A DNA stretch of 64,000 bases, from positions 2,576,599 to 2,640,598 of the forward strand of contig NZ_CP145809.1 of the NCBI RefSeq assembly GCF_038049925.1. The letters run 5' to 3'. Shown here one piece after another: positions 1 through 64,000 of the stretch. Below the pieces are notes generated by a model. The model saw nothing but the letters and a program-made list of their open reading frames with translations. It had not been told where the DNA came from and did no database searches. Position 1 is the first letter of the stretch, and every line of letters begins with the position of its first letter. Origin of the DNA: Georgenia sp. M64 (lineage in GTDB: Bacteria; Actinomycetota; Actinomycetes; Actinomycetales; Actinomycetaceae). The position numbers and the translations under genes were made by a program.

Positions 1-623
1 CGGCCGGCGTCGATCTGCGCCTGCCCGGCGGCGAGCTGCTGCTCGGCGGCGGCGACCTGCTCGGGAGGCATGGCGGCCCGGCCGGCGTCGAGCTGGGCGG
101 CCTGCTCGTCGAGCTGGGCCTGTGCCGCGTCGAGCTCGGCGGCACCGGCCTCGAGCTCGGCCCGGCCGGCGTCGACCTGCTCCTGCCCGGCGGTCAGCTC
201 GGCGCGGCCGGCCTCCAGCTCCGCCCGGCCCGCCTCGAGCTCCTGGCGGCCCTGGGCGAGCTGGTCGCCGGTGCCGTCGAGCTGGGCCTGGACCTCGAAC
301 GGGTCGGTGGCGTCGATGACGCCGTCCAGAGCCGACCACTCCTCGGTGACGTCGGCGACGGCGGCCCTCTGGTCCTCGGTGAACCCGTCCTCGGTGGAGA
401 ACGTCACCGTGCCGATGACGCCGGAGGCCTCGGGGATCTCGCGCTCGAGATCGTCGAGCACCTCCTGGAAGCGGCTGCCAGGGATGGTGAAGTCGTTGCC
501 GAGCGGCTTGCCGAGCACGACGGCGCCGGTGCCGGCGAGCGCGATGACCAGCGCCCAGGCGATGACGACGCTCCAGTGGTGCCGGGCGCTCCAGCGTCCG
601 ATCCGGTGCAGCAGGGCGGCCAC
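1..623 (-). CDS. MMPL/RND-family membrane transporter, N-terminal part (runs off window)
   Basis: The 207 visible codons start at GTG 623, preceded by a GGAGAGGAG ribosome site. The protein opens with a short cytoplasmic head (LLHRIGRWSARHH), a membrane segment at about residues 17-37 and then the extracytoplasmic porter domain, as in actinobacterial MMPL exporters (lipid or drug export by proton motive force). From about residue 110 the domain contains a long heptad-like series of AGRAELEAG-type units, a predicted coiled-coil hairpin known in YdfJ/YhgE-like MMPL proteins. It lies downstream of the TetR gene on the same strand, which suggests that regulator controls it. The substrate cannot be told and the C-terminal transport domains are outside the window. 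Confidence 0.85.
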   Translation of the reverse strand, partial: MAALLHRIGRWSARHHWSVVIAWALVIALAGTGAVVLGKPLGNDFTIPGSRFQEVLDDLEREIPEASGVIGTVTFSTEDGFTEDQRAAVADVTEEWSALDGVIDATDPFEVQAQLDGTGDQLAQGRQELEAGRAELEAGRAELTAGQEQVDAGRAELEAGAAELDAAQAQLDEQAAQLDAGRAAMPPEQVAAAEQQLAAGQAQIDAG

Positions 624-652
624 GAGGGCTCCTCTCCGGGCGCTTGGCCCTG

Positions 653-670
653 CCGCCACGGTCGTGGCGG
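653..670. other. Hairpin between TetR and MMPL genes
   Basis: CCGCCAC (653-659) pairs perfectly with GTGGCGG (664-670) over a 4-base loop. It sits in the 130-base gap after the TetR gene and 30 bases upstream of the MMPL start. There is no T-run, so it could be an attenuating or RNA-stabilising structure rather than a terminator. Confidence 0.35.
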
Positions 671-753
671 GTGAAGTCGGTGGCGCCTTGGGGCAGCCGT
701 TGATGGGGGCGTCTTGGTGCGGGTGGGGCGATGTGCGCGTGGTGGGAGGACGG

Positions 754-1371
754 TCAGTCAGGACTGCGCCACCCGGCGCGGGCGTGCTCCAGCGCGCGGA
801 TGAGCTCGGTGTTGAACAGGGCGACGGCGTCGGCGTCGGACAGCCCGGCGCTCTGGGTGCGCCAGGCCTTCTCGACCGTCTCGAAGAGGGTCATGACCGT
901 GGCGGCGAGGGTGCGGGCGCGCAGGGGGTCCGCGTCGGCGAGGCGCTCGGTGAGGACGGCGGCGAGCCAGTCCTCGTGGTGCTGCCACAGGCGCAGGTGC
1001 GCGCGGTGGCCCAGCCCCTCCTCGGCGGCCGCAGCGTCGGCCGGCTGCCAGCCGAGCAGCCCCTGGTCGACGGGGGTCTCGCGGACGGCGGCGACGATCT
1101 CGCCGAGCGGGTCCCCGCCGCGCGGCTGGCGGAGGAAGGCCTCGACGAGGCGCTGGACGGGCGCGGCGGTCGCCTCGGCGACGGCGCCCTCGATGCCGGA
1201 GAAGTAGTTGAAGAACGTCCGGCGGGAGACCCCGGCCCGGTCGGCGATGTCGTCCACCGTCACCCGGTCCGCGCCGTTGTCGCGGCTCAGCTCCTTGACG
1301 GCGTCGAGGAGCGCCTGGCGGGTGCGCGCCTTGTTGAGCTCGCGGCGCCCGGGAGCCGACTCGTCCGTCAT
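754..1371 (-). CDS. TetR-family transcriptional regulator
   Basis: 205 residues. The N-terminal helix-turn-helix (VTVDDIADRAGVSRRTFFNYF, about residues 33-53) is typical of TetR; the C-terminal half is a ligand-binding helical domain of unknown specificity. The ATG at 1371 gives the normal family length and a standard N-terminal arm (RRELNKARTRQALLDA). It is followed by the MMPL exporter on the same strand, a common regulator/efflux arrangement, and faces a DUF1232 gene. The spacer carries palindromes and a 25-bp repeat likely to hold its own operator. The reading frame stays open far upstream of this start, but that is a GC-rich shadow of the genes on the other strand. Confidence 0.9.
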   Translation of the reverse strand: MTDESAPGRRELNKARTRQALLDAVKELSRDNGADRVTVDDIADRAGVSRRTFFNYFSGIEGAVAEATAAPVQRLVEAFLRQPRGGDPLGEIVAAVRETPVDQGLLGWQPADAAAAEEGLGHRAHLRLWQHHEDWLAAVLTERLADADPLRARTLAATVMTLFETVEKAWRTQSAGLSDADAVALFNTELIRALEHARAGWRSPD

Positions 1372-1390
1372 GTCTCCATGGTGCGCTCCA

Positions 1391-1463
1391 ACTGCACGCA
1401 GTGCAAGTTTGCATCGGGTGCATGCCGTCTCGGATGTATCGGGTGCACGCCCTCCTGGATGTA
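1391..1463. promoter_or_regulatory. Operator-like palindromes and 25-bp direct repeats before TetR gene
   Basis: Two perfect palindromes lie side by side, ACTGC-AC-GCAGT (1391-1402) and TGCAA-GT-TTGCA (1402-1413), overlapping a tandem repeat of period 25 (1410-1434 and 1435-1459; both contain ATCGGGTGCA and end in TGGA or CGGA). This lies 20-90 bases upstream of the TetR start and between divergent genes, so autoregulatory binding is the natural reading. This is inference from position and symmetry. Confidence 0.5.
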
Positions 1464-1560
1464 GGAGAATCCCTCCGGGGTCCGACGACGGTCGAGATGT
1501 GGACCGGCGCCCCCGTTCAGCTGCCCGGCGCCATCGGCGCGGCGACCGACGAACAGATGG

Positions 1561-1980
1561 ATGCGCATGCCGGAGTGGTGGAGCAGCGCCTGGCCGGTTC
1601 TTGTCGGCCTCGCCGGCGCCCTCCTCGTGCTGTGGCTGGCCCTGCTCGTCTCCCTCTGGCGCACGAAGCCGGACGAGCTCCGCCTGCGCGAGGCAGTCCG
1701 CCTGCTCCCCGACGTGCTGCGGCTGCTGAGGCGCCTCGCGGGCGACACCTCGCTCCCCCGCGGCATCCGCCTTCGCCTCGTGCTGCTGCTCGCCTACCTG
1801 GCCCTGCCGTTCGATCTCGTCCCGGACTTCATCCCCGTCCTCGGCTACGCGGACGACGTCGTCGTCGTCGTCCTCGTCCTGCGCTCGGTCGTCCGCACGG
1901 CCGGCCCAGAAGCTCTCGAGCGGCACTGGCCGGGAACTCCCGAGGGCCTCGTCGCGGTCCGCAGACTCGTCCGGGACTGA
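1561..1980 (+). CDS. DUF1232 (YkvA-type) membrane protein
   Basis: 139 residues. One N-terminal membrane segment (about residues 12-32) is followed by the DUF1232 signature, RLRLVLLLAYLALPFDLVPDF with the conserved P-FDLVPDFIP-LGY-DD core at about residues 80-103. Function in this family is unknown. A second Met two codons in (1567) is an equally good start; neither has a strong ribosome site. It diverges from the TetR gene and so may share its regulation. A TTTCGG/CCGAAA hairpin (2035-2050) follows the gene. Confidence 0.75.
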   Translation: MRMPEWWSSAWPVLVGLAGALLVLWLALLVSLWRTKPDELRLREAVRLLPDVLRLLRRLAGDTSLPRGIRLRLVLLLAYLALPFDLVPDFIPVLGYADDVVVVVLVLRSVVRTAGPEALERHWPGTPEGLVAVRRLVRD

Positions 1981-2034
1981 TCCCGCCGGCGCGCCGGCAG
2001 GAGCACCCTGGAGGCACGGTGCTGCCACCGACTG

Positions 2035-2050
2035 TTTCGGACCGCCGAAA
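2035..2050. other. Short dyad TTTCGG-N4-CCGAAA
   Basis: A perfect 6-bp dyad with a 4-base spacer lies in the 189-base gap between the DUF1232 and MFS genes, about 120 bases before the MFS start. Related sequence (TTTCCGCCCCGAA) occurs just after the MFS gene. It could be an operator or weak terminator. Confidence 0.25.
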
Positions 2051-2169
2051 TCTGATGGACCGCGGAGCGGTCCGACGCGCACAGTGTTCTCAGACATGCC
2101 GCTTGCGCGCGCGCAAGGGCAGACCGGCTGCTCGCCCAGCCGGGGTGCCGTCATCGAGGAGGTGGAGCC

Positions 2170-3507
2170 ATGCCGGAAACCCAGGCTCCGGAGCGGCGCC
2201 GGTCGCGCCGTCCCCTGCCACGGGCCCTGCAGCCGTTCACCGTCCGGCGCTACCGGATCCTCGCGCTCGCCCTCACCCTCTCGCTGCTCGGGACCGGGAT
2301 CTGGATCGTGGCGCTCGTCTGGCAGGTCATCGCCATCGACGGCGGGCCGGTCGAGCTCTCCCAGGTCGCGACCGGCTCCGCCGTCGGCATGCTCGTGGCG
2401 GTCCTCTTCGGCGGCGTCCTCGCCGACCGCGTCCCGCAGGACCGGATCCTCCTGGGCGTCGAGGCGACCAAGGCGCTGCTCGTCGGCGCCCTCGCGGCGC
2501 TCTCGCTCACCGGGACGCTGAGGCTGTGGCACCTCGTGGTGGTGGCGGTGGTGGTCGGCGCGACGGAGGGCTTCTTCTACCCCGCCTACTCGGCCCTGCT
2601 GCCCAACGTGCTGCCCACCGAGCACCTCCTGGCGGCGAACGGCGTCGAGGGGGTGCTGCGGCCCGCCGTCATGCAGGCCGCCGGCCCGGCCCTGGCCGGC
2701 GCGGCGATCGCGGCACTCTCCCCCGGGCTCGCCCTCGCACTGGTCGCCGGGTCCCAGGTACTGGCCGCCGTCGGCCTCAGCCGGCTGCGCCTGACGCTCC
2801 CGCCACGGGAGCCGACGGACCGGAACCCGGTGGCCGGGCTCGTCGCCGACCTGCGCGAGGGCTACCTCTACATGGTGCGCACGCCGTGGTTCCTCGCGAC
2901 CCTGCTGTTCGCGACCGGCTGGGTGCTGCTGCTCATGGGGCCGATCGAGGTGCTGCTGCCGTTCGCCGTGCGCGACCAGGCCGGCGGCGGGGCCGGGGCG
3001 TTCGCGCTGGTGCTGGCGTCGTTCGGCGTGGGCGGCGCACTCGGGTCGCTGCTCGTCGCCTCGTGGCGGCTGCCGCGGCGCTACCTCACGGTCATGGTCA
3101 TGCTCTGGGGCGCCGGGGCGACGCCCGTCGCCGTCATCGGCCTGACCGACCGGCTGTGGGTCATGGTCGCCGCGGTGTTCGTCGTCGGCCTGACGAGCGG
3201 GGCGGCGACCGTCATCTGGGGCACGCTCCTGCAGCGGCGAGTTCCCTCGGCCCTGCTGGGACGGGTCTCGAGCCTCGACTTCTTCGTCTCGATCCTGCTC
3301 ATGCCGGTCTCGATGGCCCTCGCCGGCCCGGTGGGCGAGGCGTTCGGCCTCGGCCCGGTGTTCCTCGTGGCGGGGCTCGTCCCGGTGCTCTTCGCCGTCG
3401 CCGCGGTGATCCTGGCACGGATGCCGCGCGACGAGCTCGAGAACCCGCTGGACCACCACGTCCCCGCAACGGTCGACGGCGCTGTCGAGACGGACGGGAC
3501 GGGGTAG
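2170..3507 (+). CDS. MFS exporter (MFS_3/EntS-like)
   Basis: 445 residues with about 12 hydrophobic segments, a short basic N-terminus and the MFS loop motif GGVLADRVPQDRILLG between TM2 and TM3 (about residues 78-95). The sequence resembles the MFS_3/enterobactin-exporter subgroup common in actinobacteria, with a long segment (FFYPAYSALLPNVLP) typical of that group. A GAGGAGG ribosome site lies just before the ATG at 2170. It probably exports a small molecule; substrate unknown. It lies upstream of the hydrolase gene but that gene has its own promoter. Confidence 0.85.
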   Translation: MPETQAPERRRSRRPLPRALQPFTVRRYRILALALTLSLLGTGIWIVALVWQVIAIDGGPVELSQVATGSAVGMLVAVLFGGVLADRVPQDRILLGVEATKALLVGALAALSLTGTLRLWHLVVVAVVVGATEGFFYPAYSALLPNVLPTEHLLAANGVEGVLRPAVMQAAGPALAGAAIAALSPGLALALVAGSQVLAAVGLSRLRLTLPPREPTDRNPVAGLVADLREGYLYMVRTPWFLATLLFATGWVLLLMGPIEVLLPFAVRDQAGGGAGAFALVLASFGVGGALGSLLVASWRLPRRYLTVMVMLWGAGATPVAVIGLTDRLWVMVAAVFVVGLTSGAATVIWGTLLQRRVPSALLGRVSSLDFFVSILLMPVSMALAGPVGEAFGLGPVFLVAGLVPVLFAVAAVILARMPRDELENPLDHHVPATVDGAVETDGTG

Positions 3508-3603
3508 ATCCGACGGCGCCGTGCCACCGTTTCCGCCCCGAACCACCGAAGGCTCCCCAACGAGCCGTCGGGCCAACCCGGCCCTGTCGCTCCGCACACT
3601 CGG

Positions 3604-3645
3604 CACTACACCAGTAGTGACACAGCACAACAGACGTAGTAGATT
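3604..3645 (+). promoter_or_regulatory. Promoter with CACTAC-N4-GTAGTG operator for the hydrolase gene
   Basis: A perfect 6-4-6 dyad, CACTAC-ACCA-GTAGTG (3604-3619), overlaps a -35 (GTGACA, 3617-3622) that stands 17 bases from a -10 (TAGATT, 3640-3645). Transcription would begin about at the ATG at 3652, giving a leaderless message. The same dyad plan recurs at 10685-10700 in front of a TetR gene. Confidence 0.6.
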
Positions 3646-3651
3646 CTCGCC

Positions 3652-4593
3652 ATGGAGCGCAACCGCAGCTCGTCAGGGCGAACCACGACCGCCCGCACGG
3701 ACCTGCCCCTGCCGCACGTCGACGGCGTCGAGCACCGCCTCGTGGACCTACCGGGTCTGCGGATGCACGTGGCCGCAGCCGGGGAGGGCGACCCGGTCCT
3801 GCTCCTGCACGGGGCGCCCGTGCACTGGTACGAGTGGCACAAGATGATCCCGGGGCTCGCGGCGCACCGGCGGGTGATCTGCCCGGACCTGCGCGGCTCG
3901 GGGTGGACCGACGCCCCGCGGACGGGCTACACGCGCGACCAGATGACGGCCGACGTCGTGGCCCTCCTCGACGCCCTGGAGCTCAACAAGATCACCTTGG
4001 TCAGCCACGACATGAACGCCATCGCCGGCTACGCGCTGTGCTGGGACCACCCCGAGCGCATCGAGCGCCACGTTGCGCTCGGCGTCCCACCACTGTTCGT
4101 CAAGCTTCCCGCGAAGGTGCTGCCGAAGTTCCGGCACCTGTGGCACCAGGAGGCGCTCGCGGTCCCCGGCCTCGGCGCCGCCCTCACGGGGCGCGGCCAC
4201 CAGCGGGTGATCCGCCACATGCTCAACTTCCCCCCTCCCCAGCAGCCGTGGAACGCCCACGAGCGCGAGATCTTCCTCGCGCCGCTTCGCGAGCCGGCGC
4301 GGGCCGGCGCCATGTCGGCGATGCTCCGGAAGATGGTGCTGCCCGAGGTCGGCCGGCTCCTGAGCGGCCACTACCGGTCCCGCCGCCTGACCACGCCGAC
4401 GCTGGTCGCCGCCGCCGCGGGCGACCCGCTCTTCCCACCACAGCTCGTCCGCGAGCTGCTCGCGGACGGCGACGCGTACGCCGACCACGTCGAGGTCGCG
4501 ACCGTCGACGGCGCAGAGCACCACCAGCCGGCCGAGGCGCCCGAGCGGCTGGTCGAGCTCATCCTGGGGTTCACGGCGACGTCGCACCGCTGA
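3652..4593 (+). CDS. Alpha/beta hydrolase, epoxide-hydrolase-like
   Basis: 313 residues. The oxyanion motif HGAPVHWYEW (about residue 62) matches the HGxPxxWyxW motif of epoxide hydrolases and haloalkane dehalogenases. The nucleophile elbow reads VSHDMNAIAG (about residue 120), placing Asp rather than Ser at the nucleophile position, as in those families. A His near the C-terminus (GAEHHQP) is the likely base. A cap domain fills residues 150-240. It likely opens an epoxide or similar electrophile in the cytoplasm; the true substrate is unknown. The strong promoter and dyad upstream indicate regulated expression. Confidence 0.8.
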   Translation: MERNRSSSGRTTTARTDLPLPHVDGVEHRLVDLPGLRMHVAAAGEGDPVLLLHGAPVHWYEWHKMIPGLAAHRRVICPDLRGSGWTDAPRTGYTRDQMTADVVALLDALELNKITLVSHDMNAIAGYALCWDHPERIERHVALGVPPLFVKLPAKVLPKFRHLWHQEALAVPGLGAALTGRGHQRVIRHMLNFPPPQQPWNAHEREIFLAPLREPARAGAMSAMLRKMVLPEVGRLLSGHYRSRRLTTPTLVAAAAGDPLFPPQLVRELLADGDAYADHVEVATVDGAEHHQPAEAPERLVELILGFTATSHR

Positions 4594-5011
4594 CCGCGGC
4601 CGGTCCGGCCCGCACGCACGACGCACGCGACGCCCGCAACCCCCGGCCGCGCACGGGACCCGCTGCCGCGACCCCCCACATCCCGTAACCCGGACACCCG
4701 TCTCACGATGCGCCCGACGACGGCCGCCTCATGTCACATTGCCGTAACGAAAAAGTTGTCAAATCCGCCGGTCAAGGACTGGTGATGAACGTCCCCACCC
4801 GGTCGCGGTATCCGCGGCGTGACGCCGTTTTCGCGCCCTCGTGAGGGTGCGCCCAACGTCGGCGCACGGACAGCAGCCAGCCATTTGTGGCCCGCACCGC
4901 CGATCCCTAGCGTGGCCGGGCGCCATGACCACTCGGGGTGACCCGTCCGGTGCCGCGCGCCCCGGGGCGCGCGGCGTCGGGAGGCTGTGCCTCGTCCGAA
5001 CCGAAGGGACC
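4594..5011 (+). promoter_or_regulatory. Intergenic region with ehu promoter and leader palindrome
   Basis: No gene is seen in 4594-4884, apart from an AT-richer patch at 4730-4765 of possible regulatory use. A promoter fits at TTGTGG (4885-4890), 17-base spacer, TAGCGT (4908-4913), giving a leader of about 90 bases. The leader holds a perfect 24-base palindrome at 4952-4975 (GCCGCGCGCCCC and its complement), a very stable stem ending 36 bases before the ehuB start. Confidence 0.5.
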
Positions 5012-5917
5012 ATGATGACCACCACGACGCGCCGCAAGGCCGCCACCGCCGCCACCGCCGGAGCTCTCGTGCTCGGGCTCGCCGCCTGCGGCAGCAACGA
5101 CGAGACCGACGACGCCGCGACCGCCACCGGCGACGCCCTCACGCTCGAGGAGCTCACCGAGGACGGCACGATCACCGTCGGGTTCGCCGGCGAGGCGCCG
5201 TACAGCTTCCAGGAGGACGGCGAGCTGACCGGAGCCACCGTGGCCCTGCACGAGCAGATCTGGGGCGAGCTGGGCGTGGAGAACGTCGAGGGCGTCCAGG
5301 CGGAGTTCGGTCAGCTCATCCAGGGCCTCAACGCCGGCCGCTTCGACGTCATCGCCGCCGGGATGTCGATCCTGCCCGAGCGGTGCGAGCAGGCCTCCTT
5401 CTCCGACCCGGAGTTCATGTACACCACCGCGCTGATGGTCGAGGAGGGCAACCCGCTCGGCCTGAGCGACATGCAGTCGATCGCCGAGTCCGAGGCCCAG
5501 ATGGCCGCCATGAGCGGGGCGATCGAGGCCACCTACGCCACCGACCTGGGTCTGACCCCGATGGAGGTCGGGGGCCCGCAGGATGGCATGGACGCCGTGG
5601 TCAACGGGCGCGCCGACGTCTTCGCGCTCACCGGCATCTCGCTGAACTGGATGAAGGAGAACAACCCCGACGCCCCGGTCGAGGTCACCGAGTCCTTCGT
5701 CGCCGAGATCGACGGCGAGGAGCAGGTCGGCGCCGGTGGCACCGTCTTCCGAGACGCCGACACGGAGCTGCGCGACGCCTACAACGAGGAGCTGGCGAAG
5801 ATCGTCGGTGACGAGCAGGCCTACCTCGACGTCGTCGGCGACTTCGGCTTCACGGCCGCCGAGCGGCCCACCGACGACCTGACCACCGAGCAGCTGTGCT
5901 CCGGGGAGCTGGGCTGA
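5012..5917 (+). CDS. ehuB: Ectoine/hydroxyectoine-binding lipoprotein EhuB
   Basis: 301 residues from ATG 5012 (a second ATG at 5015 is equally possible; AAGGGA lies upstream). A lipoprotein signal ends at the lipobox LGLAAC (Cys about 26). The rest is a family 3 solute-binding fold (TITVGFAGEAPYSF start, GRFDVIAAGMSILPER, and a second lobe). Sequence and gene order match EhuB of the ehuBCDA importer known from Sinorhizobium, which captures ectoine and hydroxyectoine outside the membrane as osmoprotectants or nutrients. First gene of a tightly packed four-gene operon. Confidence 0.85.
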   Translation: MMTTTTRRKAATAATAGALVLGLAACGSNDETDDAATATGDALTLEELTEDGTITVGFAGEAPYSFQEDGELTGATVALHEQIWGELGVENVEGVQAEFGQLIQGLNAGRFDVIAAGMSILPERCEQASFSDPEFMYTTALMVEEGNPLGLSDMQSIAESEAQMAAMSGAIEATYATDLGLTPMEVGGPQDGMDAVVNGRADVFALTGISLNWMKENNPDAPVEVTESFVAEIDGEEQVGAGGTVFRDADTELRDAYNEELAKIVGDEQAYLDVVGDFGFTAAERPTDDLTTEQLCSGELG

Positions 5918-5919
5918 CG

Positions 5920-6651
5920 TTGGACAACCTCGACGCACTGGTCGCGGCGCTGCCGAGCCTGGCTGACGGGGTGGTCATCACCCTGCAGCTGACGCTCGGC
6001 GGCGGCGCGCTGGCGTTCGTCCTCGCCGTCACCCTGGGCCTGAGCGCGCGCAGCGAGGTCTGGCTGGTGCGCGGCGCGGCCCGGGTGCTCATCGAGTTCT
6101 TCCGCGGCACGTCCCTGCTCGTGCAGCTGTTCTGGCTCTTCTACGTCCTGCCCCGGCTCGGCGTCACGCTCGACGCTCTCCTCACCGGCGTGCTCGCCCT
6201 CGGGCTCAACTACGGCGCCTACGGCGCGGAGGTCGTGCGCGGGGCGATCAGCTCCGTGCCCCGCGGGCAGTGGGAGGCGGCCACCGCCCTGAGCATGCGG
6301 CCCGCCCGCAAGCTCCGGAAGATCATCTGGCCCCAGGCGTGGGCGATCATGATCCCCTCCCTGAGCAACCTGCTGGTGATGCTCCTCAAGGGCACGGCGG
6401 TCGCGTACGTCATCCTCATGCACGACATCACCTACGTGACCGAGCAGCTCCGCAGGACGACGAACGACACCTTCTTCTCCTACGGCGTCGGCATGGTGCT
6501 GTACTTCCTCATCGCGTGCGCGATCGTCCTCACGGCCAACGCGGTCGAGCGGCGCGCCAAGCGCCGGCTCGGCCAGGGCCCCGTGGACACGCCCGCACCG
6601 ACGGCAACCGTCCCGACGGCGACCGCCCCGGCAGGGGTGATGACCCGATGA
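5920..6651 (+). CDS. ehuC: Ectoine ABC transporter permease EhuC
   Basis: 243 residues from TTG 5920, two bases after the ehuB stop, with GGGGAG upstream; this start gives MDNLDALVAALPSL, the usual N-terminus. It is a His/Glu/Gln-type ABC permease with about five membrane segments. The EAA-loop (GAISSVPRGQWEAATALSM, about residues 110-128) contacts the ATPase. Its 3' end overlaps ehuD by ATGA. Forms a heterodimeric membrane channel with EhuD. Confidence 0.85.
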   Translation: MDNLDALVAALPSLADGVVITLQLTLGGGALAFVLAVTLGLSARSEVWLVRGAARVLIEFFRGTSLLVQLFWLFYVLPRLGVTLDALLTGVLALGLNYGAYGAEVVRGAISSVPRGQWEAATALSMRPARKLRKIIWPQAWAIMIPSLSNLLVMLLKGTAVAYVILMHDITYVTEQLRRTTNDTFFSYGVGMVLYFLIACAIVLTANAVERRAKRRLGQGPVDTPAPTATVPTATAPAGVMTR

Positions 6652-7298
6652 GCGACATCTGGAGCTGGGAGCGCGCGGCCGAGGTGCTGCCGCAGCTGCT
6701 CGAGGCCTTCGTCCAGGTCACGCTGCTCGCCACGGTGCTCGGCTCCGCCCTCGCGGCCGTGCTGGGCCTGGCCGTCGCGCTGGTCCGCCGGCTCGCCCCG
6801 GTCTGGATCGCATGGCCCGTCCACGCGGTCATGGAGTTCATCCGGATGACCCCGATCGTCATCCAGCTGCTCTTCGTCTACTACGTCTTCAGCGAGCTGG
6901 ACGCCCTGACCATCGGCATCGCCGTCCTGGGGATCCACTACGCCACCTACATGGCCGAGGTCTACCGCTCCGGGATCGACGCCGTGCCGCGCGGGCAGTG
7001 GGAGGCGGCCACCGCGCTGTCGATGTCCCCCACCCGCACCTGGCGCAAGGTGATCATCCCGCAGGCGCTGCGCACCACCGTGCCCGCCCTGGGCACCTGG
7101 GTGATCTCGATGTTCAAGGACACCCCCTTCCTCACGGTCATCTTCGTCGTGGAGATGGTCAGCCGGGCGGAGGTGTACGGGTCCCGCACGTTCGTCTACG
7201 TCGAGGCCTTCACGCTGGCGGGCCTGATCTTCCTCGCTGCCAGCTACCCCACGTCCGTCCTCCTCAGGAGATTGGAAGCACGCCTTGCACGCTACTGA
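6648..7298 (+). CDS. ehuD: Ectoine ABC transporter permease EhuD
   Basis: 216 residues; ATG 6648 overlaps the ehuC stop by four bases, implying translational coupling. Like EhuC it has the amino-acid permease architecture and an EAA loop (GIDAVPRGQWEAATALSM). Residues such as FKDTPFLTVIFVVEMVSRAE near the C-terminus are typical of EhuD. Partner of EhuC in the membrane pore. Confidence 0.85.
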   Translation: MSDIWSWERAAEVLPQLLEAFVQVTLLATVLGSALAAVLGLAVALVRRLAPVWIAWPVHAVMEFIRMTPIVIQLLFVYYVFSELDALTIGIAVLGIHYATYMAEVYRSGIDAVPRGQWEAATALSMSPTRTWRKVIIPQALRTTVPALGTWVISMFKDTPFLTVIFVVEMVSRAEVYGSRTFVYVEAFTLAGLIFLAASYPTSVLLRRLEARLARY

Positions 7299-8082
7299 CA
7301 GCCCCGACGGTGCCACCGCCGTCCCCGCCCTGCGGTTCGAGAACGTCGTCAAGAAGTTCGGCGACCACACCGTGCTGGACGGGCTCGACTTCGAGGTGGC
7401 GACGGGCGAGCGTGTCACGCTCATCGGCCCCTCGGGCTCGGGCAAGACGACGATCCTGCGTCTGGTGATGACCCTCGAGCACCTCACCGGAGGTTTCATC
7501 CATGTCGACGGCGACCCGCTCACGCACGAGCTCCGGGGCGGGCGCCGGGTGGAGCGGCGCCCGAAGGACGTCGCCCGCATGACGAGGAAGATCGGCATGG
7601 TCTTCCAGCAGTTCAACCTGTTCCCCAACATGACCGTGCTGGAGAACATCACCGAGGCGCCGATCCACGTGCTCGGGCGGTCCAGGTCCGAGGCCGAGCG
7701 GCGGGCGCGCGAGCTGCTCGACCAGGTGGGCCTGGCGGACAAGGCGGACGCGCACCCGACGCGCCTGTCGGGCGGGCAGCAGCAGCGCGTCGCCATCGCG
7801 CGCGCCCTGGCGATGGACCCCGAGATCCTGCTGCTGGACGAGGTCACCTCCGCGCTCGACCCCGAGCTCGTCGGCGAGGTGCTCGGCGTCCTCCGTGACG
7901 TCGCGCGCAGCACCGACATCACCATGCTCATCGTCACCCACGAGATGCAGTTCGCCGCCGAGGTCTCCGACCGCGTGCTCATGTTCGACCAGGGACGGAT
8001 CGTGGAGGACGCCCCGCCCGGGGTCATGTTCTCCAACCCCGGCGAGGAGCGGACGCAGGCGTTCCTGCAGGCCGTCCTCTAG
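7285..8082 (+). CDS. ehuA: Ectoine ABC transporter ATPase EhuA
   Basis: 265 residues from TTG 7285, overlapping ehuD by 14 bases; GGAG and GGAAG precede it. Walker A GPSGSGKTT (about residues 50-58), Q-loop (FQQFNLFPNMT), signature LSGGQQQRVAIARALA and Walker B ILLLDEVTSALDPE are all intact, followed by the H-loop THEMQFAAEVSDR. The FPNMTVLENITEAPIHVLG stretch is characteristic of EhuA. It supplies ATP-driven force to EhuCD. No ectoine catabolic (eut/doe) or synthetic (ect) genes are in the window. Confidence 0.88.
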   Translation: MHATDSPDGATAVPALRFENVVKKFGDHTVLDGLDFEVATGERVTLIGPSGSGKTTILRLVMTLEHLTGGFIHVDGDPLTHELRGGRRVERRPKDVARMTRKIGMVFQQFNLFPNMTVLENITEAPIHVLGRSRSEAERRARELLDQVGLADKADAHPTRLSGGQQQRVAIARALAMDPEILLLDEVTSALDPELVGEVLGVLRDVARSTDITMLIVTHEMQFAAEVSDRVLMFDQGRIVEDAPPGVMFSNPGEERTQAFLQAVL

Positions 8083-8098
8083 CCGGGGCGGGACCGCT

Positions 8099-8124
8099 CC
8101 GGCCGGTCGGCTCTCGCCGGCCGG
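8099..8124 (+). terminator. Probable terminator hairpin after ehuA
   Basis: CCGGCCG (8099-8105) pairs with CGGCCGG (8118-8124) over a 12-base loop 17 bases after the ehuA stop. There is no T-tract, as is frequent in high-GC actinobacteria. Confidence 0.4.
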
Positions 8125-8170
8125 CCCGTCGGGCGTCCGACGCGTCGCGGGAGGGCCCCACGAACCGCAC

Positions 8171-8202
8171 TTGCTATTGACAAGCACACTTGTTTTTAGC
8201 AA
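8171..8202 (+). promoter_or_regulatory. 32-bp operator dyad upstream of VOC/HxlR genes
   Basis: The arms TTGCTA-N3-ACAAG and CTTGT-N3-TAGCAA flank a CACA centre, giving a large imperfect dyad of 14-base arms. It includes TTGACA (8177-8182), a good -35. Its size and AT content are unlike the surrounding DNA. It is a likely binding site for the HxlR protein encoded two genes downstream. Confidence 0.6.
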
Positions 8203-8254
8203 CCATGATGTCGTCGCACGAGAGCGGCGCACCCGCCACGTCAAGGGAGACATC

Positions 8255-8719
8255 ATGGCCACCGAGCTCTTCGTCAACCTGCCCACCACCGACCTCGAGC
8301 GCGCGAAGGCGTTCTACACCGGCCTGGGCTGGCGCATCAACGAGAACTTCACCGACGAGAACGCCGCGTGCGTCGTCATCGACGACCACATCTACCTCAT
8401 GATCCTCACCCGCGACTTCTTCGCCACCTTCACCGACAAGCCCATCGCCGACCCCCGCACCTCCCTGCAGGTGGAGACGGCGTTCAGCCGCGAGAGCCGC
8501 GACGAGGTCGACGCGATCCTCGACCGCGCACTCGCCGCCGGCGGCGCCGAGCCGCGACCGCCCCAGGACTACGGGTTCATGTACGCCCGCGACTTCGAGG
8601 ACCCGGACGGCAACCTCTTCTCGGCACTGTGGATGCACCCGATGGCCGCGGAGCAGGGACCCGAGGCGTTCATGGCGCAGCAGGGCGCCGGAGGCGACGG
8701 GCAGGCGTCGCAGGCCTGA
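8255..8719 (+). CDS. VOC (glyoxalase/bleomycin-resistance fold) protein
   Basis: 154 residues from ATG 8255 with AAGGGAGA upstream. The N-terminus (ELFVNLPTTDLERAKAFYTGLGW) and the C-terminal FEDPDGNLFSALWMHP are hallmarks of the VOC superfamily; a Glu/Asp-His metal pair is plausible but not certain. Members of this subgroup are often annotated as extradiol dioxygenase-like and lack a known substrate. Co-transcribed with the HxlR regulator, whose ATG is two bases beyond this stop. Confidence 0.8.
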   Translation: MATELFVNLPTTDLERAKAFYTGLGWRINENFTDENAACVVIDDHIYLMILTRDFFATFTDKPIADPRTSLQVETAFSRESRDEVDAILDRALAAGGAEPRPPQDYGFMYARDFEDPDGNLFSALWMHPMAAEQGPEAFMAQQGAGGDGQASQA

Positions 8720-8720
8720 C

Positions 8721-9386
8721 ATGGCGGCACGCACCTACGGGCAGTACTGCGGGGTGGTGACGGCCCTCGAGCTGGTCGGCGAGCGGTGGGCCCTGCTCAT
8801 CGTCCGCGACCTGCTCGTGGGCCCGCGCCGCTACTCCGACCTCAAGGCCGGCCTGCCCCGCATCCCCACGAACATCCTCGCCACCCGGCTCAAGGAGCTC
8901 CAGGCGGCCGGGGTGGTCCGTCGGGTCCCGCTCGCCCACGGCCTCGTCTACGACCTCACGGAGTACGGCCGGGGTCTCGAGGACGTCGTCCTCGCGCTGG
9001 GGCGGTGGGGTTTCCGCGCCATGGGCGAGCCAGGGGCGGACGACGTCGTCACGCCCGACTCGATGACCATGGCCTTCCGCACGGCGTTCCGCCCGGCGGC
9101 CGCGGCCGGGTGGGTGGGCACCTTCGTCGTCCACGTGGGCGACGTCGTCCTCACCCTGACGGTCGACGACGGCGACCTCACCGTCACCCGAGGCCCGACC
9201 GACGGCGCTGCGCTCACCTTCGCCGCGGGCCCGGCGATCCGTGAGGTGATCGCGGGCCGGGTGTCCCCGGACGATGCGGTGCGGACCGGCGTCGTCCACG
9301 TGCTCGACGGCGACCCGGCGGCACTGACGCGGTTCGCCGAGATCTTCCACCTCGAGGCCGAGCCGGCACCCGTCGTGCCGGTGTGA
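8721..9386 (+). CDS. HxlR-family regulator with C-terminal SCP2-like domain
   Basis: 221 residues. The N-terminal 100 residues are an HxlR winged helix (YCGVVTALELVGERWALLIVRDLL, then RYSDLKAGLPRIPTNILATRLKEL, in short a typical MarR/HxlR HTH and wing). The C-terminal half (VVLTLTVDDGDLTVTRG... AIREVIAGRVSPDDAV) resembles SCP2 sterol-carrier-type domains found in this subfamily and may bind a hydrophobic effector. The 1-base gap to the VOC gene indicates an operon; the 8171-8202 dyad is its probable operator. Confidence 0.82.
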   Translation: MAARTYGQYCGVVTALELVGERWALLIVRDLLVGPRRYSDLKAGLPRIPTNILATRLKELQAAGVVRRVPLAHGLVYDLTEYGRGLEDVVLALGRWGFRAMGEPGADDVVTPDSMTMAFRTAFRPAAAAGWVGTFVVHVGDVVLTLTVDDGDLTVTRGPTDGAALTFAAGPAIREVIAGRVSPDDAVRTGVVHVLDGDPAALTRFAEIFHLEAEPAPVVPV

Positions 9387-9398
9387 GGTCGACCGGCG

Positions 9399-9869
9399 TC
9401 AGCCGCGCCGGGCTGCCGCCTCGGCCGCGGCGGCCAGGTCGGTGAGGTCCTTCTCGAGCTCCCGCTTCACCATCTTCAGGCCGAACCTGCCCATCGCCCT
9501 GGCCAGCGGGTTCTGCGGCTTGGTGGGCTCGCCGCTGAAGGTCAGCGTGACCTCCGTGCGCACGGCGTCGAGCGGGGTGAACGTGAATGTGGAGACGTAG
9601 TGCACGCCGTGGTTGTCGGCCTCGACCGTGTAGGACGAGGGCCGCTCGGCGTGCGTGACGGTCATCTCCTCGGTGGCCTCCCGGCGCATCATCACGCGGG
9701 TCTCACGCCAGCGCGTGCCGACGTCGAACGGGTCGCCACCGGTGAGGACCTCGACGCGCGCGATCGCGGACATGGTGCCCGGCATGGCCTCGAGGTCGGT
9801 GGCCACGTCCCAGACCGTCTCGACGGGCGCCGCGACGGTGCGCGAGACGGTGACGGAGCTGTCGGACAT
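9399..9869 (-). CDS. SRPBCC-family (polyketide cyclase/START-like) protein
   Basis: 156 residues from ATG 9869, chosen because it gives the standard opening SVTVSRTVAAPVETVWDVATD of SRPBCC proteins; an upstream in-frame ATG (9959) would add an atypical arginine-rich leader. A hydrophobic-cavity helix-grip fold is expected; no catalytic residues can be named. Converges tail to tail with the HxlR gene 12 bases away. Confidence 0.75.
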   Translation of the reverse strand: MSDSSVTVSRTVAAPVETVWDVATDLEAMPGTMSAIARVEVLTGGDPFDVGTRWRETRVMMRREATEEMTVTHAERPSSYTVEADNHGVHYVSTFTFTPLDAVRTEVTLTFSGEPTKPQNPLARAMGRFGLKMVKRELEKDLTDLAAAAEAAARRG

Positions 9870-9999
9870 GCGGGGCTCGATTCGTTCGGTGGAAGCGATG
9901 AGGTGCCACGCTATCGCCGCCCGGGGACATCGGAGGAGGAGGGGTCGGAACGAACACACCCGACGGCTCAGCGGCCGGTGGCGGCCACCACCCCGACAC

Positions 10000-10338
10000 T
10001 CAGTGGCAGCTGCAGACCCACACCCAGTACGTGCGGCCTCCCGCGCGCCGCTGCTCGCGCCAGCAGTCGCCGCTCGAGCCGTCCGGGCACAACGCGCGGG
10101 CCGGAGCGACGCCGTCGTCGAGGACCTCGTGCCCGACGCTCAGCGGCCCACCGAGGAGGCCACGCAAGGTCTCCGGCTCGGGCAGCGGCGCGTCGCGGTC
10201 GCGGGCGAGGGAGTCGAGGCACGCGTCGAGGTACTCCTGCGCCGCGTCGTCGGCCTCCGCGACGTCGCCGTGGGGTGCGCGGCCGGCGACCTGCGAGGTC
10301 CCGTTCGGCGCGGCGCGGTCGGTGGTGAGACGCTCCAC
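10000..10338 (-). CDS. Small cysteine-containing protein of unknown function
   Basis: 112 residues from GTG 10338, ten bases after the stop of the preceding gene on this strand. Not recognised. The N-terminal 30 residues are low complexity; residues 33-65 look helical and acidic (QEYLDACLDSLARDRDAPLP). The C-terminus has a cysteine cluster (CPDGSSGDCW ... YWVWVCSCH) that could bind metal or form disulfides. No signal peptide is evident. It shares a cysteine-rich C-terminus and an apparent operon with the next gene, suggesting a common function. Confidence 0.55.
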   Translation of the reverse strand: MERLTTDRAAPNGTSQVAGRAPHGDVAEADDAAQEYLDACLDSLARDRDAPLPEPETLRGLLGGPLSVGHEVLDDGVAPARALCPDGSSGDCWREQRRAGGRTYWVWVCSCH

Positions 10339-10348
10339 GACGGCCCCG

Positions 10349-10636
10349 TCAGCACATCGCGACGCAGCGGATCAGCCGCCCGGACCCGTCGCAGTAGCAG
10401 GTCCGGCACGGGTTCTCGCTGTGGAAGCACACGTCCAACCCGTGAGCGAGGGCGTCGGCCCGCACCGACTCCGGGGCATCCAGCGCCGAGGCGTGGGCGG
10501 GCAGATCGCCCTCGAGCACGATCTCCGCACCGGGCTCAGTGGGCCAGGGCCCCTCCACGTCGGCGATCCGGCCGTCGTCGCCGATGCGGATGGTGAACGC
10601 CTCCCCCGCCTGAGAAGTCAGAATCCACTCGTGCAT
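10349..10636 (-). CDS. Small cysteine-rich protein of unknown function
   Basis: 95 residues from ATG 10636 with GAGGGAGA upstream. Not recognised. A short beta-rich start (EWILTSQAGEAFTIRIGDDG) precedes a C-terminal cluster of six cysteines (VCFHSENPCRTCYCDGSG ... RCVAMC), reminiscent of small metal or Fe-S sites but without a match I know. It is transcribed divergently from a TetR gene, with a dyad operator between them, and is followed by another small cysteine protein. Confidence 0.6.
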   Translation of the reverse strand: MHEWILTSQAGEAFTIRIGDDGRIADVEGPWPTEPGAEIVLEGDLPAHASALDAPESVRADALAHGLDVCFHSENPCRTCYCDGSGRLIRCVAMC

Positions 10637-10684
10637 GGGCGTCTCCCTCAACTGGGCATCGTTGCCGTCCGAACACCGTAGCGC

Positions 10685-10700
10685 CACTACTGTTATAGTG
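10685..10700. promoter_or_regulatory. CACTAC-N4-ATAGTG operator overlapping TetR -10
   Basis: A 6-4-6 near-perfect dyad (CACTAC-TGTT-ATAGTG) overlaps a -10 (TATAGT, 10694-10699), so a bound protein would block the TetR gene's own promoter and possibly the divergent small-protein operon. Nearly the same as the dyad at 3604-3619. Confidence 0.55.
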
Positions 10701-10706
10701 CCCAGC

Positions 10707-11252
10707 GTGACGACGACGAGGACCAGGGCGCTCGACGCCGCCGTCGAGCTGCTCGGCACCGAGGGGCTGCGCTCCCTCACCCACGTGCGGGTGGACGAGC
10801 GGGCCGGCCTGCCCAAGGGCTCCACGTCGAACTCCTTCCGCACGCGACGCGCCCTCCTGGAAGGGGTGGCCGTGCGGATCCTCGAGCGCGAGCTGCCCGG
10901 GGTCGGCACGACGTTCACCCAGCCGTCCACGCCCGAGGAGTTCGTCGAGGGCCTCAGCAGCCTCCTCGAGCTCCTCACCGGGCCGGCGCGCGTCCCGACG
11001 ACGGCCCGGCTCGTCCTGTTCCTCGAGGCCAGCCACGACCCACCGCTCCGCGAGGTGCTCTCGCGCGGACGCGGGATCCTCGAGGCGATGGGGGTCGCGA
11101 GCCTCGCCACCCTCGGCGCCCGCGACCCGCGCAACGCGGCAGCCGCCGTCGCCGCATGCTTCGAGGGCCTGCTCCTGCACCGGGTCGCCCGCCACGACGA
11201 GACCGACCCGCGGCCCGTGCTCGGCCTGGTGGTGCGCGGCGCGCTCGCCTGA
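10707..11252 (+). CDS. TetR-family transcriptional regulator
   Basis: 181 residues from GTG 10707, eight bases after the -10, giving a leaderless message; an upstream GTG at 10698 lies in the promoter and is less likely. N-terminal HTH (LRSLTHVRVDERAGLPKGST then SNSFRTRRALLEGV) belongs to the TetR group with the KGSTSN variant of helix 3. Ligand unknown. Likely represses itself, the divergent cysteine-rich pair and perhaps the hydrolase at 3652. Confidence 0.82.
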   Translation: MTTTRTRALDAAVELLGTEGLRSLTHVRVDERAGLPKGSTSNSFRTRRALLEGVAVRILERELPGVGTTFTQPSTPEEFVEGLSSLLELLTGPARVPTTARLVLFLEASHDPPLREVLSRGRGILEAMGVASLATLGARDPRNAAAAVAACFEGLLLHRVARHDETDPRPVLGLVVRGALA

Positions 11253-11635
11253 GCCCCTCAGCGGCGTCGACGACGAACGGCAGACCCACGCCGAGCAGCA
11301 CGCGGTCGGCCGTCAAGAACCCCAGGCGCCCAGCCCGAGCCTGCGCGACGAGCAGGCTGTCGAACGGGTCGTGGCCGTCGAGGCCCGTCAGGGCGAGCAT
11401 CGCCCGGGCATGCCCCGCCGTGACGGGGAGCTCGGTCAGCCCGCTCCGCAGGAGGTCGGCCTCGAAGGAGTCCGGCAGGTCCAACGCGGCCCTTGCGGAC
11501 CTTGAGCAGCAGCTCCCAGATGCTCGCCGCCGAGAACGACGGTCGCGCCGAGGACGCCATCGCCGCGCGGGCGGACGGTCCCGGCCGCGCGTCGTCGGTC
11601 GTCCACCAGAGCAGGACGTGGCTGTCGAGGAGCAC
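11253..11635 (-). pseudogene. VapC-type PIN-domain toxin, frameshifted
   Basis: From GTG 11635 the first 50 codons read as a VapC start (LLDSHVLLWW, with the first PIN Asp; then SIWELLLKVRKGR with the conserved Glu). Near 11480 the frame breaks: the C-terminal half (DLPDSFEADLLRSGL ... HDPFDSLLVAQA ... FLTAD, carrying the remaining PIN acids) is in the next frame. Removing one T from the GTTGGACC junction restores a V-D-L-P reading. The shifted frame does not stop before it overlaps the TetR gene. Either decayed or a sequencing error; the gene would be a type II RNase toxin. Confidence 0.6.
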
Positions 11636-11637
11636 CG

Positions 11638-11784
11638 TCAGCGTTCCGTCGGGTCGACGGGCGCCTCGACCACCGCCCGGACGAGCCCGGGGTCGGGATC
11701 GTCGAACGTCTCGGTGTCGTAGCGGATCCACCCCTTGAGCAGTCCGGGCACCAGTGCGGACCGGACGTGGGGCACGGTCCGCAC
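11638..11784 (-). CDS. Possible antitoxin-like small ORF upstream of vapC
   Basis: A 48-codon frame (start GTG 11784) ends with TGA two bases before the vapC GTG. The peptide (VRTVPHVRSALVPGLLKGWI ... PTER) is not a recognisable VapB or Phd protein. Its position just ahead of a PIN toxin is the only argument for an antitoxin role; it may be a remnant. Confidence 0.3.
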   Translation of the reverse strand: MRTVPHVRSALVPGLLKGWIRYDTETFDDPDPGLVRAVVEAPVDPTER

Positions 11785-11807
11785 GGCACACCGACCCGCT
11801 GCTACGC

Positions 11808-11827
11808 TTGTCCGGACGTACTGACAA
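11808..11827 (+). promoter_or_regulatory. Inositol-regulon operator upstream of iolG
   Basis: TTGTCCGGACGTACTGACAA is an imperfect 20-base palindrome (TTGTC-N-G-N-ACGT-N-C-N-GACAA). TGTCCGGACA and TTGTCCTGACA versions recur between iolC and the GntR gene, so this is the likely GntR box of the locus. Confidence 0.55.
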
Positions 11828-11876
11828 AGCCCGGCCGCTCGTGCCGACGGCGACCACCCAAGGAAGGGAAGTCCCG

Positions 11877-12884
11877 GTGCTGCGTTTCGCCCTCATCGGA
11901 GCCGGCCGGATCGGCGCGGTCCACGGCGCCTCGATCGCCGCCCACCCCGGCGCGAGCCTGGCGCTCGTGGCGGACCCCGATCTCGAGGCCGCCGGCCGGC
12001 TGGCGACCCGGTTCGGCGCCCGCTCCACGACCGACGTCTCCGACGTCTACGCCGCAGGTGACGTCGACGCCGTCATCGTCGGCTCCCCCACCGCGCTGCA
12101 CGTCGAGCACCTCACCGCCGCCGTCGCCGCGGGCAAGGCGGTCCTCGTCGAGAAGCCGGTCGACCTCGACATCGCCCGGGTCGATGCGTGCATCGCGGCG
12201 GTGGGCGGGGACGCCCGGCGCGTCATGGTCGGGTTCAACCGCCGCTTCGACCCGGCCTTCGCCGAGGTCCGCGCCCGGTCGGGCGAGGTGGGCGAGGTCG
12301 AGCAGGTGACGATCGTCAGCCGCGACCCCGCCCCGCCGCCGGCGCAGTACGTGGCCAGCTCGGGCGGTCTGTTCCGCGACATGGCCATCCACGACCTCGA
12401 CATGGCCCGCTTCCTCGTCGGCGAGATCGCCTCCGTCCACGCCGTCGGCCAGCGTCTCGGCACGGTGCCGGAGCCCGACGTCGACGGCGCCGTCACGACC
12501 CTCGTCGCCGAGAGCGGCGCCGTCGTGACGATCGTCAACTCGCGCCACTGCGCCACCGGCTACGACCAGCGGCTGGAGGTCTTCGGCCCGCTCGGCTCGC
12601 TCGAGGTGGGCAACGTGCGGGCGACGACGGTGCGCCACCACGGGGCGACGACGAGCGCGGCCACGGGGCCGTACCTCGACTTCTTCCTCGAGCGGTACGC
12701 CACCGCCTACGCCCGCGAGCTCGACCACTTCGTCACGGCGATCACTGCCGGCGAGGCGCCGAGCCCCACGCTCGCGGACGGCCGCGCCGCCCTCGAGCTC
12801 GCCGACGCGGCGACGCTCAGCGCCGCCACCGGGGAGACCGTGCGACTGCGGTCCTCCGCCCCCATGGAGAAGGAGACGGTATGA
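11877..12884 (+). CDS. iolG: myo-Inositol 2-dehydrogenase (Gfo/Idh/MocA family)
   Basis: 335 residues from GTG 11877, preceded by AGGAAGGGA. The N-terminal Rossmann fold (FALIGAGRIGAVHG) binds NAD; the EKP motif (VEKPVDLD, about residue 95) and the RDMAIHDLDMARFL motif with catalytic Asp and His (about residue 175) are intact. It oxidises myo-inositol to 2-keto-myo-inositol in the cytosol. Its stop overlaps the next start (ATGA). The divergent iolC-iolB genes support the inositol assignment. Confidence 0.85.
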   Translation: MLRFALIGAGRIGAVHGASIAAHPGASLALVADPDLEAAGRLATRFGARSTTDVSDVYAAGDVDAVIVGSPTALHVEHLTAAVAAGKAVLVEKPVDLDIARVDACIAAVGGDARRVMVGFNRRFDPAFAEVRARSGEVGEVEQVTIVSRDPAPPPAQYVASSGGLFRDMAIHDLDMARFLVGEIASVHAVGQRLGTVPEPDVDGAVTTLVAESGAVVTIVNSRHCATGYDQRLEVFGPLGSLEVGNVRATTVRHHGATTSAATGPYLDFFLERYATAYARELDHFVTAITAGEAPSPTLADGRAALELADAATLSAATGETVRLRSSAPMEKETV

Positions 12885-13741
12885 GGATCGCCGGAGCGCC
12901 CATCAGCTGGGGCGTGTGCGAGGTGCCCGGCTGGGGCCACCAGCTCACCCCCGAGCGGGTCCTGACCGAGATGCGCGACGTCGGTCTCGAGGCCACCGAG
13001 TTCGGCCCCCAGGGGTGGCTGCCCGAGGCCCCGGCCGAGCGCGCCGCTGCCATCTCCCCGTACGGCCTCAAGGCGGTCGGCGCGTTCGTGCCGGTCGTGC
13101 TGCACGACCCGGGCCACGACCCCGTGCCGGAGGTCGAGCGCGAGCTGGACAGCTTCGAGGCCGCCGGCGGCGACGTCCTCGTCCTCGCCGCGGCCACCGG
13201 CCAGGAGGGCTACGACGAGCGTCCCGAGCTCGACGACGACGGCTGGGCCACGCTGCTGGCCAACCTCGACCGCCTCACCGAGGTGACTGCCCGCCGCGGG
13301 ATCCGCGCCAGCCTGCACCCGCACGTCGGCACGATGATCGAGCAGCGCGCCGAGGTCCTGCGCGTGCTCGAGGGCTCCGCCGTGCCGCTGTGCCTGGACA
13401 CCGGCCACCTCCTCATCGGCGGCACCGACCCGGCCGAGCTCGCCCGTGACTGGGCCGCGCGCATCAACCACGTCCACGCCAAGGACGTGCGCGCCGACCT
13501 GGCCGACTCGGTCCGGGCCGGCGACCTCACCTACACGGAGGCGGTCCGGCGCGGCATCTACGTCCCGCTCGGCCAGGGCGACGTCGACCTCGCGTCGATC
13601 GTCCGTGACCTCGCGGCCGCCGGGTTTGACGGCTGGTACGTGCTCGAGCAGGACACCATCCTCGGCGGCGCCCCCGACGGCGAGGGGCCGGTGGGCGACG
13701 TCGCCACCTCGCTCGCGTACCTGCGCAGCCTCGCCGGCTGA
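12881..13741 (+). CDS. TIM-barrel inosose dehydratase/isomerase-like protein (IolE/IolI type)
   Basis: 286 residues, ATG 12881 overlapping the iolG stop. AP_endonuclease_2-type barrel: SLHPHVGTM, LCLDTGHLL and NHVHAKDV strands supply the metal ligands His, Asp and His. The opening APISWGVCEVPGWGHQL is typical of the actinobacterial iol-linked branch and differs from Bacillus IolE, so dehydratase versus isomerase (IolI) activity is not settled. It would act on the product of IolG. Confidence 0.75.
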   Translation: MRIAGAPISWGVCEVPGWGHQLTPERVLTEMRDVGLEATEFGPQGWLPEAPAERAAAISPYGLKAVGAFVPVVLHDPGHDPVPEVERELDSFEAAGGDVLVLAAATGQEGYDERPELDDDGWATLLANLDRLTEVTARRGIRASLHPHVGTMIEQRAEVLRVLEGSAVPLCLDTGHLLIGGTDPAELARDWAARINHVHAKDVRADLADSVRAGDLTYTEAVRRGIYVPLGQGDVDLASIVRDLAAAGFDGWYVLEQDTILGGAPDGEGPVGDVATSLAYLRSLAG

Positions 13742-13787
13742 GGTTCCACCGCGCCGGCTGAGCTTCGCCGGCTGAGCTTCGCCGGTG
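13733..13787. repeat. Tandem 14-bp repeat at end of iolE-like gene
   Basis: The unit GCCGGCTGAGSTTC occurs at 13733-13746, 13753-13766 and 13767-13780, beginning inside the last codons of the gene. It looks like local slippage duplication. The rest of the 180-base gap to the iolD remnant has only two GGGGAAGAA copies near 13848 and 13867. Confidence 0.6.
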
Positions 13788-13918
13788 CCAGCCGCTGCCG
13801 TCCGGGGCAGGTGCCGTTTCGCCGCCCGACAGCCGGGGTCGCCGAGCGGGGAAGAACTGGCGGACTGGGGAAGAAACAGCCGCTCTGAGCCGTCGAAACC
13901 TCCCCGACTGTTGCCACA

Positions 13919-14347
13919 TCACGGCGGATGGCCCGCGGCTACTCCAGCCGGAGACCGACGCTCACGGTGCCCGGCGAGCGCCAGCTGAGGTAGAGCCGGG
14001 TGCCGCCGAGGGCGTCGGTGCCGCCGAGGAAGGTGTACGCCTCGCCGGGCCGGTACAGCGGCGGACGCTCCGGTGCGGGCGTACCCGACGGCGGTGTGGA
14101 CCATGGCCTGCTCGTTGCGGGCGAGGTAGTACGGGACCGTGCGCTCGGCCGGCTCGGGGTCGAGGTGGTTCTCGGCGAGCGCCTGCCCCAGCCCGGCGAC
14201 GTTGCCGTGGCCGAAGATCCCCATGACGCCGGCGACGAGGGGCCGCTCGACGCCGTCCCGCTCGGTGTGCTGGTTGGCGAGGAACCGCAGCAGGGCCTGG
14301 CCCACGGTGAGGCGGACGGTGGGCCGGTCGGCGTCGGGGGTGGTCAT
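13919..14347 (-). pseudogene. iolD: iolD, truncated after about 90 codons
   Basis: From ATG 14347 (overlapping the iolB stop) the frame encodes the first about 90 residues of 3D-trihydroxycyclohexane-1,2-dione hydrolase (RLTVGQALLRFLANQH, GVMGIFGHGNVAGLGQAL with the ThDP-enzyme Glu region, NEQAMVHTAVGYAR). The match stops there; family members are about 640 residues. What follows reads in another frame as a different C-terminus (YRPGEAYTFLGGTDALGG ... VGLRLE, stop at 13939-13941). The rest of iolD and whatever lay between has been deleted, or a rearrangement joined two genes. Confidence 0.75.
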
Positions 14348-15288
14348 CGTGCCTCCTGCGCAGGACGGGTCATCGGCAGACGGGGGTCGACCTGCTCGCG
14401 CTCCCACGTGCCGCGCACCCAGTGGTGCGCCGGGTCGTCGGTCATGAGCCAGGCGCCGTCGTCGGCGGGGCCGGCCATGACGTTGAGGTAGTACAGGTCG
14501 TACCCCGGGGCCGCCATCGACGGACCGTGGTAGCCGTGCGGCGTGAGGACGACGTCGCCGGCGCGCACCTCGGCGGCCAGGTCGAGCGGCCGGCCCGGCG
14601 AGCCGTAGGAGCGGTGGAAGCCGAAGCCGGGACCGTCGGGGCCGGCGGCGACGTCGAAGTAGTAAATCTCCTCGAGCTCGCGCTCGTCGTCGGTGTGCTC
14701 GTCGTCCTTGTGCGGGGGGTAGGAGGACCAGTTCCCGGCCGGGGTGAGGACCTCGCAGACGAGGAGGTGGTCGGTGCGCACGTCGTTGCCGAGGGCGTAG
14801 TTGTTGACCTGGCGGGAGGCCGCCCCGGCGCCGCGCAGCTCGGTGCGCACGGCGTCCGCCCGCTGGTAGGACACGGGCAGGTCCCGGGTGGCGCGCGCCG
14901 TCGGCAGGGCCAGCCGGGCGCCGTCGGGGGCGGTGATCACGGCGGTGGTCCGGCGGGGCAGGTAGAGGAAGTCGGTCACGGCGGTGAAGACGTCGGGGCG
15001 GCCGTGGAGCTCGAGGAGGGCGGCGCCGTCGGGAGCCCCGCCGTCCTGAGCACCAACGCCGGGAGCCCCACCGCCGGGCGTCTCGAGCACCTCGACGACG
15101 CACCCGCCGGCGAGCGGCAGGACGAGCAGCTCGTCGTCGCCGGTGGCGAGCTCGTGGATCCCGCCCGGCGCCAGCTCGAGGACCTTGAGGCCGCTGAAGG
15201 CCCACCCGGCCCGCTCGGGGGTGACGTCCACCGAGTACGGGCCGTGGCCGGTGGTGCCGGCGCGCAGGAGGATCTCGCTCACGGTCAC
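14344..15288 (-). CDS. iolB: 5-Deoxy-glucuronate isomerase
   Basis: 314 residues from GTG 15288, which overlaps the preceding stop (GTGA). Bicupin fold: the second cupin holds the metal motif around PHKDDEHTDDERELEEIYYF and TPHGYHGPSMAAPGYDLYYL, in short the His/Glu ligands typical of IolB. Converts 5-deoxy-glucuronate to 5-dehydro-2-deoxy-gluconate, the IolC substrate. There is a short Gly/Ala/Pro insertion (about residues 70-85) absent from most homologues. Confidence 0.85.
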   Translation of the reverse strand: MTVSEILLRAGTTGHGPYSVDVTPERAGWAFSGLKVLELAPGGIHELATGDDELLVLPLAGGCVVEVLETPGGGAPGVGAQDGGAPDGAALLELHGRPDVFTAVTDFLYLPRRTTAVITAPDGARLALPTARATRDLPVSYQRADAVRTELRGAGAASRQVNNYALGNDVRTDHLLVCEVLTPAGNWSSYPPHKDDEHTDDERELEEIYYFDVAAGPDGPGFGFHRSYGSPGRPLDLAAEVRAGDVVLTPHGYHGPSMAAPGYDLYYLNVMAGPADDGAWLMTDDPAHHWVRGTWEREQVDPRLPMTRPAQEAR

Positions 15289-16178
15289 CTCATGACCTCC
15301 ACGGCGGCGTCGACGGCGCCGGCGACGTCGTCGCCGGGCGGGTAGAGCAGGGAGCGGCCGATGACCAGGCCCGTCACCGAGGGGATGGCCAGCGCCCGGG
15401 CCCAGCCGGCGCGGGCGGCCCCGGCGTCGGGGTCGACGTCCCCGCCGAGGATGAGGGCCGGCAGGGTCGAGGCGGCCATGACGCGCTCCATGTCCGCGAC
15501 GACGGGCAGCTTCAGCCACGTGTACGCCGAGGTCCGGCCCAGGCCCGACGCGATGGCGATCGAGGTGATGACGGCCTCGGGGCTGAGGTCGTTGACGACC
15601 CGGCCGCGGGCGTCACGCCGGGAGATGAACGGCTCGACCATGGCGGTGACCCCGGCCTCGGCGAGGGTGTCGACGGCGTGCGCGGCGGCCTCGAGGGCGC
15701 GCGCGCTGGCCGGGTCGGCGGGGTCGATGCGCAGGAGCATCTTGCCGCCGTCGAGGCCCGAGGCGACGACGCCGCGGGCGTCGTAGCCGGTGAAGCGGTC
15801 GTCGATCTCGAACGAGGCGCCGGCCAGCCCGCCGCGGTTCATCGAGCCGTAGACGAGCTTGCCGTCCAGCGCCCCGAGGAGGGTGAGGTCCTCGACGAGG
15901 TCGGCGGTGCCGAGGAAGCCGTGCACGCCGGGCCGGGCGAGGGCCTCGACGCAGCGGCGCAGCAGGTCGCGCCGGTCCGCCATCGCTGCGGGCTCCGGGC
16001 CGGCGGCGAGCGCCCCGCGGGCGGGGTGGTCCGCGGCGATGATCATGAGCTTCTCCCCGGCCGGGACGCGGCCGCGGGGCCGCTCGTGCAGGGCGGCGGC
16101 GATGCGCCCGGGGTCGGTGGCGCGGATCCGGAGGATCTCGGCCAGCTCGGCGGCCAGGGTGGCCTCGGTGGTGGTCAT
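15285..16178 (-). CDS. Cgl0159-family (beta/alpha)8 aldolase-like protein
   Basis: 297 residues, ATG 16178 overlapping the iolC stop (ATGA). Belongs to the Cgl0159 family named from Corynebacterium and nearly always found in actinobacterial iol clusters; it probably replaces IolJ in cleaving 2-deoxy-5-keto-gluconate 6-phosphate, but that activity is inferred. A class I aldolase barrel is suggested by EKLMIIAADHPARG near the start, KMLLRID mid-protein and YTWLKLPVV with a candidate Schiff-base Lys. Confidence 0.78.
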   Translation of the reverse strand: MTTTEATLAAELAEILRIRATDPGRIAAALHERPRGRVPAGEKLMIIAADHPARGALAAGPEPAAMADRRDLLRRCVEALARPGVHGFLGTADLVEDLTLLGALDGKLVYGSMNRGGLAGASFEIDDRFTGYDARGVVASGLDGGKMLLRIDPADPASARALEAAAHAVDTLAEAGVTAMVEPFISRRDARGRVVNDLSPEAVITSIAIASGLGRTSAYTWLKLPVVADMERVMAASTLPALILGGDVDPDAGAARAGWARALAIPSVTGLVIGRSLLYPPGDDVAGAVDAAVEVMR

Positions 16179-17152
16179 CGGGCGGCCGTCCGGGTCTGGT
16201 TGAGCTCGGCCACGGGGGTGCCGGCGAGGACGGCCTCGAGCTCGGCGGCGGTGGGCATCGCGGTGGAGCACTCCAGGCGGGAGGCGACGATCGCCCCGGC
16301 CGCGCTGGCGGCCTCGCTGGTGTGCCGCAGCGACCAGCCCGACAGGAGCCCGTGGACGAGGGAGCCGCCGAACGCGTCCCCCGCGCCGAGGCCGTTGAAG
16401 GTGGTCACGGGCGTGGGCGGCACCTCGACCCGCTCCTCGCTGGTCTTCGCGAGCGTCCCGGCCGGGCCCTGCTTGACGACGGCGAGCTCGACGCCGGCCT
16501 CGAGGAGGGCGTCCGCGGCACGCTCGGGGTCACGCTCGCCGACGGCGACCTCGCACTCCTCGCGGTTGCCGACGGCGACCGTCACGCCGGCGAGCGCGGC
16601 GCGCAGCTGCTCGCGGGCCTGGAGCGGGGACTCCCAGAACATCGGGCGGTAGTCCAGGTCGAGCACGGTGTGCCGGGCCCGGCCGCGGACGGCGAGGGCG
16701 GCGTGGTGCGCGGAGCGGCTCGGCTCCTCCGACAGCCCCGTGCCGGAGAGCCACAGGAGCCGGGCCTTGCGCACGACGTCGACGGGCACGTCCTCGGGGC
16801 GGATCTGCATGTCGGGGGCGGAGGGGCGGCGGTAGAAGTACAGGGGGAAGTCGTCCGGCGGGAAGATCTCGCAGAACGTCACCGGGGTGGCGTACTCCGT
16901 GGACGTCACCACGTGCGCGTCGTCGACGCCGAGCCGGCGCATCTCCCGGCGGACGTAGCGCCCGAACGGGTCGTCGCCCACGCCGGTGAGGATGGCGGCG
17001 CTGCTGCCGAGCCGGGCGGAGGCCACGGCCACGTTCATCGGGCTGCCGCCGAGGTACTTGCCGAAGCTGGTGACGTCCTCCAGCCCCACGCCGGTCTGCA
17101 GGGGGTAGATGTCGACACCGCTCCGGCCGACCGTCAGGACGTCGATCCCCAC
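16175..17152 (-). CDS. iolC: 5-Dehydro-2-deoxygluconokinase
   Basis: 325 residues from GTG 17152, chosen because GAGGAGG stands seven bases before it; in-frame codons upstream have no such site. PfkB sugar kinase: GKYLGGSPMNVAVASARLG near the N-terminus and the catalytic FNGLGAGDAFGGSLVHGLL motif near residue 265. Phosphorylates the IolB product. First gene of the coupled iolC/Cgl0159/iolB/iolD' set, facing the GntR gene. Confidence 0.87.
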   Translation of the reverse strand: MGIDVLTVGRSGVDIYPLQTGVGLEDVTSFGKYLGGSPMNVAVASARLGSSAAILTGVGDDPFGRYVRREMRRLGVDDAHVVTSTEYATPVTFCEIFPPDDFPLYFYRRPSAPDMQIRPEDVPVDVVRKARLLWLSGTGLSEEPSRSAHHAALAVRGRARHTVLDLDYRPMFWESPLQAREQLRAALAGVTVAVGNREECEVAVGERDPERAADALLEAGVELAVVKQGPAGTLAKTSEERVEVPPTPVTTFNGLGAGDAFGGSLVHGLLSGWSLRHTSEAASAAGAIVASRLECSTAMPTAAELEAVLAGTPVAELNQTRTAAR

Positions 17153-17238
17153 CGCGGCACCTCCTCGTCCTCGCGGTCCGTGCCGCATAGTCACATCGCC
17201 GCTGGGCCGGGCGGCTCCGACGGCGTCAGGGGAACTCT

Positions 17239-17402
17239 GCCCTGACAAGGGCACCGAAGTCAAACTTTGTCCTGACATGCCTGGAGCGCTGGTCCTGGCG
17301 TGAGATCGACAGTGCCGCGGCCGTCCCCCGTCCTCCGACGCCGGTCGCCACCACCTCACATGGTCCGCGCAGAACAGGTACGATCCTCCTAATGTCCGGA
17401 CA
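17239..17402. promoter_or_regulatory. Divergent iolC-gntR control region with repeated TGTC/GACA boxes
   Basis: Half-sites recur: TGACAA (17243-17248), TTGTCCTGACA (17267-17277) and the perfect palindrome TGTCCGGACA (17393-17402). The last overlaps the first possible ATG (17392) of the GntR frame, arguing that translation starts later. Together with 11808-11827 they define a plausible regulon box. Confidence 0.55.
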
Positions 17403-17442
17403 CAAAGCCGTGTCCGATCCGTCCGACGAAGAACCGGGGCCC

Positions 17443-18189
17443 ATGTCTGACAAGGGGACGCAGCTGCACATCGAGCTGGACCGCACGAGCCCGGTGCCGC
17501 TCTACCACCAGATGGCCAAGGCCATCGAGCGCAGCATCGAGTCCGGCCAGCTCGCGCCCGGCGAGCGGCTGGAGAACGAGATCGCGCTGGCGGACCGTCT
17601 GCGCGTCTCCCGGCCCACGGCCCGCCGGGCGCTGCAGGAGGTGGTCGACCTGGGGATGCTCGTGCGCCGGCGCGGCGTGGGGACTCAGGTGGCGCCCGTG
17701 CGGGTGCGCCGGAAGGTCGAGCTCACGAGCCTCTACGACGACCTCGCCAACGCGGGGCGTCACCCCAGCACCTCGGTGCTGGAGTACAGCGTGGGCGCGG
17801 CGGCGCCCGAGGTGGCGGCGGCCCTGGAGCTGCCCGCCGACGCCCAGGTCGTCACCGTGCGCCGGCTGCGCTTCGCCGACGGTGAGCCGCTGGCGCTCAT
17901 GACCAACCACCTCCCGCGCGAGATCGCGCCGACCTACGACGAGCTGGCGGACGTGGGGCTGTACGCCGCGCTGCGCTCCCAGGGCGTGGAGATTCACCTC
18001 GCCCGCCAGCAGATCGGGGCGCGCGCCGCGACGGCCGCAGAGTCGCGGGTCCTCGGGGAGAAGCCGCGCGCAGCGCTGCTCACCATGGAGCGCACCGCCT
18101 ACGACCCGGCCGGGCGTCCGATCGAGCACGGGGTGCACCTCTACCGCGCGTCCCGCTATAGCTTCGCGACGACCCTCTTCGCGCCGTAG
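17443..18189 (+). CDS. GntR-family regulator (HutC/UTRA type) of the inositol locus
   Basis: 248 residues from ATG 17443 (MSDKGTQLHIELDRTSPVPL); the ATG at 17392 is rejected because it lies in the operator. Winged helix at about residues 15-80 (PLYHQMAKAIERSIESGQL, LRVSRPTARRALQEVV), then a UTRA effector domain (about 95-235, ending FATTLF). It sits head to head with iolC and shares its box with iolG, so it most likely represses inositol catabolism until an inositol metabolite binds. Confidence 0.85.
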   Translation: MSDKGTQLHIELDRTSPVPLYHQMAKAIERSIESGQLAPGERLENEIALADRLRVSRPTARRALQEVVDLGMLVRRRGVGTQVAPVRVRRKVELTSLYDDLANAGRHPSTSVLEYSVGAAAPEVAAALELPADAQVVTVRRLRFADGEPLALMTNHLPREIAPTYDELADVGLYAALRSQGVEIHLARQQIGARAATAAESRVLGEKPRAALLTMERTAYDPAGRPIEHGVHLYRASRYSFATTLFAP

Positions 18190-18203
18190 GGACGCGACGT
18201 CAG

Positions 18204-19241
18204 CTACGACCGGTCGCCGGAGGGGCCGGCGGCCCCTTCGCGTCGCGTCGTTCCGCCGTCGTCGCCAGCCTGCCGCGTCGCACCGCCGTCGGCCCCGTCG
18301 CGTCGCGTCGTTCCGCCGCCGTCGTCAGCCTGCCGCGTCGCCCTGCCGTCGTCCTCGCCCCGCCGCGTCGCCCGGGCGCCGTCCCGGCCGATGCCCGCGA
18401 GCGCCGCGGTGAAGCTGGGCGAGGACTCCAGCACCCGGATGTCCGCGGGCATGGAGATGTCGGCGTCGCTCAGCGCCCGGATGACGGCGGCGATCACCTG
18501 ATCCTGCGCCTCGAGCGTCTCGAGCTGACGGGCGCCCGACCAGAACCGCAGCTCGATGTTGATCGTCGAGGCACCGAGCTCGGTGATGAGCGCCTGGGGC
18601 GGCGGGTCGTCGGCCACCGTGCTCAGGCCGTCGATCGCCGCGAGCGCGAGGGCCCGCGCCCGCTCCAGGTCGGCGTCGTAGGCCACCCCGACGACCACCG
18701 ACGTGCGCACCTTCTCGTAACCCGTCTGGACGGTGAGGACGCCGCTGCTCATCGTGGCGTTGGGGATGAGGACGCGCCGGCCGTCGAAGGTGCGCACGAC
18801 CGTCTCGCGGAGGTTGATCTCGACGACGGTCCCGCGCACGTCACCGATGGCGATCTGGTCGCCGGCCCGGAACGGTTCACGGCTGATGAGCAGGACCCCG
18901 GCGAAGAGGTTGCCGAGCACCTCCTGGAACGCGATGCCGGCCGCGATCGAGATGACGCCGAGCCCACCGAGGATGTTGATCGGCTGCACGCTGGGGAACG
19001 CGATCGTCAGGCCCGCACCGATCGCGAGGCCGAGCAGCAGCCAGCCGGCCATGGCCGAGAAGACGGCGGTGAAGCTCGGGCTGCGGCCACGCCAGCGCCA
19101 GTACCGCTGGAGGCCCGCACGCAGGAGCCGGGAGAGCAGGTACCCGGCAAGCACCGTCAGCGCGCCGACGCCGAGCTGCCCGGGCTCGATGTCGGGCAGG
19201 TTCCAGCCGGCGGCGGTCTGGGCTCTCACCTGCCCCATCAT
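18204..19241 (-). CDS. MscS-family small-conductance mechanosensitive channel
   Basis: 345 residues from ATG 19241 (the next codon is also ATG). One long N-terminal membrane helix region, then TM segments and the pore-lining TM3 (NILGGLGVISIAAGIAFQEV, NLFAGVLLI) followed by the MscS beta domain (FRAGDQIAIGDVRGTVVEIN; VLIPNATM). Opens under membrane tension to release solutes in hypo-osmotic shock. The last about 60 residues are a hydrophilic, repetitive, probably disordered tail encoded by the 60-bp repeat. Confidence 0.85.
   Translation of the reverse strand: MMGQVRAQTAAGWNLPDIEPGQLGVGALTVLAGYLLSRLLRAGLQRYWRWRGRSPSFTAVFSAMAGWLLLGLAIGAGLTIAFPSVQPINILGGLGVISIAAGIAFQEVLGNLFAGVLLISREPFRAGDQIAIGDVRGTVVEINLRETVVRTFDGRRVLIPNATMSSGVLTVQTGYEKVRTSVVVGVAYDADLERARALALAAIDGLSTVADDPPPQALITELGASTINIELRFWSGARQLETLEAQDQVIAAVIRALSDADISMPADIRVLESSPSFTAALAGIGRDGARATRRGEDDGRATRQADDGGGTTRRDGADGGATRQAGDDGGTTRREGAAGPSGDRS
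18241..18360. repeat. Two 60-bp tandem repeats in the mscS 3' end
   Basis: 18241-18300 and 18301-18360 are near-identical copies (both begin CGTCGCGTCGTTCCGCC), encoding a 20-residue acidic/arginine unit of DDGGTTRR type; partial copies flank them. The period is a multiple of three, so copy changes keep the frame. Confidence 0.75.
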
Positions 19242-19362
19242 GCAGGGCCCCGGAGCCGGTCGCCCCTGGGGGCGGCAGGCCGCAAGTCGACCGCAAGTGC
19301 CGCGCAAGCGCTGCTCGCGATGGTGGTGACGTCAACCGGACACCACCGACGAAGGAACCACC

Positions 19363-20763
19363 GTGACCATCGACCTGCTCTCCCCCACCACCCTGCGCAC
19401 CGCCGGCACCGGCGCCCTGCACCTGCCCGGCGACCCCGGGTACGACGCGGCCCGGCTCGCGTGGAGCTGCGGCGTGGACCAGCGCCCGGCAGCCGTCGCC
19501 TCCCCCACCAGCGCCGCCGAGGTCGCCGCCGTCGTGCGGGCGGCCCGCGCCGCCGGACTGCGGGTCGCCCCGCAGAGCACCGGCCACAACCCGGGCCCGC
19601 TCGCCGCCCAGGGCCTCGACGACGTCGTCCTGGTCCGCACCGGCGCGATGAACGACGTGCGGGTCGACCCCGACCGGCTCACCGCCCGCGTGGGCGGCGG
19701 CACCGTGTGGCTGCCCGCCGTCGAGGCCGCGGCCGCCCACGGCCTGGCCACGCTGCACGGCTCCTCCCCCGACGTCGGGATCGCCGGGTACTCCCTCGGC
19801 GGCGGCCTCGGCTGGTACGCCCGCAAGCTCGGGCTCGCCGCGAACAGCCTCACCGCGGTCGAGCTCGTCACGGCCGACGGGGAGATCGTGCGCACCGACG
19901 CCCAGCACGACCCCGACCTGTTCTGGGCGCTGCGCGGGGGCGGCGGCGGGTTCGGCGTCGTCACCGCTCTCGAGTTCGGGCTGTACCCGATCGCGACGGC
20001 GTACGCGGGGTTCCTGCTGTGGGACGCCGCCGACGCCGAGCAGGTCCTGCGTACCTGGTCCGCCTGGGCGCCGGGAGCCCCGGACGAGGTCACCACGTCC
20101 TTCCGGATGATGAAGCTCCCGCCGCTGCCGGAGCTGCCGGACTTCCTGCGCGGCCGGCACATCGCCATCATCGACGGCGCCGTGCTCGGCACCGACGAAC
20201 GGGCCCGCGAGATCCTCGGCGAGCTGCGGGCGCTGCACCCGGAGGTCGACACCTTCGCCCGGGTGCCGGCGGCCTCGCTCGCCCGGCTGCACATGGACCC
20301 GGAGGAGCCCATGCCGCTCGTCTCCGGCACCGCGATGCTCGGCTCCTTCCCCGACACCGCGGTGGACGCCTTCCTCGCCGAGGTCGGTCCGGGCTCCACC
20401 TCGAGCCTCCTGATGGCCGAGCTGCGCCAGCTCGGCGGGGCCGTCGGCCGCCGGCACGAGGGCGGTGGCGCGCTCGACCGGTTCGTCGGCGACTTCCTCG
20501 CCTTCGGCGGCGGGCTCGCCGCGACCCCGGAGATGGCCGCCGCGGGGCAGGCCGACGCGGACGCGCTGATGTCGGCGCTGGCCGGCTGGGCCAACGGGCG
20601 CACCTACCTCAACTTCGCCGAGGACGCCGTCGACCCGCGGACCGGGTACGACGTCGAGGCGTGGCAGCGCCTCACCGCGATCCGCTCCGTGGTGGACCCG
20701 GACGGGCTGTTCGTGCCCAACCACCCGATCGGCCGCGCCGTGGAGGACGACGTCCTGGTGTGA
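19363..20763 (+). CDS. FAD-binding oxidoreductase (berberine-bridge/BBE type)
   Basis: 466 residues. FAD_binding_4 domain with VAPQSTGHNPGPLAA (His candidate for covalent FAD) at about residue 70 and IAGYSLGGGLGWYARKLGL at about residue 145; C-terminal BBE motif RTYLNFAED near residue 415. The Cys that makes a second covalent bond in bicovalent members is absent (SSPDVG). Oxidises a sugar, alcohol or secondary metabolite using oxygen; substrate not predictable. Diverges from the MscS gene. Confidence 0.82.
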   Translation: MTIDLLSPTTLRTAGTGALHLPGDPGYDAARLAWSCGVDQRPAAVASPTSAAEVAAVVRAARAAGLRVAPQSTGHNPGPLAAQGLDDVVLVRTGAMNDVRVDPDRLTARVGGGTVWLPAVEAAAAHGLATLHGSSPDVGIAGYSLGGGLGWYARKLGLAANSLTAVELVTADGEIVRTDAQHDPDLFWALRGGGGGFGVVTALEFGLYPIATAYAGFLLWDAADAEQVLRTWSAWAPGAPDEVTTSFRMMKLPPLPELPDFLRGRHIAIIDGAVLGTDERAREILGELRALHPEVDTFARVPAASLARLHMDPEEPMPLVSGTAMLGSFPDTAVDAFLAEVGPGSTSSLLMAELRQLGGAVGRRHEGGGALDRFVGDFLAFGGGLAATPEMAAAGQADADALMSALAGWANGRTYLNFAEDAVDPRTGYDVEAWQRLTAIRSVVDPDGLFVPNHPIGRAVEDDVLV

Positions 20764-20780
20764 GGCGAACTCAACCACCC

Positions 20781-20829
20781 GAGCACCGAGCACCGAGCAC
20801 CGAGCACCGAGCACCGAGCACCGAGCACC
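20781..20829. repeat. Seven perfect 7-bp repeats
   Basis: GAGCACC is repeated seven times without change, starting 18 bases after the oxidoreductase stop. Confidence 0.9.
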
Positions 20830-20833
20830 GACC

Positions 20834-20870
20834 AGAAGACTCCGTCAGCCATCGCCTGACGGAGTCTTCT
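20834..20870. terminator. Strong bidirectional terminator-type hairpin
   Basis: AGAAGACTCCGTCAG (20834-20848) pairs perfectly over 15 bases with 20856-20870 around a 7-base loop. It directly follows the 7-bp repeats and precedes the GT-rich tract; a terminator of the oxidoreductase gene is the simplest role. Confidence 0.7.
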
Positions 20871-21003
20871 GCGTGTGGGCGTGGGTGGGCGTGGGTGGGC
20901 GTGGGCGTGTGGGCGTGGGTGGGCGTGTGGGCGTGGGTGGGCGTGGGCGTGTGGGCGTGGGCGTGTGGGCGTGGGTGGGCGTGGGCGTGTGGGCGCGGGC
21001 CGT
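20871..21003. repeat. G/T-rich minisatellite of GGGCGT units
   Basis: About 130 bases consist almost only of GGGCGT, GGGT and GT units on the top strand, with many G-triplets and no A. It could form G-quadruplex or slipped structures. No promoter or gene is seen; the next gene starts at 21104. Together with 20764-20870 this explains the 340-base gap. Confidence 0.85.
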
Positions 21004-21103
21004 GAGGCGGGTGTGGCCCGCACGCTGCTGACCAGGACCTTCGGGCCTGTCCAGGGGCGGGGGCCGGCGGCAGAGTGGACCGGACGACGACGGACGGACG
21101 ACG

Positions 21104-21679
21104 ATGAGCGCCGCGAGCACGGCCCCGACCGAGGTGCCGGTGGGCTACCGCCTGCACAGCACGCTCGACCTCAAGGAGGACCCCCGCGCGGCGGTGACGA
21201 TCCAGGTCGGCTTCGCGGCCGCCGTCGCCGGGCTCGTCGCGGCCGCCCTCCTGCTGGACCTGCCGCTCGACGGCTCCTGGCACCCGGCCGTCGTCGCGGC
21301 GGTCACCGTGGCGGCCTGCGTCGTCTACATGGTGGTGCACGAGGCCACGCACGGCGCGGTGCTCTGGTGGCTGACGAAGGTCCGCCCGACGTTCGCCGTC
21401 CGCCTGCCGTACCTCGTCACGGGGAGCCCGGCGCTGATCTCGCGGCGCCAGGCCGTCGTCGTCGCGCTGACCCCGGTGGTGCTGTGGGGCCTGGTGCTGC
21501 TCGACCTGCTGCGCGACCTGCCGGCGGAGCTGTTCCTCACCGTGTACGTGGTGCTCGTCCTCAACGTGGCCGGCTCGGCCGGCGACGCGCTGCAGGCCCA
21601 TGCGTTCGCGCGCCTGCCCGCCGGCGCGCTCGTCCGCGACGACGGCCGGGTGACCGCTGTCTTCCTGCCGGACCGCTGA
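21104..21679 (+). CDS. DUF3267-type membrane zincin-like protein
   Basis: 191 residues with four to five hydrophobic segments. The second to third segment carries HEATHG (about residue 83), the HExxH zinc-protease signature typical of DUF3267, and a later LVTGSPALISRRQAVVVALT loop. By family analogy it is a putative intramembrane or membrane-bound metalloprotease; no substrate is known. Isolated gene, between the repeat region and the giant RHS gene. Confidence 0.7.
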   Translation: MSAASTAPTEVPVGYRLHSTLDLKEDPRAAVTIQVGFAAAVAGLVAAALLLDLPLDGSWHPAVVAAVTVAACVVYMVVHEATHGAVLWWLTKVRPTFAVRLPYLVTGSPALISRRQAVVVALTPVVLWGLVLLDLLRDLPAELFLTVYVVLVLNVAGSAGDALQAHAFARLPAGALVRDDGRVTAVFLPDR

Positions 21680-21698
21680 CCTGCGCCGGGACGAAACC

Positions 21699-21972
21699 TT
21701 TACGCCTCGCACGGGGTGCCGCTAGTGTCCGTTTCGTAGGACGGTGGCTCAGCCGGCCGGCGGTCGGCGAATCCACCCGCAGCCTTTTTCCGTCGCCTCC
21801 GGAGAACGCACCGGTCGTGGCGGGACGTCTTCGTCGTGCGCACCGGGGGGGAGCCACGCCGAGCACCCCGACGTGCCGGTCCGGACCCCTTGGAAGCGCC
21901 AGCCTCTGCGCGCCCGGCAACGGCACTCGGTGACCGCCGTACCGCACCACCGGTCCCGCCAGGAGTCCCCCC
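21699..21972 (+). promoter_or_regulatory. Promoter and about 240-base leader of the giant SpvB/RHS gene
   Basis: TTTACG (21699-21704) and TAGTGT (21723-21728) with an 18-base spacer make a credible promoter. The untranslated leader of about 240 bases contains a run of seven G (from 21848) and several GC-rich stems, but I recognise no known riboswitch. AGGAG (21961-21965) precedes the GTG start. Confidence 0.4.
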
Positions 21973-24900
21973 GTGCCGAGCCCCCGCACGACCCGCCGCG
22001 CCCGTTCCCCCCGCCTCAGCCGTTCCCCCCGCCGTCCCCTCTCGCTGCTCGGACTGAGCACCCTGCTGGTGCTGTCCCTGGTGGCGACCGCCCCACCGGC
22101 CACGTCGGAGGTGCTCTCCGGGGCGGAGCCCGCCACGCTCGGCCAGGAGCCGCAGATCACCCCGGCCGAGCTGGGCGAGGACACCCTCGAGGGCCTGCAG
22201 CTGGCGGACCCGACCGAGAACCTCGACCTGGTGGCGCCGCCGGAGGCGGACAACCAGGGCGGCGCGGCGCTCAGCCACCCGTTGGGCGTCCCGGCCGGCC
22301 GGGCCGGCGTCGAGCCCACGCTCGAGCTGGCGTACGACTCCGGTGGCGGCAACGGCTGGCTCGGCACCGGCTGGGACCTCGGTCTCGGCGCCGTCGAGGT
22401 CGACACCCGCTGGGGCACTCCGCTGTTCTGCCCGGCCGCCGGTGCCATGTGCGGGCCGGAGGGCGAGCGCGACGTCGAGAGCGAGACCTACCTCCTCGAC
22501 GGCGACCAGCTCAGCCCCACGGCCGTGCGGTTCCCCTTCGTCGACCGTGAGGGCGACAAGGCCGACTGGACCCGCCGCGTCGAGACCGAGTGGGAGCGCA
22601 TCGTCCGTCACGGGGACAGCCCCAGCACCTACTGGTGGGAGGTCACCGACAAGACCGGGACGACCCGGTACTACGGCGGCACGCCGGAGGGCACGCGCGA
22701 CCCGCAGGCGATCCTCACCGACGACGCCGGCAACGCCGTGCGGTGGGGCCTGTCCGGGGTCCGCGACATCTCCAGCAACATCATGCGGATCACCTACGAC
22801 AAGCCCGCCGGCACCGGCGTCGGCGCCGAGGACGCCACCCTCGGCACCGGCTTCTACCCCCGCTCGATCCGGTACACCGGCTCCCTCGCCGCGGGCGTCC
22901 CGGACGACCCCGCCTACGAGATCGTCTTCCTCCGCGACGGCGACCTCGGCGTGACCGAGCGCCGGCCGGACGTCGTCGTCGACGCCTCCACCGGTGCGCT
23001 CGAGGTGACCTCCGACCTGCTCCGCCGGGTGGAGGTCCGCCACGGCACGCCCGCGGCCGACGGCACCGCCCGGACCACCTACGGGACGCTGGTCAAGGCC
23101 TGGAACCTCACGTACACCGAGGAGGCGTTCGGCAAGTCGCTCCTGCGCACCGTCGAGCAGGTCGGCTCCGACGACGCCGTCGCCGGGTCCCACACCTTCA
23201 CCTACTACGACGAGGTCGGGTACGACACCGGCACCTACGACGGCTTCGCCGGCGATGCCACCTGGACCACCGGTGCCGGCGGCGGCGCGAACGACCTCAA
23301 CCAGACCCTCCTCGGCGGTGTCGAGCTCTCCGCCCTCGGCGCCTCGGAGACCAACAGCGGCGACGGACACGCCTACATCGGCTTCAACGCGACGGCTCCG
23401 TCGAAGACCGGCTCCTTCGGCGGGTCGATCTCCGTCAGCGGCGGCGGCACCGGCGGCCTGGTCGAGATGATGGACCTCAACGGCGACCTCCTGCCCGACA
23501 AGGTCTTCCGCAGCAACATCACCGGCGCCGGCGTGCAGTACCGCCTCAACACCTCCGGTCCCGGGGGCACCACGACCTTCGGCCCCGCGAAGCCCGTCGT
23601 CGGCATCGGCACCCTCTCCACCGAGGCGTCCGTCGGCATCTCCGGCGGCCCGGAGGCCTACTTCGGCGTCTCCGTGCAGTTCAACATCGCCGCCGACGTC
23701 TCCATCGGCGAGCAGTACTTCACCGACGTCAACAACGACGGCCGGCCCGACTACGTCAGCGCCGGCAAGGTCTGGTTCAACACCCCCGACGGCAGCGGCG
23801 GGGTGGAGTTCCGCGACGACAGCTCCGGCACCGCCGTCCCCATCGACCCCGGCACCGCCAGCCTCGCGGGCATCGAGGCGCTGCAGGAGTTCGAGGACTT
23901 CCAGCGCGCGAGCTCCCCGCTCCAGGACGTCGTCCACCGCTGGGTGGCCCCGTTCACCGGCACCGTCCAGATCACCGGCGACGCCACCCTCGACCCGCCC
24001 TCGGGGACGGACTACGCCGGCGACGGCGTCCGCGCCGCCGTGCAGTACCGCGGCACCGAGCTGTGGGCCGCGAACCTGGCCACCCCCGGCGCGACCGCCA
24101 CGCCCACGGGCGTGGACACGGTCGCCGTCGAGCGTGGCCGAGCCCTGTACTTCAGGGTCGGCTCGGTCGACGACGGCGCCGAGGACCTCCTGCGCTGGAG
24201 CCCCGTGGTCACCTACACCTCGCTCGGCACCCCGGGCGGCGACGCGAACGGGCTGAGCCAGACCGAGTACGCCGCCGCCGACGACTTCACCCTGGCCGGG
24301 CGCCCCGACACCCCGGTGCTCATGCCGCTGGCCGGCACCGTCCGCGTCGAGGGCACCCTCACCAAGTCCGCCGCCACCAGCGACGACCTCACCGTGCTCG
24401 TCATCCACAACGGCACCGTCGTCCACTCCGTGCCGGTCGCGGCCGCCGCCACCGGCGACGTCGCAGTCTCGACCGAGATCGACGTCGCCGCCCCGGTCCC
24501 CGCGGGTGACGGGACGCCCGGCAGCGCCGACTCGGTCGTCGTGCGGATCGCCGCGGACTCCCCGGTCGACCCCACCGTCCTGTCGTTCGCGCCTCGCCTG
24601 TACTACACCCAGGCCTTCGACGGCGCGACGGAGATCCCGGTCCTCGCCGACCTCGACGGCGACCTCGTCGCCGACGAGCCGGCGCTGGAGCTCGAGGTGC
24701 CCTACGACATCGACATCTACCCCCGCAACGACCTCACCGCCCCGGCCGAGCCCTGGGCCTCCGACCTGGACGTGGCCCGCACGGTGACCGTCTCGGGCCA
24801 GGTCGGCGCCGTCGCGTCGACCGAGCCCGGCACGGTCGTGCTCACGGTCAAGCAGCGCACCGCCGACGGCGACCCCGGCGAGCTCGTGGCCAAGGGCACC

Positions 24901-27900
24901 TTCGACGTGCCCGTCCCGCCGCTGGCCGGCCTGCCCACCGCGGGGTCGACGAGCCTGACCGTCGAGCTCGACCCCGACGAGGACTACTGGTTCGACCTCA
25001 CCGTGCGCGAGCCCGGTCTCTCGGACCACATCACGGGCAGCGACGTCTCGCTCCGCTGGACCGACGGCGACGGCGTGCAGCAGGACCGCGACGTCCCCCA
25101 GACCCTCAACTGGTCCGGGCGCCAGGCCATCTTCCCCATCGCCCACCGCGGGTGGGCCTACGCCGGCTACAACGCCGACGGCCGGTCCACCACGGCGATC
25201 GACGAGCAGGCCTTCGAGTTCGACCGCGCGGACTACCCCGAGGCCGCACCCACGGGCTTCGGTGACGACACCTACCAGGACCCCGCCCAGGGCGAGTCCT
25301 ACACCTTCACCCCGTACGTCCTCGACGTCGTCGGGGCCGGCGGGGTCGTCACCGCCGTGCCGATCTGGCGCGGGATCAAGGACAACCTGGCCGGCGGGGC
25401 GGGCTTCATGTCCTCCTCCCGCACCGGTGCCGACAGCATCGGCGTCGCCGGCTCCGCCGCCGGCGCCGGCGTCCAGGCGGTGCGCCGCGTGGGCGTCTCC
25501 GCACCCGTCTTCGGCCTCGTCGCCGGCATCGGGCCCGTCTCCGGAGCCTTCGGCGCCGGTCCGAGCTTCGGCCTGCTCGACTACGTCGACATGAACGGCG
25601 ACGCCTTCCCCGACGTCGTCGCGCCCGGCCGGATCACCTACACCACCCCGCGGGGCGGCTACCTGCCCGGCTCGGGCGACGGCCCCGACGTCGTCGGTCA
25701 GGACACGACCTTCGCCGTCAGCGGCGGCTTCGAGGGCACCGCGATCGACGTCAAGGGCAACTCCAAGGGCGACGCGAACACCGCCCAGGACACCGCCGCC
25801 ACCTCCGGCAGCGGGAAGAAGCCGACCTCGTCGGGATCGGCGCAGCAGGGCGAGGCGGCCGAGACCCAGGAGTCCGGCGCCAACGTGGGCGCGAGCCTCG
25901 GCATCACGGCCCAGTTCACCAACCCCGGCTCCCTGAGCGCCGACTGGAACGAGGGCCTGGGCGCCACCGACCTCGACACCGACGCCCCGCTCGAGCGCGA
26001 GCTCGCCGACGTCAACGGCGACGGCCTGCCCGACCAGGTCGTGGCGAGCCTCGACGGCGTCTCGGTCTACCTCAACCTCGGCTACCGGTTCTCCGACACC
26101 GCGGTGAAGTGGTCCGGCGGAGCGTTCGAGAACGGCGAGTCCTACTCCGGCTCCGTCGGTCCGCTGCTGGGCTTCAACTACAACAAGAAGGAGTTCTCCG
26201 GCGGCCTGTCCTACAGCGAGGGCATCGACCAGGCCCGGTACTCCTGGGTCGACGTCGACGGCGACGGCGTCCTCGACCGCATCCGCAAGGCCGGCGACGG
26301 CACGATGGTCGCCTTCGGCTCCGGCAGCGGACTCGCGCCCGAGGTCGACTACGGCTCGATGGTCACCGGCGAGCTGGAGCTCATCGGCGACATCCCGCTC
26401 GGCGAGCAGGCCGCCCAGGACCGCAGCCGCGGCCTCGGCGGGGGCTTCGACTTCATGATCCCGGTCGGGCCGCTGTGCCCGCCGCCGATCGGGCCCGGCT
26501 GCTACATCATCGTCAACCCCGGCGCCAGCTACGAGCGCAGCCTGTCCTCCACCCAGGTCCAGCTCACCGACGTCGACGGCGACGGCTACCCGGACTCCGT
26601 GCGCAGCACCGCCGACGGCACGATGACCGTGCGGGCCAACAACCGCGGCCGCACCAACCTCCTGCAGTCCGTCACCAACCCCCTCGGCGGCGAGATCCGC
26701 CTGGGCTACACCCGCGACGGCAACACCGAGGACCAGCCCTACCCGGTGTGGCTCATGACGTCGGTCGAGGTCGACGACAACCGGCCCGGCGACGGCCCGG
26801 ACGTCCAGGCCACCACGTACCTCTACGAGGGCGGCCGGTTCGACCCTGTCGAGCGCGAGCAGATGGGCTACTCCGCCGTCACCGAGCAGCAGCGCGACGG
26901 CGCCCTCGACGCCGCCGTCCTGCGCCAGACCGTGCGCGCCTACGCCACCGACACGGTCTTCGACTCCGGGCTGGTCACCTCCGAGGTCCTCCGGGACGGG
27001 TCCGGGCAGCGGCTCTCGTCGACGACGTCGACGTGGATGCTCACCGAGCTGACCGAGAACGTGGCGAGCTCGGCTCCCGGGGACGCGGTCGAGGCTCTCG
27101 TGAGCCGGCCGGCCACCGGTGCCGAGGCGCTCGCGCTCCTCGACGACGCCCACGGCGTGGTCCGCACCAAGGTCGTCCAGGCCTGGTACGACGCCACCGG
27201 GAACCTGGGCACGTCGCGGGAGTCGACGTTCGCCTACGACGACCTCGGCAACGTGACCGAGCAGGGCGACCCCGGCCAGCCCGGCAACCCCGACGACGAC
27301 CTCACCTCCGTCACCACCTACTCGCAGTGCCGCGACAGCTCGTGGGTCGCCCAGCCGGCGATCTTCACGGTGGTGGGCGCCGGCGGCGACGTGCTGCGTG
27401 AGCGGGACGGCTCGACCGACCTGTGCCTCAACGCCGTGCCGATCCACCTCGAGGAGCGCATCGACGACGCCGCGGTCGCCGTCACCGACCTCGAGTTCGA
27501 CGCCTGGGGCAGCTACGACCGCATCACCTACCCCGAGAACGCCGACGGCGAGCGCTACACCGTGGACTACGTCTACGACACCGACCGGCACACCGACGTC
27601 GCCGAGGTCGTGGACAGCCACGGGCTCACCGCGACGGCCACGTACTCCCCCGCCGGCCGCGTCACCGCCCGCGTCGACGCCAACGGCGCGACGACGAGCT
27701 ACACCTACGACGCGTTCGGCCGGCTCGAGACCATCCGCAGCCCGTACGACCAGGACCCGGCCGGCCCGCCGACCGTGGCCTTCGAGTACGCCCCGACGGC
27801 AGCGGACTACGGCTACGCCGTCGCCCGCCACCACGACCGCTTCAACGACGACACGATCGACACGGTCGCGTTCGTCGACGGCATCGGCCGGGTCACGCAG

Positions 27901-30900
27901 ACCAAGCACGACGCCGACATCCTCGCCGGCGACCCGGCGGAGGCCTCGACCGACGAGATGATCGTCGCCGGCGCCGTCGAGTTCGACGCCCTCGGCCGCG
28001 AGGTCAGGGAGTGGTTCCCGATCGTCGAGCCGCTCGGCACCATCGGCACGTACCAGACGGCGACGTCGACGTACCCGCCCACCGTCACCTCGTACACGCT
28101 CCTCGACCAGGTCGCCGAGGTCTCGGTGCCCAACGGCGACGACGGCGACGAGCCGCACGTCACGACGATGGAGTACTCGTTCGGGTCGGTGACCGGGGTG
28201 CCGGCGGGCCTGTTCGTCACCCGGACCACCGACGCCAACCGCAACGAGGACGCCACCACCGGCAAGCAGCACGTCACCTACACCGACGTCCGGGACAACC
28301 TCCTCGTCGTCGACGAGCTGCCCGCGGGCGCGGAGTCGCTGCGCACCCGTATGCGCTACGACGCCCTCGGCCAGCTGGTCTCGGTCCTCGACAGCGCCGA
28401 GAACCTCACCACGCACACCTACGACGGGCTCGGCCGGCGCCTGTCCACCGAGACGCCCGACGGCGGGCTGCGCGAGCTGTCCTGGGACGCGGCGGGCAAC
28501 CTCGTCTCCGAGGTCACGCCCAACCTGCGCGCCGAGGGCCTGAGCATCGACTACGCCTACGACGTCGACCGTCTCGTGCGGATCGACTACCCGGCCGGCA
28601 CCCCGGACGTCGCCTACACCTACGGCGCCCCGGGCGCCGCGGGCAACGGCGCCGGCCGTGTGGTGGCGCTCGAGGACGGCGCCCGCCTGCAGTCCCTGAC
28701 CTACGACGCCCTCGGCAACGTGGCCCAGGAGACCACGACGATGAAGGCCCACAACCTCGGGCCCCAGACGCAGGACAAGCTCACCTTCACCACGGGCTTC
28801 ACCTACGACTCCTTCGGCCGGCTCGACACCCTCACCTACCCCGACGGCGAGGTCCTCGCCCACGAGTACAACTCCGGCGGGCTCCTCTCCGGGATGCAGG
28901 GCACGAAGGACTGCACCGAGCTGGGAGCGCTCACCGCGCCGGTCGACGCGGTCGCCACGACGATCACGGTGACCGAGCGGGCGTCGTCGGTGCCCGAGCT
29001 GCCGTTCACGATCACCATCGGCGGCGAGCAGCTGCGGGTCACCGACCGGGTCGCGACCGGGACGCCGGGGCAGTACACCTACACGGTCGAGCGCGGGATC
29101 AACGCCGCCGTGGAGGTCCCCACGGCCCAGGCGCACGCCGCCGGGGCCACGGTCACCTCCGACGTCGCCGTGACGTGCACCTACCGCTACCTCGACCGGC
29201 AGGAGTACGACGAGTTCCTCGACCGGCGGCTGCGGCGCACCGGCAACGGCGTCGTGAGCCAGTGGGCGATGGACTACATCGGCCGGCTCGAGACGCTCGT
29301 CACCGACACCGACGTGCGGCAGGTCCAGAACCTCACCTACTCCTACGACAAGGTGGACAACGTCCTGTCGATGGTCAACGAGGTCCCGGACGCCGTGCCG
29401 AGCCTCTACGTCGGGCCGAGCGAGCAGAGCTACACCTACGACCCGTACTACCGGCTCAGCACGGCCGAGGGCACCGCCGACGTCCCGCCGGACAAGGTGC
29501 GCGAGTTCACCCTCGCGCTCACCTACGACGCCCACGGCAACGTCACCCGCAAGGAGCAGACCGACGTCATCCGCAAGGCGAACGGCAGGGGCAGGGCGCT
29601 CGTCCAGACCCCGACGACCTACACCTTCGAGATGGACCACGCCGGGGACGGCCCGCACCAGCTCACGGTCAACGGGCCCCGGACGTACACCTACGACGCC
29701 AACGGCAACCTCACCGGCTGGGACGACACCGAGACCAACGAGACCCGCGCCGTCACCTGGGACGCCGAGGACCGCATCACGCGGATCGACGACGGCTCGG
29801 ACACCACCGACTACACCTACGACGCCGACGGGCGCCGGGCGATCGAGCGCGGCCCCGACGGCGAGACCTCGTTCGTCAACCGGTGGTACACCGTGCGCAA
29901 CGGCTCCGTCCCGTGGAAGAACATCTGGGCCGGGGACGACCGGCTGGGCTCGAAGCGCTCGTTCGACGACGACTACGAGCACCAGCAGTACTACCTGCAC
30001 AAGGACCTCCAGGGCTCGACGAACGTCGTCACCGACGACACCGGCAAGGTCTTCGAGCACTGGGAGTACCTGCCCGGCGGGGAGCCCTGGATCCGGGAGG
30101 ACTCCAACGTCCACCGCACGCCGTACCTCTACGCCGGCGGGTACCTCGACGAGGTGCGGGACCTGGTCAGCCTCGGGCAGCGGTGGTACGAGCCGCGCGA
30201 GGGGATCTTCTACAGCCCCGACCCGATCCTCCACCGCGACCCGGCGGCGGCTGCGGCCGACCCGGCGCTGCTCCCGGCGTACTCCTACGCCCAGTCCTCA
30301 CCCCTGCGCCTGGTCGACCCCGGCGGGGACGCGCCCGACGCGGCCGGGGCGGACCTGCGCTCGCCGGGGATCGCGGCGGCGGTGGGCCGGCTCGCGGCCG
30401 CCGGCAAGGCGGCGGCGTTCCAGGCCGACCTGGCCCGGTCCTCCCGGCTGTGGCAGGCCCTGGTGCGGTTCTCCGGGACCGAGCGGGCGAAGTCGCTGCA
30501 GGCCTTCTCGGAGCGGTTCGAGGCCAAACCGCTCGTGCAGGTCAACCTCGTCAAGACCGCCGACGGCTGGGCGGTGCAGGACGTCCAGCTCTCGCCGTTC
30601 GGGTTCGTCCAGAAGAAGGTGTACGAGGGCGCCACCGACCGGGCGGGCCGGGCCGGGACCGACACCGCGGCCGACGACGGGCTCGGCGGCCAGAGTGCAC
30701 CGGTACCCGGTGCGGGCACGCCGGCCGCCGACGCCGCACCCGCCAACGGCCCGCCCGTGCCGGGCACGGCCACGGCGCCCACCGGCGCGGGGGCGGCGCC
30801 GGGTCCGGCCGCCGTCGGCAGCCCCGCCGCGGCGAGTCCGGCCGGCGGCGGCCTCGGGTCCTCGTCGCCGGGCGCGGGCGTCGGGGCGGCGGACGGTCCG

Positions 30901-30921
30901 CCGGACTCGGGCGCGAGCTGA
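21973..30921 (+). CDS. Giant secreted SpvB/FG-GAP/RHS-repeat protein
   Basis: 2,982 residues from GTG 21973. Signal peptide or anchor at about 24-42. SpvB-like N-terminal domain (about 75-250; GNGWLGTGWDLGLG). Seven or more FG-GAP-type calcium loops (DLNGDLLPD about 498, DVNNDGRPD 586, DMNGDAFPD 1206, DVNGDGLPD 1347, DVDGDGVLD 1430, DVDGDGYPD 1534). RHS/YD repeats from about 1840 (YTYDAFGRLETI, HTYDGLGRRLST, YTYDANGNLTGW) end in a core at about 2676-2755 (HKDLQGSTNVV ... RWYEPREGIFYSPDP). This is the plan of Tc-toxin B/C and polymorphic toxin shells. The last about 190 residues are not a known toxin and end in a Pro/Ala/Gly tail. No immunity gene is recognisable downstream. Confidence 0.85.
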   Translation: MPSPRTTRRARSPRLSRSPRRPLSLLGLSTLLVLSLVATAPPATSEVLSGAEPATLGQEPQITPAELGEDTLEGLQLADPTENLDLVAPPEADNQGGAALSHPLGVPAGRAGVEPTLELAYDSGGGNGWLGTGWDLGLGAVEVDTRWGTPLFCPAAGAMCGPEGERDVESETYLLDGDQLSPTAVRFPFVDREGDKADWTRRVETEWERIVRHGDSPSTYWWEVTDKTGTTRYYGGTPEGTRDPQAILTDDAGNAVRWGLSGVRDISSNIMRITYDKPAGTGVGAEDATLGTGFYPRSIRYTGSLAAGVPDDPAYEIVFLRDGDLGVTERRPDVVVDASTGALEVTSDLLRRVEVRHGTPAADGTARTTYGTLVKAWNLTYTEEAFGKSLLRTVEQVGSDDAVAGSHTFTYYDEVGYDTGTYDGFAGDATWTTGAGGGANDLNQTLLGGVELSALGASETNSGDGHAYIGFNATAPSKTGSFGGSISVSGGGTGGLVEMMDLNGDLLPDKVFRSNITGAGVQYRLNTSGPGGTTTFGPAKPVVGIGTLSTEASVGISGGPEAYFGVSVQFNIAADVSIGEQYFTDVNNDGRPDYVSAGKVWFNTPDGSGGVEFRDDSSGTAVPIDPGTASLAGIEALQEFEDFQRASSPLQDVVHRWVAPFTGTVQITGDATLDPPSGTDYAGDGVRAAVQYRGTELWAANLATPGATATPTGVDTVAVERGRALYFRVGSVDDGAEDLLRWSPVVTYTSLGTPGGDANGLSQTEYAAADDFTLAGRPDTPVLMPLAGTVRVEGTLTKSAATSDDLTVLVIHNGTVVHSVPVAAAATGDVAVSTEIDVAAPVPAGDGTPGSADSVVVRIAADSPVDPTVLSFAPRLYYTQAFDGATEIPVLADLDGDLVADEPALELEVPYDIDIYPRNDLTAPAEPWASDLDVARTVTVSGQVGAVASTEPGTVVLTVKQRTADGDPGELVAKGTFDVPVPPLAGLPTAGSTSLTVELDPDEDYWFDLTVREPGLSDHITGSDVSLRWTDGDGVQQDRDVPQTLNWSGRQAIFPIAHRGWAYAGYNADGRSTTAIDEQAFEFDRADYPEAAPTGFGDDTYQDPAQGESYTFTPYVLDVVGAGGVVTAVPIWRGIKDNLAGGAGFMSSSRTGADSIGVAGSAAGAGVQAVRRVGVSAPVFGLVAGIGPVSGAFGAGPSFGLLDYVDMNGDAFPDVVAPGRITYTTPRGGYLPGSGDGPDVVGQDTTFAVSGGFEGTAIDVKGNSKGDANTAQDTAATSGSGKKPTSSGSAQQGEAAETQESGANVGASLGITAQFTNPGSLSADWNEGLGATDLDTDAPLERELADVNGDGLPDQVVASLDGVSVYLNLGYRFSDTAVKWSGGAFENGESYSGSVGPLLGFNYNKKEFSGGLSYSEGIDQARYSWVDVDGDGVLDRIRKAGDGTMVAFGSGSGLAPEVDYGSMVTGELELIGDIPLGEQAAQDRSRGLGGGFDFMIPVGPLCPPPIGPGCYIIVNPGASYERSLSSTQVQLTDVDGDGYPDSVRSTADGTMTVRANNRGRTNLLQSVTNPLGGEIRLGYTRDGNTEDQPYPVWLMTSVEVDDNRPGDGPDVQATTYLYEGGRFDPVEREQMGYSAVTEQQRDGALDAAVLRQTVRAYATDTVFDSGLVTSEVLRDGSGQRLSSTTSTWMLTELTENVASSAPGDAVEALVSRPATGAEALALLDDAHGVVRTKVVQAWYDATGNLGTSRESTFAYDDLGNVTEQGDPGQPGNPDDDLTSVTTYSQCRDSSWVAQPAIFTVVGAGGDVLRERDGSTDLCLNAVPIHLEERIDDAAVAVTDLEFDAWGSYDRITYPENADGERYTVDYVYDTDRHTDVAEVVDSHGLTATATYSPAGRVTARVDANGATTSYTYDAFGRLETIRSPYDQDPAGPPTVAFEYAPTAADYGYAVARHHDRFNDDTIDTVAFVDGIGRVTQTKHDADILAGDPAEASTDEMIVAGAVEFDALGREVREWFPIVEPLGTIGTYQTATSTYPPTVTSYTLLDQVAEVSVPNGDDGDEPHVTTMEYSFGSVTGVPAGLFVTRTTDANRNEDATTGKQHVTYTDVRDNLLVVDELPAGAESLRTRMRYDALGQLVSVLDSAENLTTHTYDGLGRRLSTETPDGGLRELSWDAAGNLVSEVTPNLRAEGLSIDYAYDVDRLVRIDYPAGTPDVAYTYGAPGAAGNGAGRVVALEDGARLQSLTYDALGNVAQETTTMKAHNLGPQTQDKLTFTTGFTYDSFGRLDTLTYPDGEVLAHEYNSGGLLSGMQGTKDCTELGALTAPVDAVATTITVTERASSVPELPFTITIGGEQLRVTDRVATGTPGQYTYTVERGINAAVEVPTAQAHAAGATVTSDVAVTCTYRYLDRQEYDEFLDRRLRRTGNGVVSQWAMDYIGRLETLVTDTDVRQVQNLTYSYDKVDNVLSMVNEVPDAVPSLYVGPSEQSYTYDPYYRLSTAEGTADVPPDKVREFTLALTYDAHGNVTRKEQTDVIRKANGRGRALVQTPTTYTFEMDHAGDGPHQLTVNGPRTYTYDANGNLTGWDDTETNETRAVTWDAEDRITRIDDGSDTTDYTYDADGRRAIERGPDGETSFVNRWYTVRNGSVPWKNIWAGDDRLGSKRSFDDDYEHQQYYLHKDLQGSTNVVTDDTGKVFEHWEYLPGGEPWIREDSNVHRTPYLYAGGYLDEVRDLVSLGQRWYEPREGIFYSPDPILHRDPAAAAADPALLPAYSYAQSSPLRLVDPGGDAPDAAGADLRSPGIAAAVGRLAAAGKAAAFQADLARSSRLWQALVRFSGTERAKSLQAFSERFEAKPLVQVNLVKTADGWAVQDVQLSPFGFVQKKVYEGATDRAGRAGTDTAADDGLGGQSAPVPGAGTPAADAAPANGPPVPGTATAPTGAGAAPGPAAVGSPAAASPAGGGLGSSSPGAGVGAADGPPDSGAS

Positions 30922-30934
30922 CGGACCCCGGGTC

Positions 30935-30955
30935 GGCCGGCCGAACGGGCCGGCC
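30935..30955 (+). terminator. Terminator-type hairpin after the RHS gene
   Basis: GGCCGGCC (30935-30942) pairs with GGCCGGCC (30948-30955) over a 5-base GAACG loop, 13 bases past the stop. Confidence 0.55.
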
Positions 30956-30985
30956 GCCCCGGGGCGGCGTCCTATGCTCGGCGCT

Positions 30986-33900
30986 GTGAGGGTCGGGGTG
31001 CTCGGCCCCGTCGAGGCGTTCCTCGACGGCCCGCTTGACCTGGGGACGCGCAAGCAGCGCGCCCTCGTCGCCGCGCTGGCCCTGCACCGCGGCCGGCCGG
31101 TCGCCGTCGACACGATCATCGACCTGCTCTGGGGGGACGACCCGCCCGAGGCCGTCGCCGGGACGCTGCAGGCGTACGTGGCCCGGCTGCGCCGGGTGCT
31201 CGAGCCCGACCGGCCCGCCCGGGCGCCGGCCACCGTCCTGGTGACGATCGAGCCCGGCTACGCCCTGCGCCTGGCCCCGGAGGACCTCGACGCCGCGGTG
31301 TTCGAGCAGGTGACCGGGCACGCCCGGCGGCTGCTCGCGCCCGCGGCCCGGGTGCTGGAGGGGCTGGCCCCCACCGGCGCACGGACCGACCCCGCCGGCG
31401 CGCGGACCGACCCCGCGGGCGGCCGGCCCGCCGGCCGGCAGGCCGGCCCCCTGCCGGCGGGCGTCCTCGAGGACGCCGTCGCCCGGCTGGAGTCGGCCCT
31501 GGACCTGTGGCGCGGCGAGCCGTACGTCGAGCTCGAGGACGCCCCCTCCGCCGTCGCCGAGCGTGCCCGCCTCGAGGAGCTGCGCCTCCTCGCGCTGGAG
31601 GACCTCGCCGTCGCGCGGCTCGCGCTCGGACGGCACGGCCAGGCGGCCGCGGAGCTGGAGGCCCTGACCTCCGCGCACCCGCTGCGGGAGCGCCTGTGGG
31701 CGCTGCGGGCGCTGGCGCTGGCCCGCGGGGGCCGGCACGCCGACGCCCTCGACGTGCTGCGGCGGGTGCGCGAGGTGCTCTCCGACGAGCTGGGGCTGGA
31801 CCCGGCCGCCGAGCTCCGTGCGCTCCAGGCGGCCGTCCTCACCCAGGACCCGGCACTGGCGGTGCCACCGCCCGTCACGGCCGGGACGCGCGCCGCGCCC
31901 GCCGACCAGGATGCCGCGCAGGACGCGGCTCCAGCGGCCCCGCGAGCGGCGCCACCGACCGGCGGGGACCGCGCCGACCCCACCCCGCTCCCCCGGCTGC
32001 CCTCGTGGCCCATGGTCGGCCGCGACTCCGAGCTGGTCGCGCTCACGGGTCTCCTCGACGCCGCGGACCGCGGCAGCCCGTCCTTCGCCGCTCTCGTCGG
32101 CGAGCCGGGGATCGGCAAGTCCCGGCTCAGCCACGAGCTCCTCGTCCTCGCGCGCGCCCGGGGCGCCCGCGTCCTGGTGGGCCGGTGCTCGCAGGACGAC
32201 GGCGCACCGCCCCTGTGGCCGTGGGCGGCCGTGCTGCGCGGGCTCGGGGAGGACCTGCCGCTCGGACCGGGCGGCCAGGACGAGGGCGCGGGCTTCCGCA
32301 CCTGGGAGGCGATCGTGACGGCGCTGGTCGCCGCCGCCCGCGAGCGCACCGTCGTCGTGGTGCTCGACGACCTCCACTGGGCCGACCCCGCCTCGCTGCG
32401 GGTCCTGCGCCTGCTGGCCGAGACCGCGGAGTCCGGACGGCTCCTCGTGCTGTGCACCTGGCGCGAGCACCCCGAGCCCGTCGGTCCGCTCGCCGAGGCG
32501 GCCGCGGCGCTCGCCCGCCGGCACGCGCTGCGCCTGACCCTGCACGGCCTCGACGCGACCGCCGTCGGGGCGGTCGTGGCCGCCGTCGCCGAGACCACCC
32601 CGACCGGGGCCGAGGCCGACGCCCTGCGCGAGCGGACCGACGGCAACCCGTTCTTCCTCGTCGAGTACGCGCGCCTGGCCCGCGAGCGGCGGGACCTGCC
32701 CGGCCTCCTCGCGGAGCCGGACCCGCCCTCGGCCGTGCGCGAGGTGCTGCTGCGCCGGCTCGAGCGCCTGCCGGGCCCGACGGTGGCGGCGCTGCGGGCC
32801 GCGTCGGTCGTGGGCCGGCGCTTCGACGTCTCCTCGCTCGCCGCGGCGGCGGGCGGCGACGAGGACGAGCTCCTGGACCACCTCGACCTGGCCCTCGCGG
32901 CCGGCCTGGTCCGCGACGAGGGGGTGGACCGGTTCTCCTTCTCCCACGCGCTCGTGCGCGACACGGTGCGCTCCCAGCTCAGCTCCACCCGGCGGGCGCG
33001 CACCCACGCGCGCGTCGCCGCGCACCTCGCCGGGCTGCCGGGCCGCGAGGTCGAGGCCGCCCACCACTGGCTCGCGGCCGGTCCGGCGCACGCCGCGCAC
33101 GCCTGGCGCGCGGCCGTCGCCGCGGCCGGGGCGGTCCGCCGGTTCCACGCGTACGAGCAGGCGGCCGAGCTGCTCACGTCCGCGCTGACGTCGATCGACG
33201 TCGCCGGAGGTGCCACCGCACGCGAGCGCTACGACGTCCTGCTCGACCTCGTCGACGCCTACCGGTGGGCCGGCAGCTGGGAGGGGCTCGTGGCCACGGC
33301 CGAGCGCGCCGTCGCCGTGGCGGAGGAGATCGGCGACGTCGAGCTCCTCGTCCGAGCGGCGTCGGCCCCGACCGTCGGGGCGCTGTGGCAGTCGGCGCCC
33401 GAGGGGCAGGTCCACGCGGGCATGGTCGCGACGCTGCGCCGGGCGCTCGAGCGGGTCGGGCCCGGCGACGGCGCGGTGCGCTGCCGGGCGCTGCTGAGCC
33501 TGGCGAACGAGCTCTACCACGGCGCGGGCGTCGCCGAGCGGCGGGCGCTGCTCGAGGAGGCCATCGCCATGGCCCGGCGGCTGGGCGAGGAGGTGCTGCT
33601 GCTGGACGCCTGCGAGGTGGCCTGCGCGACCCTCCAGGGCCCGGCGACCGTCCGCGAGCGGCTGGCGTGGTCGCAGGAGGCGGCGCGCATCGCCGGGCGC
33701 ATCGGGTACGAGCGCACCTACCTCGTGGCGCTCTGCCTGCGGGCGGGCGTGGAGGGCGAGCTGGGGATGGTGGGGCCGATGCGCACGACCATCGACGAGG
33801 CGCGTGTGCTCGCCACGCGGCTGCGGGTCCCGTTCGGGCTGATCGTCCTGGCGAACCTCGAGGTGCCGTGGCTGGCGATGGCGGGCCGGTTCGACGAGGC

Positions 33901-34456
33901 GCAGGAGTGGGTCGCCCGGCTGGAGGAGCTCGACCGGATGACCGGGATCCACCAGTCCGGCGAGGCACTGGCCGGGGCGATGGCCGCGCTGCGGCTGTGG
34001 CAGGGCCGCAGCGCCGAGTCCGTCCCGGCGCTCATGGCGATGGACGCCGGCCCCCAGCCGCTCGCGACGACGGTCGCCGTCTTCCTCCTGCGTGCCGGCC
34101 GCGTCGACGAGGCGAGGGCCTACCTCGCCGCGCACCCCGCCACGCTCGACGACGAGAGCTTCGTGGCGCTGCTCGGCTCGTGCATGGCGGGCGAGGCGGC
34201 GCTGGGGCTGGGCGACGCCGCGCTCGGGGCGGCCGCCTACGAGCGGGCGGTCCCCTACGCCGGGCTCAGCTGCTCGGCCGGCTCCGCGAACGCCTCGGGG
34301 CCGGTGGACGCCTACCTCGCGCTCGCCGCGGCAGCCACCGGGGACCTCGCCGCGGCCGCGCGCCACGCCGACCGGGCCGCCGAGCTGTGCCGCGGGTGGG
34401 AGATCCCGCTGGCCGGGCGGTGGCTCGCGGCACAGCGGGAGCGGTACGGCTTCTGA
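30986..34456 (+). CDS. SARP (BTAD) transcriptional activator with AAA ATPase domain
   Basis: 1,156 residues from GTG 30986. A -10 (TATGCT, 30973-30978) ends eight bases before it, so the message is probably leaderless; ATG 30974 lies in that promoter. Order: OmpR-type winged helix (1-90, VRVGVLGPVEAF ... TRKQRALVAALALH), BTAD domain (95-270, with a GARTDPA direct repeat), AAA_16 ATPase (about 340-560; Walker A GEPGIGKSR, Walker B VVVVLDDLHWAD), then TPR-like helices. Such large SARPs (AfsR-like) activate secondary metabolism or secreted products. Its position after the RHS giant suggests it may regulate it. Confidence 0.85.
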   Translation: MRVGVLGPVEAFLDGPLDLGTRKQRALVAALALHRGRPVAVDTIIDLLWGDDPPEAVAGTLQAYVARLRRVLEPDRPARAPATVLVTIEPGYALRLAPEDLDAAVFEQVTGHARRLLAPAARVLEGLAPTGARTDPAGARTDPAGGRPAGRQAGPLPAGVLEDAVARLESALDLWRGEPYVELEDAPSAVAERARLEELRLLALEDLAVARLALGRHGQAAAELEALTSAHPLRERLWALRALALARGGRHADALDVLRRVREVLSDELGLDPAAELRALQAAVLTQDPALAVPPPVTAGTRAAPADQDAAQDAAPAAPRAAPPTGGDRADPTPLPRLPSWPMVGRDSELVALTGLLDAADRGSPSFAALVGEPGIGKSRLSHELLVLARARGARVLVGRCSQDDGAPPLWPWAAVLRGLGEDLPLGPGGQDEGAGFRTWEAIVTALVAAARERTVVVVLDDLHWADPASLRVLRLLAETAESGRLLVLCTWREHPEPVGPLAEAAAALARRHALRLTLHGLDATAVGAVVAAVAETTPTGAEADALRERTDGNPFFLVEYARLARERRDLPGLLAEPDPPSAVREVLLRRLERLPGPTVAALRAASVVGRRFDVSSLAAAAGGDEDELLDHLDLALAAGLVRDEGVDRFSFSHALVRDTVRSQLSSTRRARTHARVAAHLAGLPGREVEAAHHWLAAGPAHAAHAWRAAVAAAGAVRRFHAYEQAAELLTSALTSIDVAGGATARERYDVLLDLVDAYRWAGSWEGLVATAERAVAVAEEIGDVELLVRAASAPTVGALWQSAPEGQVHAGMVATLRRALERVGPGDGAVRCRALLSLANELYHGAGVAERRALLEEAIAMARRLGEEVLLLDACEVACATLQGPATVRERLAWSQEAARIAGRIGYERTYLVALCLRAGVEGELGMVGPMRTTIDEARVLATRLRVPFGLIVLANLEVPWLAMAGRFDEAQEWVARLEELDRMTGIHQSGEALAGAMAALRLWQGRSAESVPALMAMDAGPQPLATTVAVFLLRAGRVDEARAYLAAHPATLDDESFVALLGSCMAGEAALGLGDAALGAAAYERAVPYAGLSCSAGSANASGPVDAYLALAAAATGDLAAAARHADRAAELCRGWEIPLAGRWLAAQRERYGF

Positions 34457-34507
34457 GCCCCCGGAAATGGATCGACCGGTGTCGGACCCCTCGGCGACAA
34501 TGTCCCG

Positions 34508-35851
34508 GTGACCACCACGCCGCCCTCCGCGGTCGACCCCGCCACCCCGCCGGTCCCCGACGCCGGGAGCCCCGGCGACCCCCGCGACCCTGCCACCACC
34601 GGGCCCGTCGGCACCACCGAGGCGGACCTGCCCACCTGGCGCCGCGACGCGGCGATCTTCCTCTCGGGCCAGACCGTCTCGCTGTTCGGCTCGATGCTCG
34701 TGCAGTACGCGATCATGTGGCACCTCACGCTCGAGACGAGGTCGGGCGCCGTCATGGCCCTGGCCTCGGTGTTCGGCTTCCTGCCGCAGGCGGTCGTGTC
34801 CGTCTTCGCCGGCGTCTGGGCGGACCGCATGGACCGCCGCCGGCTCATCATCGGCGCCGACGCGGCCATCGCGGTGACCACCCTGGGCCTCGCCCTGCTC
34901 ATGCTCGGCGGCATCGACGACCTGTGGCTGATCTACCTCGCGCTCGCCATCCGCTCGGTCGGCGCCGGGGTGCAGATGCCCGCCGTCGCCTCCCTGCTGC
35001 CGCAGATCGTCCCGACCACCAGGCTCATGCGGGTCAACGGCATCAACGGCTCCATCCAGTCGGCGATGATGCTCCTCGCGCCGGCCGTGGCCGCCGCCGT
35101 GTACGCGAGCTTCTCGATCGTGGCGGTGTTCCTCGTCGACGTCGTCACGGCGGTGGTCGGCATCGGCCTCCTGCTCGCACTGTCCGTGCCGGCGCTCGCC
35201 CGTGCCGCCGGCGCGGCCGAGCGCCCCGGTTACCTCGACGACCTCGTCGACGGCGTCCGCTACGTCCGCACCCACACGTTCGTCCGCTGGCTGCTGGTGC
35301 TCTACGGCGTCGTCTTCCTCCTCGTCGTGGCGCCGTCCTACCTCACACCGCTGATGATGGTCCGCACCTTCGGCGAGGAGGTCTGGAAGCTCACCGCGCT
35401 GGAGCTGGCGTTCAGCATCGGGATGATGCTGGGCGGCGCGGCCATCGCGGCCTGGGGCGGTCTGCAGAACCGGGTGGTCATGGTGCTCGGGTCCACGTTC
35501 GTCTTCGGTGCGCTCGCCGTGGGCATGGGCCTGGCGACCCACATGTGGGTCTTCATCGGCCTGATGTTCCTCGTCGGGCTCGCCGTCCCGGCCTTCTCCA
35601 CCCCGTCCATGACCGTGCTCCAGGAGACGGTCGAGCCGGATCGCCAGGGCCGGGTGTTCGGGTTCGTCGGCATCGTCATGGCCGTGTCCATGCCGCTGGG
35701 CATGGCGGTGTTCGGCCCGCTGGCCGACCGGTTCACGGTCCAGTCCCTGCTCGTCGTCTCCGGCGCCCTGATGTTCCTCGTCGCGACCGTCGCCGTCATC
35801 GTGCCGTCCGGGCGGCGGGCCGTCACCGCGGGTGCGACGCCCGACGCCTGA
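34508..35851 (+). CDS. MFS transporter (MFS_3 family)
   Basis: 447 residues from GTG 34508, with a proline-rich 40-residue N-terminus and about 12 membrane segments; FAGVWADRMDRRRLIIGADA is the TM2-TM3 motif. Like the transporter at 2170 it belongs to the macrolide/enterobactin-exporter group. Fifty bases follow the SARP gene, so co-transcription is possible. Substrate unknown. Confidence 0.83.
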   Translation: MTTTPPSAVDPATPPVPDAGSPGDPRDPATTGPVGTTEADLPTWRRDAAIFLSGQTVSLFGSMLVQYAIMWHLTLETRSGAVMALASVFGFLPQAVVSVFAGVWADRMDRRRLIIGADAAIAVTTLGLALLMLGGIDDLWLIYLALAIRSVGAGVQMPAVASLLPQIVPTTRLMRVNGINGSIQSAMMLLAPAVAAAVYASFSIVAVFLVDVVTAVVGIGLLLALSVPALARAAGAAERPGYLDDLVDGVRYVRTHTFVRWLLVLYGVVFLLVVAPSYLTPLMMVRTFGEEVWKLTALELAFSIGMMLGGAAIAAWGGLQNRVVMVLGSTFVFGALAVGMGLATHMWVFIGLMFLVGLAVPAFSTPSMTVLQETVEPDRQGRVFGFVGIVMAVSMPLGMAVFGPLADRFTVQSLLVVSGALMFLVATVAVIVPSGRRAVTAGATPDA

Positions 35852-35866
35852 CCTGGTACCGCTCGG

Positions 35867-36763
35867 TCACCCGCCCAGCTCGTGCGGGTGCGGGTAGGAC
35901 TCCTGGGCGCCGCGGCGGCCGACGGCGAACGCCGCCACCTCGGTCGCGGCGACCACGGCGTCGCCCAGGTCGGCGCCCCGCGCGAGCGCCAGCGCCAGGG
36001 CCCCCACGAACGCGTCGCCCGCGCCGGTCGTGTCGACGACGTCCACCGGGCGAGCCCCGGTGTGCTCCGGCCGGCCACCGGCGACCGCGTGGGCGGCCCC
36101 GGCCCCACCGAGCGTGACGACCACCGAGCGCGGGCCCAGAGCGAGCAGGGCGGTGACGGTCGCGCCGGGGCCGGTCCTGGCTCCGCCGACGAGGACGGCG
36201 GCCTCGGACTCGTTGACGACGAGTGGGTCGGCGACCGCGAGGACCTCCGCCGGGAGCGTGGCCGCCGGGGCGGCGTTGACCACGAGCCGCGCCGACGTCG
36301 CCTCGCGCGCGACGTGCTCGACCGTGTCCAGGGGGATCTCCAGCTGGAGGACCACCACGTCGGCGGATGCCAGCGCGGCGCGGCAGCCGGTCAGGAGCGC
36401 GGGGGTGACGTGCCGGTTGGCGCCGGGCGAGACGATGATCGCGTTCTCCCCGTCGGGTGTGAGGAGGATGACGGCGTTCCCGGTCGGCGCCCCCACGGTG
36501 CGCAGGTGGCCGACGTCGACGCCGGCCGCCTCGAGCGACCGGCGGAGCATGGCGCCGTGGTCGTCGTCGCCGACGCAGCCGACGAACGTGACGTCCCCGC
36601 CGAGCCGGCCGGCCGCGACGGCCTGGTTGGCACCCTTCCCGCCCGGGGTCACCCGGACGTCGGAGCCGAGCACCGTCTCACCGGCGGCCGGCCGGTGGTC
36701 GACGTCGAGGACGAGGTCGGCGTTGGCCGAGCCGACGACGACGATGCGGCCGCTGCTGCCCAT
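35867..36763 (-). CDS. rbsK: Ribokinase
   Basis: 298 residues from ATG 36763. PfkB family with IVVVGSANADLVLDVDH, GGKGANQAVAAGRLGG (about residue 42) and the catalytic VVDTTGAGDAFVGALALA (about residue 245) of ribokinases. Phosphorylates D-ribose for the pentose phosphate pathway. No ribose transporter genes accompany it. Converges with the MFS gene. Confidence 0.85.
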   Translation of the reverse strand: MGSSGRIVVVGSANADLVLDVDHRPAAGETVLGSDVRVTPGGKGANQAVAAGRLGGDVTFVGCVGDDDHGAMLRRSLEAAGVDVGHLRTVGAPTGNAVILLTPDGENAIIVSPGANRHVTPALLTGCRAALASADVVVLQLEIPLDTVEHVAREATSARLVVNAAPAATLPAEVLAVADPLVVNESEAAVLVGGARTGPGATVTALLALGPRSVVVTLGGAGAAHAVAGGRPEHTGARPVDVVDTTGAGDAFVGALALALARGADLGDAVVAATEVAAFAVGRRGAQESYPHPHELGG

Positions 36764-36950
36764 ACGGCGATTGTCCCCGACGGTCACCCCCGGGCGCCGT
36801 CGGTGCCCCTGTGACCTCCTCGTCCATCCCCGGCCCCCGTCGACCGCCCACCGCGTCGAGATGCGGCTCGTCCGGCGTCGGACCACCCTGGTGACGAAGC
36901 GAACCGACGCGGGCGCCGTCGTCGCCCGCCGCACGCACGGGAGGCAAGCG

Positions 36951-37367
36951 ATGCCGAAGACCAACAAGGACGGCTCAGCGAAGCAGAGCGAGCTGCCCTC
37001 GACGCTGAAGAAGTCCGGGGCGAAGGCGCAGCGCACCTTCGCCAAGGCGCACGACTCCGCCGCGGAGACGTACGGCGAGGGCGAGCGGGCCAACCGGACC
37101 GCCTACTCGGCGCTGAAGCACTCCTACGAGAAGGTCGGCGACCACTGGGAGGCCAAGGACGAGAAGGGGCCGTCGGACAAGAAGGCCGCCGGGGGCCGCG
37201 GCTCCGCGGGGAGCACGAAGGGTGGGGTGGACGCCAACGCCTCGAAGGAGCACCTCTACGACGTCGCGAAGCGCCTGGATATCTCCGGCCGGTCGAGGAT
37301 GAGCAAGGACGAGCTCGTCGACGCCATCCAGCGGGCCAACGCGAAGGAGACGCGCAAGAGCCGCTGA
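36951..37367 (+). CDS. ChaB-domain protein with C-terminal Rho-N/SAP-like domain
   Basis: 138 residues; GGGAGG precedes ATG 36951. Residues 12-75 are a ChaB domain (ELPSTLKKSGAKAQRTFAKA ... HSYEKVGDHW), a Gly/Ser/Lys linker follows, and residues 97-130 form a Rho-N/SAP-type helix-extended-loop-helix (ASKEHLYDVAKRLDISGRSR, SKDELVDAIQ). Probably a small nucleic-acid-associated stress protein; exact role unknown. Very lysine-rich. Confidence 0.8.
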   Translation: MPKTNKDGSAKQSELPSTLKKSGAKAQRTFAKAHDSAAETYGEGERANRTAYSALKHSYEKVGDHWEAKDEKGPSDKKAAGGRGSAGSTKGGVDANASKEHLYDVAKRLDISGRSRMSKDELVDAIQRANAKETRKSR

Positions 37368-37481
37368 CGGCACCCACCGTCGGGCGAGGGGCCGGGGGTG
37401 GGCGACCGCCCGCCCGACACCCTGGTCAGCACGGCCCGAGAGGTCCAGACTTGCGCCGACAACGTCGAGCGAGGAGGACCC

Positions 37482-37904
37482 ATGACCACCAGGCTCAACC
37501 CGTACATCAGCTTCAAGGACAACGCCCGCGAGGCGCTCGAGTTCTACCGCGACGTCTTCGGCGGCGAGCTGACCGTGAGCACCTTCGCCGAGTTCCAGGC
37601 GAGCGAGGACCCCGCCGAGGCCGACAAGATCATGCACGGCCAGCTCGAGGCTGGTGCCCTGACGCTCATGGCCGCGGACACGCCCGACGCCATGGGGTAC
37701 GACGACGGCTCCCGCATCTCCATGTCGCTCAGCGGCGAGGACGAGGCCGAGCTGCGCGGCTACTGGGACAAGCTCGTCGACGGCGGGACCGCCACCATGC
37801 CGCTGGACAAGGCGCCGTGGGGTGACTACTTCGGCATGTGCCAGGACAGGTTCGGCGTCACCTGGATGGTCAACATCGCGGGCGACGGCGGCCAGCCGTC
37901 GTAG
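37482..37904 (+). CDS. VOC-family protein (PhnB/YjdN type)
   Basis: 140 residues, GAGGAGG upstream of ATG 37482. The start NPYISFKDNAREALEFYRDV, GGELTVSTFAEF and end APWGDYFGMCQDRFGVTWMV are diagnostic of the PhnB/DUF3861-like glyoxalase subgroup, cytosolic proteins of unsettled function. Stands alone. Confidence 0.85.
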   Translation: MTTRLNPYISFKDNAREALEFYRDVFGGELTVSTFAEFQASEDPAEADKIMHGQLEAGALTLMAADTPDAMGYDDGSRISMSLSGEDEAELRGYWDKLVDGGTATMPLDKAPWGDYFGMCQDRFGVTWMVNIAGDGGQPS

Positions 37905-37971
37905 CCGGCCCACCGGCCGCGGCGACCGCCACGACGGCCACGACGGCCACCGACCGGACCGGCCGGCGCGC

Positions 37972-38406
37972 TCAGCCGCGCCACCACCTCCGGTCACGCC
38001 AGGCCGCCGTCGACCACAGCGCCCAGGCCACGAGGACGGGCTGACCGAGGAGCCGGACGGCCCGGGCCGTGTCCGTGTCCAGGCCGAAGGCGTCGGTCCG
38101 GGTGAGGTACTGCGAGACGTTGCCCGGGAAGATCGCCACGAAGAACGCGGCGACCACCCAGCCCACGACCACGCGGTGACGCGGCAGCGCGACGAGGGCG
38201 CCGCCCAGTGCCAGCTCGACCGCGCCCGAGGCCACGACGACGGTGTCGCCGTCCACCGGCAGCCACGGCGGCACCTGGGCGAGGAACTCCTCCCGGGCCA
38301 CCGTGAGGTGCCCGGTGCCGGCGAGCAGGAGCACCGCACCGAGCAGGAGTCGCGCGGCGGTCCGGCCGCGGGAGACCGCCGGCCGGGTCTCGCGCTGGTG
38401 CTCCAT
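37972..38406 (-). CDS. DoxX-family membrane protein
   Basis: 144 residues from ATG 38406, with four predicted membrane segments (RLLLGAVLLLAGTGHLT; VVVASGAVELALGGALVAL; VVVGWVVAAFFVAIFPGN; LLGQPVLVAWALW). The FPGNVSQYL and TDAFGLDTD motifs belong to the DoxX subgroup of small quinone-pathway or redox-linked membrane proteins. Diverges from the ArsR gene. Confidence 0.75.
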   Translation of the reverse strand: MEHQRETRPAVSRGRTAARLLLGAVLLLAGTGHLTVAREEFLAQVPPWLPVDGDTVVVASGAVELALGGALVALPRHRVVVGWVVAAFFVAIFPGNVSQYLTRTDAFGLDTDTARAVRLLGQPVLVAWALWSTAAWRDRRWWRG

Positions 38407-38454
38407 GAACCGACGCTAGCAGGGGGCTTGACAGCCGCCACGAGGAGGCGCATC

Positions 38455-38482
38455 GTTGTAGTCAACCGATTGATTGAACAAC
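38455..38482 (+). promoter_or_regulatory. ArsR-type operator dyad
   Basis: TCAA-CCGA-TTGA (38462-38473) lies inside an outer GTTGT ... ACAAC pair (38455-38482), 16 bases before the ArsR start. TTGACA (38428-38433) is a candidate -35. Divergent position suggests control of both flanking transcripts. Confidence 0.5.
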
Positions 38483-38497
38483 AAGGACGTTGATCAC

Positions 38498-38833
38498 ATG
38501 GCCGACGACGACGAGCTCCTCGACCGGGCCTTCATGGCCCTGGCCGACCCCGCCCGCCGTCGGATCGTCGCCCGGCTCAGCCGGGGGCCGGCCACGGTCA
38601 ACGAGCTGGCCGAGCCCTTCGCGATCACCAAGCAGGCGGTCTCGAAGCACATCCAGGTCCTCGAGTCGGCCGGGCTCGTCACGCGCACACGCGACGCCCA
38701 GCGCCGGCCCGTCCACCTCAACCCCGCACGGCTGGAGGAGCTGACCTCCTGGATCGACCGCTACCGGCTGGTCAAGGAGGCGCAGTACCGCTCGCTCGAC
38801 GCCGTGCTCCGCACCACCAACCAGCAGGAGTGA
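38498..38833 (+). CDS. ArsR-family repressor (SRPBCC-linked type)
   Basis: 111 residues from ATG 38498 with AAGGA ten bases upstream. Winged helix MALADPARRRIVARLSRGP, TVNELAEPFAITKQAVSKHI, VTRTRDAQRRPVHL. It has no metal-binding Cys cluster and belongs to the subgroup always paired with SRPBCC/AHSA1 genes, whose cavity proteins probably handle the inducer. Five bases separate its stop from the next start. Confidence 0.85.
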   Translation: MADDDELLDRAFMALADPARRRIVARLSRGPATVNELAEPFAITKQAVSKHIQVLESAGLVTRTRDAQRRPVHLNPARLEELTSWIDRYRLVKEAQYRSLDAVLRTTNQQE

Positions 38834-38838
38834 ACGAG

Positions 38839-39324
38839 ATGAGCAACGCCCTTCACCTCTCCGTCCCGGAGGGGCTGCCCTTCATCGACTACGAGCGCGA
38901 GTTCGACCACCCGGTGCCCGAGGTGTTCCGGGCCCACGCCGACCCCGAGCTCATCACCAGGTGGCTCGGCCCGCGCGGGACGAACGTCCGCGTGGAGCAC
39001 TACGACTTCCGTACCGGCGGGTCGTACCGCTACCACCACACGGGTCCGGACGGGCACTCGTACGCCTTCAGCGGCATCTTCCACACCGTCCGTGAGAACG
39101 AGTTCGCCATCCAGACCTTCGAGTTCGACGGCTACCCCGACGTCGTGAGCATCGAGTCCCTGACCTTCACCGATCTCGGCGACGGGCGGTGCCGGCTGAC
39201 CGGCCACAGCGTCTACCCGTCCGTGGAGGCCCGGGACGGCATGGCGATGTCCGGCATGGAGGAGGGGCTCGGCGACGGCTACGACCGCCTCGAGGAGCTG
39301 CTCGCCGAGGGGGTGGCGGCATGA
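38839..39324 (+). CDS. SRPBCC (AHSA1-like) protein, copy 1
   Basis: 161 residues from ATG 38839; the GGAG in the ArsR stop region serves as ribosome site. START/AHSA1-like helix-grip fold (DYEREFDHPVPEVFRAHADP, ITRWLGPRG). Likely binds a hydrophobic ligand. Ends with an ATGA overlap to a paralogue of identical length. Confidence 0.8.
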   Translation: MSNALHLSVPEGLPFIDYEREFDHPVPEVFRAHADPELITRWLGPRGTNVRVEHYDFRTGGSYRYHHTGPDGHSYAFSGIFHTVRENEFAIQTFEFDGYPDVVSIESLTFTDLGDGRCRLTGHSVYPSVEARDGMAMSGMEEGLGDGYDRLEELLAEGVAA

Positions 39325-39806
39325 ACGCCATGACGCTCACCGTCCCCGACGCCGCGCCGTTCACCGAGTACACCCGCGAGTTCGACCACACGGCCGGGGA
39401 GGTCTTCCGTGCCCACGCCGACCCCGACCTCTTCGCGCGGTGGATCGGCCCTCGGGGGCTGAGCACGCGGGTCGAGCGCTACGAGTGCCGGTCGGGCGGC
39501 ACGTTCCGGTTCATCCAGCACGGCGACGACGGCGTCGAGCACGCCTTCCGCGGGGTCTTCCACACCGTGCGGCCCGCCGAGCTCGTCCTCCAGACCTTCG
39601 AGTACGAGGGCTACCCGGACGTCGTCACCCTGGAGTACATGAGGTTCGAGGACCTGCCCGGCGGTCGCTGCCGGCTCACCGGACGGTCCGTCTACCCGAG
39701 CCTCGAGGCCCGCGAGCGGTACCTCGCCGACGGCATGGAGGGCGGGATCACCGAGGGGTACGAGCGGCTCGACGAGCTCCTGGCCGAGCAGGTTCCCGCC
39801 ACCTGA
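39321..39806 (+). CDS. SRPBCC (AHSA1-like) protein, copy 2
   Basis: 161 residues, ATG 39321 overlapping the previous stop. Clearly a tandem duplicate of the preceding protein (YTREFDHTAGEVFRAHADPD; RWIGPRG; VFHTVRPAELVLQTFEYEGY versus IFHTVRENEFAIQTFEFDGY). Cavity-lining positions differ, so the pair may have split ligand specificity or act as a heterodimer. Confidence 0.8.
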   Translation: MNAMTLTVPDAAPFTEYTREFDHTAGEVFRAHADPDLFARWIGPRGLSTRVERYECRSGGTFRFIQHGDDGVEHAFRGVFHTVRPAELVLQTFEYEGYPDVVTLEYMRFEDLPGGRCRLTGRSVYPSLEARERYLADGMEGGITEGYERLDELLAEQVPAT

Positions 39807-39884
39807 CGTCTTCCTCGACCCCCGTGACGCCTTCCCTCGACGTCGCCCACGGCGCACACTTCTTCCACCGGGGAAGGAGCGGCC

Positions 39885-40046
39885 ATGTTCGACGGCGAGC
39901 ACATCCCGCCCGGGTTCGAGCCAGGGGCCGAGCGTGGCTCGATGCGACCGCGGACGAGCCCGGCGGCAGGGTGGAGCCTCGCACGATGGGCCGCGACGAT
40001 GCTCGTCGTCGCGGCCGTCGTCGCGGCGTTGGTCGTCCTCGGGTAG
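39885..40046 (+). CDS. Small single-pass membrane protein
   Basis: 53 residues from ATG 39885 with GGAAGGAG eight bases upstream. A hydrophilic head ends in SLARWAATMLVVAAVVAALV, one membrane helix at the C-terminus. Not recognised; the good ribosome site, the clear helix and the free intergenic position support a real gene. Confidence 0.5.
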   Translation: MFDGEHIPPGFEPGAERGSMRPRTSPAAGWSLARWAATMLVVAAVVAALVVLG

Positions 40047-40115
40047 CGCTCGCCCACAGGCAGGCGCTCGCGTGCGGGTCGTCCCCCCGCCTGCTTCACG
40101 TGCTCGCCGACACCC

Positions 40116-40610
40116 TCACCGAGGTCGGATGATCACATCCTCCTCGCCGGTGACGTCCTCGACCTCGTGGCTCGCGCGGTCCATGAGCTGGTCGGCGAGG
40201 TGGCGCAGGGCTCGTGCCACGGCGACCTCGTCACCGATGCGCGAGACGCGAGGGTCGGCCGGGCTGCGACGGCTCTCCCCGCTCGCACTGATGCCCGGAA
40301 GGGCGTCGCTGATGAGGGCCACGTTGGCCGTCGTGTCGTCGCCCTGCTCGAAGACGGACACCCGCACCTGCCACTCGTGCACGGGCCGGAGCTCGCCGAC
40401 CTCGGCCGCCGCGGACTCCGCCTCCGTGTGCGTGGTGCGCAGCTCGGCGCTGGGTCCGGGGAAGATCAGTCCCTCGTGCCCGTCGCTCCATCGCACCAGG
40501 TAGGGCGGCTCGCCGTCCCTGCCGCGCACCTCGACGATCTCGCCGTCGCGCACCGGTTCCCCGACGTGCTCCGCCGCGAGAACGATGTGGTCTCCACGCT
40601 GAGCCCTCAT
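40116..40610 (-). CDS. DUF1918 plus DUF1876 (dsRBD-fold) protein
   Basis: 164 residues from ATG 40610, with GGAGGAG just upstream. Residues 1-60 are DUF1918 (RAQRGDHIVLAAEHVGEPVR ... RWSDGHEGLIFPGP, an SH3-like barrel); residues 80-155 are DUF1876 (EWQVRVSVFEQGDDTTANVA ... RHLADQLM), a dsRBD-like fold. Both are actinobacterial stress-associated domains of unknown function. The reading frame is continuous with a truncated transporter upstream, so a fusion protein could also be made. Confidence 0.8.
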   Translation of the reverse strand: MRAQRGDHIVLAAEHVGEPVRDGEIVEVRGRDGEPPYLVRWSDGHEGLIFPGPSAELRTTHTEAESAAAEVGELRPVHEWQVRVSVFEQGDDTTANVALISDALPGISASGESRRSPADPRVSRIGDEVAVARALRHLADQLMDRASHEVEDVTGEEDVIIRPR

Positions 40611-41213
40611 GACCACTCCTCCGGTCGTCTCCCGTTCCTGCTCGTGACTCCACTCTGGCGCGCTTGGCCCGGTCAGGGAAGGGGCGACCGCGGGATCGGC
40701 CCACCACCAGCCGAGCACGGCGTTGAGTCCCAGCCCCACCAGGACCGTCACCGACAGGGCGTTGGACATCCACGTCTCGGTGGACTGCGCCACCAGCACC
40801 GGGTTGTCCAGTTCCCGCCCGGTCCGCCGCTGTGCCACCGCGACCGGGGTCATCACGACCAGGGCGACCACGTTGAGCACGATGCCCAGCAGGGACTCCC
40901 CCGCCTTGTCCTGCGTGAGCAGATCACGAACGGACTCGAACGCCACGTAGGCGGCCAGCGCGTAGAAGGTGACCGCGATGGCGCGCAGCGCCGGTCGCTG
41001 CCGCGCCCGGGCGCCGGCCCGCAGCTGCCAGATCACCACCGCGGCGGCGAAGACCTCGATGGCCGAGTCGATGCCGAACCCGATCAGCGCGATGGAGTTC
41101 GCCATCACCCCGGCGGTCACGGCGACGACGCCCTCGATGACGTCCCAGACCACGATGAACCACGCGAGGGCGAGCCCCCGCCTCACCGCCGCGCGTTCAC
41201 CGTGGCCGGTCAC
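40611..41213 (-). CDS. CDF-like cation transporter, 3'-truncated, reading into DUF1918 gene
   Basis: From GTG 41213, directly after the lspA stop, about 178 residues match small metal-island cation transporters (CDF-like; VMANSIALIGFGIDSAIEVF, VALVVMTPVAVAQRR). Homology stops at GWWWADPA near 40685, where these proteins normally continue with a last membrane helix. The frame then runs without a stop through SLTGPSAPEWSHEQ into the DUF1918 protein. This is a recombination junction; the transporter has lost its last helix and is probably impaired or fused. Confidence 0.7.
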
Positions 41214-41214
41214 G

Positions 41215-41709
41215 CTAGTCCTCGGCCCTGTCGCTGCCGGTGAGGCTGACCAGGACCAGCGCCGCGGCACCGGCCGTGATGAAGACGTCGGCCAGGTTGA
41301 AGGTGGGGAACCAGCCGCTATGCAGGTAGTCGGTCACCACCCCATCGGCGGCGCGGTCGACCAGGTTGGCCACCGCGCCGGCCAGGACCGCGGCCAGCGC
41401 CAGCCGCGCGGGCAGCGTCACGGTGCGGGTAGCCCGCCACGCGAAGACCGCCAAGGCGACAACGATCAACCCCGTGACGCCGAGCACAACACCAGCGGGC
41501 AGGTCGGCGCCGAGGCTGAACGCCACCCCAGGGTTGAAGGCGAGGCGGAGCTGGATGAGCCCCAGGTCCACCGACTGGCCGTCGGCCAGGGCCGTGCCCG
41601 CCCATGCCTTCAGGCCCAGGTCAACCGCGGCCAGCAGCGTCACGGTGGCGACCAAGGCGGCCCGCGCCCGGGTCACCCCGATCGTCTTCGTGGGTTCCTG
41701 TGTGGTCAC
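41215..41709 (-). CDS. lspA: Signal peptidase II (metal-island type)
   Basis: 164 residues from GTG 41709 (overlapping the previous stop as GTGA). Four membrane segments; catalytic Asp residues lie in GAVANLVDRAADG and FNLADVFI near residues 118 and 143, and the LAFNPGVAFSLG motif is present. It cleaves lipoprotein signals, but copies in metal islands (compare PbrC) accompany transporters and are extra to the housekeeping enzyme. Confidence 0.85.
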   Translation of the reverse strand: MTTQEPTKTIGVTRARAALVATVTLLAAVDLGLKAWAGTALADGQSVDLGLIQLRLAFNPGVAFSLGADLPAGVVLGVTGLIVVALAVFAWRATRTVTLPARLALAAVLAGAVANLVDRAADGVVTDYLHSGWFPTFNLADVFITAGAAALVLVSLTGSDRAED

Positions 41710-41881
41710 GCGGACACTCCCTCTGCCTTGGTGATCTCATGGACCTCGACCGCCCGGGCGGCCGGCGAGAGGACCGCGGTGTCATCGCCGACGACCTCGG
41801 CAAGCCGAATGGTCGTGGTGATCGTGGAGGCGGTTGCCAGCCGTCTGCGGTCGGGGGGGGGTGCGGATGCGAGTGGGTCAC
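41706..41881 (-). pseudogene. Small His-rich ORF broken at a 9-base homopolymer
   Basis: GTG 41881 has a fine AAGGAG site six bases upstream and starts THSHPHPPP. The run of nine C on this strand (41853-41861 as G) then puts the frame out; with ten C it would continue as DRRRLATAST ... IRLAEVVGDDTAVLSPA ... TKAEGVSA and end in a GTGA overlap with lspA, 58 residues in all. The coupled stop argues the gene is real. The middle resembles STAS-like (DUF4325) starts only weakly. Confidence 0.5.
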
Positions 41882-41920
41882 GCTTGCTCCTTCGAGAGCT
41901 TGCCGAGGTCGTCCTGTGGC

Positions 41921-42520
41921 CTACAGGCCGAAGGCGCCGCCCTCGACGAGGATGACCACGCCCAGGCCGATCAGGACGAGCGGGAACAGCACGTGCTCCC
42001 AACGCTCGAGAATCTCGGCGATCGGCTTCCGGGTGGCCACGAACTTCGCCAGCAGGACGAGCACGGCCACGAGGGCCAGGAACACGATGGAGTAGGCCAC
42101 GATCGCCCCGGTGCCCACGGTGACGAAGACCGGGACGTAGACGCCGATGTTGTCCCCGCCGTTGGCGAAGGTGACACCGGCGACGGTCCACGCGCTGATC
42201 GCCTTGCCGGCGACCTTCTCGTCGTCGTCATCGTCGTCCCCGCGCCAGGCCTTCCAGGCCGCGAGCAGGCCGAGCGCCAGCGGGATGAGGCCGAAGTAGG
42301 CGATCGCTTCCTCGGGCAGGAAGGTGGCCGCGCCCAGGGAGACGAGGACGGAGGCGGCGAGGATGGCGCCGAAGCCGAGGTACTGACCGGCGATGATCTT
42401 CGCCGTGGTGCCGCGTATGCCGGCGCCGCGGGCGAAGAACAACGACAGCACGATGATGTCGTCGATGTTGGTGGCCAGGAACAGGCCGATCGCCTGCAGG
42501 ATCGGGGTGAGCAGATCCAT
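41921..42520 (-). CDS. cadD: CadD-type cadmium resistance transporter
   Basis: 199 residues from ATG 42520. Six membrane segments in two repeated halves with the conserved FLATNIDDIIVL (about residue 18) and FANGGDNIGVYVP (about residue 122), which define CadD. A cytoplasmic loop carries six aspartates in a row (about residue 94), a possible metal-gathering site. Likely exports Cd2+. First gene of the cadD-orf-lspA-transporter operon. Confidence 0.85.
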   Translation of the reverse strand: MDLLTPILQAIGLFLATNIDDIIVLSLFFARGAGIRGTTAKIIAGQYLGFGAILAASVLVSLGAATFLPEEAIAYFGLIPLALGLLAAWKAWRGDDDDDDEKVAGKAISAWTVAGVTFANGGDNIGVYVPVFVTVGTGAIVAYSIVFLALVAVLVLLAKFVATRKPIAEILERWEHVLFPLVLIGLGVVILVEGGAFGL

Positions 42521-42587
42521 GACTGCCTTTCGGTGAGGCGCCGGCGCGTGGTGCCGGCACGGGTGTGCGGTGACCGGGCACGGAAGA

Positions 42588-42613
42588 GGGCCGTGGTCGT
42601 GCGGCCACGGCCC
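42588..42613 (-). terminator. Terminator hairpin between P-type ATPase and cadD
   Basis: GGGCCGTGG (42588-42596) and CCACGGCCC (42605-42613) form a perfect 9-bp stem with an 8-base loop, 17 bases after the ATPase stop on the minus strand. Confidence 0.6.
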
Positions 42614-42629
42614 TCCCCGGCCGGGATTC

Positions 42630-44687
42630 TTAGGGGATTCTTGGGGCCGGCGGGTGGGTGCCCGCCGGCCCCTGTCCGCTGTGGGCGGCGGCGGGCGTCG
42701 CAGCGGCCGGCGACGTCGTCGTCGGGGCGGCGAGGGTGCGCAGGTCCTTCGAGCGGCCGGCCCGCACCCCGTTGGCGATGACGAAGACCTCGGCGATCTC
42801 GTGGACGAGGACCACCGCGGCCAGGCCCAGCACGCCGGCGAAGGCGAGCGGGATCAGGATGGCGATCAGCACCAGGGACAGCACGACGTTCTGCAGGATG
42901 ATCCGCCGGGTGCGGCGGGCGTGGGCGAAGGCACCGGGCAGCAGCCGCAGGTCGTCGCCCATCAGGGCCACGTCGGCGGTCTCGATGGCCACGTCGGTCC
43001 CCATGGCGCCCATGGCCACGCCCAGGTCGGCGGTGGCCAGGGCGGGGGCGTCGTTCACGCCGTCGCCGACCATGGCGGTGGCCCGGCCGGCGGCGCGGAG
43101 CTGGCCCACCAGGCGGGACTTGTCCTCCGGGCGCAGGTCGGCGTGGACCTCGGTGATGCCGGCATCCGCCGCCAGGGCCTTGGCGGTGATGGCGTTGTCG
43201 CCGGTGAGCATCGCGACGGTGTAGCCCCGCGCGCGCAGGTCGGCGACGACGTCGGCGGCCTCGGGCCGCAGCTCATCGCGCACCGCGATCGCGCCCACGA
43301 CGGCACCATCGACCTCGAGGAGCACGGCGGTGGCGCCGGCCTGCTGCATCCGGGTGATGTCCGCGGCCAGCGTCCCGGGCTCGACCCAGCCCGGGCGGCC
43401 CAGCCGCAGCGCCCGGCCGGTGACGGTGCCGGTCAGGCCGGCGCCGGTGACGGCCTCGACGTCCTCGGCGGCGGGCACGGTGTCGGCCGCGGCGAGGATG
43501 GCGCGGGCGAGTGGGTGCTCGCTGCGTGCCTCCAGGGCGGCGGCCAGGGAAAGCACCTCCTCACGGGTGTGGCCCGCGGCCGCGGCGACGTCGGTGACCA
43601 CCGGTTCGTTGCGGGTCAGCGTGCCGGTCTTGTCCAGGGCGATGGTGCGGACCTTGCCCAGGGTCTCCATGGCAGCGCCGCCCTTGACCAGGACGCCGTG
43701 CTTGCTGGCGGCGCCGATGGAGGCCACGACGGTGACGGGCACGGAGATGGCCAGCGCGCACGGGGAGGCGGCGACGACCATGACCAGGGCCCGCTGCAGC
43801 CACAGGTCGGGGTCGCCGAAGATGGCACCGAGCACGGCGATGAGGACCGCCGCGATGAGGATGCCGGGCACCAGGGGCCCCGCGATCTTGTCCGCCAGGC
43901 GCTGGGTGGCGCCCTTGCGGGACTGCTCGGACTCGACGATGTGGACGATGCGGGCCAGGGAGTTGTTCTCGGCCGTGGTGGTGACCTCGACCTCCAGGGC
44001 GCCGGTGCCGTTGATGGCGCCGGCGAACACTTCATCGCCGGGGCCGGCCTCGACCGGCATGGACTCCCCGGTGATCGCGGAGGTGTCCAGGGCGGTGCGG
44101 CCGGTCCGGATGATGCCGTCGGTGGCGAGGCGCTCCCCGGGCTTGACCAGCATCAGGTCGCCGACCATCAGCTCGGCGGGGTCGACCACCAGCTCGGTGC
44201 CGTCGCGACGGACGGTGGCCTCGCGCGGGACCAGGTCGAGCAGGGCGCGCAGGCCCTTGCGGGTCTTGGCGACTGAGTACTCCTCCAGGCCCTCGGCCAG
44301 GGAGTACAGGAAGGCCAGCGTCGCGGCCTCCTCCACCTGGCCAAGGAGGGTGGCGCCGGCGGCGCCGATGGTCATGAGCAGGCCGACGCCGATCTTGCCC
44401 TTGAACAGCTTCTCGAACGTCTCCGGCACGAACGTCGCCCCGCCGGTCACCAGGGCGGCGATGCTCAGGCCGAGCTCCCAGCCCTCCTGGCCGGCCCGGC
44501 CCAGCAGGAACCCGGCGAGCAGCAGCACCCCGGACAGCACGCCGAGGCGGATCTCCCCGACCTGCCAGATGTGGTCGACGTCCTCGTCGTCATCGTCGTC
44601 GTCATCATCGTCGTCACGGGCGGCGTTGACGTCGTCGACGTAGTCCTCGTCGTCGGCGTTCCGGCGGGTCATCTTGGTATCGCTCAC
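42630..44687 (-). CDS. P1B-type heavy-metal-transporting ATPase with Asp-rich N-terminus
   Basis: 685 residues from GTG 44687 (GTGA overlap with cmtR). Instead of a HMA Cys domain the N-terminus has ten consecutive Asp (about residues 25-34). Actuator TGES, membrane metal motif SPCALAI, phosphorylation site DKTGT, SEHPLA, MLTGDN and GDGVNDAP are intact, and the last helices hold LVHEIAEVFVIANG. SPC plus a TM8 His/Glu suits the P1B-4-like Co/Zn/Cd group rather than CPC CadA. Regulated by the coupled CmtR-like sensor. Confidence 0.88.
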   Translation of the reverse strand: MSDTKMTRRNADDEDYVDDVNAARDDDDDDDDDDEDVDHIWQVGEIRLGVLSGVLLLAGFLLGRAGQEGWELGLSIAALVTGGATFVPETFEKLFKGKIGVGLLMTIGAAGATLLGQVEEAATLAFLYSLAEGLEEYSVAKTRKGLRALLDLVPREATVRRDGTELVVDPAELMVGDLMLVKPGERLATDGIIRTGRTALDTSAITGESMPVEAGPGDEVFAGAINGTGALEVEVTTTAENNSLARIVHIVESEQSRKGATQRLADKIAGPLVPGILIAAVLIAVLGAIFGDPDLWLQRALVMVVAASPCALAISVPVTVVASIGAASKHGVLVKGGAAMETLGKVRTIALDKTGTLTRNEPVVTDVAAAAGHTREEVLSLAAALEARSEHPLARAILAAADTVPAAEDVEAVTGAGLTGTVTGRALRLGRPGWVEPGTLAADITRMQQAGATAVLLEVDGAVVGAIAVRDELRPEAADVVADLRARGYTVAMLTGDNAITAKALAADAGITEVHADLRPEDKSRLVGQLRAAGRATAMVGDGVNDAPALATADLGVAMGAMGTDVAIETADVALMGDDLRLLPGAFAHARRTRRIILQNVVLSLVLIAILIPLAFAGVLGLAAVVLVHEIAEVFVIANGVRAGRSKDLRTLAAPTTTSPAAATPAAAHSGQGPAGTHPPAPRIP

Positions 44688-45100
44688 TGCTCACTCTCCC
44701 CCGCGGGGTGGGACTTCAGGTCCTCCGGGGCCGGGTTCCCGGTGGTGCCGATGCCGTAGTTGGGGCACAGCGCGACGACGTACCCCGTGGCGGCGAGCAG
44801 CTTCTCCGCGGTCGCGAGCACCTCGAGCAGCTCCGGGGCGGTGGTCAGGGAGAACATCGAGGCCCTCCCCTGCGGGCGGGAGTCCACCAGGCCGCAGTCG
44901 CGCAGGCACGCCAGGTGCGCGCTCACCGTCGACTGCGCCAGCCCCAGGTGCTCGGTCAGGTCCCGCACCCGGTGCTCCCCCACCGTCAGGTGCTGCAAGA
45001 TCGCCAACCGGGTCGGGTCCGACAGGCCGTGGAAGAGCGCGGCCGCCGGCGCCAGATCAACTGGCTTGGTGGTAGCAACTACCCCAGTCACATCAGTCAT
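44684..45100 (-). CDS. cmtR: CmtR-type ArsR/SmtB metal sensor
   Basis: 138 residues from ATG 45100. Winged helix (GLSDPTRLAILQHLTVGEHR, LGLAQSTVSAHLACLRDCGL). Cys65 and Cys69 in the recognition helix plus Cys112 (ALCPNYG) copy the Cys57/Cys61/Cys102 Cd/Pb site of Mycobacterium tuberculosis CmtR. Metal binding releases DNA and induces the ATPase. Upstream box ATCG-N8-CGAT at 45123-45138. Confidence 0.88.
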   Translation of the reverse strand: MTDVTGVVATTKPVDLAPAAALFHGLSDPTRLAILQHLTVGEHRVRDLTEHLGLAQSTVSAHLACLRDCGLVDSRPQGRASMFSLTTAPELLEVLATAEKLLAATGYVVALCPNYGIGTTGNPAPEDLKSHPAGESEQ

Positions 45101-45122
45101 ATCCGGGACCCCCTCTGGTGGT

Positions 45123-45145
45123 ATCGCGTTTTCTCGATGTTAGCA
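45123..45145 (-). promoter_or_regulatory. CmtR operator and promoter of cmtR-ATPase
   Basis: ATCG (45123-45126), 8 bases, CGAT (45135-45138), followed by GTTAGCA. On the minus strand TGCTAACAT reads as an extended -10. The same arrangement recurs at 45900-45922. Confidence 0.55.
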
Positions 45146-45240
45146 CTGCAACGTGCTTGATCGCGGTGGGCGGTCGGCACGTGCGGCACGCAACACTCCG
45201 CGGGCACTGCCGTCGACCGCCAGGACGCATGCAGCGCCTC

Positions 45241-45867
45241 TCACACCCGGGCCGGGACGGTCTTGGCGGCCACACCGAGCAGGTAGTCGCCGCGAATCCG
45301 GGTAGTCGATCCGACGACAACGAGCCCACGGCGCGTCAGTTCATCGAGGAACTGCTGGGCCGTGAATCGGTCCTCGATCGGGTGGTCGAACAGCCGCCGG
45401 TAGCTGGGCCGCGCGAGGGCATGGGCGGTGACCTCGTCGAAGTAGAACCGCCCGCCCGGCGCCAGCACCCTGACGACCTCGGCGATCGCGGCCCGCCAAT
45501 CCGGGATGTGGTGGACGATCCCGAAGTCGAACACAGCGCCATAGCTGCCGTCCTCGGCATCCAGCGCCGCCAGCAGATCGGTGGCACTGCCCTGCGCGAG
45601 CCGCACCCGGCCGCCGTAAGTAGCGAGACGCTTCCCCGCGCGCTCGATCATCGCCGGGTCGAGGTCCACGGCGTCCAAGGTGGCGGCGCCGAAGTGGTCC
45701 ATGACGAGCTGCGAGCCGTATCCGGAGCCGCACCCGATCTCCAGCGCGCGCGTCCCGGGGAGCAACCGGCCGCCGATCCGCAACAGCGCCCGTGTCTCGT
45801 AGAGGCGCTGCAGCCACCGCCGGGGTGGTGAGTTCACCACAGCGGTCTCGACCTTGTTCATCAACAT
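45241..45867 (-). CDS. SAM-dependent methyltransferase (class I)
   Basis: 208 residues from ATG 45867 with GGGAGGGG upstream. Motif I ALEIGCGSGYGSQLV (about residue 50), post-I DLDPAMIERAGKRL, and motif III VRVLAPGGRFYFDEV. The FGIVHHIPDWRAAI stretch is typical of metal-island methyltransferases seen near mercury and cadmium genes. Substrate unknown. Its promoter carries a second CmtR-like box. Confidence 0.82.
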   Translation of the reverse strand: MLMNKVETAVVNSPPRRWLQRLYETRALLRIGGRLLPGTRALEIGCGSGYGSQLVMDHFGAATLDAVDLDPAMIERAGKRLATYGGRVRLAQGSATDLLAALDAEDGSYGAVFDFGIVHHIPDWRAAIAEVVRVLAPGGRFYFDEVTAHALARPSYRRLFDHPIEDRFTAQQFLDELTRRGLVVVGSTTRIRGDYLLGVAAKTVPARV

Positions 45868-45898
45868 CGTCAGCCCCTCCCTCGCGCCCGCCAATTAT

Positions 45899-45922
45899 CA
45901 TCGACGATTGCCGATGTTAGCA
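45899..45922. promoter_or_regulatory. Second CmtR-like box, divergent methyltransferase/redoxin region
   Basis: CATCG (45899-45903), 8 bases, CGATG (45912-45916) then TTAGCA; 11 bases (CGATGTTAGCA) are identical to 45135-45145. On the minus strand it again provides TGCTAACAT as an extended -10 for the methyltransferase. Confidence 0.5.
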
Positions 45923-46114
45923 TGGGATACGTTCTTTCCCGGTCTGGGACGGCTGCACCGACCCGCCACTGAACACGCCATCAAGAACCCACAAGATCCA
46001 GCAGCAAGCGGGCCACCGGCCATTTCGAGCCGGCCGCCGGCCTCTGCGAAGATCGAGCGAACCCCCACCGTCGCCGCGAGCGACGCGTTGCTGCACCCAA
46101 GGAGCCCCCAAGCC

Positions 46115-46759
46115 GTGCGATCGTTCCCGAAGCCCACCGGCCTAGGAAGACCAACTGCTGTCTCGGCATCCCGGCCGATCACCCGCCGGACGCTGCTGGG
46201 CGGTCTGGGTGCGGGGGCAGCGCTGCTGGCGCTGGGCGCCTGCGCGCCGGGGGGCGCGCAGGAGAGCTCGGCCGGCGCGGGGTATGTCGCTGGGGACGGC
46301 TCCTTCGCCACCTGGGCGCCGGGCGAGCGGGGCGAACCCATCACCCTGGTCGGGACCACGTACGGCGGGGAGGAGCTCGACCTGGCCGACTGGCGCGGCA
46401 ACGTGGTCGTCGTGAACTTCTGGTACGCCGCCTGCCCGCCCTGCCGGGCGGAGGCGCCGGACCTCGTGGCCATCTCCGAGGACTACGCCGCCCAGGGGGT
46501 GCAGCTGCTCGGGGTCAACCCGCGCGACGACGTCGGCACCGCCCAGGCGTTCGAGCGCTCCTTCGAGATCCCCTACCCCTCACTGCACGATGAGGGGGCG
46601 CGCGCCGTCGCCGCGTTCGAGGGGCTCGTGCCGTTGCAGGCCATGCCGTCCACGGTCGTGCTCGACCGCCAGGGGCGGGTGGCCGCCCGCATCCTCGGCC
46701 AGTTCGACCCCACCATCCTGCGCGGACTGATCGACGACGCGCTCGCCGAGGAGGCCTGA
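46115..46759 (+). CDS. TlpA/ResA-like thioredoxin lipoprotein
   Basis: 214 residues from GTG 46115, chosen for AAGGAG upstream and the Tat-type signal RPITRRTLLGGLGAGAALLA with lipobox LALGAC. The thioredoxin fold holds FWYAACPPCRAEAP (CxxC) and the cis-Pro region PLQAMPST. It would reduce apocytochrome c heme-site cysteines outside the membrane, fed by CcdA four bases downstream. The open frame extends upstream of 46115 but without a signal. Confidence 0.83.
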   Translation: MRSFPKPTGLGRPTAVSASRPITRRTLLGGLGAGAALLALGACAPGGAQESSAGAGYVAGDGSFATWAPGERGEPITLVGTTYGGEELDLADWRGNVVVVNFWYAACPPCRAEAPDLVAISEDYAAQGVQLLGVNPRDDVGTAQAFERSFEIPYPSLHDEGARAVAAFEGLVPLQAMPSTVVLDRQGRVAARILGQFDPTILRGLIDDALAEEA

Positions 46760-46763
46760 CCCA

Positions 46764-47570
46764 GTGGACCAGATTGGCCAGGTGTTCTCCGACGCGGTGC
46801 TGACCGGGCCGATGCTCGCGGCCCTGCCGGTGGCCGCGATCGCGGGCTTCGTCTCCTTCGCCTCCCCGTGCGTGCTGCCGCTGCTGCCCGGCTACGTCGG
46901 CTACCTCGGCGGCATGGCCGGCGCGACGGCCACCGGCGGGCCGACGGCCCCGCCGTCCACTGGGCGCGCGCGGCGCCTCGGGCGGCTCGGTGGCAACGCC
47001 CGGCTGCTGGCCGGCGTGATGCTGTTCGTGGCCGGCTTCACCGCGGTGTTCGTGCTGCTCGGCGTGGTGTTCGCCTGGGCGGGCATCCTGCTGGCGCCCT
47101 GGCTCGATGTGGTCATGCGCGTCCTGGGCGTCTTCGTGATCGTCATGGGCCTGGCGTTCCTGGGGCGCCTGCCGCTGCTGCAGCGCGAGCGCCGGGTGCA
47201 CGCGCTGCCGCGCCAGGGCCTGTGGGGCGCCCCCCTCCTTGGCGTGGTCTTCGGGCTGGGCTGGGCCCCGTGCATGGGCCCCACCCTGGCGGCCGTGCTC
47301 ACCTTGTCCTTCGGGGAGGCCGACCCCCTCCGCGGGGCCGTCCTCGTGCTGGCCTACAGCCTCGGACTCGGGGTGCCGTTCGTGGTCCTGGCGACGCTGT
47401 TCTCCCGCTCGACACGGGTGCTCGGCTTCCTGCGCCGGCACCGGCTGACCATCCAGCGCCTCGGCGGCGCCCTGCTGGTACTTCTCGGGATCGCCATGGT
47501 CACTGGGCTGTGGGGCCTGCTCGCCGGGTACCTGCAGGGCCTGGTCGCCAACTTCCAGACGGTGGTGTGA
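46764..47570 (+). CDS. ccdA: CcdA/DsbD-like thiol-disulfide membrane protein
   Basis: 268 residues from GTG 46764. Six membrane segments; redox Cys in SFASPCVLPLLPGYVGYLGG-type motif (about residue 36) and GLGWAPCMGP (about residue 170). Carries electrons from cytosolic thioredoxin to the TlpA-like lipoprotein. Part of a tight operon. Confidence 0.87.
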   Translation: MDQIGQVFSDAVLTGPMLAALPVAAIAGFVSFASPCVLPLLPGYVGYLGGMAGATATGGPTAPPSTGRARRLGRLGGNARLLAGVMLFVAGFTAVFVLLGVVFAWAGILLAPWLDVVMRVLGVFVIVMGLAFLGRLPLLQRERRVHALPRQGLWGAPLLGVVFGLGWAPCMGPTLAAVLTLSFGEADPLRGAVLVLAYSLGLGVPFVVLATLFSRSTRVLGFLRRHRLTIQRLGGALLVLLGIAMVTGLWGLLAGYLQGLVANFQTVV

Positions 47571-47574
47571 CGCC

Positions 47575-49296
47575 GTGAGCACCGATGTGACGAATCTGTC
47601 CTCCAAGGCCGGACAGGGCCAGGACGGCCACCAGGATGCCGTCCAGCCCGAGGGGGCCAGGCTCAGCCTCGGGGGCTGGCTGCGCTGGGTCTGGCGGCAG
47701 CTGACCAGCATGCGGGTGGCCCTGCTGCTCCTGCTGCTCCTGGCGGTCGCGGCGTTACCGGGATCCCTGTTCCCCCAAGAGCCGCAGGACCCGACGGCGG
47801 TCGATGACTACTTCACGAACAATCCCCGGCTCGCGCCGTGGCTGGAGCGGCTTGGGTTCTTCGACGTCTACAGCTCCCCGTGGTTCGCCGCCGTCTACCT
47901 GCTGCTCTTCACGTCGCTGATCGGCTGCATCCTCCCGCGCATCCGGGTGCACTGGCGGGCGCTGCGCGCCCAGCCCCCGCGCGTGCCCCGGCGCTTCGAC
48001 CGGTTCCCGGCGCGGGAGGAACGGGTGGTGACCGAGCCCCGCGCCGTGGTGCAGGACACCGTCATGGCCGCGCTGAAGGGTCGCTACCGGGCGGTCGTCT
48101 CCGGCGACGGGATCAGCGCCGAGCGGGGCTACCTGCGCGAGAGCGGCAACATCGTCTTCCATCTGTCCCTGATCGGGATCCTGGTTTCCCTGGCGGCCGG
48201 GCAGCTCTACAGCTACCGCGGGCAGGCGGTGGTCATCGAGGGCGAATCCTTCGCCAACTCGGTCGTCGACTACGACTCCTTCGACCCGGGCACCTTCTTC
48301 GACGCCAGCTCGCTCGAGCCCTTCACCTTCACCCTGGAGAGTTTCGAGTCCGAGTTCACCGTCGACACCCAGGCCCGCGACTTCGCCGCGAAGGTCCGCG
48401 TCACCGAGCCCGACGGCACCAGCCGCCCCGAGGTGATCAAGGTCAACGAACCCATGCACGCCGGCGGCGCGAACGTGTACCTGATGGGCAACGGCTTCGC
48501 CCCGAAGATCACGGTGCGCGACGGGGCCGGGCAGGTGGCCTTCTCCGGGCCGGTGCCCTTCTTGCCGCAGGACGCCGTGTACACCTCCAAGGGCGTGATC
48601 AAGGTCCCCGACGTCACCGGCGGGCAAGAACAGCTCGGTCTGACCGGGGCGTTCCTGCCGACGGCCGCGATGGCCCCCGACGGCTCGGGGGCGTACTCGG
48701 TCCACCCCCAGCCCACCGCCCCGCTCATGGTGCTGACGTTGTGGGCCGGGGACCTGGGCCTGGACGACGGCATCCCGCAGAACGTCTACGTCCTCGACAC
48801 CGACGACATGCGCCAGGTCTACGAGGAAGCCGAGGACGGCTCACCGGGCTCGGCCGACGGCGGGCAGCGGCCGGTGACGCTCTTCCTCACCCCCGGCCAG
48901 AGCATCGAGCTGCCCGAGGGGCTGGGGACCGTGACGTTCGAGGCCCTCCCCCGCTTCGTCGCCCTGGATCTGCGCTACGACCCCACGCTGCCGTTCCTCC
49001 TGGTCTCCTCGATCGCCGCCCTGGTGGGCCTGTTCGCCTCGCTCTTCGTCCCGCGCCGGCGCCTGTGGGTCAGACTGGCCGACAGCCGCGGCGGGGGCAC
49101 CGCGGTCTCCGCCGCGGCCCTGGCCCGCGGGGACGACCCCGGGCTGGCGCGCGACCTCGCCCGCGTGCTCTCCGCAGCCGGCACGGTCCGCGACACCTCG
49201 GGTGAACCGCGCAGGCGTGACCCCGTCGCCCAACCATCACAAGAAATCGCCAACGACATGCCGGCCGGGACCAGCCCGGCCCGGGAAGGACAGTGA
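47575..49296 (+). CDS. resB: ResB/Ccs1 cytochrome c synthetase subunit
   Basis: 573 residues from GTG 47575. Three N-terminal membrane segments, a large external domain and a C-terminal helix (about 480-500), the classic ResB topology. With CcsB it moves heme out and attaches it to apocytochrome c. The last about 60 residues are a hydrophilic tail. Overlaps ccsB by GTGATG. Confidence 0.86.
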   Translation: MSTDVTNLSSKAGQGQDGHQDAVQPEGARLSLGGWLRWVWRQLTSMRVALLLLLLLAVAALPGSLFPQEPQDPTAVDDYFTNNPRLAPWLERLGFFDVYSSPWFAAVYLLLFTSLIGCILPRIRVHWRALRAQPPRVPRRFDRFPAREERVVTEPRAVVQDTVMAALKGRYRAVVSGDGISAERGYLRESGNIVFHLSLIGILVSLAAGQLYSYRGQAVVIEGESFANSVVDYDSFDPGTFFDASSLEPFTFTLESFESEFTVDTQARDFAAKVRVTEPDGTSRPEVIKVNEPMHAGGANVYLMGNGFAPKITVRDGAGQVAFSGPVPFLPQDAVYTSKGVIKVPDVTGGQEQLGLTGAFLPTAAMAPDGSGAYSVHPQPTAPLMVLTLWAGDLGLDDGIPQNVYVLDTDDMRQVYEEAEDGSPGSADGGQRPVTLFLTPGQSIELPEGLGTVTFEALPRFVALDLRYDPTLPFLLVSSIAALVGLFASLFVPRRRLWVRLADSRGGGTAVSAAALARGDDPGLARDLARVLSAAGTVRDTSGEPRRRDPVAQPSQEIANDMPAGTSPAREGQ

Positions 49297-50267
49297 TGCC
49301 CGAAAGCCCCCTCGGCCAGGTCAGTCTCCTGCTGGTCTACGGCGCGATGGCCGCCTACCTCGTCGCCTTCGTCGCCTTCGCGGTCGACCTGTCCGGTCTG
49401 CGTGACCGCGGTCCCGCCCAGCGTCGCCGCCGGGCCGCCGGTATCGCGATGGCGACCACCTGGCTCGGGTTCGCCCTGCACCTGCTCGGCGTGGTCACCC
49501 GCGCCGCGGCGGCCGGGCGGGTGCCGTGGGCGAACATGTACGAGTTCTCGATCCTGTTCACCCTTGTGGCGATGGTGATCTTCCTGGCCCTGCAACGGGG
49601 CCGGGACATGCGATTTCTCGGCGCGTTCGTCCTGGGGCCCGTGTTGCTCATGCTCGGCATCGCCGTGTCCGTGCTCTATGTGCGCGCCGACGGCCTGCAG
49701 CCCGCGCTGCAGACGTACTGGCTGGTCATCCACGTGTCCGTCGCGACCCTCGCCGTCGGCGTCTTCTCCATCGGCGCGACCCTGTCCATCATCCAGCTCG
49801 TCCAAGAACGCGCCGAGCTGCGCCGGGCCCACACGACAACCAGCGCCTCCGCCCCGGCAGCCGCATCCGGCGCCGCAACGGCCACGCTGACCCAACAGAA
49901 CGAAGAAACCAAGGCGCGGGGACTGTGGGGCCGGCTGCTCGACGTGGCGCCCTCCTCGGTCGAGTTCGAACGGCTCGCCTTCCGCCTCAACGCCGTCGGC
50001 TTCATGATGTGGACCTTCACCCTCATCGCCGGCGCCATCTGGGCCGAGCACGCCTGGGGCCGCCCCTGGGGCTGGGACGCCAAGGAGGTCTGGTCCTTCG
50101 TCATCTGGGTCGTCTACGCCGCCTATCTGCACGCCCGCGCCACCCGCGGCTGGGAAGGACGCCGCTCCGCCTACCTCTCCATCACCGGATTCGCCGCCAT
50201 CCTGGCGAACTACTTCCTCGTGAACCTTGTCTTCAACAGCCTGCACTCCTACAGCGGCATCGGCTGA
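49296..50267 (+). CDS. ccsB: CcsB/CcsA-type cytochrome c biogenesis protein
   Basis: 323 residues; ATG 49296 (AAGGA five bases before it) overlaps the resB stop, a GTG at 49293 is less likely. Eight membrane segments and the heme-handling WWD motif (HAWGRPWGWDAKEVWSF, about residue 260). Completes system II. No CxxCH cytochrome is encoded in the window, so its client lies elsewhere. Confidence 0.87.
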   Translation: MPESPLGQVSLLLVYGAMAAYLVAFVAFAVDLSGLRDRGPAQRRRRAAGIAMATTWLGFALHLLGVVTRAAAAGRVPWANMYEFSILFTLVAMVIFLALQRGRDMRFLGAFVLGPVLLMLGIAVSVLYVRADGLQPALQTYWLVIHVSVATLAVGVFSIGATLSIIQLVQERAELRRAHTTTSASAPAAASGAATATLTQQNEETKARGLWGRLLDVAPSSVEFERLAFRLNAVGFMMWTFTLIAGAIWAEHAWGRPWGWDAKEVWSFVIWVVYAAYLHARATRGWEGRRSAYLSITGFAAILANYFLVNLVFNSLHSYSGIG

Positions 50268-50399
50268 GACCACCAGCCACGTGATGCCCGCTCCGCTCGC
50301 TTGCTAACGAAGGCCCTTGCGTCGTTTCCAGATGGGCGGCGTGATCGTTCAACACGACCGAATGCAAGAAGAACCAAAGACAAAGACAGGGAGATGGAC

Positions 50400-50975
50400 G
50401 TGAAACGACTGCCGCTCGCAGCCGCGGCACTGACGCTGGTCCTCGCCGGCTGCAGCGCATCGGCTGACTCGACTCCGGCCGCTGGGGCGGGCGCCGAGGC
50501 TGGTCTCCTCGCCGCGCACGACCTGGCCGGTATGGACGCCACGGAGATCATCGACCACCTGGACCGGCTCGGAGGCGCCGACCGACCCGCAGACCTCATG
50601 GCCTCCGTACGCCCTGACGAGCTGCTGCTCTCCGACGGCGAGCAGGAACTGGTCCTGGCGATGCCCGCGGACCGCTTCTACCTGTCGGTTGCGCCCTACG
50701 TGGACCAGACGCATGAGTGCTTCTACCACAGCCTGACCACCTGCCAGGGCGAGCTGACCGAGGAGAACGTCCAGGTGCGGATCATCGACGACGCGACCGG
50801 TGCGGTGCTGGTCGACGAGCAGTCGACGACCTTCGACAACGGCTTCGTCGGCTACTGGCTCCCCCGCGACGTCGACGGCACCATCGAGGTCAGCCACGCC
50901 GGACTCACCGGCACAGCGGACTTCACCACCACCGACGAGGGCGCCACCTGCATAACGTCCCTCCAACTCGCCTAG
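50400..50975 (+). CDS. cueP: CueP-family copper-binding lipoprotein
   Basis: 191 residues from GTG 50400; AGGGAG lies six bases upstream, while ATG 50394 would overlap it. Lipobox LVLAGC. The mature part matches Salmonella CueP: APYVDQTHECFYHSLTTCQG, TTFDNGFVGYWLPRDVDG and a terminal ATCITSLQL give the three conserved Cys. CueP holds copper outside the membrane and supplies it to superoxide dismutase. First clear copper gene of the island. Confidence 0.87.
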   Translation: MKRLPLAAAALTLVLAGCSASADSTPAAGAGAEAGLLAAHDLAGMDATEIIDHLDRLGGADRPADLMASVRPDELLLSDGEQELVLAMPADRFYLSVAPYVDQTHECFYHSLTTCQGELTEENVQVRIIDDATGAVLVDEQSTTFDNGFVGYWLPRDVDGTIEVSHAGLTGTADFTTTDEGATCITSLQLA

Positions 50976-51054
50976 CTCTACTGACCTTGCCCTCGCCTAG
51001 AGGGCACTTAGTGGACGCCTCACCGCCACAAGTCGCCTATGCCGGAGATTCCCT

Positions 51055-51675
51055 ATGCCCAAGATGTCCGGGATCGAAACGGCGTTCTGCCGTAGTGATC
51101 TGTGGGGACGTTTCGCGCGCGACATCGTCTTGCCGTGGGCTCTTGAAGGGCAAGACGTCAGGCGGCGACGTGCTCGAGCTGGGGGCTGGCAGCGGAGATA
51201 TGGCAGCAGCCCTGCTGCAGCGGTCGCCCGGGGTTCGCTTGACGCTGACCGACATCGACGAGCGCATGGTCGCCACGGCGCGCAATCGCTTCTCCAAAAG
51301 CCCGCGCTCGAGGGTGGAGCAGGCGGACTCAACGGCACTTCCCTTCGAGGACTCGTCATTCGACTTCGTGCTCAGCTTCTTGATGCTCCATCACGTCGTG
51401 CGCTGGCAGGCCGCGGTAGCCGAAGCGGCTCGGGTGCTGAAGCCAGGCGGCATGCTGATCGGCTATGACCTGACGGCCTCGCCGGCGCCCCGGCCGTGCG
51501 GGTGGAGGACCCGAGGGCCAAGTTGCTTCACCTCCTTGACCGATCACCCCACCAACTGGTGCCACCTGCCGAACTTGCTTCCACAGCACGCCACGTAGGC
51601 CTCGACGTCTCGATTCGTACCGGTTGGGCCGGCCAGGTCATGCGCTTCCACGCACAAAAAGAGCCAACCGACTAA
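51055..51675 (+). pseudogene. SAM-dependent methyltransferase with two frameshifts
   Basis: ATG 51055 (GGAGAT upstream) starts MSGIETAFCRSDLWGRFARD-type sequence in one frame; the SAM-binding core (GGDVLELGAGSGDMAAALL, FDFVLSFLMLHH, VLKPGGMLIGYD) is in a second frame from about 51150; and the end (VEDPRAKLLHLLDRSPHQL ... FHAQKEPTD, TAA 51673) returns to the first. The shifts compensate, so the total length (207 codons) is right for the family. Decaying or mis-sequenced; unrelated to the intact methyltransferase at 45241. Confidence 0.7.
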
Positions 51676-51725
51676 CGCAACTCGAGAAAACGAGCGGCGT
51701 CTCAGTTCCTTGGTTCTGAGACACC

Positions 51726-53226
51726 GCTGGGTAAGTCCCATCGAGTGGTGTAACTGGCCTGGTGGCCCCTCGGGCCCTTCGGGACACGGCGGTCGTGTCG
51801 GTCCTACACATGGAGGGGCCACCGCGTGAGGCTCTGCGAGAACGACCAAGAACTCGTAGAGAGGCATCACACGATGGCCAAGAACCAGTCTGCCCTGCTT
51901 GCCCTGCTCGACACACTTCTGCACGCCGAGGAGGGTGAGGTGATGCGCCGGCTGCTCGGCTCGGCGCTGCAGGACCTGATCGACGCCGAGGCGAGCGCGC
52001 ACATCGGCGCCCAGCCGCACGAGCGCACGCCAGAGCGCACGACCCGGCGCAACGGCACCCGCGAGAAGCTCGTCTCGACCGCGACCGGGGACATCACGGT
52101 GAAGATCCCCAAGACCCGCACCGGGTCGTTCTTCCCCTCCCTGCTCGCCCCGCGCCGGCGGGTCGACCGGGCCCTGCACGCGGTGATCTGCGAGGCCTAC
52201 GTCCACGGGGTGAGCACGAGGAAGGTCGACGACCTCGTCACCGCCCTGGGCATCGAGTCCGGGATCTCCAAGTCCGAGGTCTCGAGGATCTGCGCCGCCC
52301 TGGACGAGGAGGTGGCCACCTGGCGGGACCGGCCGTTGGACCACACCTGGTTCCCCTACGTCTTCCTCGACGCCACGCACTGCAAGGTCAGGATCGGCGG
52401 GCGGGTGGTCACCCAGGCGGTGGTCATCGCCACCGGGGTCACGATCGACGGGCGCCGGGAGATCCTCGGCCACGCGGTCGGTGACAGCGAGACCGAGGCG
52501 TTCTGGGCCGAGTTCCTCCGCTCCCTGCGCGACCGGGGCCTGGCCGTGACCACCGAGGCCTCCCCGGCCGGGGTCCAGCTCGTCATCTCCGACGCCCACC
52601 GCGGCCTGACGAACGCGATCGCCACCGTGCTGCCCGGAGCCGCGTGGCAGCGGTGCCGGGTCCACTTCATGCGCAACGTGCTGGCCAGGGTCACCCGGGG
52701 CAACGCCGAGATGGTCGCCGCGACCATCCGCACCATCTTCGCCCAGCCCGGCGCGAAGGCGGTGCGCGAGCAGGTCGACGCCGTCGCCGACATGCTCGCC
52801 GGCCGCTTCCCCGCCGTGGCGGACATGCTCCTCGGCGCCAAGGCCGACATCACCGCCTTCGCCGACTTCCCCGAGGCCCATTGGACCAAGATCTGGTCCA
52901 ACAACCCCATCGAACGGCTCAACCGCGAGGTCAAGCGCCGCACCGACGTCGTCGGGATCTTCCCCAACGTCCCCGCCCTGGACCGCCTCGTCGGCGCGGT
53001 CCTGATCGAGGCCCACGACGAGTGGCAGGCCGCCGACCGCCGCTACCTCTCCGAGGCCTCCATGACCAAGCTGCACCCGACCGCACCCACCGCGATCACC
53101 ACCGGCCGACACACCGACGAGGAGGTCGACGCGCCCGCCCTGAAGACGGCATAGTCAAACCCAGCAGAGCCGCTCACGCAGCCGGCTCAGTTACACCACA
53201 CCACGGGGCTCTATCACACCGCTTAG
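51726..53226 (+). mobile_element. IS256-family insertion sequence
   Basis: About 1.5 kb holding one transposase gene. Subterminal inverted repeats share GTGGTGTAACTG (51745-51756, complement at 53188-53199) with weaker match outward. TGAGACACC stands immediately outside both ends (51717-51725 and 53227-53235), a 9-bp target duplication fitting the family. It lies against the left end of the Tn402-like transposon. Confidence 0.75.
51874..53154 (+). CDS. IS256-family transposase
   Basis: 426 residues from ATG 51874 (GAGAGG upstream). Transposase_mut family: SAHIGAQPHERTPERTTRRN, DDE acids in YVFLDATHCKV, VISDAHRGL and the C-terminal SNNPIERLNREVKRRTDVVG motif with Glu. Appears intact and so possibly active. 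Confidence 0.88.
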   Translation: MAKNQSALLALLDTLLHAEEGEVMRRLLGSALQDLIDAEASAHIGAQPHERTPERTTRRNGTREKLVSTATGDITVKIPKTRTGSFFPSLLAPRRRVDRALHAVICEAYVHGVSTRKVDDLVTALGIESGISKSEVSRICAALDEEVATWRDRPLDHTWFPYVFLDATHCKVRIGGRVVTQAVVIATGVTIDGRREILGHAVGDSETEAFWAEFLRSLRDRGLAVTTEASPAGVQLVISDAHRGLTNAIATVLPGAAWQRCRVHFMRNVLARVTRGNAEMVAATIRTIFAQPGAKAVREQVDAVADMLAGRFPAVADMLLGAKADITAFADFPEAHWTKIWSNNPIERLNREVKRRTDVVGIFPNVPALDRLVGAVLIEAHDEWQAADRRYLSEASMTKLHPTAPTAITTGRHTDEEVDAPALKTA

Positions 53227-53236
53227 TGAGACACCT

Positions 53237-53261
53237 TGTCAGATCCCGAACTCGCGTGCAC
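53237..53261. repeat. Left terminal inverted repeat of the Tn402-like element
   Basis: Starts TGTCAGATCCCGAA and ends GTGCAC, aligning with the complement of the right end (TGTCATTTTCCGAA ... TGCAC). A weaker second copy (TTTCGGTGTGGTGTGCAC, 53275-53292) follows, as expected for multiple TniA sites. Confidence 0.7.
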
Positions 53262-53311
53262 AGCTGACCTGCCGTTTCGGTGTGGTGTGCACGGGAGTGT
53301 GATCTTCCGGC

Positions 53312-55054
53312 GTGTCCGTTCTCGTGTGCGCGGTCGGTGCCTTGTTCCATGGTGCTGTGCACGACGAGGCGGTCGATGAGGATCGCGTTGCTGAGCGCGG
53401 TCTGCTGACCGTCCCGGATGAGGTGTGGGCGCTGGCGGTGCGCCGGGCGGAGGTGATCGCCCCGCTCGCCGAGGTGGGCCGGGTCGGGGGCGAGGCGGTG
53501 GACGGCGCTGCCGAGCAGTTGGGCGTCTCGCGGCGTCAGGTGTACGTGCTACTGCGCCGGTGGCGCGAGGGCGGTGGCGTGGTCTCGGCTCTGGTTCCAG
53601 GCCGTTCGTCCGGTGGCCGCGGCGGGCGGCGACTGCCGGCCGACGTGGAGGCGATCGTCGCGGAGGTGTTGCGCCGGGAGTACCTGACCCGGCAGCGCAG
53701 GACCACCGCTGTGGTCCACCGCGAGGTCGTGCGGGGCTGCCGGCGTCGCGGGTTGCCGGCACCCTCGCGTGGCGCCGTCGAACGGCGGATCGCCGGGCTG
53801 GACCCGGAGGCTGCGGTGCGGGCGCGGGAAGGCCCCGACGGGGCCCGGTCCCTGGAGTCCGCCGGCGGACGGGTGCCGCCGGTGACCGGGGTGCTGGAGC
53901 AGGTGCAGATCGACCACACCGTGGTGGATCTGGTCGTGGTCGACGAGCGGCACCGTCTGCCGATCGGGCGGCCGTACGTGACGGTCGGGATCGACGTGTT
54001 CTCCCGGTGCATCGTCGGGCTGGTGGTCACGTTGGAGGCGCCCTCGGCGCTGTCGGCAGGGCTGTGCCTGGCGCACATGGTCACCGACAAGCAGGCCTGG
54101 CTCGAGCGCCTCGGGATCGAGGCCGCCTGGCCGATGGCCGGCAAGCCGGGCGAGCTGTACCTGGACAACGCCGCGGAGTTCAAGAGCGAGGCGCTGCGGC
54201 GCGGGTGCGAGGAGCACGGGATCAAGTTGCGCTACCGCCCGCCGGGGCGTCCGCACTACGGCGGCATCATCGAGCGGGTCGTCGGCACGCTGATGGAGAT
54301 GGTCCACGAGCTGCCGGGCACGACGTTCTCCAACCCGGCCCAGCGCGGCAGCTACGACTCCGACGCCAAGGCGGTCCTGACGGTCGCGGAGCTGGTGAGA
54401 TGGTTGGCCCTGGCGGTGGCGAGCTATCACGGGCAGGTCCACGGCACGACGCGGCAGACCCCGCAGGCCCGCTGGGCCGCCGACACCGCCGCGTCGGCAC
54501 CGGTGACGATCACCGACGAGACGGCGTTCCTGGTGGACTTCCTGCCGGTGATCCGGCGGACGCTGACCCGCACCGGATTCGTCATCGACCACGTGCACTA
54601 CTTCAGCGACGCGCTCAAACCGTGGATCGCCCGCCGCGACCGGCTGGACCGGTTCGTGATCCGCCGCGATCCGCGCGACATCAGCCGCATCTGGGTGCTC
54701 GACCCCGAGGGCGGGTCCTACCTGCCGGTGCCCTACCGGACCCTGTCACGCCCGGCGGTGAGCGTGTGGGAGCACCGCGGCGCGCTTGAGCGGCTGCACG
54801 CCGAGGGACGGGCGCAGGTCGACGAGGAGGCGTTGTTCCGGATGGTCGAGCAGATGCGCACGATCACCGAGACCGCCCGGGCCACCACCCGCAAGACCCG
54901 CCGCGACGCCGAACGACGCCACCGCAACCCGCCGGCGGCCGCCGCGGCACCGCCAGTGCTCGTGAGCCCGCCCGAGGACGTCCCGGCGGGCCGACCAGCA
55001 GAAGGCCGGATGGACGCCGACGTGGTTCCGTTCGAGGTGATCGAGCAGTGGTGA
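53312..55054 (+). CDS. tniA: TniA-type Mu-like DDE transposase
   Basis: 580 residues from GTG 53312. N-terminal HTH domains (AAEQLGVSRRQVYVLLRRWR), rve integrase core with catalytic Asp in VQIDHTVVDL, Asp in YLDNAAEFKSE and Glu in GGIIERVVGT, then a Mu-type C-terminal barrel (RDISRIWVLDPEGGSYLPVP). Catalyses strand transfer together with TniB and TniQ. Its end overlaps tniB. Confidence 0.88.
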   Translation: MSVLVCAVGALFHGAVHDEAVDEDRVAERGLLTVPDEVWALAVRRAEVIAPLAEVGRVGGEAVDGAAEQLGVSRRQVYVLLRRWREGGGVVSALVPGRSSGGRGGRRLPADVEAIVAEVLRREYLTRQRRTTAVVHREVVRGCRRRGLPAPSRGAVERRIAGLDPEAAVRAREGPDGARSLESAGGRVPPVTGVLEQVQIDHTVVDLVVVDERHRLPIGRPYVTVGIDVFSRCIVGLVVTLEAPSALSAGLCLAHMVTDKQAWLERLGIEAAWPMAGKPGELYLDNAAEFKSEALRRGCEEHGIKLRYRPPGRPHYGGIIERVVGTLMEMVHELPGTTFSNPAQRGSYDSDAKAVLTVAELVRWLALAVASYHGQVHGTTRQTPQARWAADTAASAPVTITDETAFLVDFLPVIRRTLTRTGFVIDHVHYFSDALKPWIARRDRLDRFVIRRDPRDISRIWVLDPEGGSYLPVPYRTLSRPAVSVWEHRGALERLHAEGRAQVDEEALFRMVEQMRTITETARATTRKTRRDAERRHRNPPAAAAAPPVLVSPPEDVPAGRPAEGRMDADVVPFEVIEQW

Positions 55055-55962
55055 ACAACGACCTGGCCCCGGCCGCCCTGGACCACCTGCACGACAGTGC
55101 CCGGGCTCTGGCTCGGCTCCCGGCTGAGGAACGGGTTCGGCACGTGCGCGCGGACCGGTGGATCGGCTACTCCCGGGCCACCGCGGCCCTGGACCGGCTC
55201 GAGACGCTGCATGCGTGGCCGGGCCGGCAACGGATGCCCAACTTGTTGCTGGTCGGCCCGACGAACAACGGCAAATCCATGATCATCGAGAAGTTCCGCC
55301 GCCTCCACCCACCCACCTCGCACGCGGACCGGGAGGAGATCCCGGTGCTGGTCGTGCAGATGCCCTCCGAACCGTCGGTGATCCGGTTCTACGTCGCCCT
55401 GCTCGCCGCGCTCGGCGCGCCGCTACGCCCGCGTCAGCGCCTGGCCGACATCGAGCCAGTGGCGTTGACGCTGCTGCGGGCCGCGAGAGTCCGGGTGCTG
55501 GTCATCGACGAGCTGCACAACATCCTCGCCGGGCGGTCCGACACCCGCCGGGAGTTCCTCAACCTCATCCGCTTCCTCGGCAACGAGCTGCGCATCCCGC
55601 TGGTCGGGGTCGGCACCCGCGAGGCGTACCTGGCCATCCGCTCCGACGACCAGCTCGAGAACCGCTTCGAGCCCTTCACCCTGCCCCGATGGGAGTCCGA
55701 CCAGGAGACACGGTCGCTGCTGGCCAGCTTCGCCGCCGCCTTCCCGCTGCGTCGCCGATCGACCATCGCCACCGAGGAGATGGCCCGCTACCTGCTGACC
55801 CGCAGTGAGGGCACGATCGGCGAGCTCACCCACCTGCTCGTCGACGCCGCCGTGGCCGCGATCGAGTCCGGCGAGGAGGCCATCAACCAGCGCACCCTTC
55901 TCCTGGCGCCCTATGCCGGCCCCACGGAACGACGCCGGATGTTCGAACGCGAGCTGGCATGA
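55048..55962 (+). CDS. tniB: TniB-type AAA ATPase
   Basis: 304 residues from GTG 55048 (GTG 55051 is an alternative). Walker A LLVGPTNNGKSMI (about residue 68), Walker B VRVLVIDELHNIL and sensor GVGTREAYLA, as in TniB/MuB/TnsC-like targeting ATPases. Overlaps tniQ by ATGA. Confidence 0.86.
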   Translation: MVNNDLAPAALDHLHDSARALARLPAEERVRHVRADRWIGYSRATAALDRLETLHAWPGRQRMPNLLLVGPTNNGKSMIIEKFRRLHPPTSHADREEIPVLVVQMPSEPSVIRFYVALLAALGAPLRPRQRLADIEPVALTLLRAARVRVLVIDELHNILAGRSDTRREFLNLIRFLGNELRIPLVGVGTREAYLAIRSDDQLENRFEPFTLPRWESDQETRSLLASFAAAFPLRRRSTIATEEMARYLLTRSEGTIGELTHLLVDAAVAAIESGEEAINQRTLLLAPYAGPTERRRMFERELA

Positions 55963-57212
55963 GCCGTCGGTGGCCCCTGCACCCGCCACCGGGCGACGGT
56001 GAGGCGCTGTCCTCCTGGCTCAACCGGCTGGCCGAGATCTACGGGCTCAGCGTCGAGGAACTGATCCGCCACGACCTGGTCCCACCGGGTACAGGCCCGG
56101 TGGTCCACGACGGCGGCGCCCTGGACCTGGACCCGCCGGCCGGAGTGCTCAGCGCCCTGCATCGGCGCACCGGGGTGCCCCTGGGCGAGCTGCGCCAGAT
56201 GACGATCAGCGGATGGGTGCCTTGGCTGCTCGACACCCTGGACGTCGAACCGGAGGCCGAGGCGGCACTCGACACCTACGTCCACCAGGACTCGGTGCTC
56301 CTCACCGCCAAGGAACGGCCCCGCCGGCAGGTGCCCGGCTGGCGCGCCTGGCTGCCCTCGGACCGCAGACGCGGACCGATGCGCCGGGCCTGCCCGACCT
56401 GCGCGAGCACCACCACGACCGGCGGCTCCGGCTTCACCCTTGTCTCCCAGCTACCACTCACGCTCAGCTGCCCGCAGCACAGCTGCCGCCTCGAACCGGC
56501 CCTCGGCGCCCTCGGGGCCTTCATCGCCTGGGCGAGGCAGGACACCAGCGCCACCGCCGCACCGGCCCCGGTCATCGCCATGGACTCGCTCACCCACGAG
56601 GGACTGCGCACCGGTCTCGTCCCCCTCCCCCGCCGTCGAGTGCACGTCGGGGTGTGGTTTCGACTGCTGCGCACCCTGATCGACGAGCTCTCCACCCCCG
56701 TCTCGCTCCTGCGCGTCCGTTCCCGGCGCACCATGCAGCACCTCTGGGACGTGGCCGGTCATCCACCACGGGCCGGCATGGCGGGCCCCTGGCGCCCCTA
56801 CGAGACACTGCCCTGGCCCCAGCAGCGAATGCTCCTGGAAGCCGCCGCCACCACCCTCCAATTGGTCAAGGCCGGCGAGGTCACCGCTTACGGCACCCTG
56901 GGCCATCTCCTGTCCCCCGAGGCCTACCGGCCCGTTCCCGACGGCAGCACACCGATCCAGCGCCGCCGTGACTACTGGCGGGAGATCGAGGATGCGACGA
57001 ACCAAGCCATCGCCGACGCCCAGCGCGACCCCGCCGCAGCACGGCAGCTGCTGACCACCCTCACCGCCCTGACCCGCAGCGAGACCACCTTCCGACGCAC
57101 CCGCGAGGACCTGGTCGCCCTGGGCGTCCCCGACCGCCACCTTCCTCGGACGCTGACCGAGGCACACGCCCGTGACACGCCGCCCGCCATGAGGACGCCC
57201 TCATCACATTAA
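55959..57212 (+). CDS. tniQ: TniQ family protein
   Basis: 417 residues. N-terminal TniQ domain (PGDGEALSSWLNRLAEIYGL) with a zinc finger (RACPTC ... LSCPQHSC, about 145-175) and a variable helical C-terminus. In Tn402-like elements it is required for transposition and helps target choice. Confidence 0.82.
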   Translation: MSRRWPLHPPPGDGEALSSWLNRLAEIYGLSVEELIRHDLVPPGTGPVVHDGGALDLDPPAGVLSALHRRTGVPLGELRQMTISGWVPWLLDTLDVEPEAEAALDTYVHQDSVLLTAKERPRRQVPGWRAWLPSDRRRGPMRRACPTCASTTTTGGSGFTLVSQLPLTLSCPQHSCRLEPALGALGAFIAWARQDTSATAAPAPVIAMDSLTHEGLRTGLVPLPRRRVHVGVWFRLLRTLIDELSTPVSLLRVRSRRTMQHLWDVAGHPPRAGMAGPWRPYETLPWPQQRMLLEAAATTLQLVKAGEVTAYGTLGHLLSPEAYRPVPDGSTPIQRRRDYWREIEDATNQAIADAQRDPAAARQLLTTLTALTRSETTFRRTREDLVALGVPDRHLPRTLTEAHARDTPPAMRTPSSH

Positions 57213-57293
57213 AGGCGACGGCACCTTTGCGTGACGTAGAATACCTGCCGGGTTAAGTGACATATTCCGCGCAGCAAAGCCTCCGGATGCGTA

Positions 57294-57323
57294 CTGTCAC
57301 GTAATCGGTCGTATACGTGACAG
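57294..57323. promoter_or_regulatory. res site core for TniR
   Basis: CTGTCACGTA (57294-57303) and TACGTGACAG (57314-57323) form a perfect 10-bp dyad with a 10-base spacer, the size of a serine-recombinase crossover subsite, just before the tniR start. Further GTGAC half-sites (near 57231 and 57266) may be accessory sites. Confidence 0.65.
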
Positions 57324-57338
57324 GCGCGGAGGTGCGCG

Positions 57339-57956
57339 GTGCTGGTCGGCTACATGCGGGTCTCCAAGGCCGACGGGTCTCAGACTACCGATCTCCAACG
57401 CGATGCCCTCCTCGCCGCCGGCATGGACGCCGACGCCCTGTACGAGGACAAGGCCTCAGGCAAGAAGGAAGACCGGCCATTGCTCGCCGCGTGCCTCAAG
57501 GCGCTACGGCCCGGGGACACCCTCATGGTGTGGAAGCTCGACCGACTCGGCCGCGACCTGCGCCATCTGGTCAACATCGTCCACGACCTCACCACCCGCG
57601 GCATCGGCCTCAAGGTCCTCACCGGGCAGGGTGCGGCCATCGACACCACCACAGCCTCCGGCAAGCTCGTCTTCGGCATTTTCGCCGCCCTGGCCGAGTT
57701 CGAACGCGAACTCATCTCCGAACGCACCATCGCCGGCCTCGCCGCCGCCCGCGCCCGCGGCCGCAAAGGCGGACGCCCCTACAAGATGACCCCCGCCAAG
57801 ATCCGCCTCGCCATGGCCTCCATGGGGAAACCAGACACCAACGTCGCCGCCCTGTGCAAAGAGCTCGGCATCACCCGCCAAACCCTCTACCGCCACGTCT
57901 CCCCGGAAGGAGAGCTGCGCCCAGACGGAGCAAAACTACTCGGCGCCAACCACTGA
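57339..57956 (+). CDS. tniR: TniR-type serine recombinase (resolvase)
   Basis: 205 residues from GTG 57339. Catalytic Ser in LVGYMRVSKADGSQTTDLQR (about residue 9), GDTLMVWKLDRLGRDLRHLV, and a C-terminal HTH (VAALCKELGITRQTLYRHV). Resolves cointegrates at the adjacent res site. Confidence 0.88.
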   Translation: MLVGYMRVSKADGSQTTDLQRDALLAAGMDADALYEDKASGKKEDRPLLAACLKALRPGDTLMVWKLDRLGRDLRHLVNIVHDLTTRGIGLKVLTGQGAAIDTTTASGKLVFGIFAALAEFERELISERTIAGLAAARARGRKGGRPYKMTPAKIRLAMASMGKPDTNVAALCKELGITRQTLYRHVSPEGELRPDGAKLLGANH

Positions 57957-58004
57957 ACAGCCCCCTGCTGATGGCACGCGTGGAGCGGTGCGACTAGCGC
58001 CGGC

Positions 58005-58035
58005 TTGACCCTGACGCGACGTCATGGTCGACGAT
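58005..58035 (+). promoter_or_regulatory. MerR-type promoter with dyad operator
   Basis: TTGACC (58005-58010) and GACGAT (58030-58035) are 19 bases apart, the long spacer MerR proteins act on. The spacer carries an imperfect dyad (GACCCTGACG ... CGTCATGGTC). The start codon at 58043 is about at the transcription start, implying a leaderless message. Confidence 0.6.
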
Positions 58036-58042
58036 TGAAAGT

Positions 58043-58840
58043 ATGCAGATCGGTGACCTCGCGAGGATGGCCGGCACGACCGCGAGGGCAGTGCGCCACT
58101 ATCACCGCGCGGGCGTCCTGCCCGAGCCAGCCCGACGGGCTAATGGCTACCGGGACTATGACATCTCCGACCTGGTCCGCGTCATGCGGATCCGGTGGCT
58201 GCTCACGGCCGGGCTGACGCTGCGCGAGGTCGCCGCAATGCTGCAGAACGACAGGTCCGCCGACGTGGACCTGGACGGCCAGCTGCTCGCCGCCCTCGGC
58301 AGAGTGGAGGTCGAGCGCGCCCGGCTGGACACACAGGAGCGCGTACTTCGCGAACTGCTCCGCCGGGTGCAGTCCGGACAGGCCCTCTCGGCCGTCGACG
58401 ACGATCTCCGCGGCGCCATGGACGCCGTCGCGAAGGTCGCCGCGCCTGCCTCGCACAGCTTGATGCGCACCGAGCGGGCCGCCGTGGACCTCATGGTGCA
58501 CAGCGGTCTGGCTCACGCGAAGGCCCAAGAGTCACTGGCTGCTGTCTACCGACGTGTGGCCGAGGATCCCGGCCTTGCCGTGGCCCTGGTCGAGGTGACC
58601 GAACGGCTCGAGGCGCTCACCGGGGCAGACCCGCAGTTCGCCGTCGAGGAGATCGACGCGACGGCCGCACAGCTGGAGTCCGTGCTGGTTGACGTCGACA
58701 TCGACGGGTTCATCGGCTCGCTAGAAGCGGCAGAGGGGTCGGCCGGCACCGGTGAGGACGGGCTATGGCTGGCCACGCTTCTTCCCGACCCGGCGCACCG
58801 AGCGGTCATGCACCGCGTACTCTCCCGGAGGTCGCTATGA
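58043..58840 (+). CDS. MerR-family regulator
   Basis: 265 residues. N-terminal MerR HTH and wing (QIGDLARMAGTTARAVRHYH, RRANGYRDYDISDLVRVMRI), then a dimer helix and a long C-terminal effector domain without metal Cys. The ATGA overlap with the PH-domain gene shows they are one operon carried by the transposon. Effector unknown. Confidence 0.85.
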   Translation: MQIGDLARMAGTTARAVRHYHRAGVLPEPARRANGYRDYDISDLVRVMRIRWLLTAGLTLREVAAMLQNDRSADVDLDGQLLAALGRVEVERARLDTQERVLRELLRRVQSGQALSAVDDDLRGAMDAVAKVAAPASHSLMRTERAAVDLMVHSGLAHAKAQESLAAVYRRVAEDPGLAVALVEVTERLEALTGADPQFAVEEIDATAAQLESVLVDVDIDGFIGSLEAAEGSAGTGEDGLWLATLLPDPAHRAVMHRVLSRRSL

Positions 58841-59715
58841 GGAACGACCTGCGTCCCCACGGACCGGCCGAGCAGGAGACGCCGACCGGCAGGCTTCGAC
58901 GGACCGCCCGCCTGGTGAGGTGGGCGACCCTCGTGCTGATCGCCGTCGAGGCCGCACTCGTGATCGGTGGCCGGATCGACCTCGGCACTGCGGTCGCGGC
59001 GCTCGTTGCGGTCGAGGTCATCCTGGGCGCCGCCATCCTCGCGCTGGCGTGGCGCGCCGCTCGCACCCACGACGGCGACCGCGTCGCTGCCGCCGCACGT
59101 GCGCTCCTGCCCGGACCCGTAGCCGCCGTGATCCTTCTTGAGCTTGGCCAGATCCGCGCCCTGTGGCTGCTCGTCCGACGACGCATCCACACCGAGCACC
59201 GCGAGGACACCACCATCTCGTATGCCGCCGGGCGCGGCAGCGTCTATCTCATGGTGGTCGCCGTGTGCCTGATCGAACTCTTCGCGGTTCACCTCATCGT
59301 GCCCTGGCAGCGCCTGGGCACGTGGTCCTGGCTCCAGTGGCTCGCGCTCACCCTGTCCGCTTATGCCGTGGTGTGGATCCTGGCCTGGTGGGCTGCCCAA
59401 CGCACCCACCCCCACCTCATCACCGACGAGGAGCTGATTCTGCGCAACGGCACACTCGTGGCACTGCGGGTGCCGCTGGAGCAGATCCAGGCAGCGAGAC
59501 CACGGCGCCGTGGACAAGTGACCGACGAACGGCTGAACCTCGGTGGGCCCGGCGGCGGAACGAACATCGACATCGACCTCGACGAACCGGTGACCTGGCG
59601 CAGCTTCACCGGGCGGCGCGAACGACAGATCAGCGCCATCGCCCTTGAGGTCGACGACCCCGCAACCTCGGCGCAAGAGATAATCACGGCGATCCGCTCA
59701 CGGCGCCCACACTGA
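58837..59715 (+). CDS. Membrane protein with C-terminal PH-like domain
   Basis: 292 residues from ATG 58837, CGGAGG upstream. Four membrane segments (about 24-44, 48-72, 130-152, 160-182) are followed by a bacterial PH-like domain (HLITDEELILRNGTLVALRV ... ISAIALEVDDP). Not recognised as a characterised protein. Its pairing with a MerR activator inside a transposon suggests an inducible envelope-stress or resistance function. Confidence 0.65.
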   Translation: MRNDLRPHGPAEQETPTGRLRRTARLVRWATLVLIAVEAALVIGGRIDLGTAVAALVAVEVILGAAILALAWRAARTHDGDRVAAAARALLPGPVAAVILLELGQIRALWLLVRRRIHTEHREDTTISYAAGRGSVYLMVVAVCLIELFAVHLIVPWQRLGTWSWLQWLALTLSAYAVVWILAWWAAQRTHPHLITDEELILRNGTLVALRVPLEQIQAARPRRRGQVTDERLNLGGPGGGTNIDIDLDEPVTWRSFTGRRERQISAIALEVDDPATSAQEIITAIRSRRPH

Positions 59716-59756
59716 CCCGCGCACTGGCGACCCAGATCGGGAGTACACCCACGACA

Positions 59757-59803
59757 GTGCAGGTGACTTCGGAAAGCCGTGCAGTCGACTTCGGAAAATG
59801 ACA
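59757..59803. repeat. Right end of the Tn402-like element (two repeats)
   Basis: GTGCAGTCGACTTCGGAAAA followed by TGACA (59779-59803) is the outer repeat; GTGCAGGTGACTTCGGAAAG (59757-59776) is an inner copy 22 bases away. The outer one nearly matches the classic 25-bp Tn402/Tn5053 end in reverse complement. Confidence 0.75.
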
Positions 59804-59828
59804 CGCGCCGTGTGCGCGCAGAGGCGAG

Positions 59829-59950
59829 CGTCTCAGAAAGGGTCGCAAAACCTCCAAACGACACGGCCGGTTCTGAGACGGGTCGAGGACGCAAAATGAG
59901 GCGCCGATACCGGCTCCGCCGAGTCGTCTGAGAAACGATCGTTTATGGAC
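59829..59950. repeat. Inverted repeats resembling Tn3-family ends, in 303-base gap
   Basis: CGTCTCAGAA (59829-59838) and TTCTGAGACG (59871-59880) are perfect complements; TCTGAGAAACGATCGTTTA follows near 59929. CGTCTCAG and TTCTGAGACA also stand at 51699-51722 on the other side of the IS and transposon. GTCTCAGAAA is a hallmark of Tn3/Tn21-type ends. No gene is seen between 59716 and 60018. Confidence 0.45.
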
Positions 59951-60018
59951 GGCCCGGCGGTCCGGTCACCGCCCTCTCGCCCGCGGTTGCAGTGCTGTCG
60001 TCCTTACGCCGCGCAAGT

Positions 60019-60495
60019 TCAATCTCGGGAGAGTCCTGTCGGCCAGATGATGCGCACGTTTCTACCAAGCTCTCGGGCATAGGCGACAGCATCGGCGGTT
60101 CCTCCTCGACCACGTGCAGGTTCCCCATCCCACACCGCGATCAGGATGTGGCAGTGCTCAGCGATCCACTTACCCGCGGCGTCGTATGCCTCTTCCGATG
60201 GTCCGGGGTACTCAAGCACCGTGGTGGTCGTTGCGGCGCTCAGCAGGTTGGCGTAGTTGTCGTGGTCCTGGCCGGAAAAGGTCGCCTCGTACCCGCCGGA
60301 AGGGATGACCGCGTGCAGGTCGCCGCCGGCTGCCAGGAGCTCGCGCGCGAAGAGCTGGTCGGTGCCAGCGGCGAGGCTGCTGTACCCCACCAGCGGTGGG
60401 CGTTGCTCAGCAATGACAGCCTGCATGCCGGCGGTAACGTAGCCGATCGCTTGGGCCGGAATGCTCTGGTGCCCGGTGACGCCGAGCCGAGTCAT
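60019..60495 (-). CDS. SLOG-domain (Rossmann-like nucleotide-binding) protein
   Basis: 158 residues from ATG 60495, overlapping the caspase gene stop by ATGA. SLOG features: LGVTGHQSIPAQ start, GYSSLAAGTDQLFARELLAA, LHAVIPSGGYEATF, and ILIAVWDGEPARGRGGTADA near the C-terminus. SLOG domains bind nucleotide-derived ligands; in Thoeris ThsA one senses the TIR product. As a separate protein coupled to a caspase and TIR it may sense, buffer or degrade the signal. Inference from context. Confidence 0.72.
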   Translation of the reverse strand: MTRLGVTGHQSIPAQAIGYVTAGMQAVIAEQRPPLVGYSSLAAGTDQLFARELLAAGGDLHAVIPSGGYEATFSGQDHDNYANLLSAATTTTVLEYPGPSEEAYDAAGKWIAEHCHILIAVWDGEPARGRGGTADAVAYARELGRNVRIIWPTGLSRD

Positions 60496-61452
60496 ATGCG
60501 TCCGGCCTTCACAAGCTGCCAGTAGTGCTTGCCGAGCGCGGTCAGCCGGCACCCGGTGGAATGCATCGCGGCATAGTAAAGGTGCTCTTCGTCAATCGGT
60601 TCGATGAGCCGGCACGCGCGGTACTTCTGCAGCCCGGAGAAGATCTTCTCGTACTCAGGAATGCTGCTCTCTTCGGTGGGCTCGTACGTCGGGTCGAGCG
60701 GGTAGTCGTAGTCCGCCGTCGGGAACCACTCAGTGAGGCTGCGAAGGGTGGGCAGCGGGACACGCGGGTCGCACATGCGGATGTCGTGCAACCGGTCGAT
60801 ATTCGCCTTGAACGTCGGCCGTTGCTCCCACGCACCGAACGATTCTGACAGATAGGCGTACAGCCCGGAGACGTTGACGTGCCCAAGGACATCGGCCGCC
60901 CCACCGTCCAGCGCGCCCTCTAGGTAGGTGGAAAACTGCCCACGCCCGTCGGCGGTCTCCATCGACACCTGGTCGTTGCGGCTTGCGGTGAGAACCGAGA
61001 GGCCGCGGCGGAGGTTGGCTAGCTGATTGCCCAGCGCCCCGATGGTCGTAGCCCCGCCTGAGAAGCAGCAATCGAGGATCACGACCACCTCACTAACGCT
61101 GCTACGCCCGATTCGGTCGACAATTTCGGCGAAGGCAACGCCGGGAGTCGAGGTGGTGCCATCGGAGGTTACCAAGGCGACGTCGCCATTCAGTGGCGCT
61201 CCGTGACCGGCGAAGTACAGGAGCGCGAAATCGGAGCCCGGAGCGAGCAGTTCGTCGACGAGCGCGAGCAGGTCGTCTCGGGTAAGTCTGTCCCTTGCGG
61301 TACGTACCGTGACGACCCGGCAGTCGAGGTTCGGAGAGTCATCTTCGTTGCGAGCCAGCAATGGGTGGAGCGCTGCGGCGTCGTTCGCACACCCCCCCCA
61401 AGTCGGGGAAGTTGTCGTAGTGGTCAATGCCGAGGAGCAGTGCACGTTTCAT
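60492..61452 (-). CDS. Caspase-like (peptidase C14) protease, frame broken at poly-G run
   Basis: Starts ATG 61452, seven bases after the TIR stop: KRALLLGIDHYDNFPDLGG. The run of eight G (61392-61399 as C) then shifts the frame; with seven it continues CANDAAALHPLLARNED and gives 319 residues. Catalytic His83 (LLYFAGHGAP) and Cys129 (VVILDCCFSGG) are present. The C-terminal about 110 residues (DPTYEPTEESSIPEYEKIF ... AAMHSTGCRLTALGKHYW) form a domain typical of defence-linked caspases. It is probably the effector cleaving host proteins when the TIR signal appears. Confidence 0.78.
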
Positions 61453-61459
61453 CAAGTGG

Positions 61460-61837
61460 TCACAAACTGTCGATGAAGCTGGACACGTTTTCCCAGGTCC
61501 ACGTCTTGCACGGTGCGGAGCCCATCTGGGACGGCTTGGTGCGGTAGCCATCTTCGATCCAGATGCCGAGCAGCGGGGCGCCCTCCTCGACGGCGCACTT
61601 AATTTCCCACAGCTGCCCCGTCGCGGCCGGCGTGCTGCTGCTAATCAGTGCGATGACCCCATCAGAGCGCCGGATGCGCGTGCGAACGCGCTCCTTCCAC
61701 TGCGATGAGTAGGGCTCCTTCACTGACATGTCGATGAACTCGAACGGAGTGTCCGGGTGCACCCGCTGGCCGGTGAAAAGGTTGCGCGTCGTCTCGTCTT
61801 CCTTGGCGAAGGCGATGAACACAGTCTTGGACGTCAA
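61460..61837 (-). CDS. TIR-like (ThsB-type) signalling protein
   Basis: 125 residues from TTG 61837. TIR fold: KTVFIAFAKEDETTRNLF first strand and helix, SSQWKERVRTRIRRSDGVIA, then ISSSTPAATGQLWEIKCAVE with Glu78 as the likely NADase residue, and LLGIWIEDG. Closest in plan to stand-alone ThsB-like TIRs that turn NAD+ into a cyclic-ADP-ribose isomer upon infection. Start is not certain: no strong ribosome site; GTG codons lie five codons in. First gene of the TIR-caspase-SLOG operon. Confidence 0.75.
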   Translation of the reverse strand: MTSKTVFIAFAKEDETTRNLFTGQRVHPDTPFEFIDMSVKEPYSSQWKERVRTRIRRSDGVIALISSSTPAATGQLWEIKCAVEEGAPLLGIWIEDGYRTKPSQMGSAPCKTWTWENVSSFIDSL

Positions 61838-61963
61838 TTTCGGCTCGCTTCTCTAGGTTGTGCTTCCCGGAGGGGAAGTAGTCGGAATTGAGCGTACTAG
61901 TGACCTCCGACACACCCCGTAGCGACTATCGCTCGATGCCTCGTTCGCATGCCGCGGCGGCCT
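61838..61963 (-). other. Gap between methyltransferase and TIR gene
   Basis: 126 bases with no convincing promoter; TAGTAC near 61891 on the minus strand is a weak -10 candidate. A short open frame (61662-61913, MSEVTSTLNSDYFPSGKHNL start) runs through it in another frame and is not clearly a gene. Confidence 0.3.
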
Positions 61964-64000
61964 CTATAGGCTCTTTTGGGCTGCGGGGCGGGAGCCGGCC
62001 GGGCTCCCTTTCTCCGCCGGCACAAGCGCCACCTCGTCGTCGTTCGTTGTGTTGATCTCGAACGTCCTGAGGTAGTCGGCGTACAACCGGGTTGTGTCGA
62101 GCGACGAGGACAGCCGCGACACCACTTGCTGGTATCCCGTCACCGAGTCCGAGACAACGAAAGCGTGCGACAGGGGGCGGCCAGCGTCCTCCCGGGCCTG
62201 CACCGCTTCTACGAAACCCGCCCATTGGGTGATGTCGAACAGCACCCCGTACGCCGCGCCATCGGGAAGCGACCACCCGCGCTCAGTGTCGATCTCGTCT
62301 ATCCGGATGCCCCTAGCGCCGGCCTTGAGCCAAAGGAGGGGTGCGATCGCGTGAAAGCGGCGCCCGAGGGATACCAGAGCTGGATCCTCGTAGGTGAGCT
62401 CGAAGAACTCCACGTTCTCCTCGAACCCCTCCGCCATCGGGAACTCGTCGGTGAACTTGTAGTCGCCCTCAATCGGGTCACCGTTCGGGGTCAATCCAGT
62501 TACCGCAGCTCTCACGCGCGGCCAGGCGATTGACTCGGCAATGCCCTGGGCCTCCCACTCCACGTCACCGGGGTTAATGCCCTGCTTCCGCAGTTCCCTG
62601 GCCTCGTCAGCGCTCACTTCGTTGTTGGTGACCACGATCGCGCGCCGCGTGCCACCGTCCTCATGGTTCAGCCTCATGACAGCGTGTGCGGTCGTTGCCG
62701 AGCCGCCGAAAAAGTCGAGAATCAATGCATCTGGCTTGTCCTTCACGAAAAATCGGAGGGCGTCCTCGACTGCGTACAGCGACTTGGGGAAGGGGAACCG
62801 TCGGCCAGGTATCAGATGACGCAGGAGGCTGGTCCCCCCCAGGACCGCCGGCCTCATGGGAGGCAATCCTCCACTGGGTTCCTGGAATGAAGACGGGGGT
62901 ATAGCCAGAGGAATCAACGATGATGGAGCCATCTGCCCGTTTCCCCAGGACCGGGAAGAGTCCCTGCTCGACCTTCCGCTGCTCCCCCCGCTTGAGGTAG
63001 GCGATGGTGGTGCGCTCCCCGCGCCAGTTGCCCATCTTCACGTACCCCTGCTCGATGAGATCCACAAGCGCACCTGGGCTTATCTGCCAGTTGCCCTCAC
63101 TCCCATCTGAGCGAATGGGCCACACTGCGACACAGCCTTCAGGCGGAATTACGTCGTCCCGGTCAGCGCCTAGGAAACTTTCACCCACCGAATCGAAGAC
63201 CGGACCATCTTCCGTGTTGCGCACGAAGACCGGGTAGAACAGTGCGGGGCGGTCCTCTCTCCTGGCATTAGTTCCAGAGCGCAGCAATTCCGCCCAGCGG
63301 AGCTTCTCGGCACGCAGGTCACGTACGACCTTCCACTCGCTCGTCAACGGGAGTGCGCGTGGTGCTGCCCGGCCAAACATCACGAAGTAGACGTATTCAT
63401 CAGTTCGCCCGAAGGCAGCAGATCGTGTCGCGCCCTTTGGGTTAATGACGCTGCTGATCATCTGGATCCGAGCCTCGGGGAACACCTGCTCCAGCAGGAG
63501 GCCCAGGCGCAGATACTCCTTCTCGTCGATGGTGACGATGAGAACGGAGTCGCTGTGGTTGAGCAGGCGCTTGGTGAGCTTGAGTCGGCGCTCCATAAAG
63601 GACAGCCACTTGGAGTGGCGGTACTCGTCGGCATTGTCGACGTAGTCGTTGTTGTACTTCCAGTCCTTCGCACCGGTGTTGTAGGGCGGGTCGATGTAGA
63701 TGGCGTCAACCTTGCCCTCGTACGGGTAGAGCAGGGCCTCGAGGGCGTGATAGTTCTCGGCGTTGATAATGGAGTGCCAGGGCTGGTCCGTGGGGCCGTT
63801 CTGGACCCGAGCGACGCTCCGCAGGCCTGGGTAGATGGGGTCCCCGAACTCGCGGGTAACGACCAGGCGGTCACGCTCGACGATGTCTGTACGCCCGTCG
63901 CTGTCCTGCAAGGCGGCCATGCCGGTCTGGGCGTTGATCTGCATGACGATCCAGACACCGGAGTCGTTAACAGCGGTGCAGTCGGTGGTGCCTTCTCCAA
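61964..64000 (-). CDS. Beta-class DNA methyltransferase (type III Mod-like), frameshifted, 5' end may lie outside
   Basis: Motif IV DPPYNTG (AIYIDPPYNTGAKDWKYNN) comes first and the SAM motif LDFFGGSATTAHAVMRLN later, the beta order of Mod-type adenine methyltransferases. The frame breaks at seven G (62834-62840 as C): with six, SHEAGGPGGTSLLRHL joins the halves and gives 659 residues from ATG 63944. The frame is also open upstream to the window edge, so the true start may be further out. No Res helicase/nuclease follows; the TIR gene stands where res would be expected. Confidence 0.8.

Follow-up and report, generated by a model that had tools for sequence, protein, structure and literature searches.

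Near the right end of the window, by which we mean the whole 64,000-nucleotide stretch of Georgenia sp. M64 DNA analysed here, a TIR gene, a caspase-like gene and a gene for a small SLOG protein follow one another on the minus strand. The features of this operon and its surroundings are listed below, those just past the right end of the window in the numbering of locus L048.

61460..61837, minus strand: TIR (ThsB-type), TTG start, 125 aa, Glu78 (PF08937, E 6.3e-9)
61339..61452, minus strand: start of the caspase in its own frame, ATG at 61452, 37 aa and then a stop
61392..61399, minus strand: run of eight G, site of the caspase frame switch; exact runs of this length number 7 in the 4.18-Mb genome
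60492..61445, minus strand: remainder of the caspase, a GTG-open frame with the C14 domain (His/Cys) and a C-terminal domain, homology confined to 60492-61400
60019..60495, minus strand: stand-alone SLOG of 158 aa, its start overlapping the caspase stop in ATGA
61964..63998, minus strand: type III DNA methylase whose reading frame is split in two, one part at 61964-62932 and the other from 62661 to beyond the right edge of the window
62834-62840, C's on the plus strand: C-run of 7 bases near the methylase frame switch
55959-57212, plus strand: TniQ-like gene, a mobile-element gene beside the island
57339-57956, plus strand: resolvase, a mobile-element gene beside the island
L048 14138-15223, just past the right end of the window: ResIII helicase half of a type III restriction gene
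L048 12633-14036: DDE transposase with 22-base inverted repeats on its flanks, at which the ResIII half ends

The original prediction described three minus-strand genes with a 7-base spacing and an ATGA overlap, encoding a ThsB-like TIR with Glu78, a C14 caspase-like protease and a stand-alone SLOG protein. The spacing and the overlap stood, but the caspase does not lie in one frame. The three protein families were borne out. The TIR matches PF08937 (ThsB_TIR) at 36.6 bits, above the Pfam cut-off, and its Glu78 is invariant in an alignment of 6 TIRs. The caspase remainder reaches 33.7 bits with PF00656, again above the cut-off and the sole match to this family in the genome, and its His and Cys are invariant among 25 aligned caspases (17 from SLOG-type, 3 from RyR-type and 5 from neither-type loci, as defined below). 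Searches of Pfam, PADLOC, NCBIfam and the PDB by sequence gave no SLOG name for the third protein, which was identified by its fold alone: a SLOG Rossmannoid fold covers the complete protein, and its nearest folds are YpsA and DprA, not LOG. Pfam returned DprA alone for it (E 0.12), and among 19 members of the SLOG family there were weak DprA matches in 6 and weak YpsA matches in 3. No SIR2 match was found by Pfam in the TIR, caspase and SLOG proteins of the window. For these genes, the models of the 2023 PADLOC-DB are limited to ThsB and "caspase".

TIR-caspase defence itself is already known. Rousset et al. reportedly described type IV Thoeris, a TIR with a caspase-like effector, in 2025; CATRA caspase systems are said to have been described by Burroughs and Aravind in 2020 (cited in PMC8195603), and a TIR-caspase sponge reportedly by Chen in 2026. 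With type IV Thoeris as described, the window shares an adjacent ThsB-type TIR and a C14 caspase with His/Cys in the same gene order, a likeness at the level of families and gene order; unlike that description, the window has a third SLOG gene and a broken caspase frame. From the two families and their adjacency, with the function taken from homology, we conclude with high confidence that the operon belongs to the class of TIR-caspase (type-IV-Thoeris-like) abortive infection systems, in agreement with the proposed defence role.

The caspase reading frame and its surroundings

The natural start of the caspase is the ATG at 61452, MKRALLLGIDHYDNFPDLGG, but that frame is closed at 61339, and compared with the N-termini of 14 relatives only the portion of it ahead of the G-run resembles a caspase. 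The rest of the caspase, between about 61400 and its stop at 60492, is read in a different frame, so that the window copy holds no single open caspase frame and the switch falls at the 8-G run. We considered a conserved programmed frameshift at this run. Across the opening 78 bases of these 14 related caspase genes, the longest stretch of G or C measures between 2 and 4 bases and the frame continues, which rules out such a shift.

The methylase, the next gene upstream, is likewise split. Its halves match a single PADLOC model, one at profile positions 12-452 and the other at 448-705. Next to it, L048 10790-15223 appears as a type III restriction gene split by a DDE-transposase insertion sequence, with the methylase partner frame-split inside the window; the ORF at L048 10790-12439, where the rest of the restriction gene is expected, had no Pfam or PADLOC match. 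A sequencing or assembly error in the G-run, with an intact operon, would also produce the caspase break. The caspase switch is at a G-run of 8, the methylase switch is close to one of 7, and the remainder of the operon is open, as such an error predicts, but the source genome is rated 100% complete on one contig, runs of eight G are scarce in it, and broken caspase homologues occur elsewhere as well: that of Janibacter hoylei (L072 5371-6359) is spread over three frames beside a TIR and a SLOG that look intact, and that of G036 (L036) is broken by internal stops. The adjoining restriction gene is cut by a transposase with inverted repeats. Since such an insertion cannot be a read error, decay of the whole island is somewhat likelier than an assembly fault, which we regard as possible though doubtful. 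We thus lean towards the caspase frame being truly broken in this strain, and the window copy of the operon is probably decaying and likely non-functional.

Third genes of TIR-caspase operons

Direct scanning of the genome contigs with the SLOG protein gave 39 pattern matches and zero relatives. The TIR was therefore used as bait, by which SLOG genes without a related TIR are under-sampled. The scan with a TIR profile was taken to the best 80 of 276 relatives plus 2 viral loci, 82 loci in all, and the TIR counts that follow refer to this set. A caspase is adjacent in 74 of the 82. The third gene of these 74 encodes a RyR-like protein in 33 loci, SLOG in 17 and neither in 24, one of which ends at a contig end. 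When every ORF of at least 50 aa in these loci was rechecked with profiles, the "neither" class yielded no additional SLOG or RyR. That class is not always free of a third gene, as L128 has a second TIR in the slot; near the caspase of L107 and L131, no third ORF of at least 60 aa was found. The third gene of the TIR-caspase operon in L117 (4553-5524), also of this class, encodes a nonspecific DNA/RNA endonuclease.

Several loci are composite. In Rhodococcus erythropolis (L124 4992-10215) two TIR-caspase operons adjoin, one with RyR and the other with a distant TIR and SLOG, the latter surfacing only through the profile recheck. L082 (843-3088) and L068 (5001-8322) have an extra distant TIR within or close to their operon of TIR, caspase and SLOG, an arrangement that would suit two TIR sensors acting on one effector.

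The eight TIR loci without a caspase (of the best 80 of 276 relatives plus 2 viral loci) had initially seemed to have no partner. This was overturned by tblastn, which placed an 8xMP-like match within about 0.5 kb in all of them (L076, L086, L092, L093, L097, L098, L105 and L140; confirmed by Pfam in L076 and L092). SLOG was found in 0 of these 8 profile-checked loci, indicating that a TIR signal by itself does not call for SLOG.

The original prediction asked whether a third SLOG gene is conserved in TIR-caspase neighbourhoods, and took its absence from homologous loci as a refutation. The loci do not refute it: SLOG is present and recurrent, in the 17 of 74 loci given above, and its distribution is uneven. 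Among the best 80 of 276 relatives and 2 viral loci, SLOG comes next in 15 of 16 TIR-linked loci with a caspase of the window's type versus 2 of 58 with another type. In the caspase tree, 24 members of the clade that includes the window could be tested, and 21 of them have SLOG next; these span Actinomycetota and one Planctomycetota MAG, and in them SLOG overlaps or nearly overlaps the end of the caspase gene.

An independent route, with the caspase itself as query against 297 and 394 genomes, gave nine window-type loci besides the window. SLOG is next in six of them; one ends at a contig end 152 bases past the caspase, and G013 and G063 have a different gene next. One of the six, L062, is a TIR operon (TIR at 70% identity). 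The other five and the contig-end locus carry upstream a CATRA-like protein, 52-100% identical by tblastn to that of L060, and Pfam found CATRA-N/C and EAD1 in the three such loci scanned; upstream of its own caspase the window has a TIR, not CATRA. The CATRA set forms one clade (100/99) within the window's caspase clade, and where CATRA replaces the TIR, SLOG is retained with the caspase in 5 of 5 testable loci. L032, L033 and L034, the three other-type TIR-caspase loci from this route, all have a RyR third gene. The retention in CATRA loci and the clade counts argue that SLOG goes with the caspase, and the candidate explanation that it tracks the TIR was rejected in favour of the caspase clade. 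At L030 (8076-9467) and L031 (8733-10136), a window-type caspase is followed by a protein of 463-467 aa with a weak SLATT hint (E 0.12), not by SLOG. The original prediction was silent on these TIR-less caspase-SLOG pairs (CATRA), as it was on the RyR alternative, the caspase frame break and the decayed restriction neighbour.

The CATRA systems are close to the window in sequence (caspase 52-55%, SLOG 47-52% identical) and have the same gene order; they differ in that a CATRA-N/CATRA-C/EAD1 protein replaces the TIR, and a CATASP-like gene, below cut-off, follows SLOG in L060 and L063. The RyR-type operons (33 of 74, among the best 80 of 276 relatives plus 2 viral loci) share with the window a full-length caspase homologue and a small third gene overlapping or adjoining the caspase stop, but their third gene is RyR-like and their caspases come from the other branch of the tree. 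The TIRs of non-SLOG loci are 48-58% identical to that of the window.

Plasmid loci extend the picture; eight were examined from record lists of 43, 17 and 35, one of the eight being unannotated. Plasmid pBS72 of B. subtilis, record NZ_KX711616.1 (L156), has TIR-caspase-SLOG, its third gene annotated "hypothetical" and scoring 156 bits with the SLOG profile, and the same order is found on Agrobacterium plasmid pTiCFBP5877. Rhizobium binae p4 has TIR-caspase-SLOG-TIR, Methylorubrum SLOG-TIR-caspase-TIR, Novosphingobium TIR-8xMP-SLOG without a caspase, and Streptomyces NBC_00984 8xMP-SLOG with no annotated TIR adjoining; in Proteus pPp47, TIR-caspase stands with the third gene absent. The plasmid carriers of SLOG and caspase span Bacillota and Pseudomonadota. 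SLOG also adjoins SLATT or 8xMP effectors at loci where no TIR was seen, and in several relatives SLOG paralogues lie beside SLATT proteins next to obg-proB-like genes (Pfam on one, L046). The last setting is a non-defence one, as would be expected if SLOG were a chance neighbour with no role in the system. We consider this highly improbable given the overlapping or near-overlapping caspase-SLOG genes across the Actinomycetota and the Planctomycetota MAG and the occurrence of SLOG after the caspase on plasmids of two further phyla.

SLOG, RyR-like proteins and a proposed control of the caspase

Type I Thoeris offers a precedent for SLOG beside a TIR gene. The SLOG of ThsA binds 3'cADPR, with which its structure was solved (entry 7uxs), but the window is unlike ThsA in having no SIR2-SLOG fusion. 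By this precedent, the separate SLOG could be a split-off nucleotide receptor that, once liganded, switches on the caspase. Such a role agrees with SLOG tracking the caspase clade rather than the TIR, and with SLOG adjoining other effectors too, as an input module would. The C-terminal domain of the caspase speaks against it. This domain is also present in caspases without a third gene: 13 of 35 invariant caspase residues lie within residues 229-319 (in the 17 SLOG-type, 3 RyR-type and 5 neither-type caspases), a region that most rows of the caspase fold search leave outside, and the domain is common to SLOG-, RyR- and neither-type loci, including L107 and L131. As no third ORF of 60 aa or more lies near the latter two, activation of a caspase built in this way presumably does not need one, making the third gene an accessory. 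The original suggestion of sensing by SLOG in place of the caspase is accordingly less supported, and we regard the split receptor as rather unlikely.

SLOG might also be an enzyme producing or converting the signal, which would give the operon two nucleotide-processing steps. Such a role has been suggested for certain SLOG domains, which are predicted to be sensors or processors of ADPr derivatives (PMC9503650), and it fits both the SLOG genes beside SLATT or 8xMP effectors without a visible TIR and the 24 residues invariant across 19 SLOGs, including GHQ, Asp46, Trp122-Asp123 and GGTxD. LOG phosphoribohydrolases carry a PGGxGTxxE motif with a catalytic Glu. None of the 19 SLOGs has the corresponding Glu: at residue 136, three past Thr133, they carry A, V, I or T. 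Its loss from all 19 argues against clearance by base release of the LOG kind, and together with the YpsA- and DprA-like fold it leaves a signal-converting enzyme improbable.

The other occupant of the slot points elsewhere. Of 20 RyR-like proteins, 18 match PF02026 at E<=1 (best 1.2e-6); the member shown in our comparison scores 22.9 bits against a Pfam cut-off of 27.4. These small genes (e.g. L085, L089, L095, L099 and L124) have conserved EHxRWxHWQ and SDxxQVxxYL motifs. Phage RyR proteins cut/degrade or sequester 2'/3'cADPR (PMC13232231). SLOG-like genes are likewise found in phages, in 10 of 50,697 records. Gene 74 of Streptomyces phage Francob (L157 2998-3483), annotated DprA-like, is SLOG-like with 35% identity to the window SLOG. 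About 3 kb from it lies a gene for a PnuC-like transporter of nicotinamide riboside; a counter-defence role is possible.

RyR proteins in the slot of SLOG favour restraint or clearance, and as phage RyR kin handle 2'/3'cADPR and the ThsA SLOG binds 3'cADPR, our preferred reading is a governor, a protein that would bind the signal and either impose a threshold or terminate it. In this mechanism, a phage-triggered TIR would convert NAD+ to a cyclic ADP-ribose isomer, as expected from its family. The nucleotide would switch on the caspase via the conserved C-terminal domain, and cell proteins would be cut; in type IV Thoeris as published, TIR-made N7-cADPR directly activates a caspase-like protease, which degrades proteins (PMC12847820). 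SLOG would bind the same kind of nucleotide and gate the response, more probably by holding back or clearing the signal up to a threshold than as the sole sensor. For SLOG as a nucleotide-handling governor rather than the sole sensor, our analysis leaves belief and doubt about evenly matched. SLOG also occurs with CATRA, SLATT and 8xMP at loci without a visible TIR, so it does not necessarily bind what a TIR makes, and the effector may itself be the partner of SLOG; a sensing or effector-restraining role with another ligand is possible.

The best explanation of the window as a whole, which we would accept about as readily as not, is a three-gene TIR-caspase subtype with a separate SLOG, in a copy that is probably decaying. 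More tentatively, the third position might be an exchangeable governor slot, occupied either by SLOG or by a protein with a RyR domain, each capable of holding cyclic ADP-ribose signals, with a portable SLOG shared with CATRA-caspase, 8xMP and SLATT systems. The literature searched, with the class-defining paper and the Burroughs surveys outside its scope, did not describe TIR-caspase operons with SLOG or RyR as their third gene, a weak negative.

These findings bear on the question of how bacteria stop a self-killing caspase from misfiring. With SLOG in one caspase branch and a RyR-like protein in the same slot of the other, the control of the caspase becomes testable, and pBS72 of B. subtilis, which carries an intact operon, is a convenient laboratory system. 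The slot also ties bacterial caspase control to two domains of animal ion channels (the SLOG-like domain of TRPM2 and RyR). If the governor reading is true, the bacterial caspase would have a built-in threshold or off-switch, and its carriers would be among the few hosts with their own signal-clearing gene inside a nucleotide-signalling defence operon.
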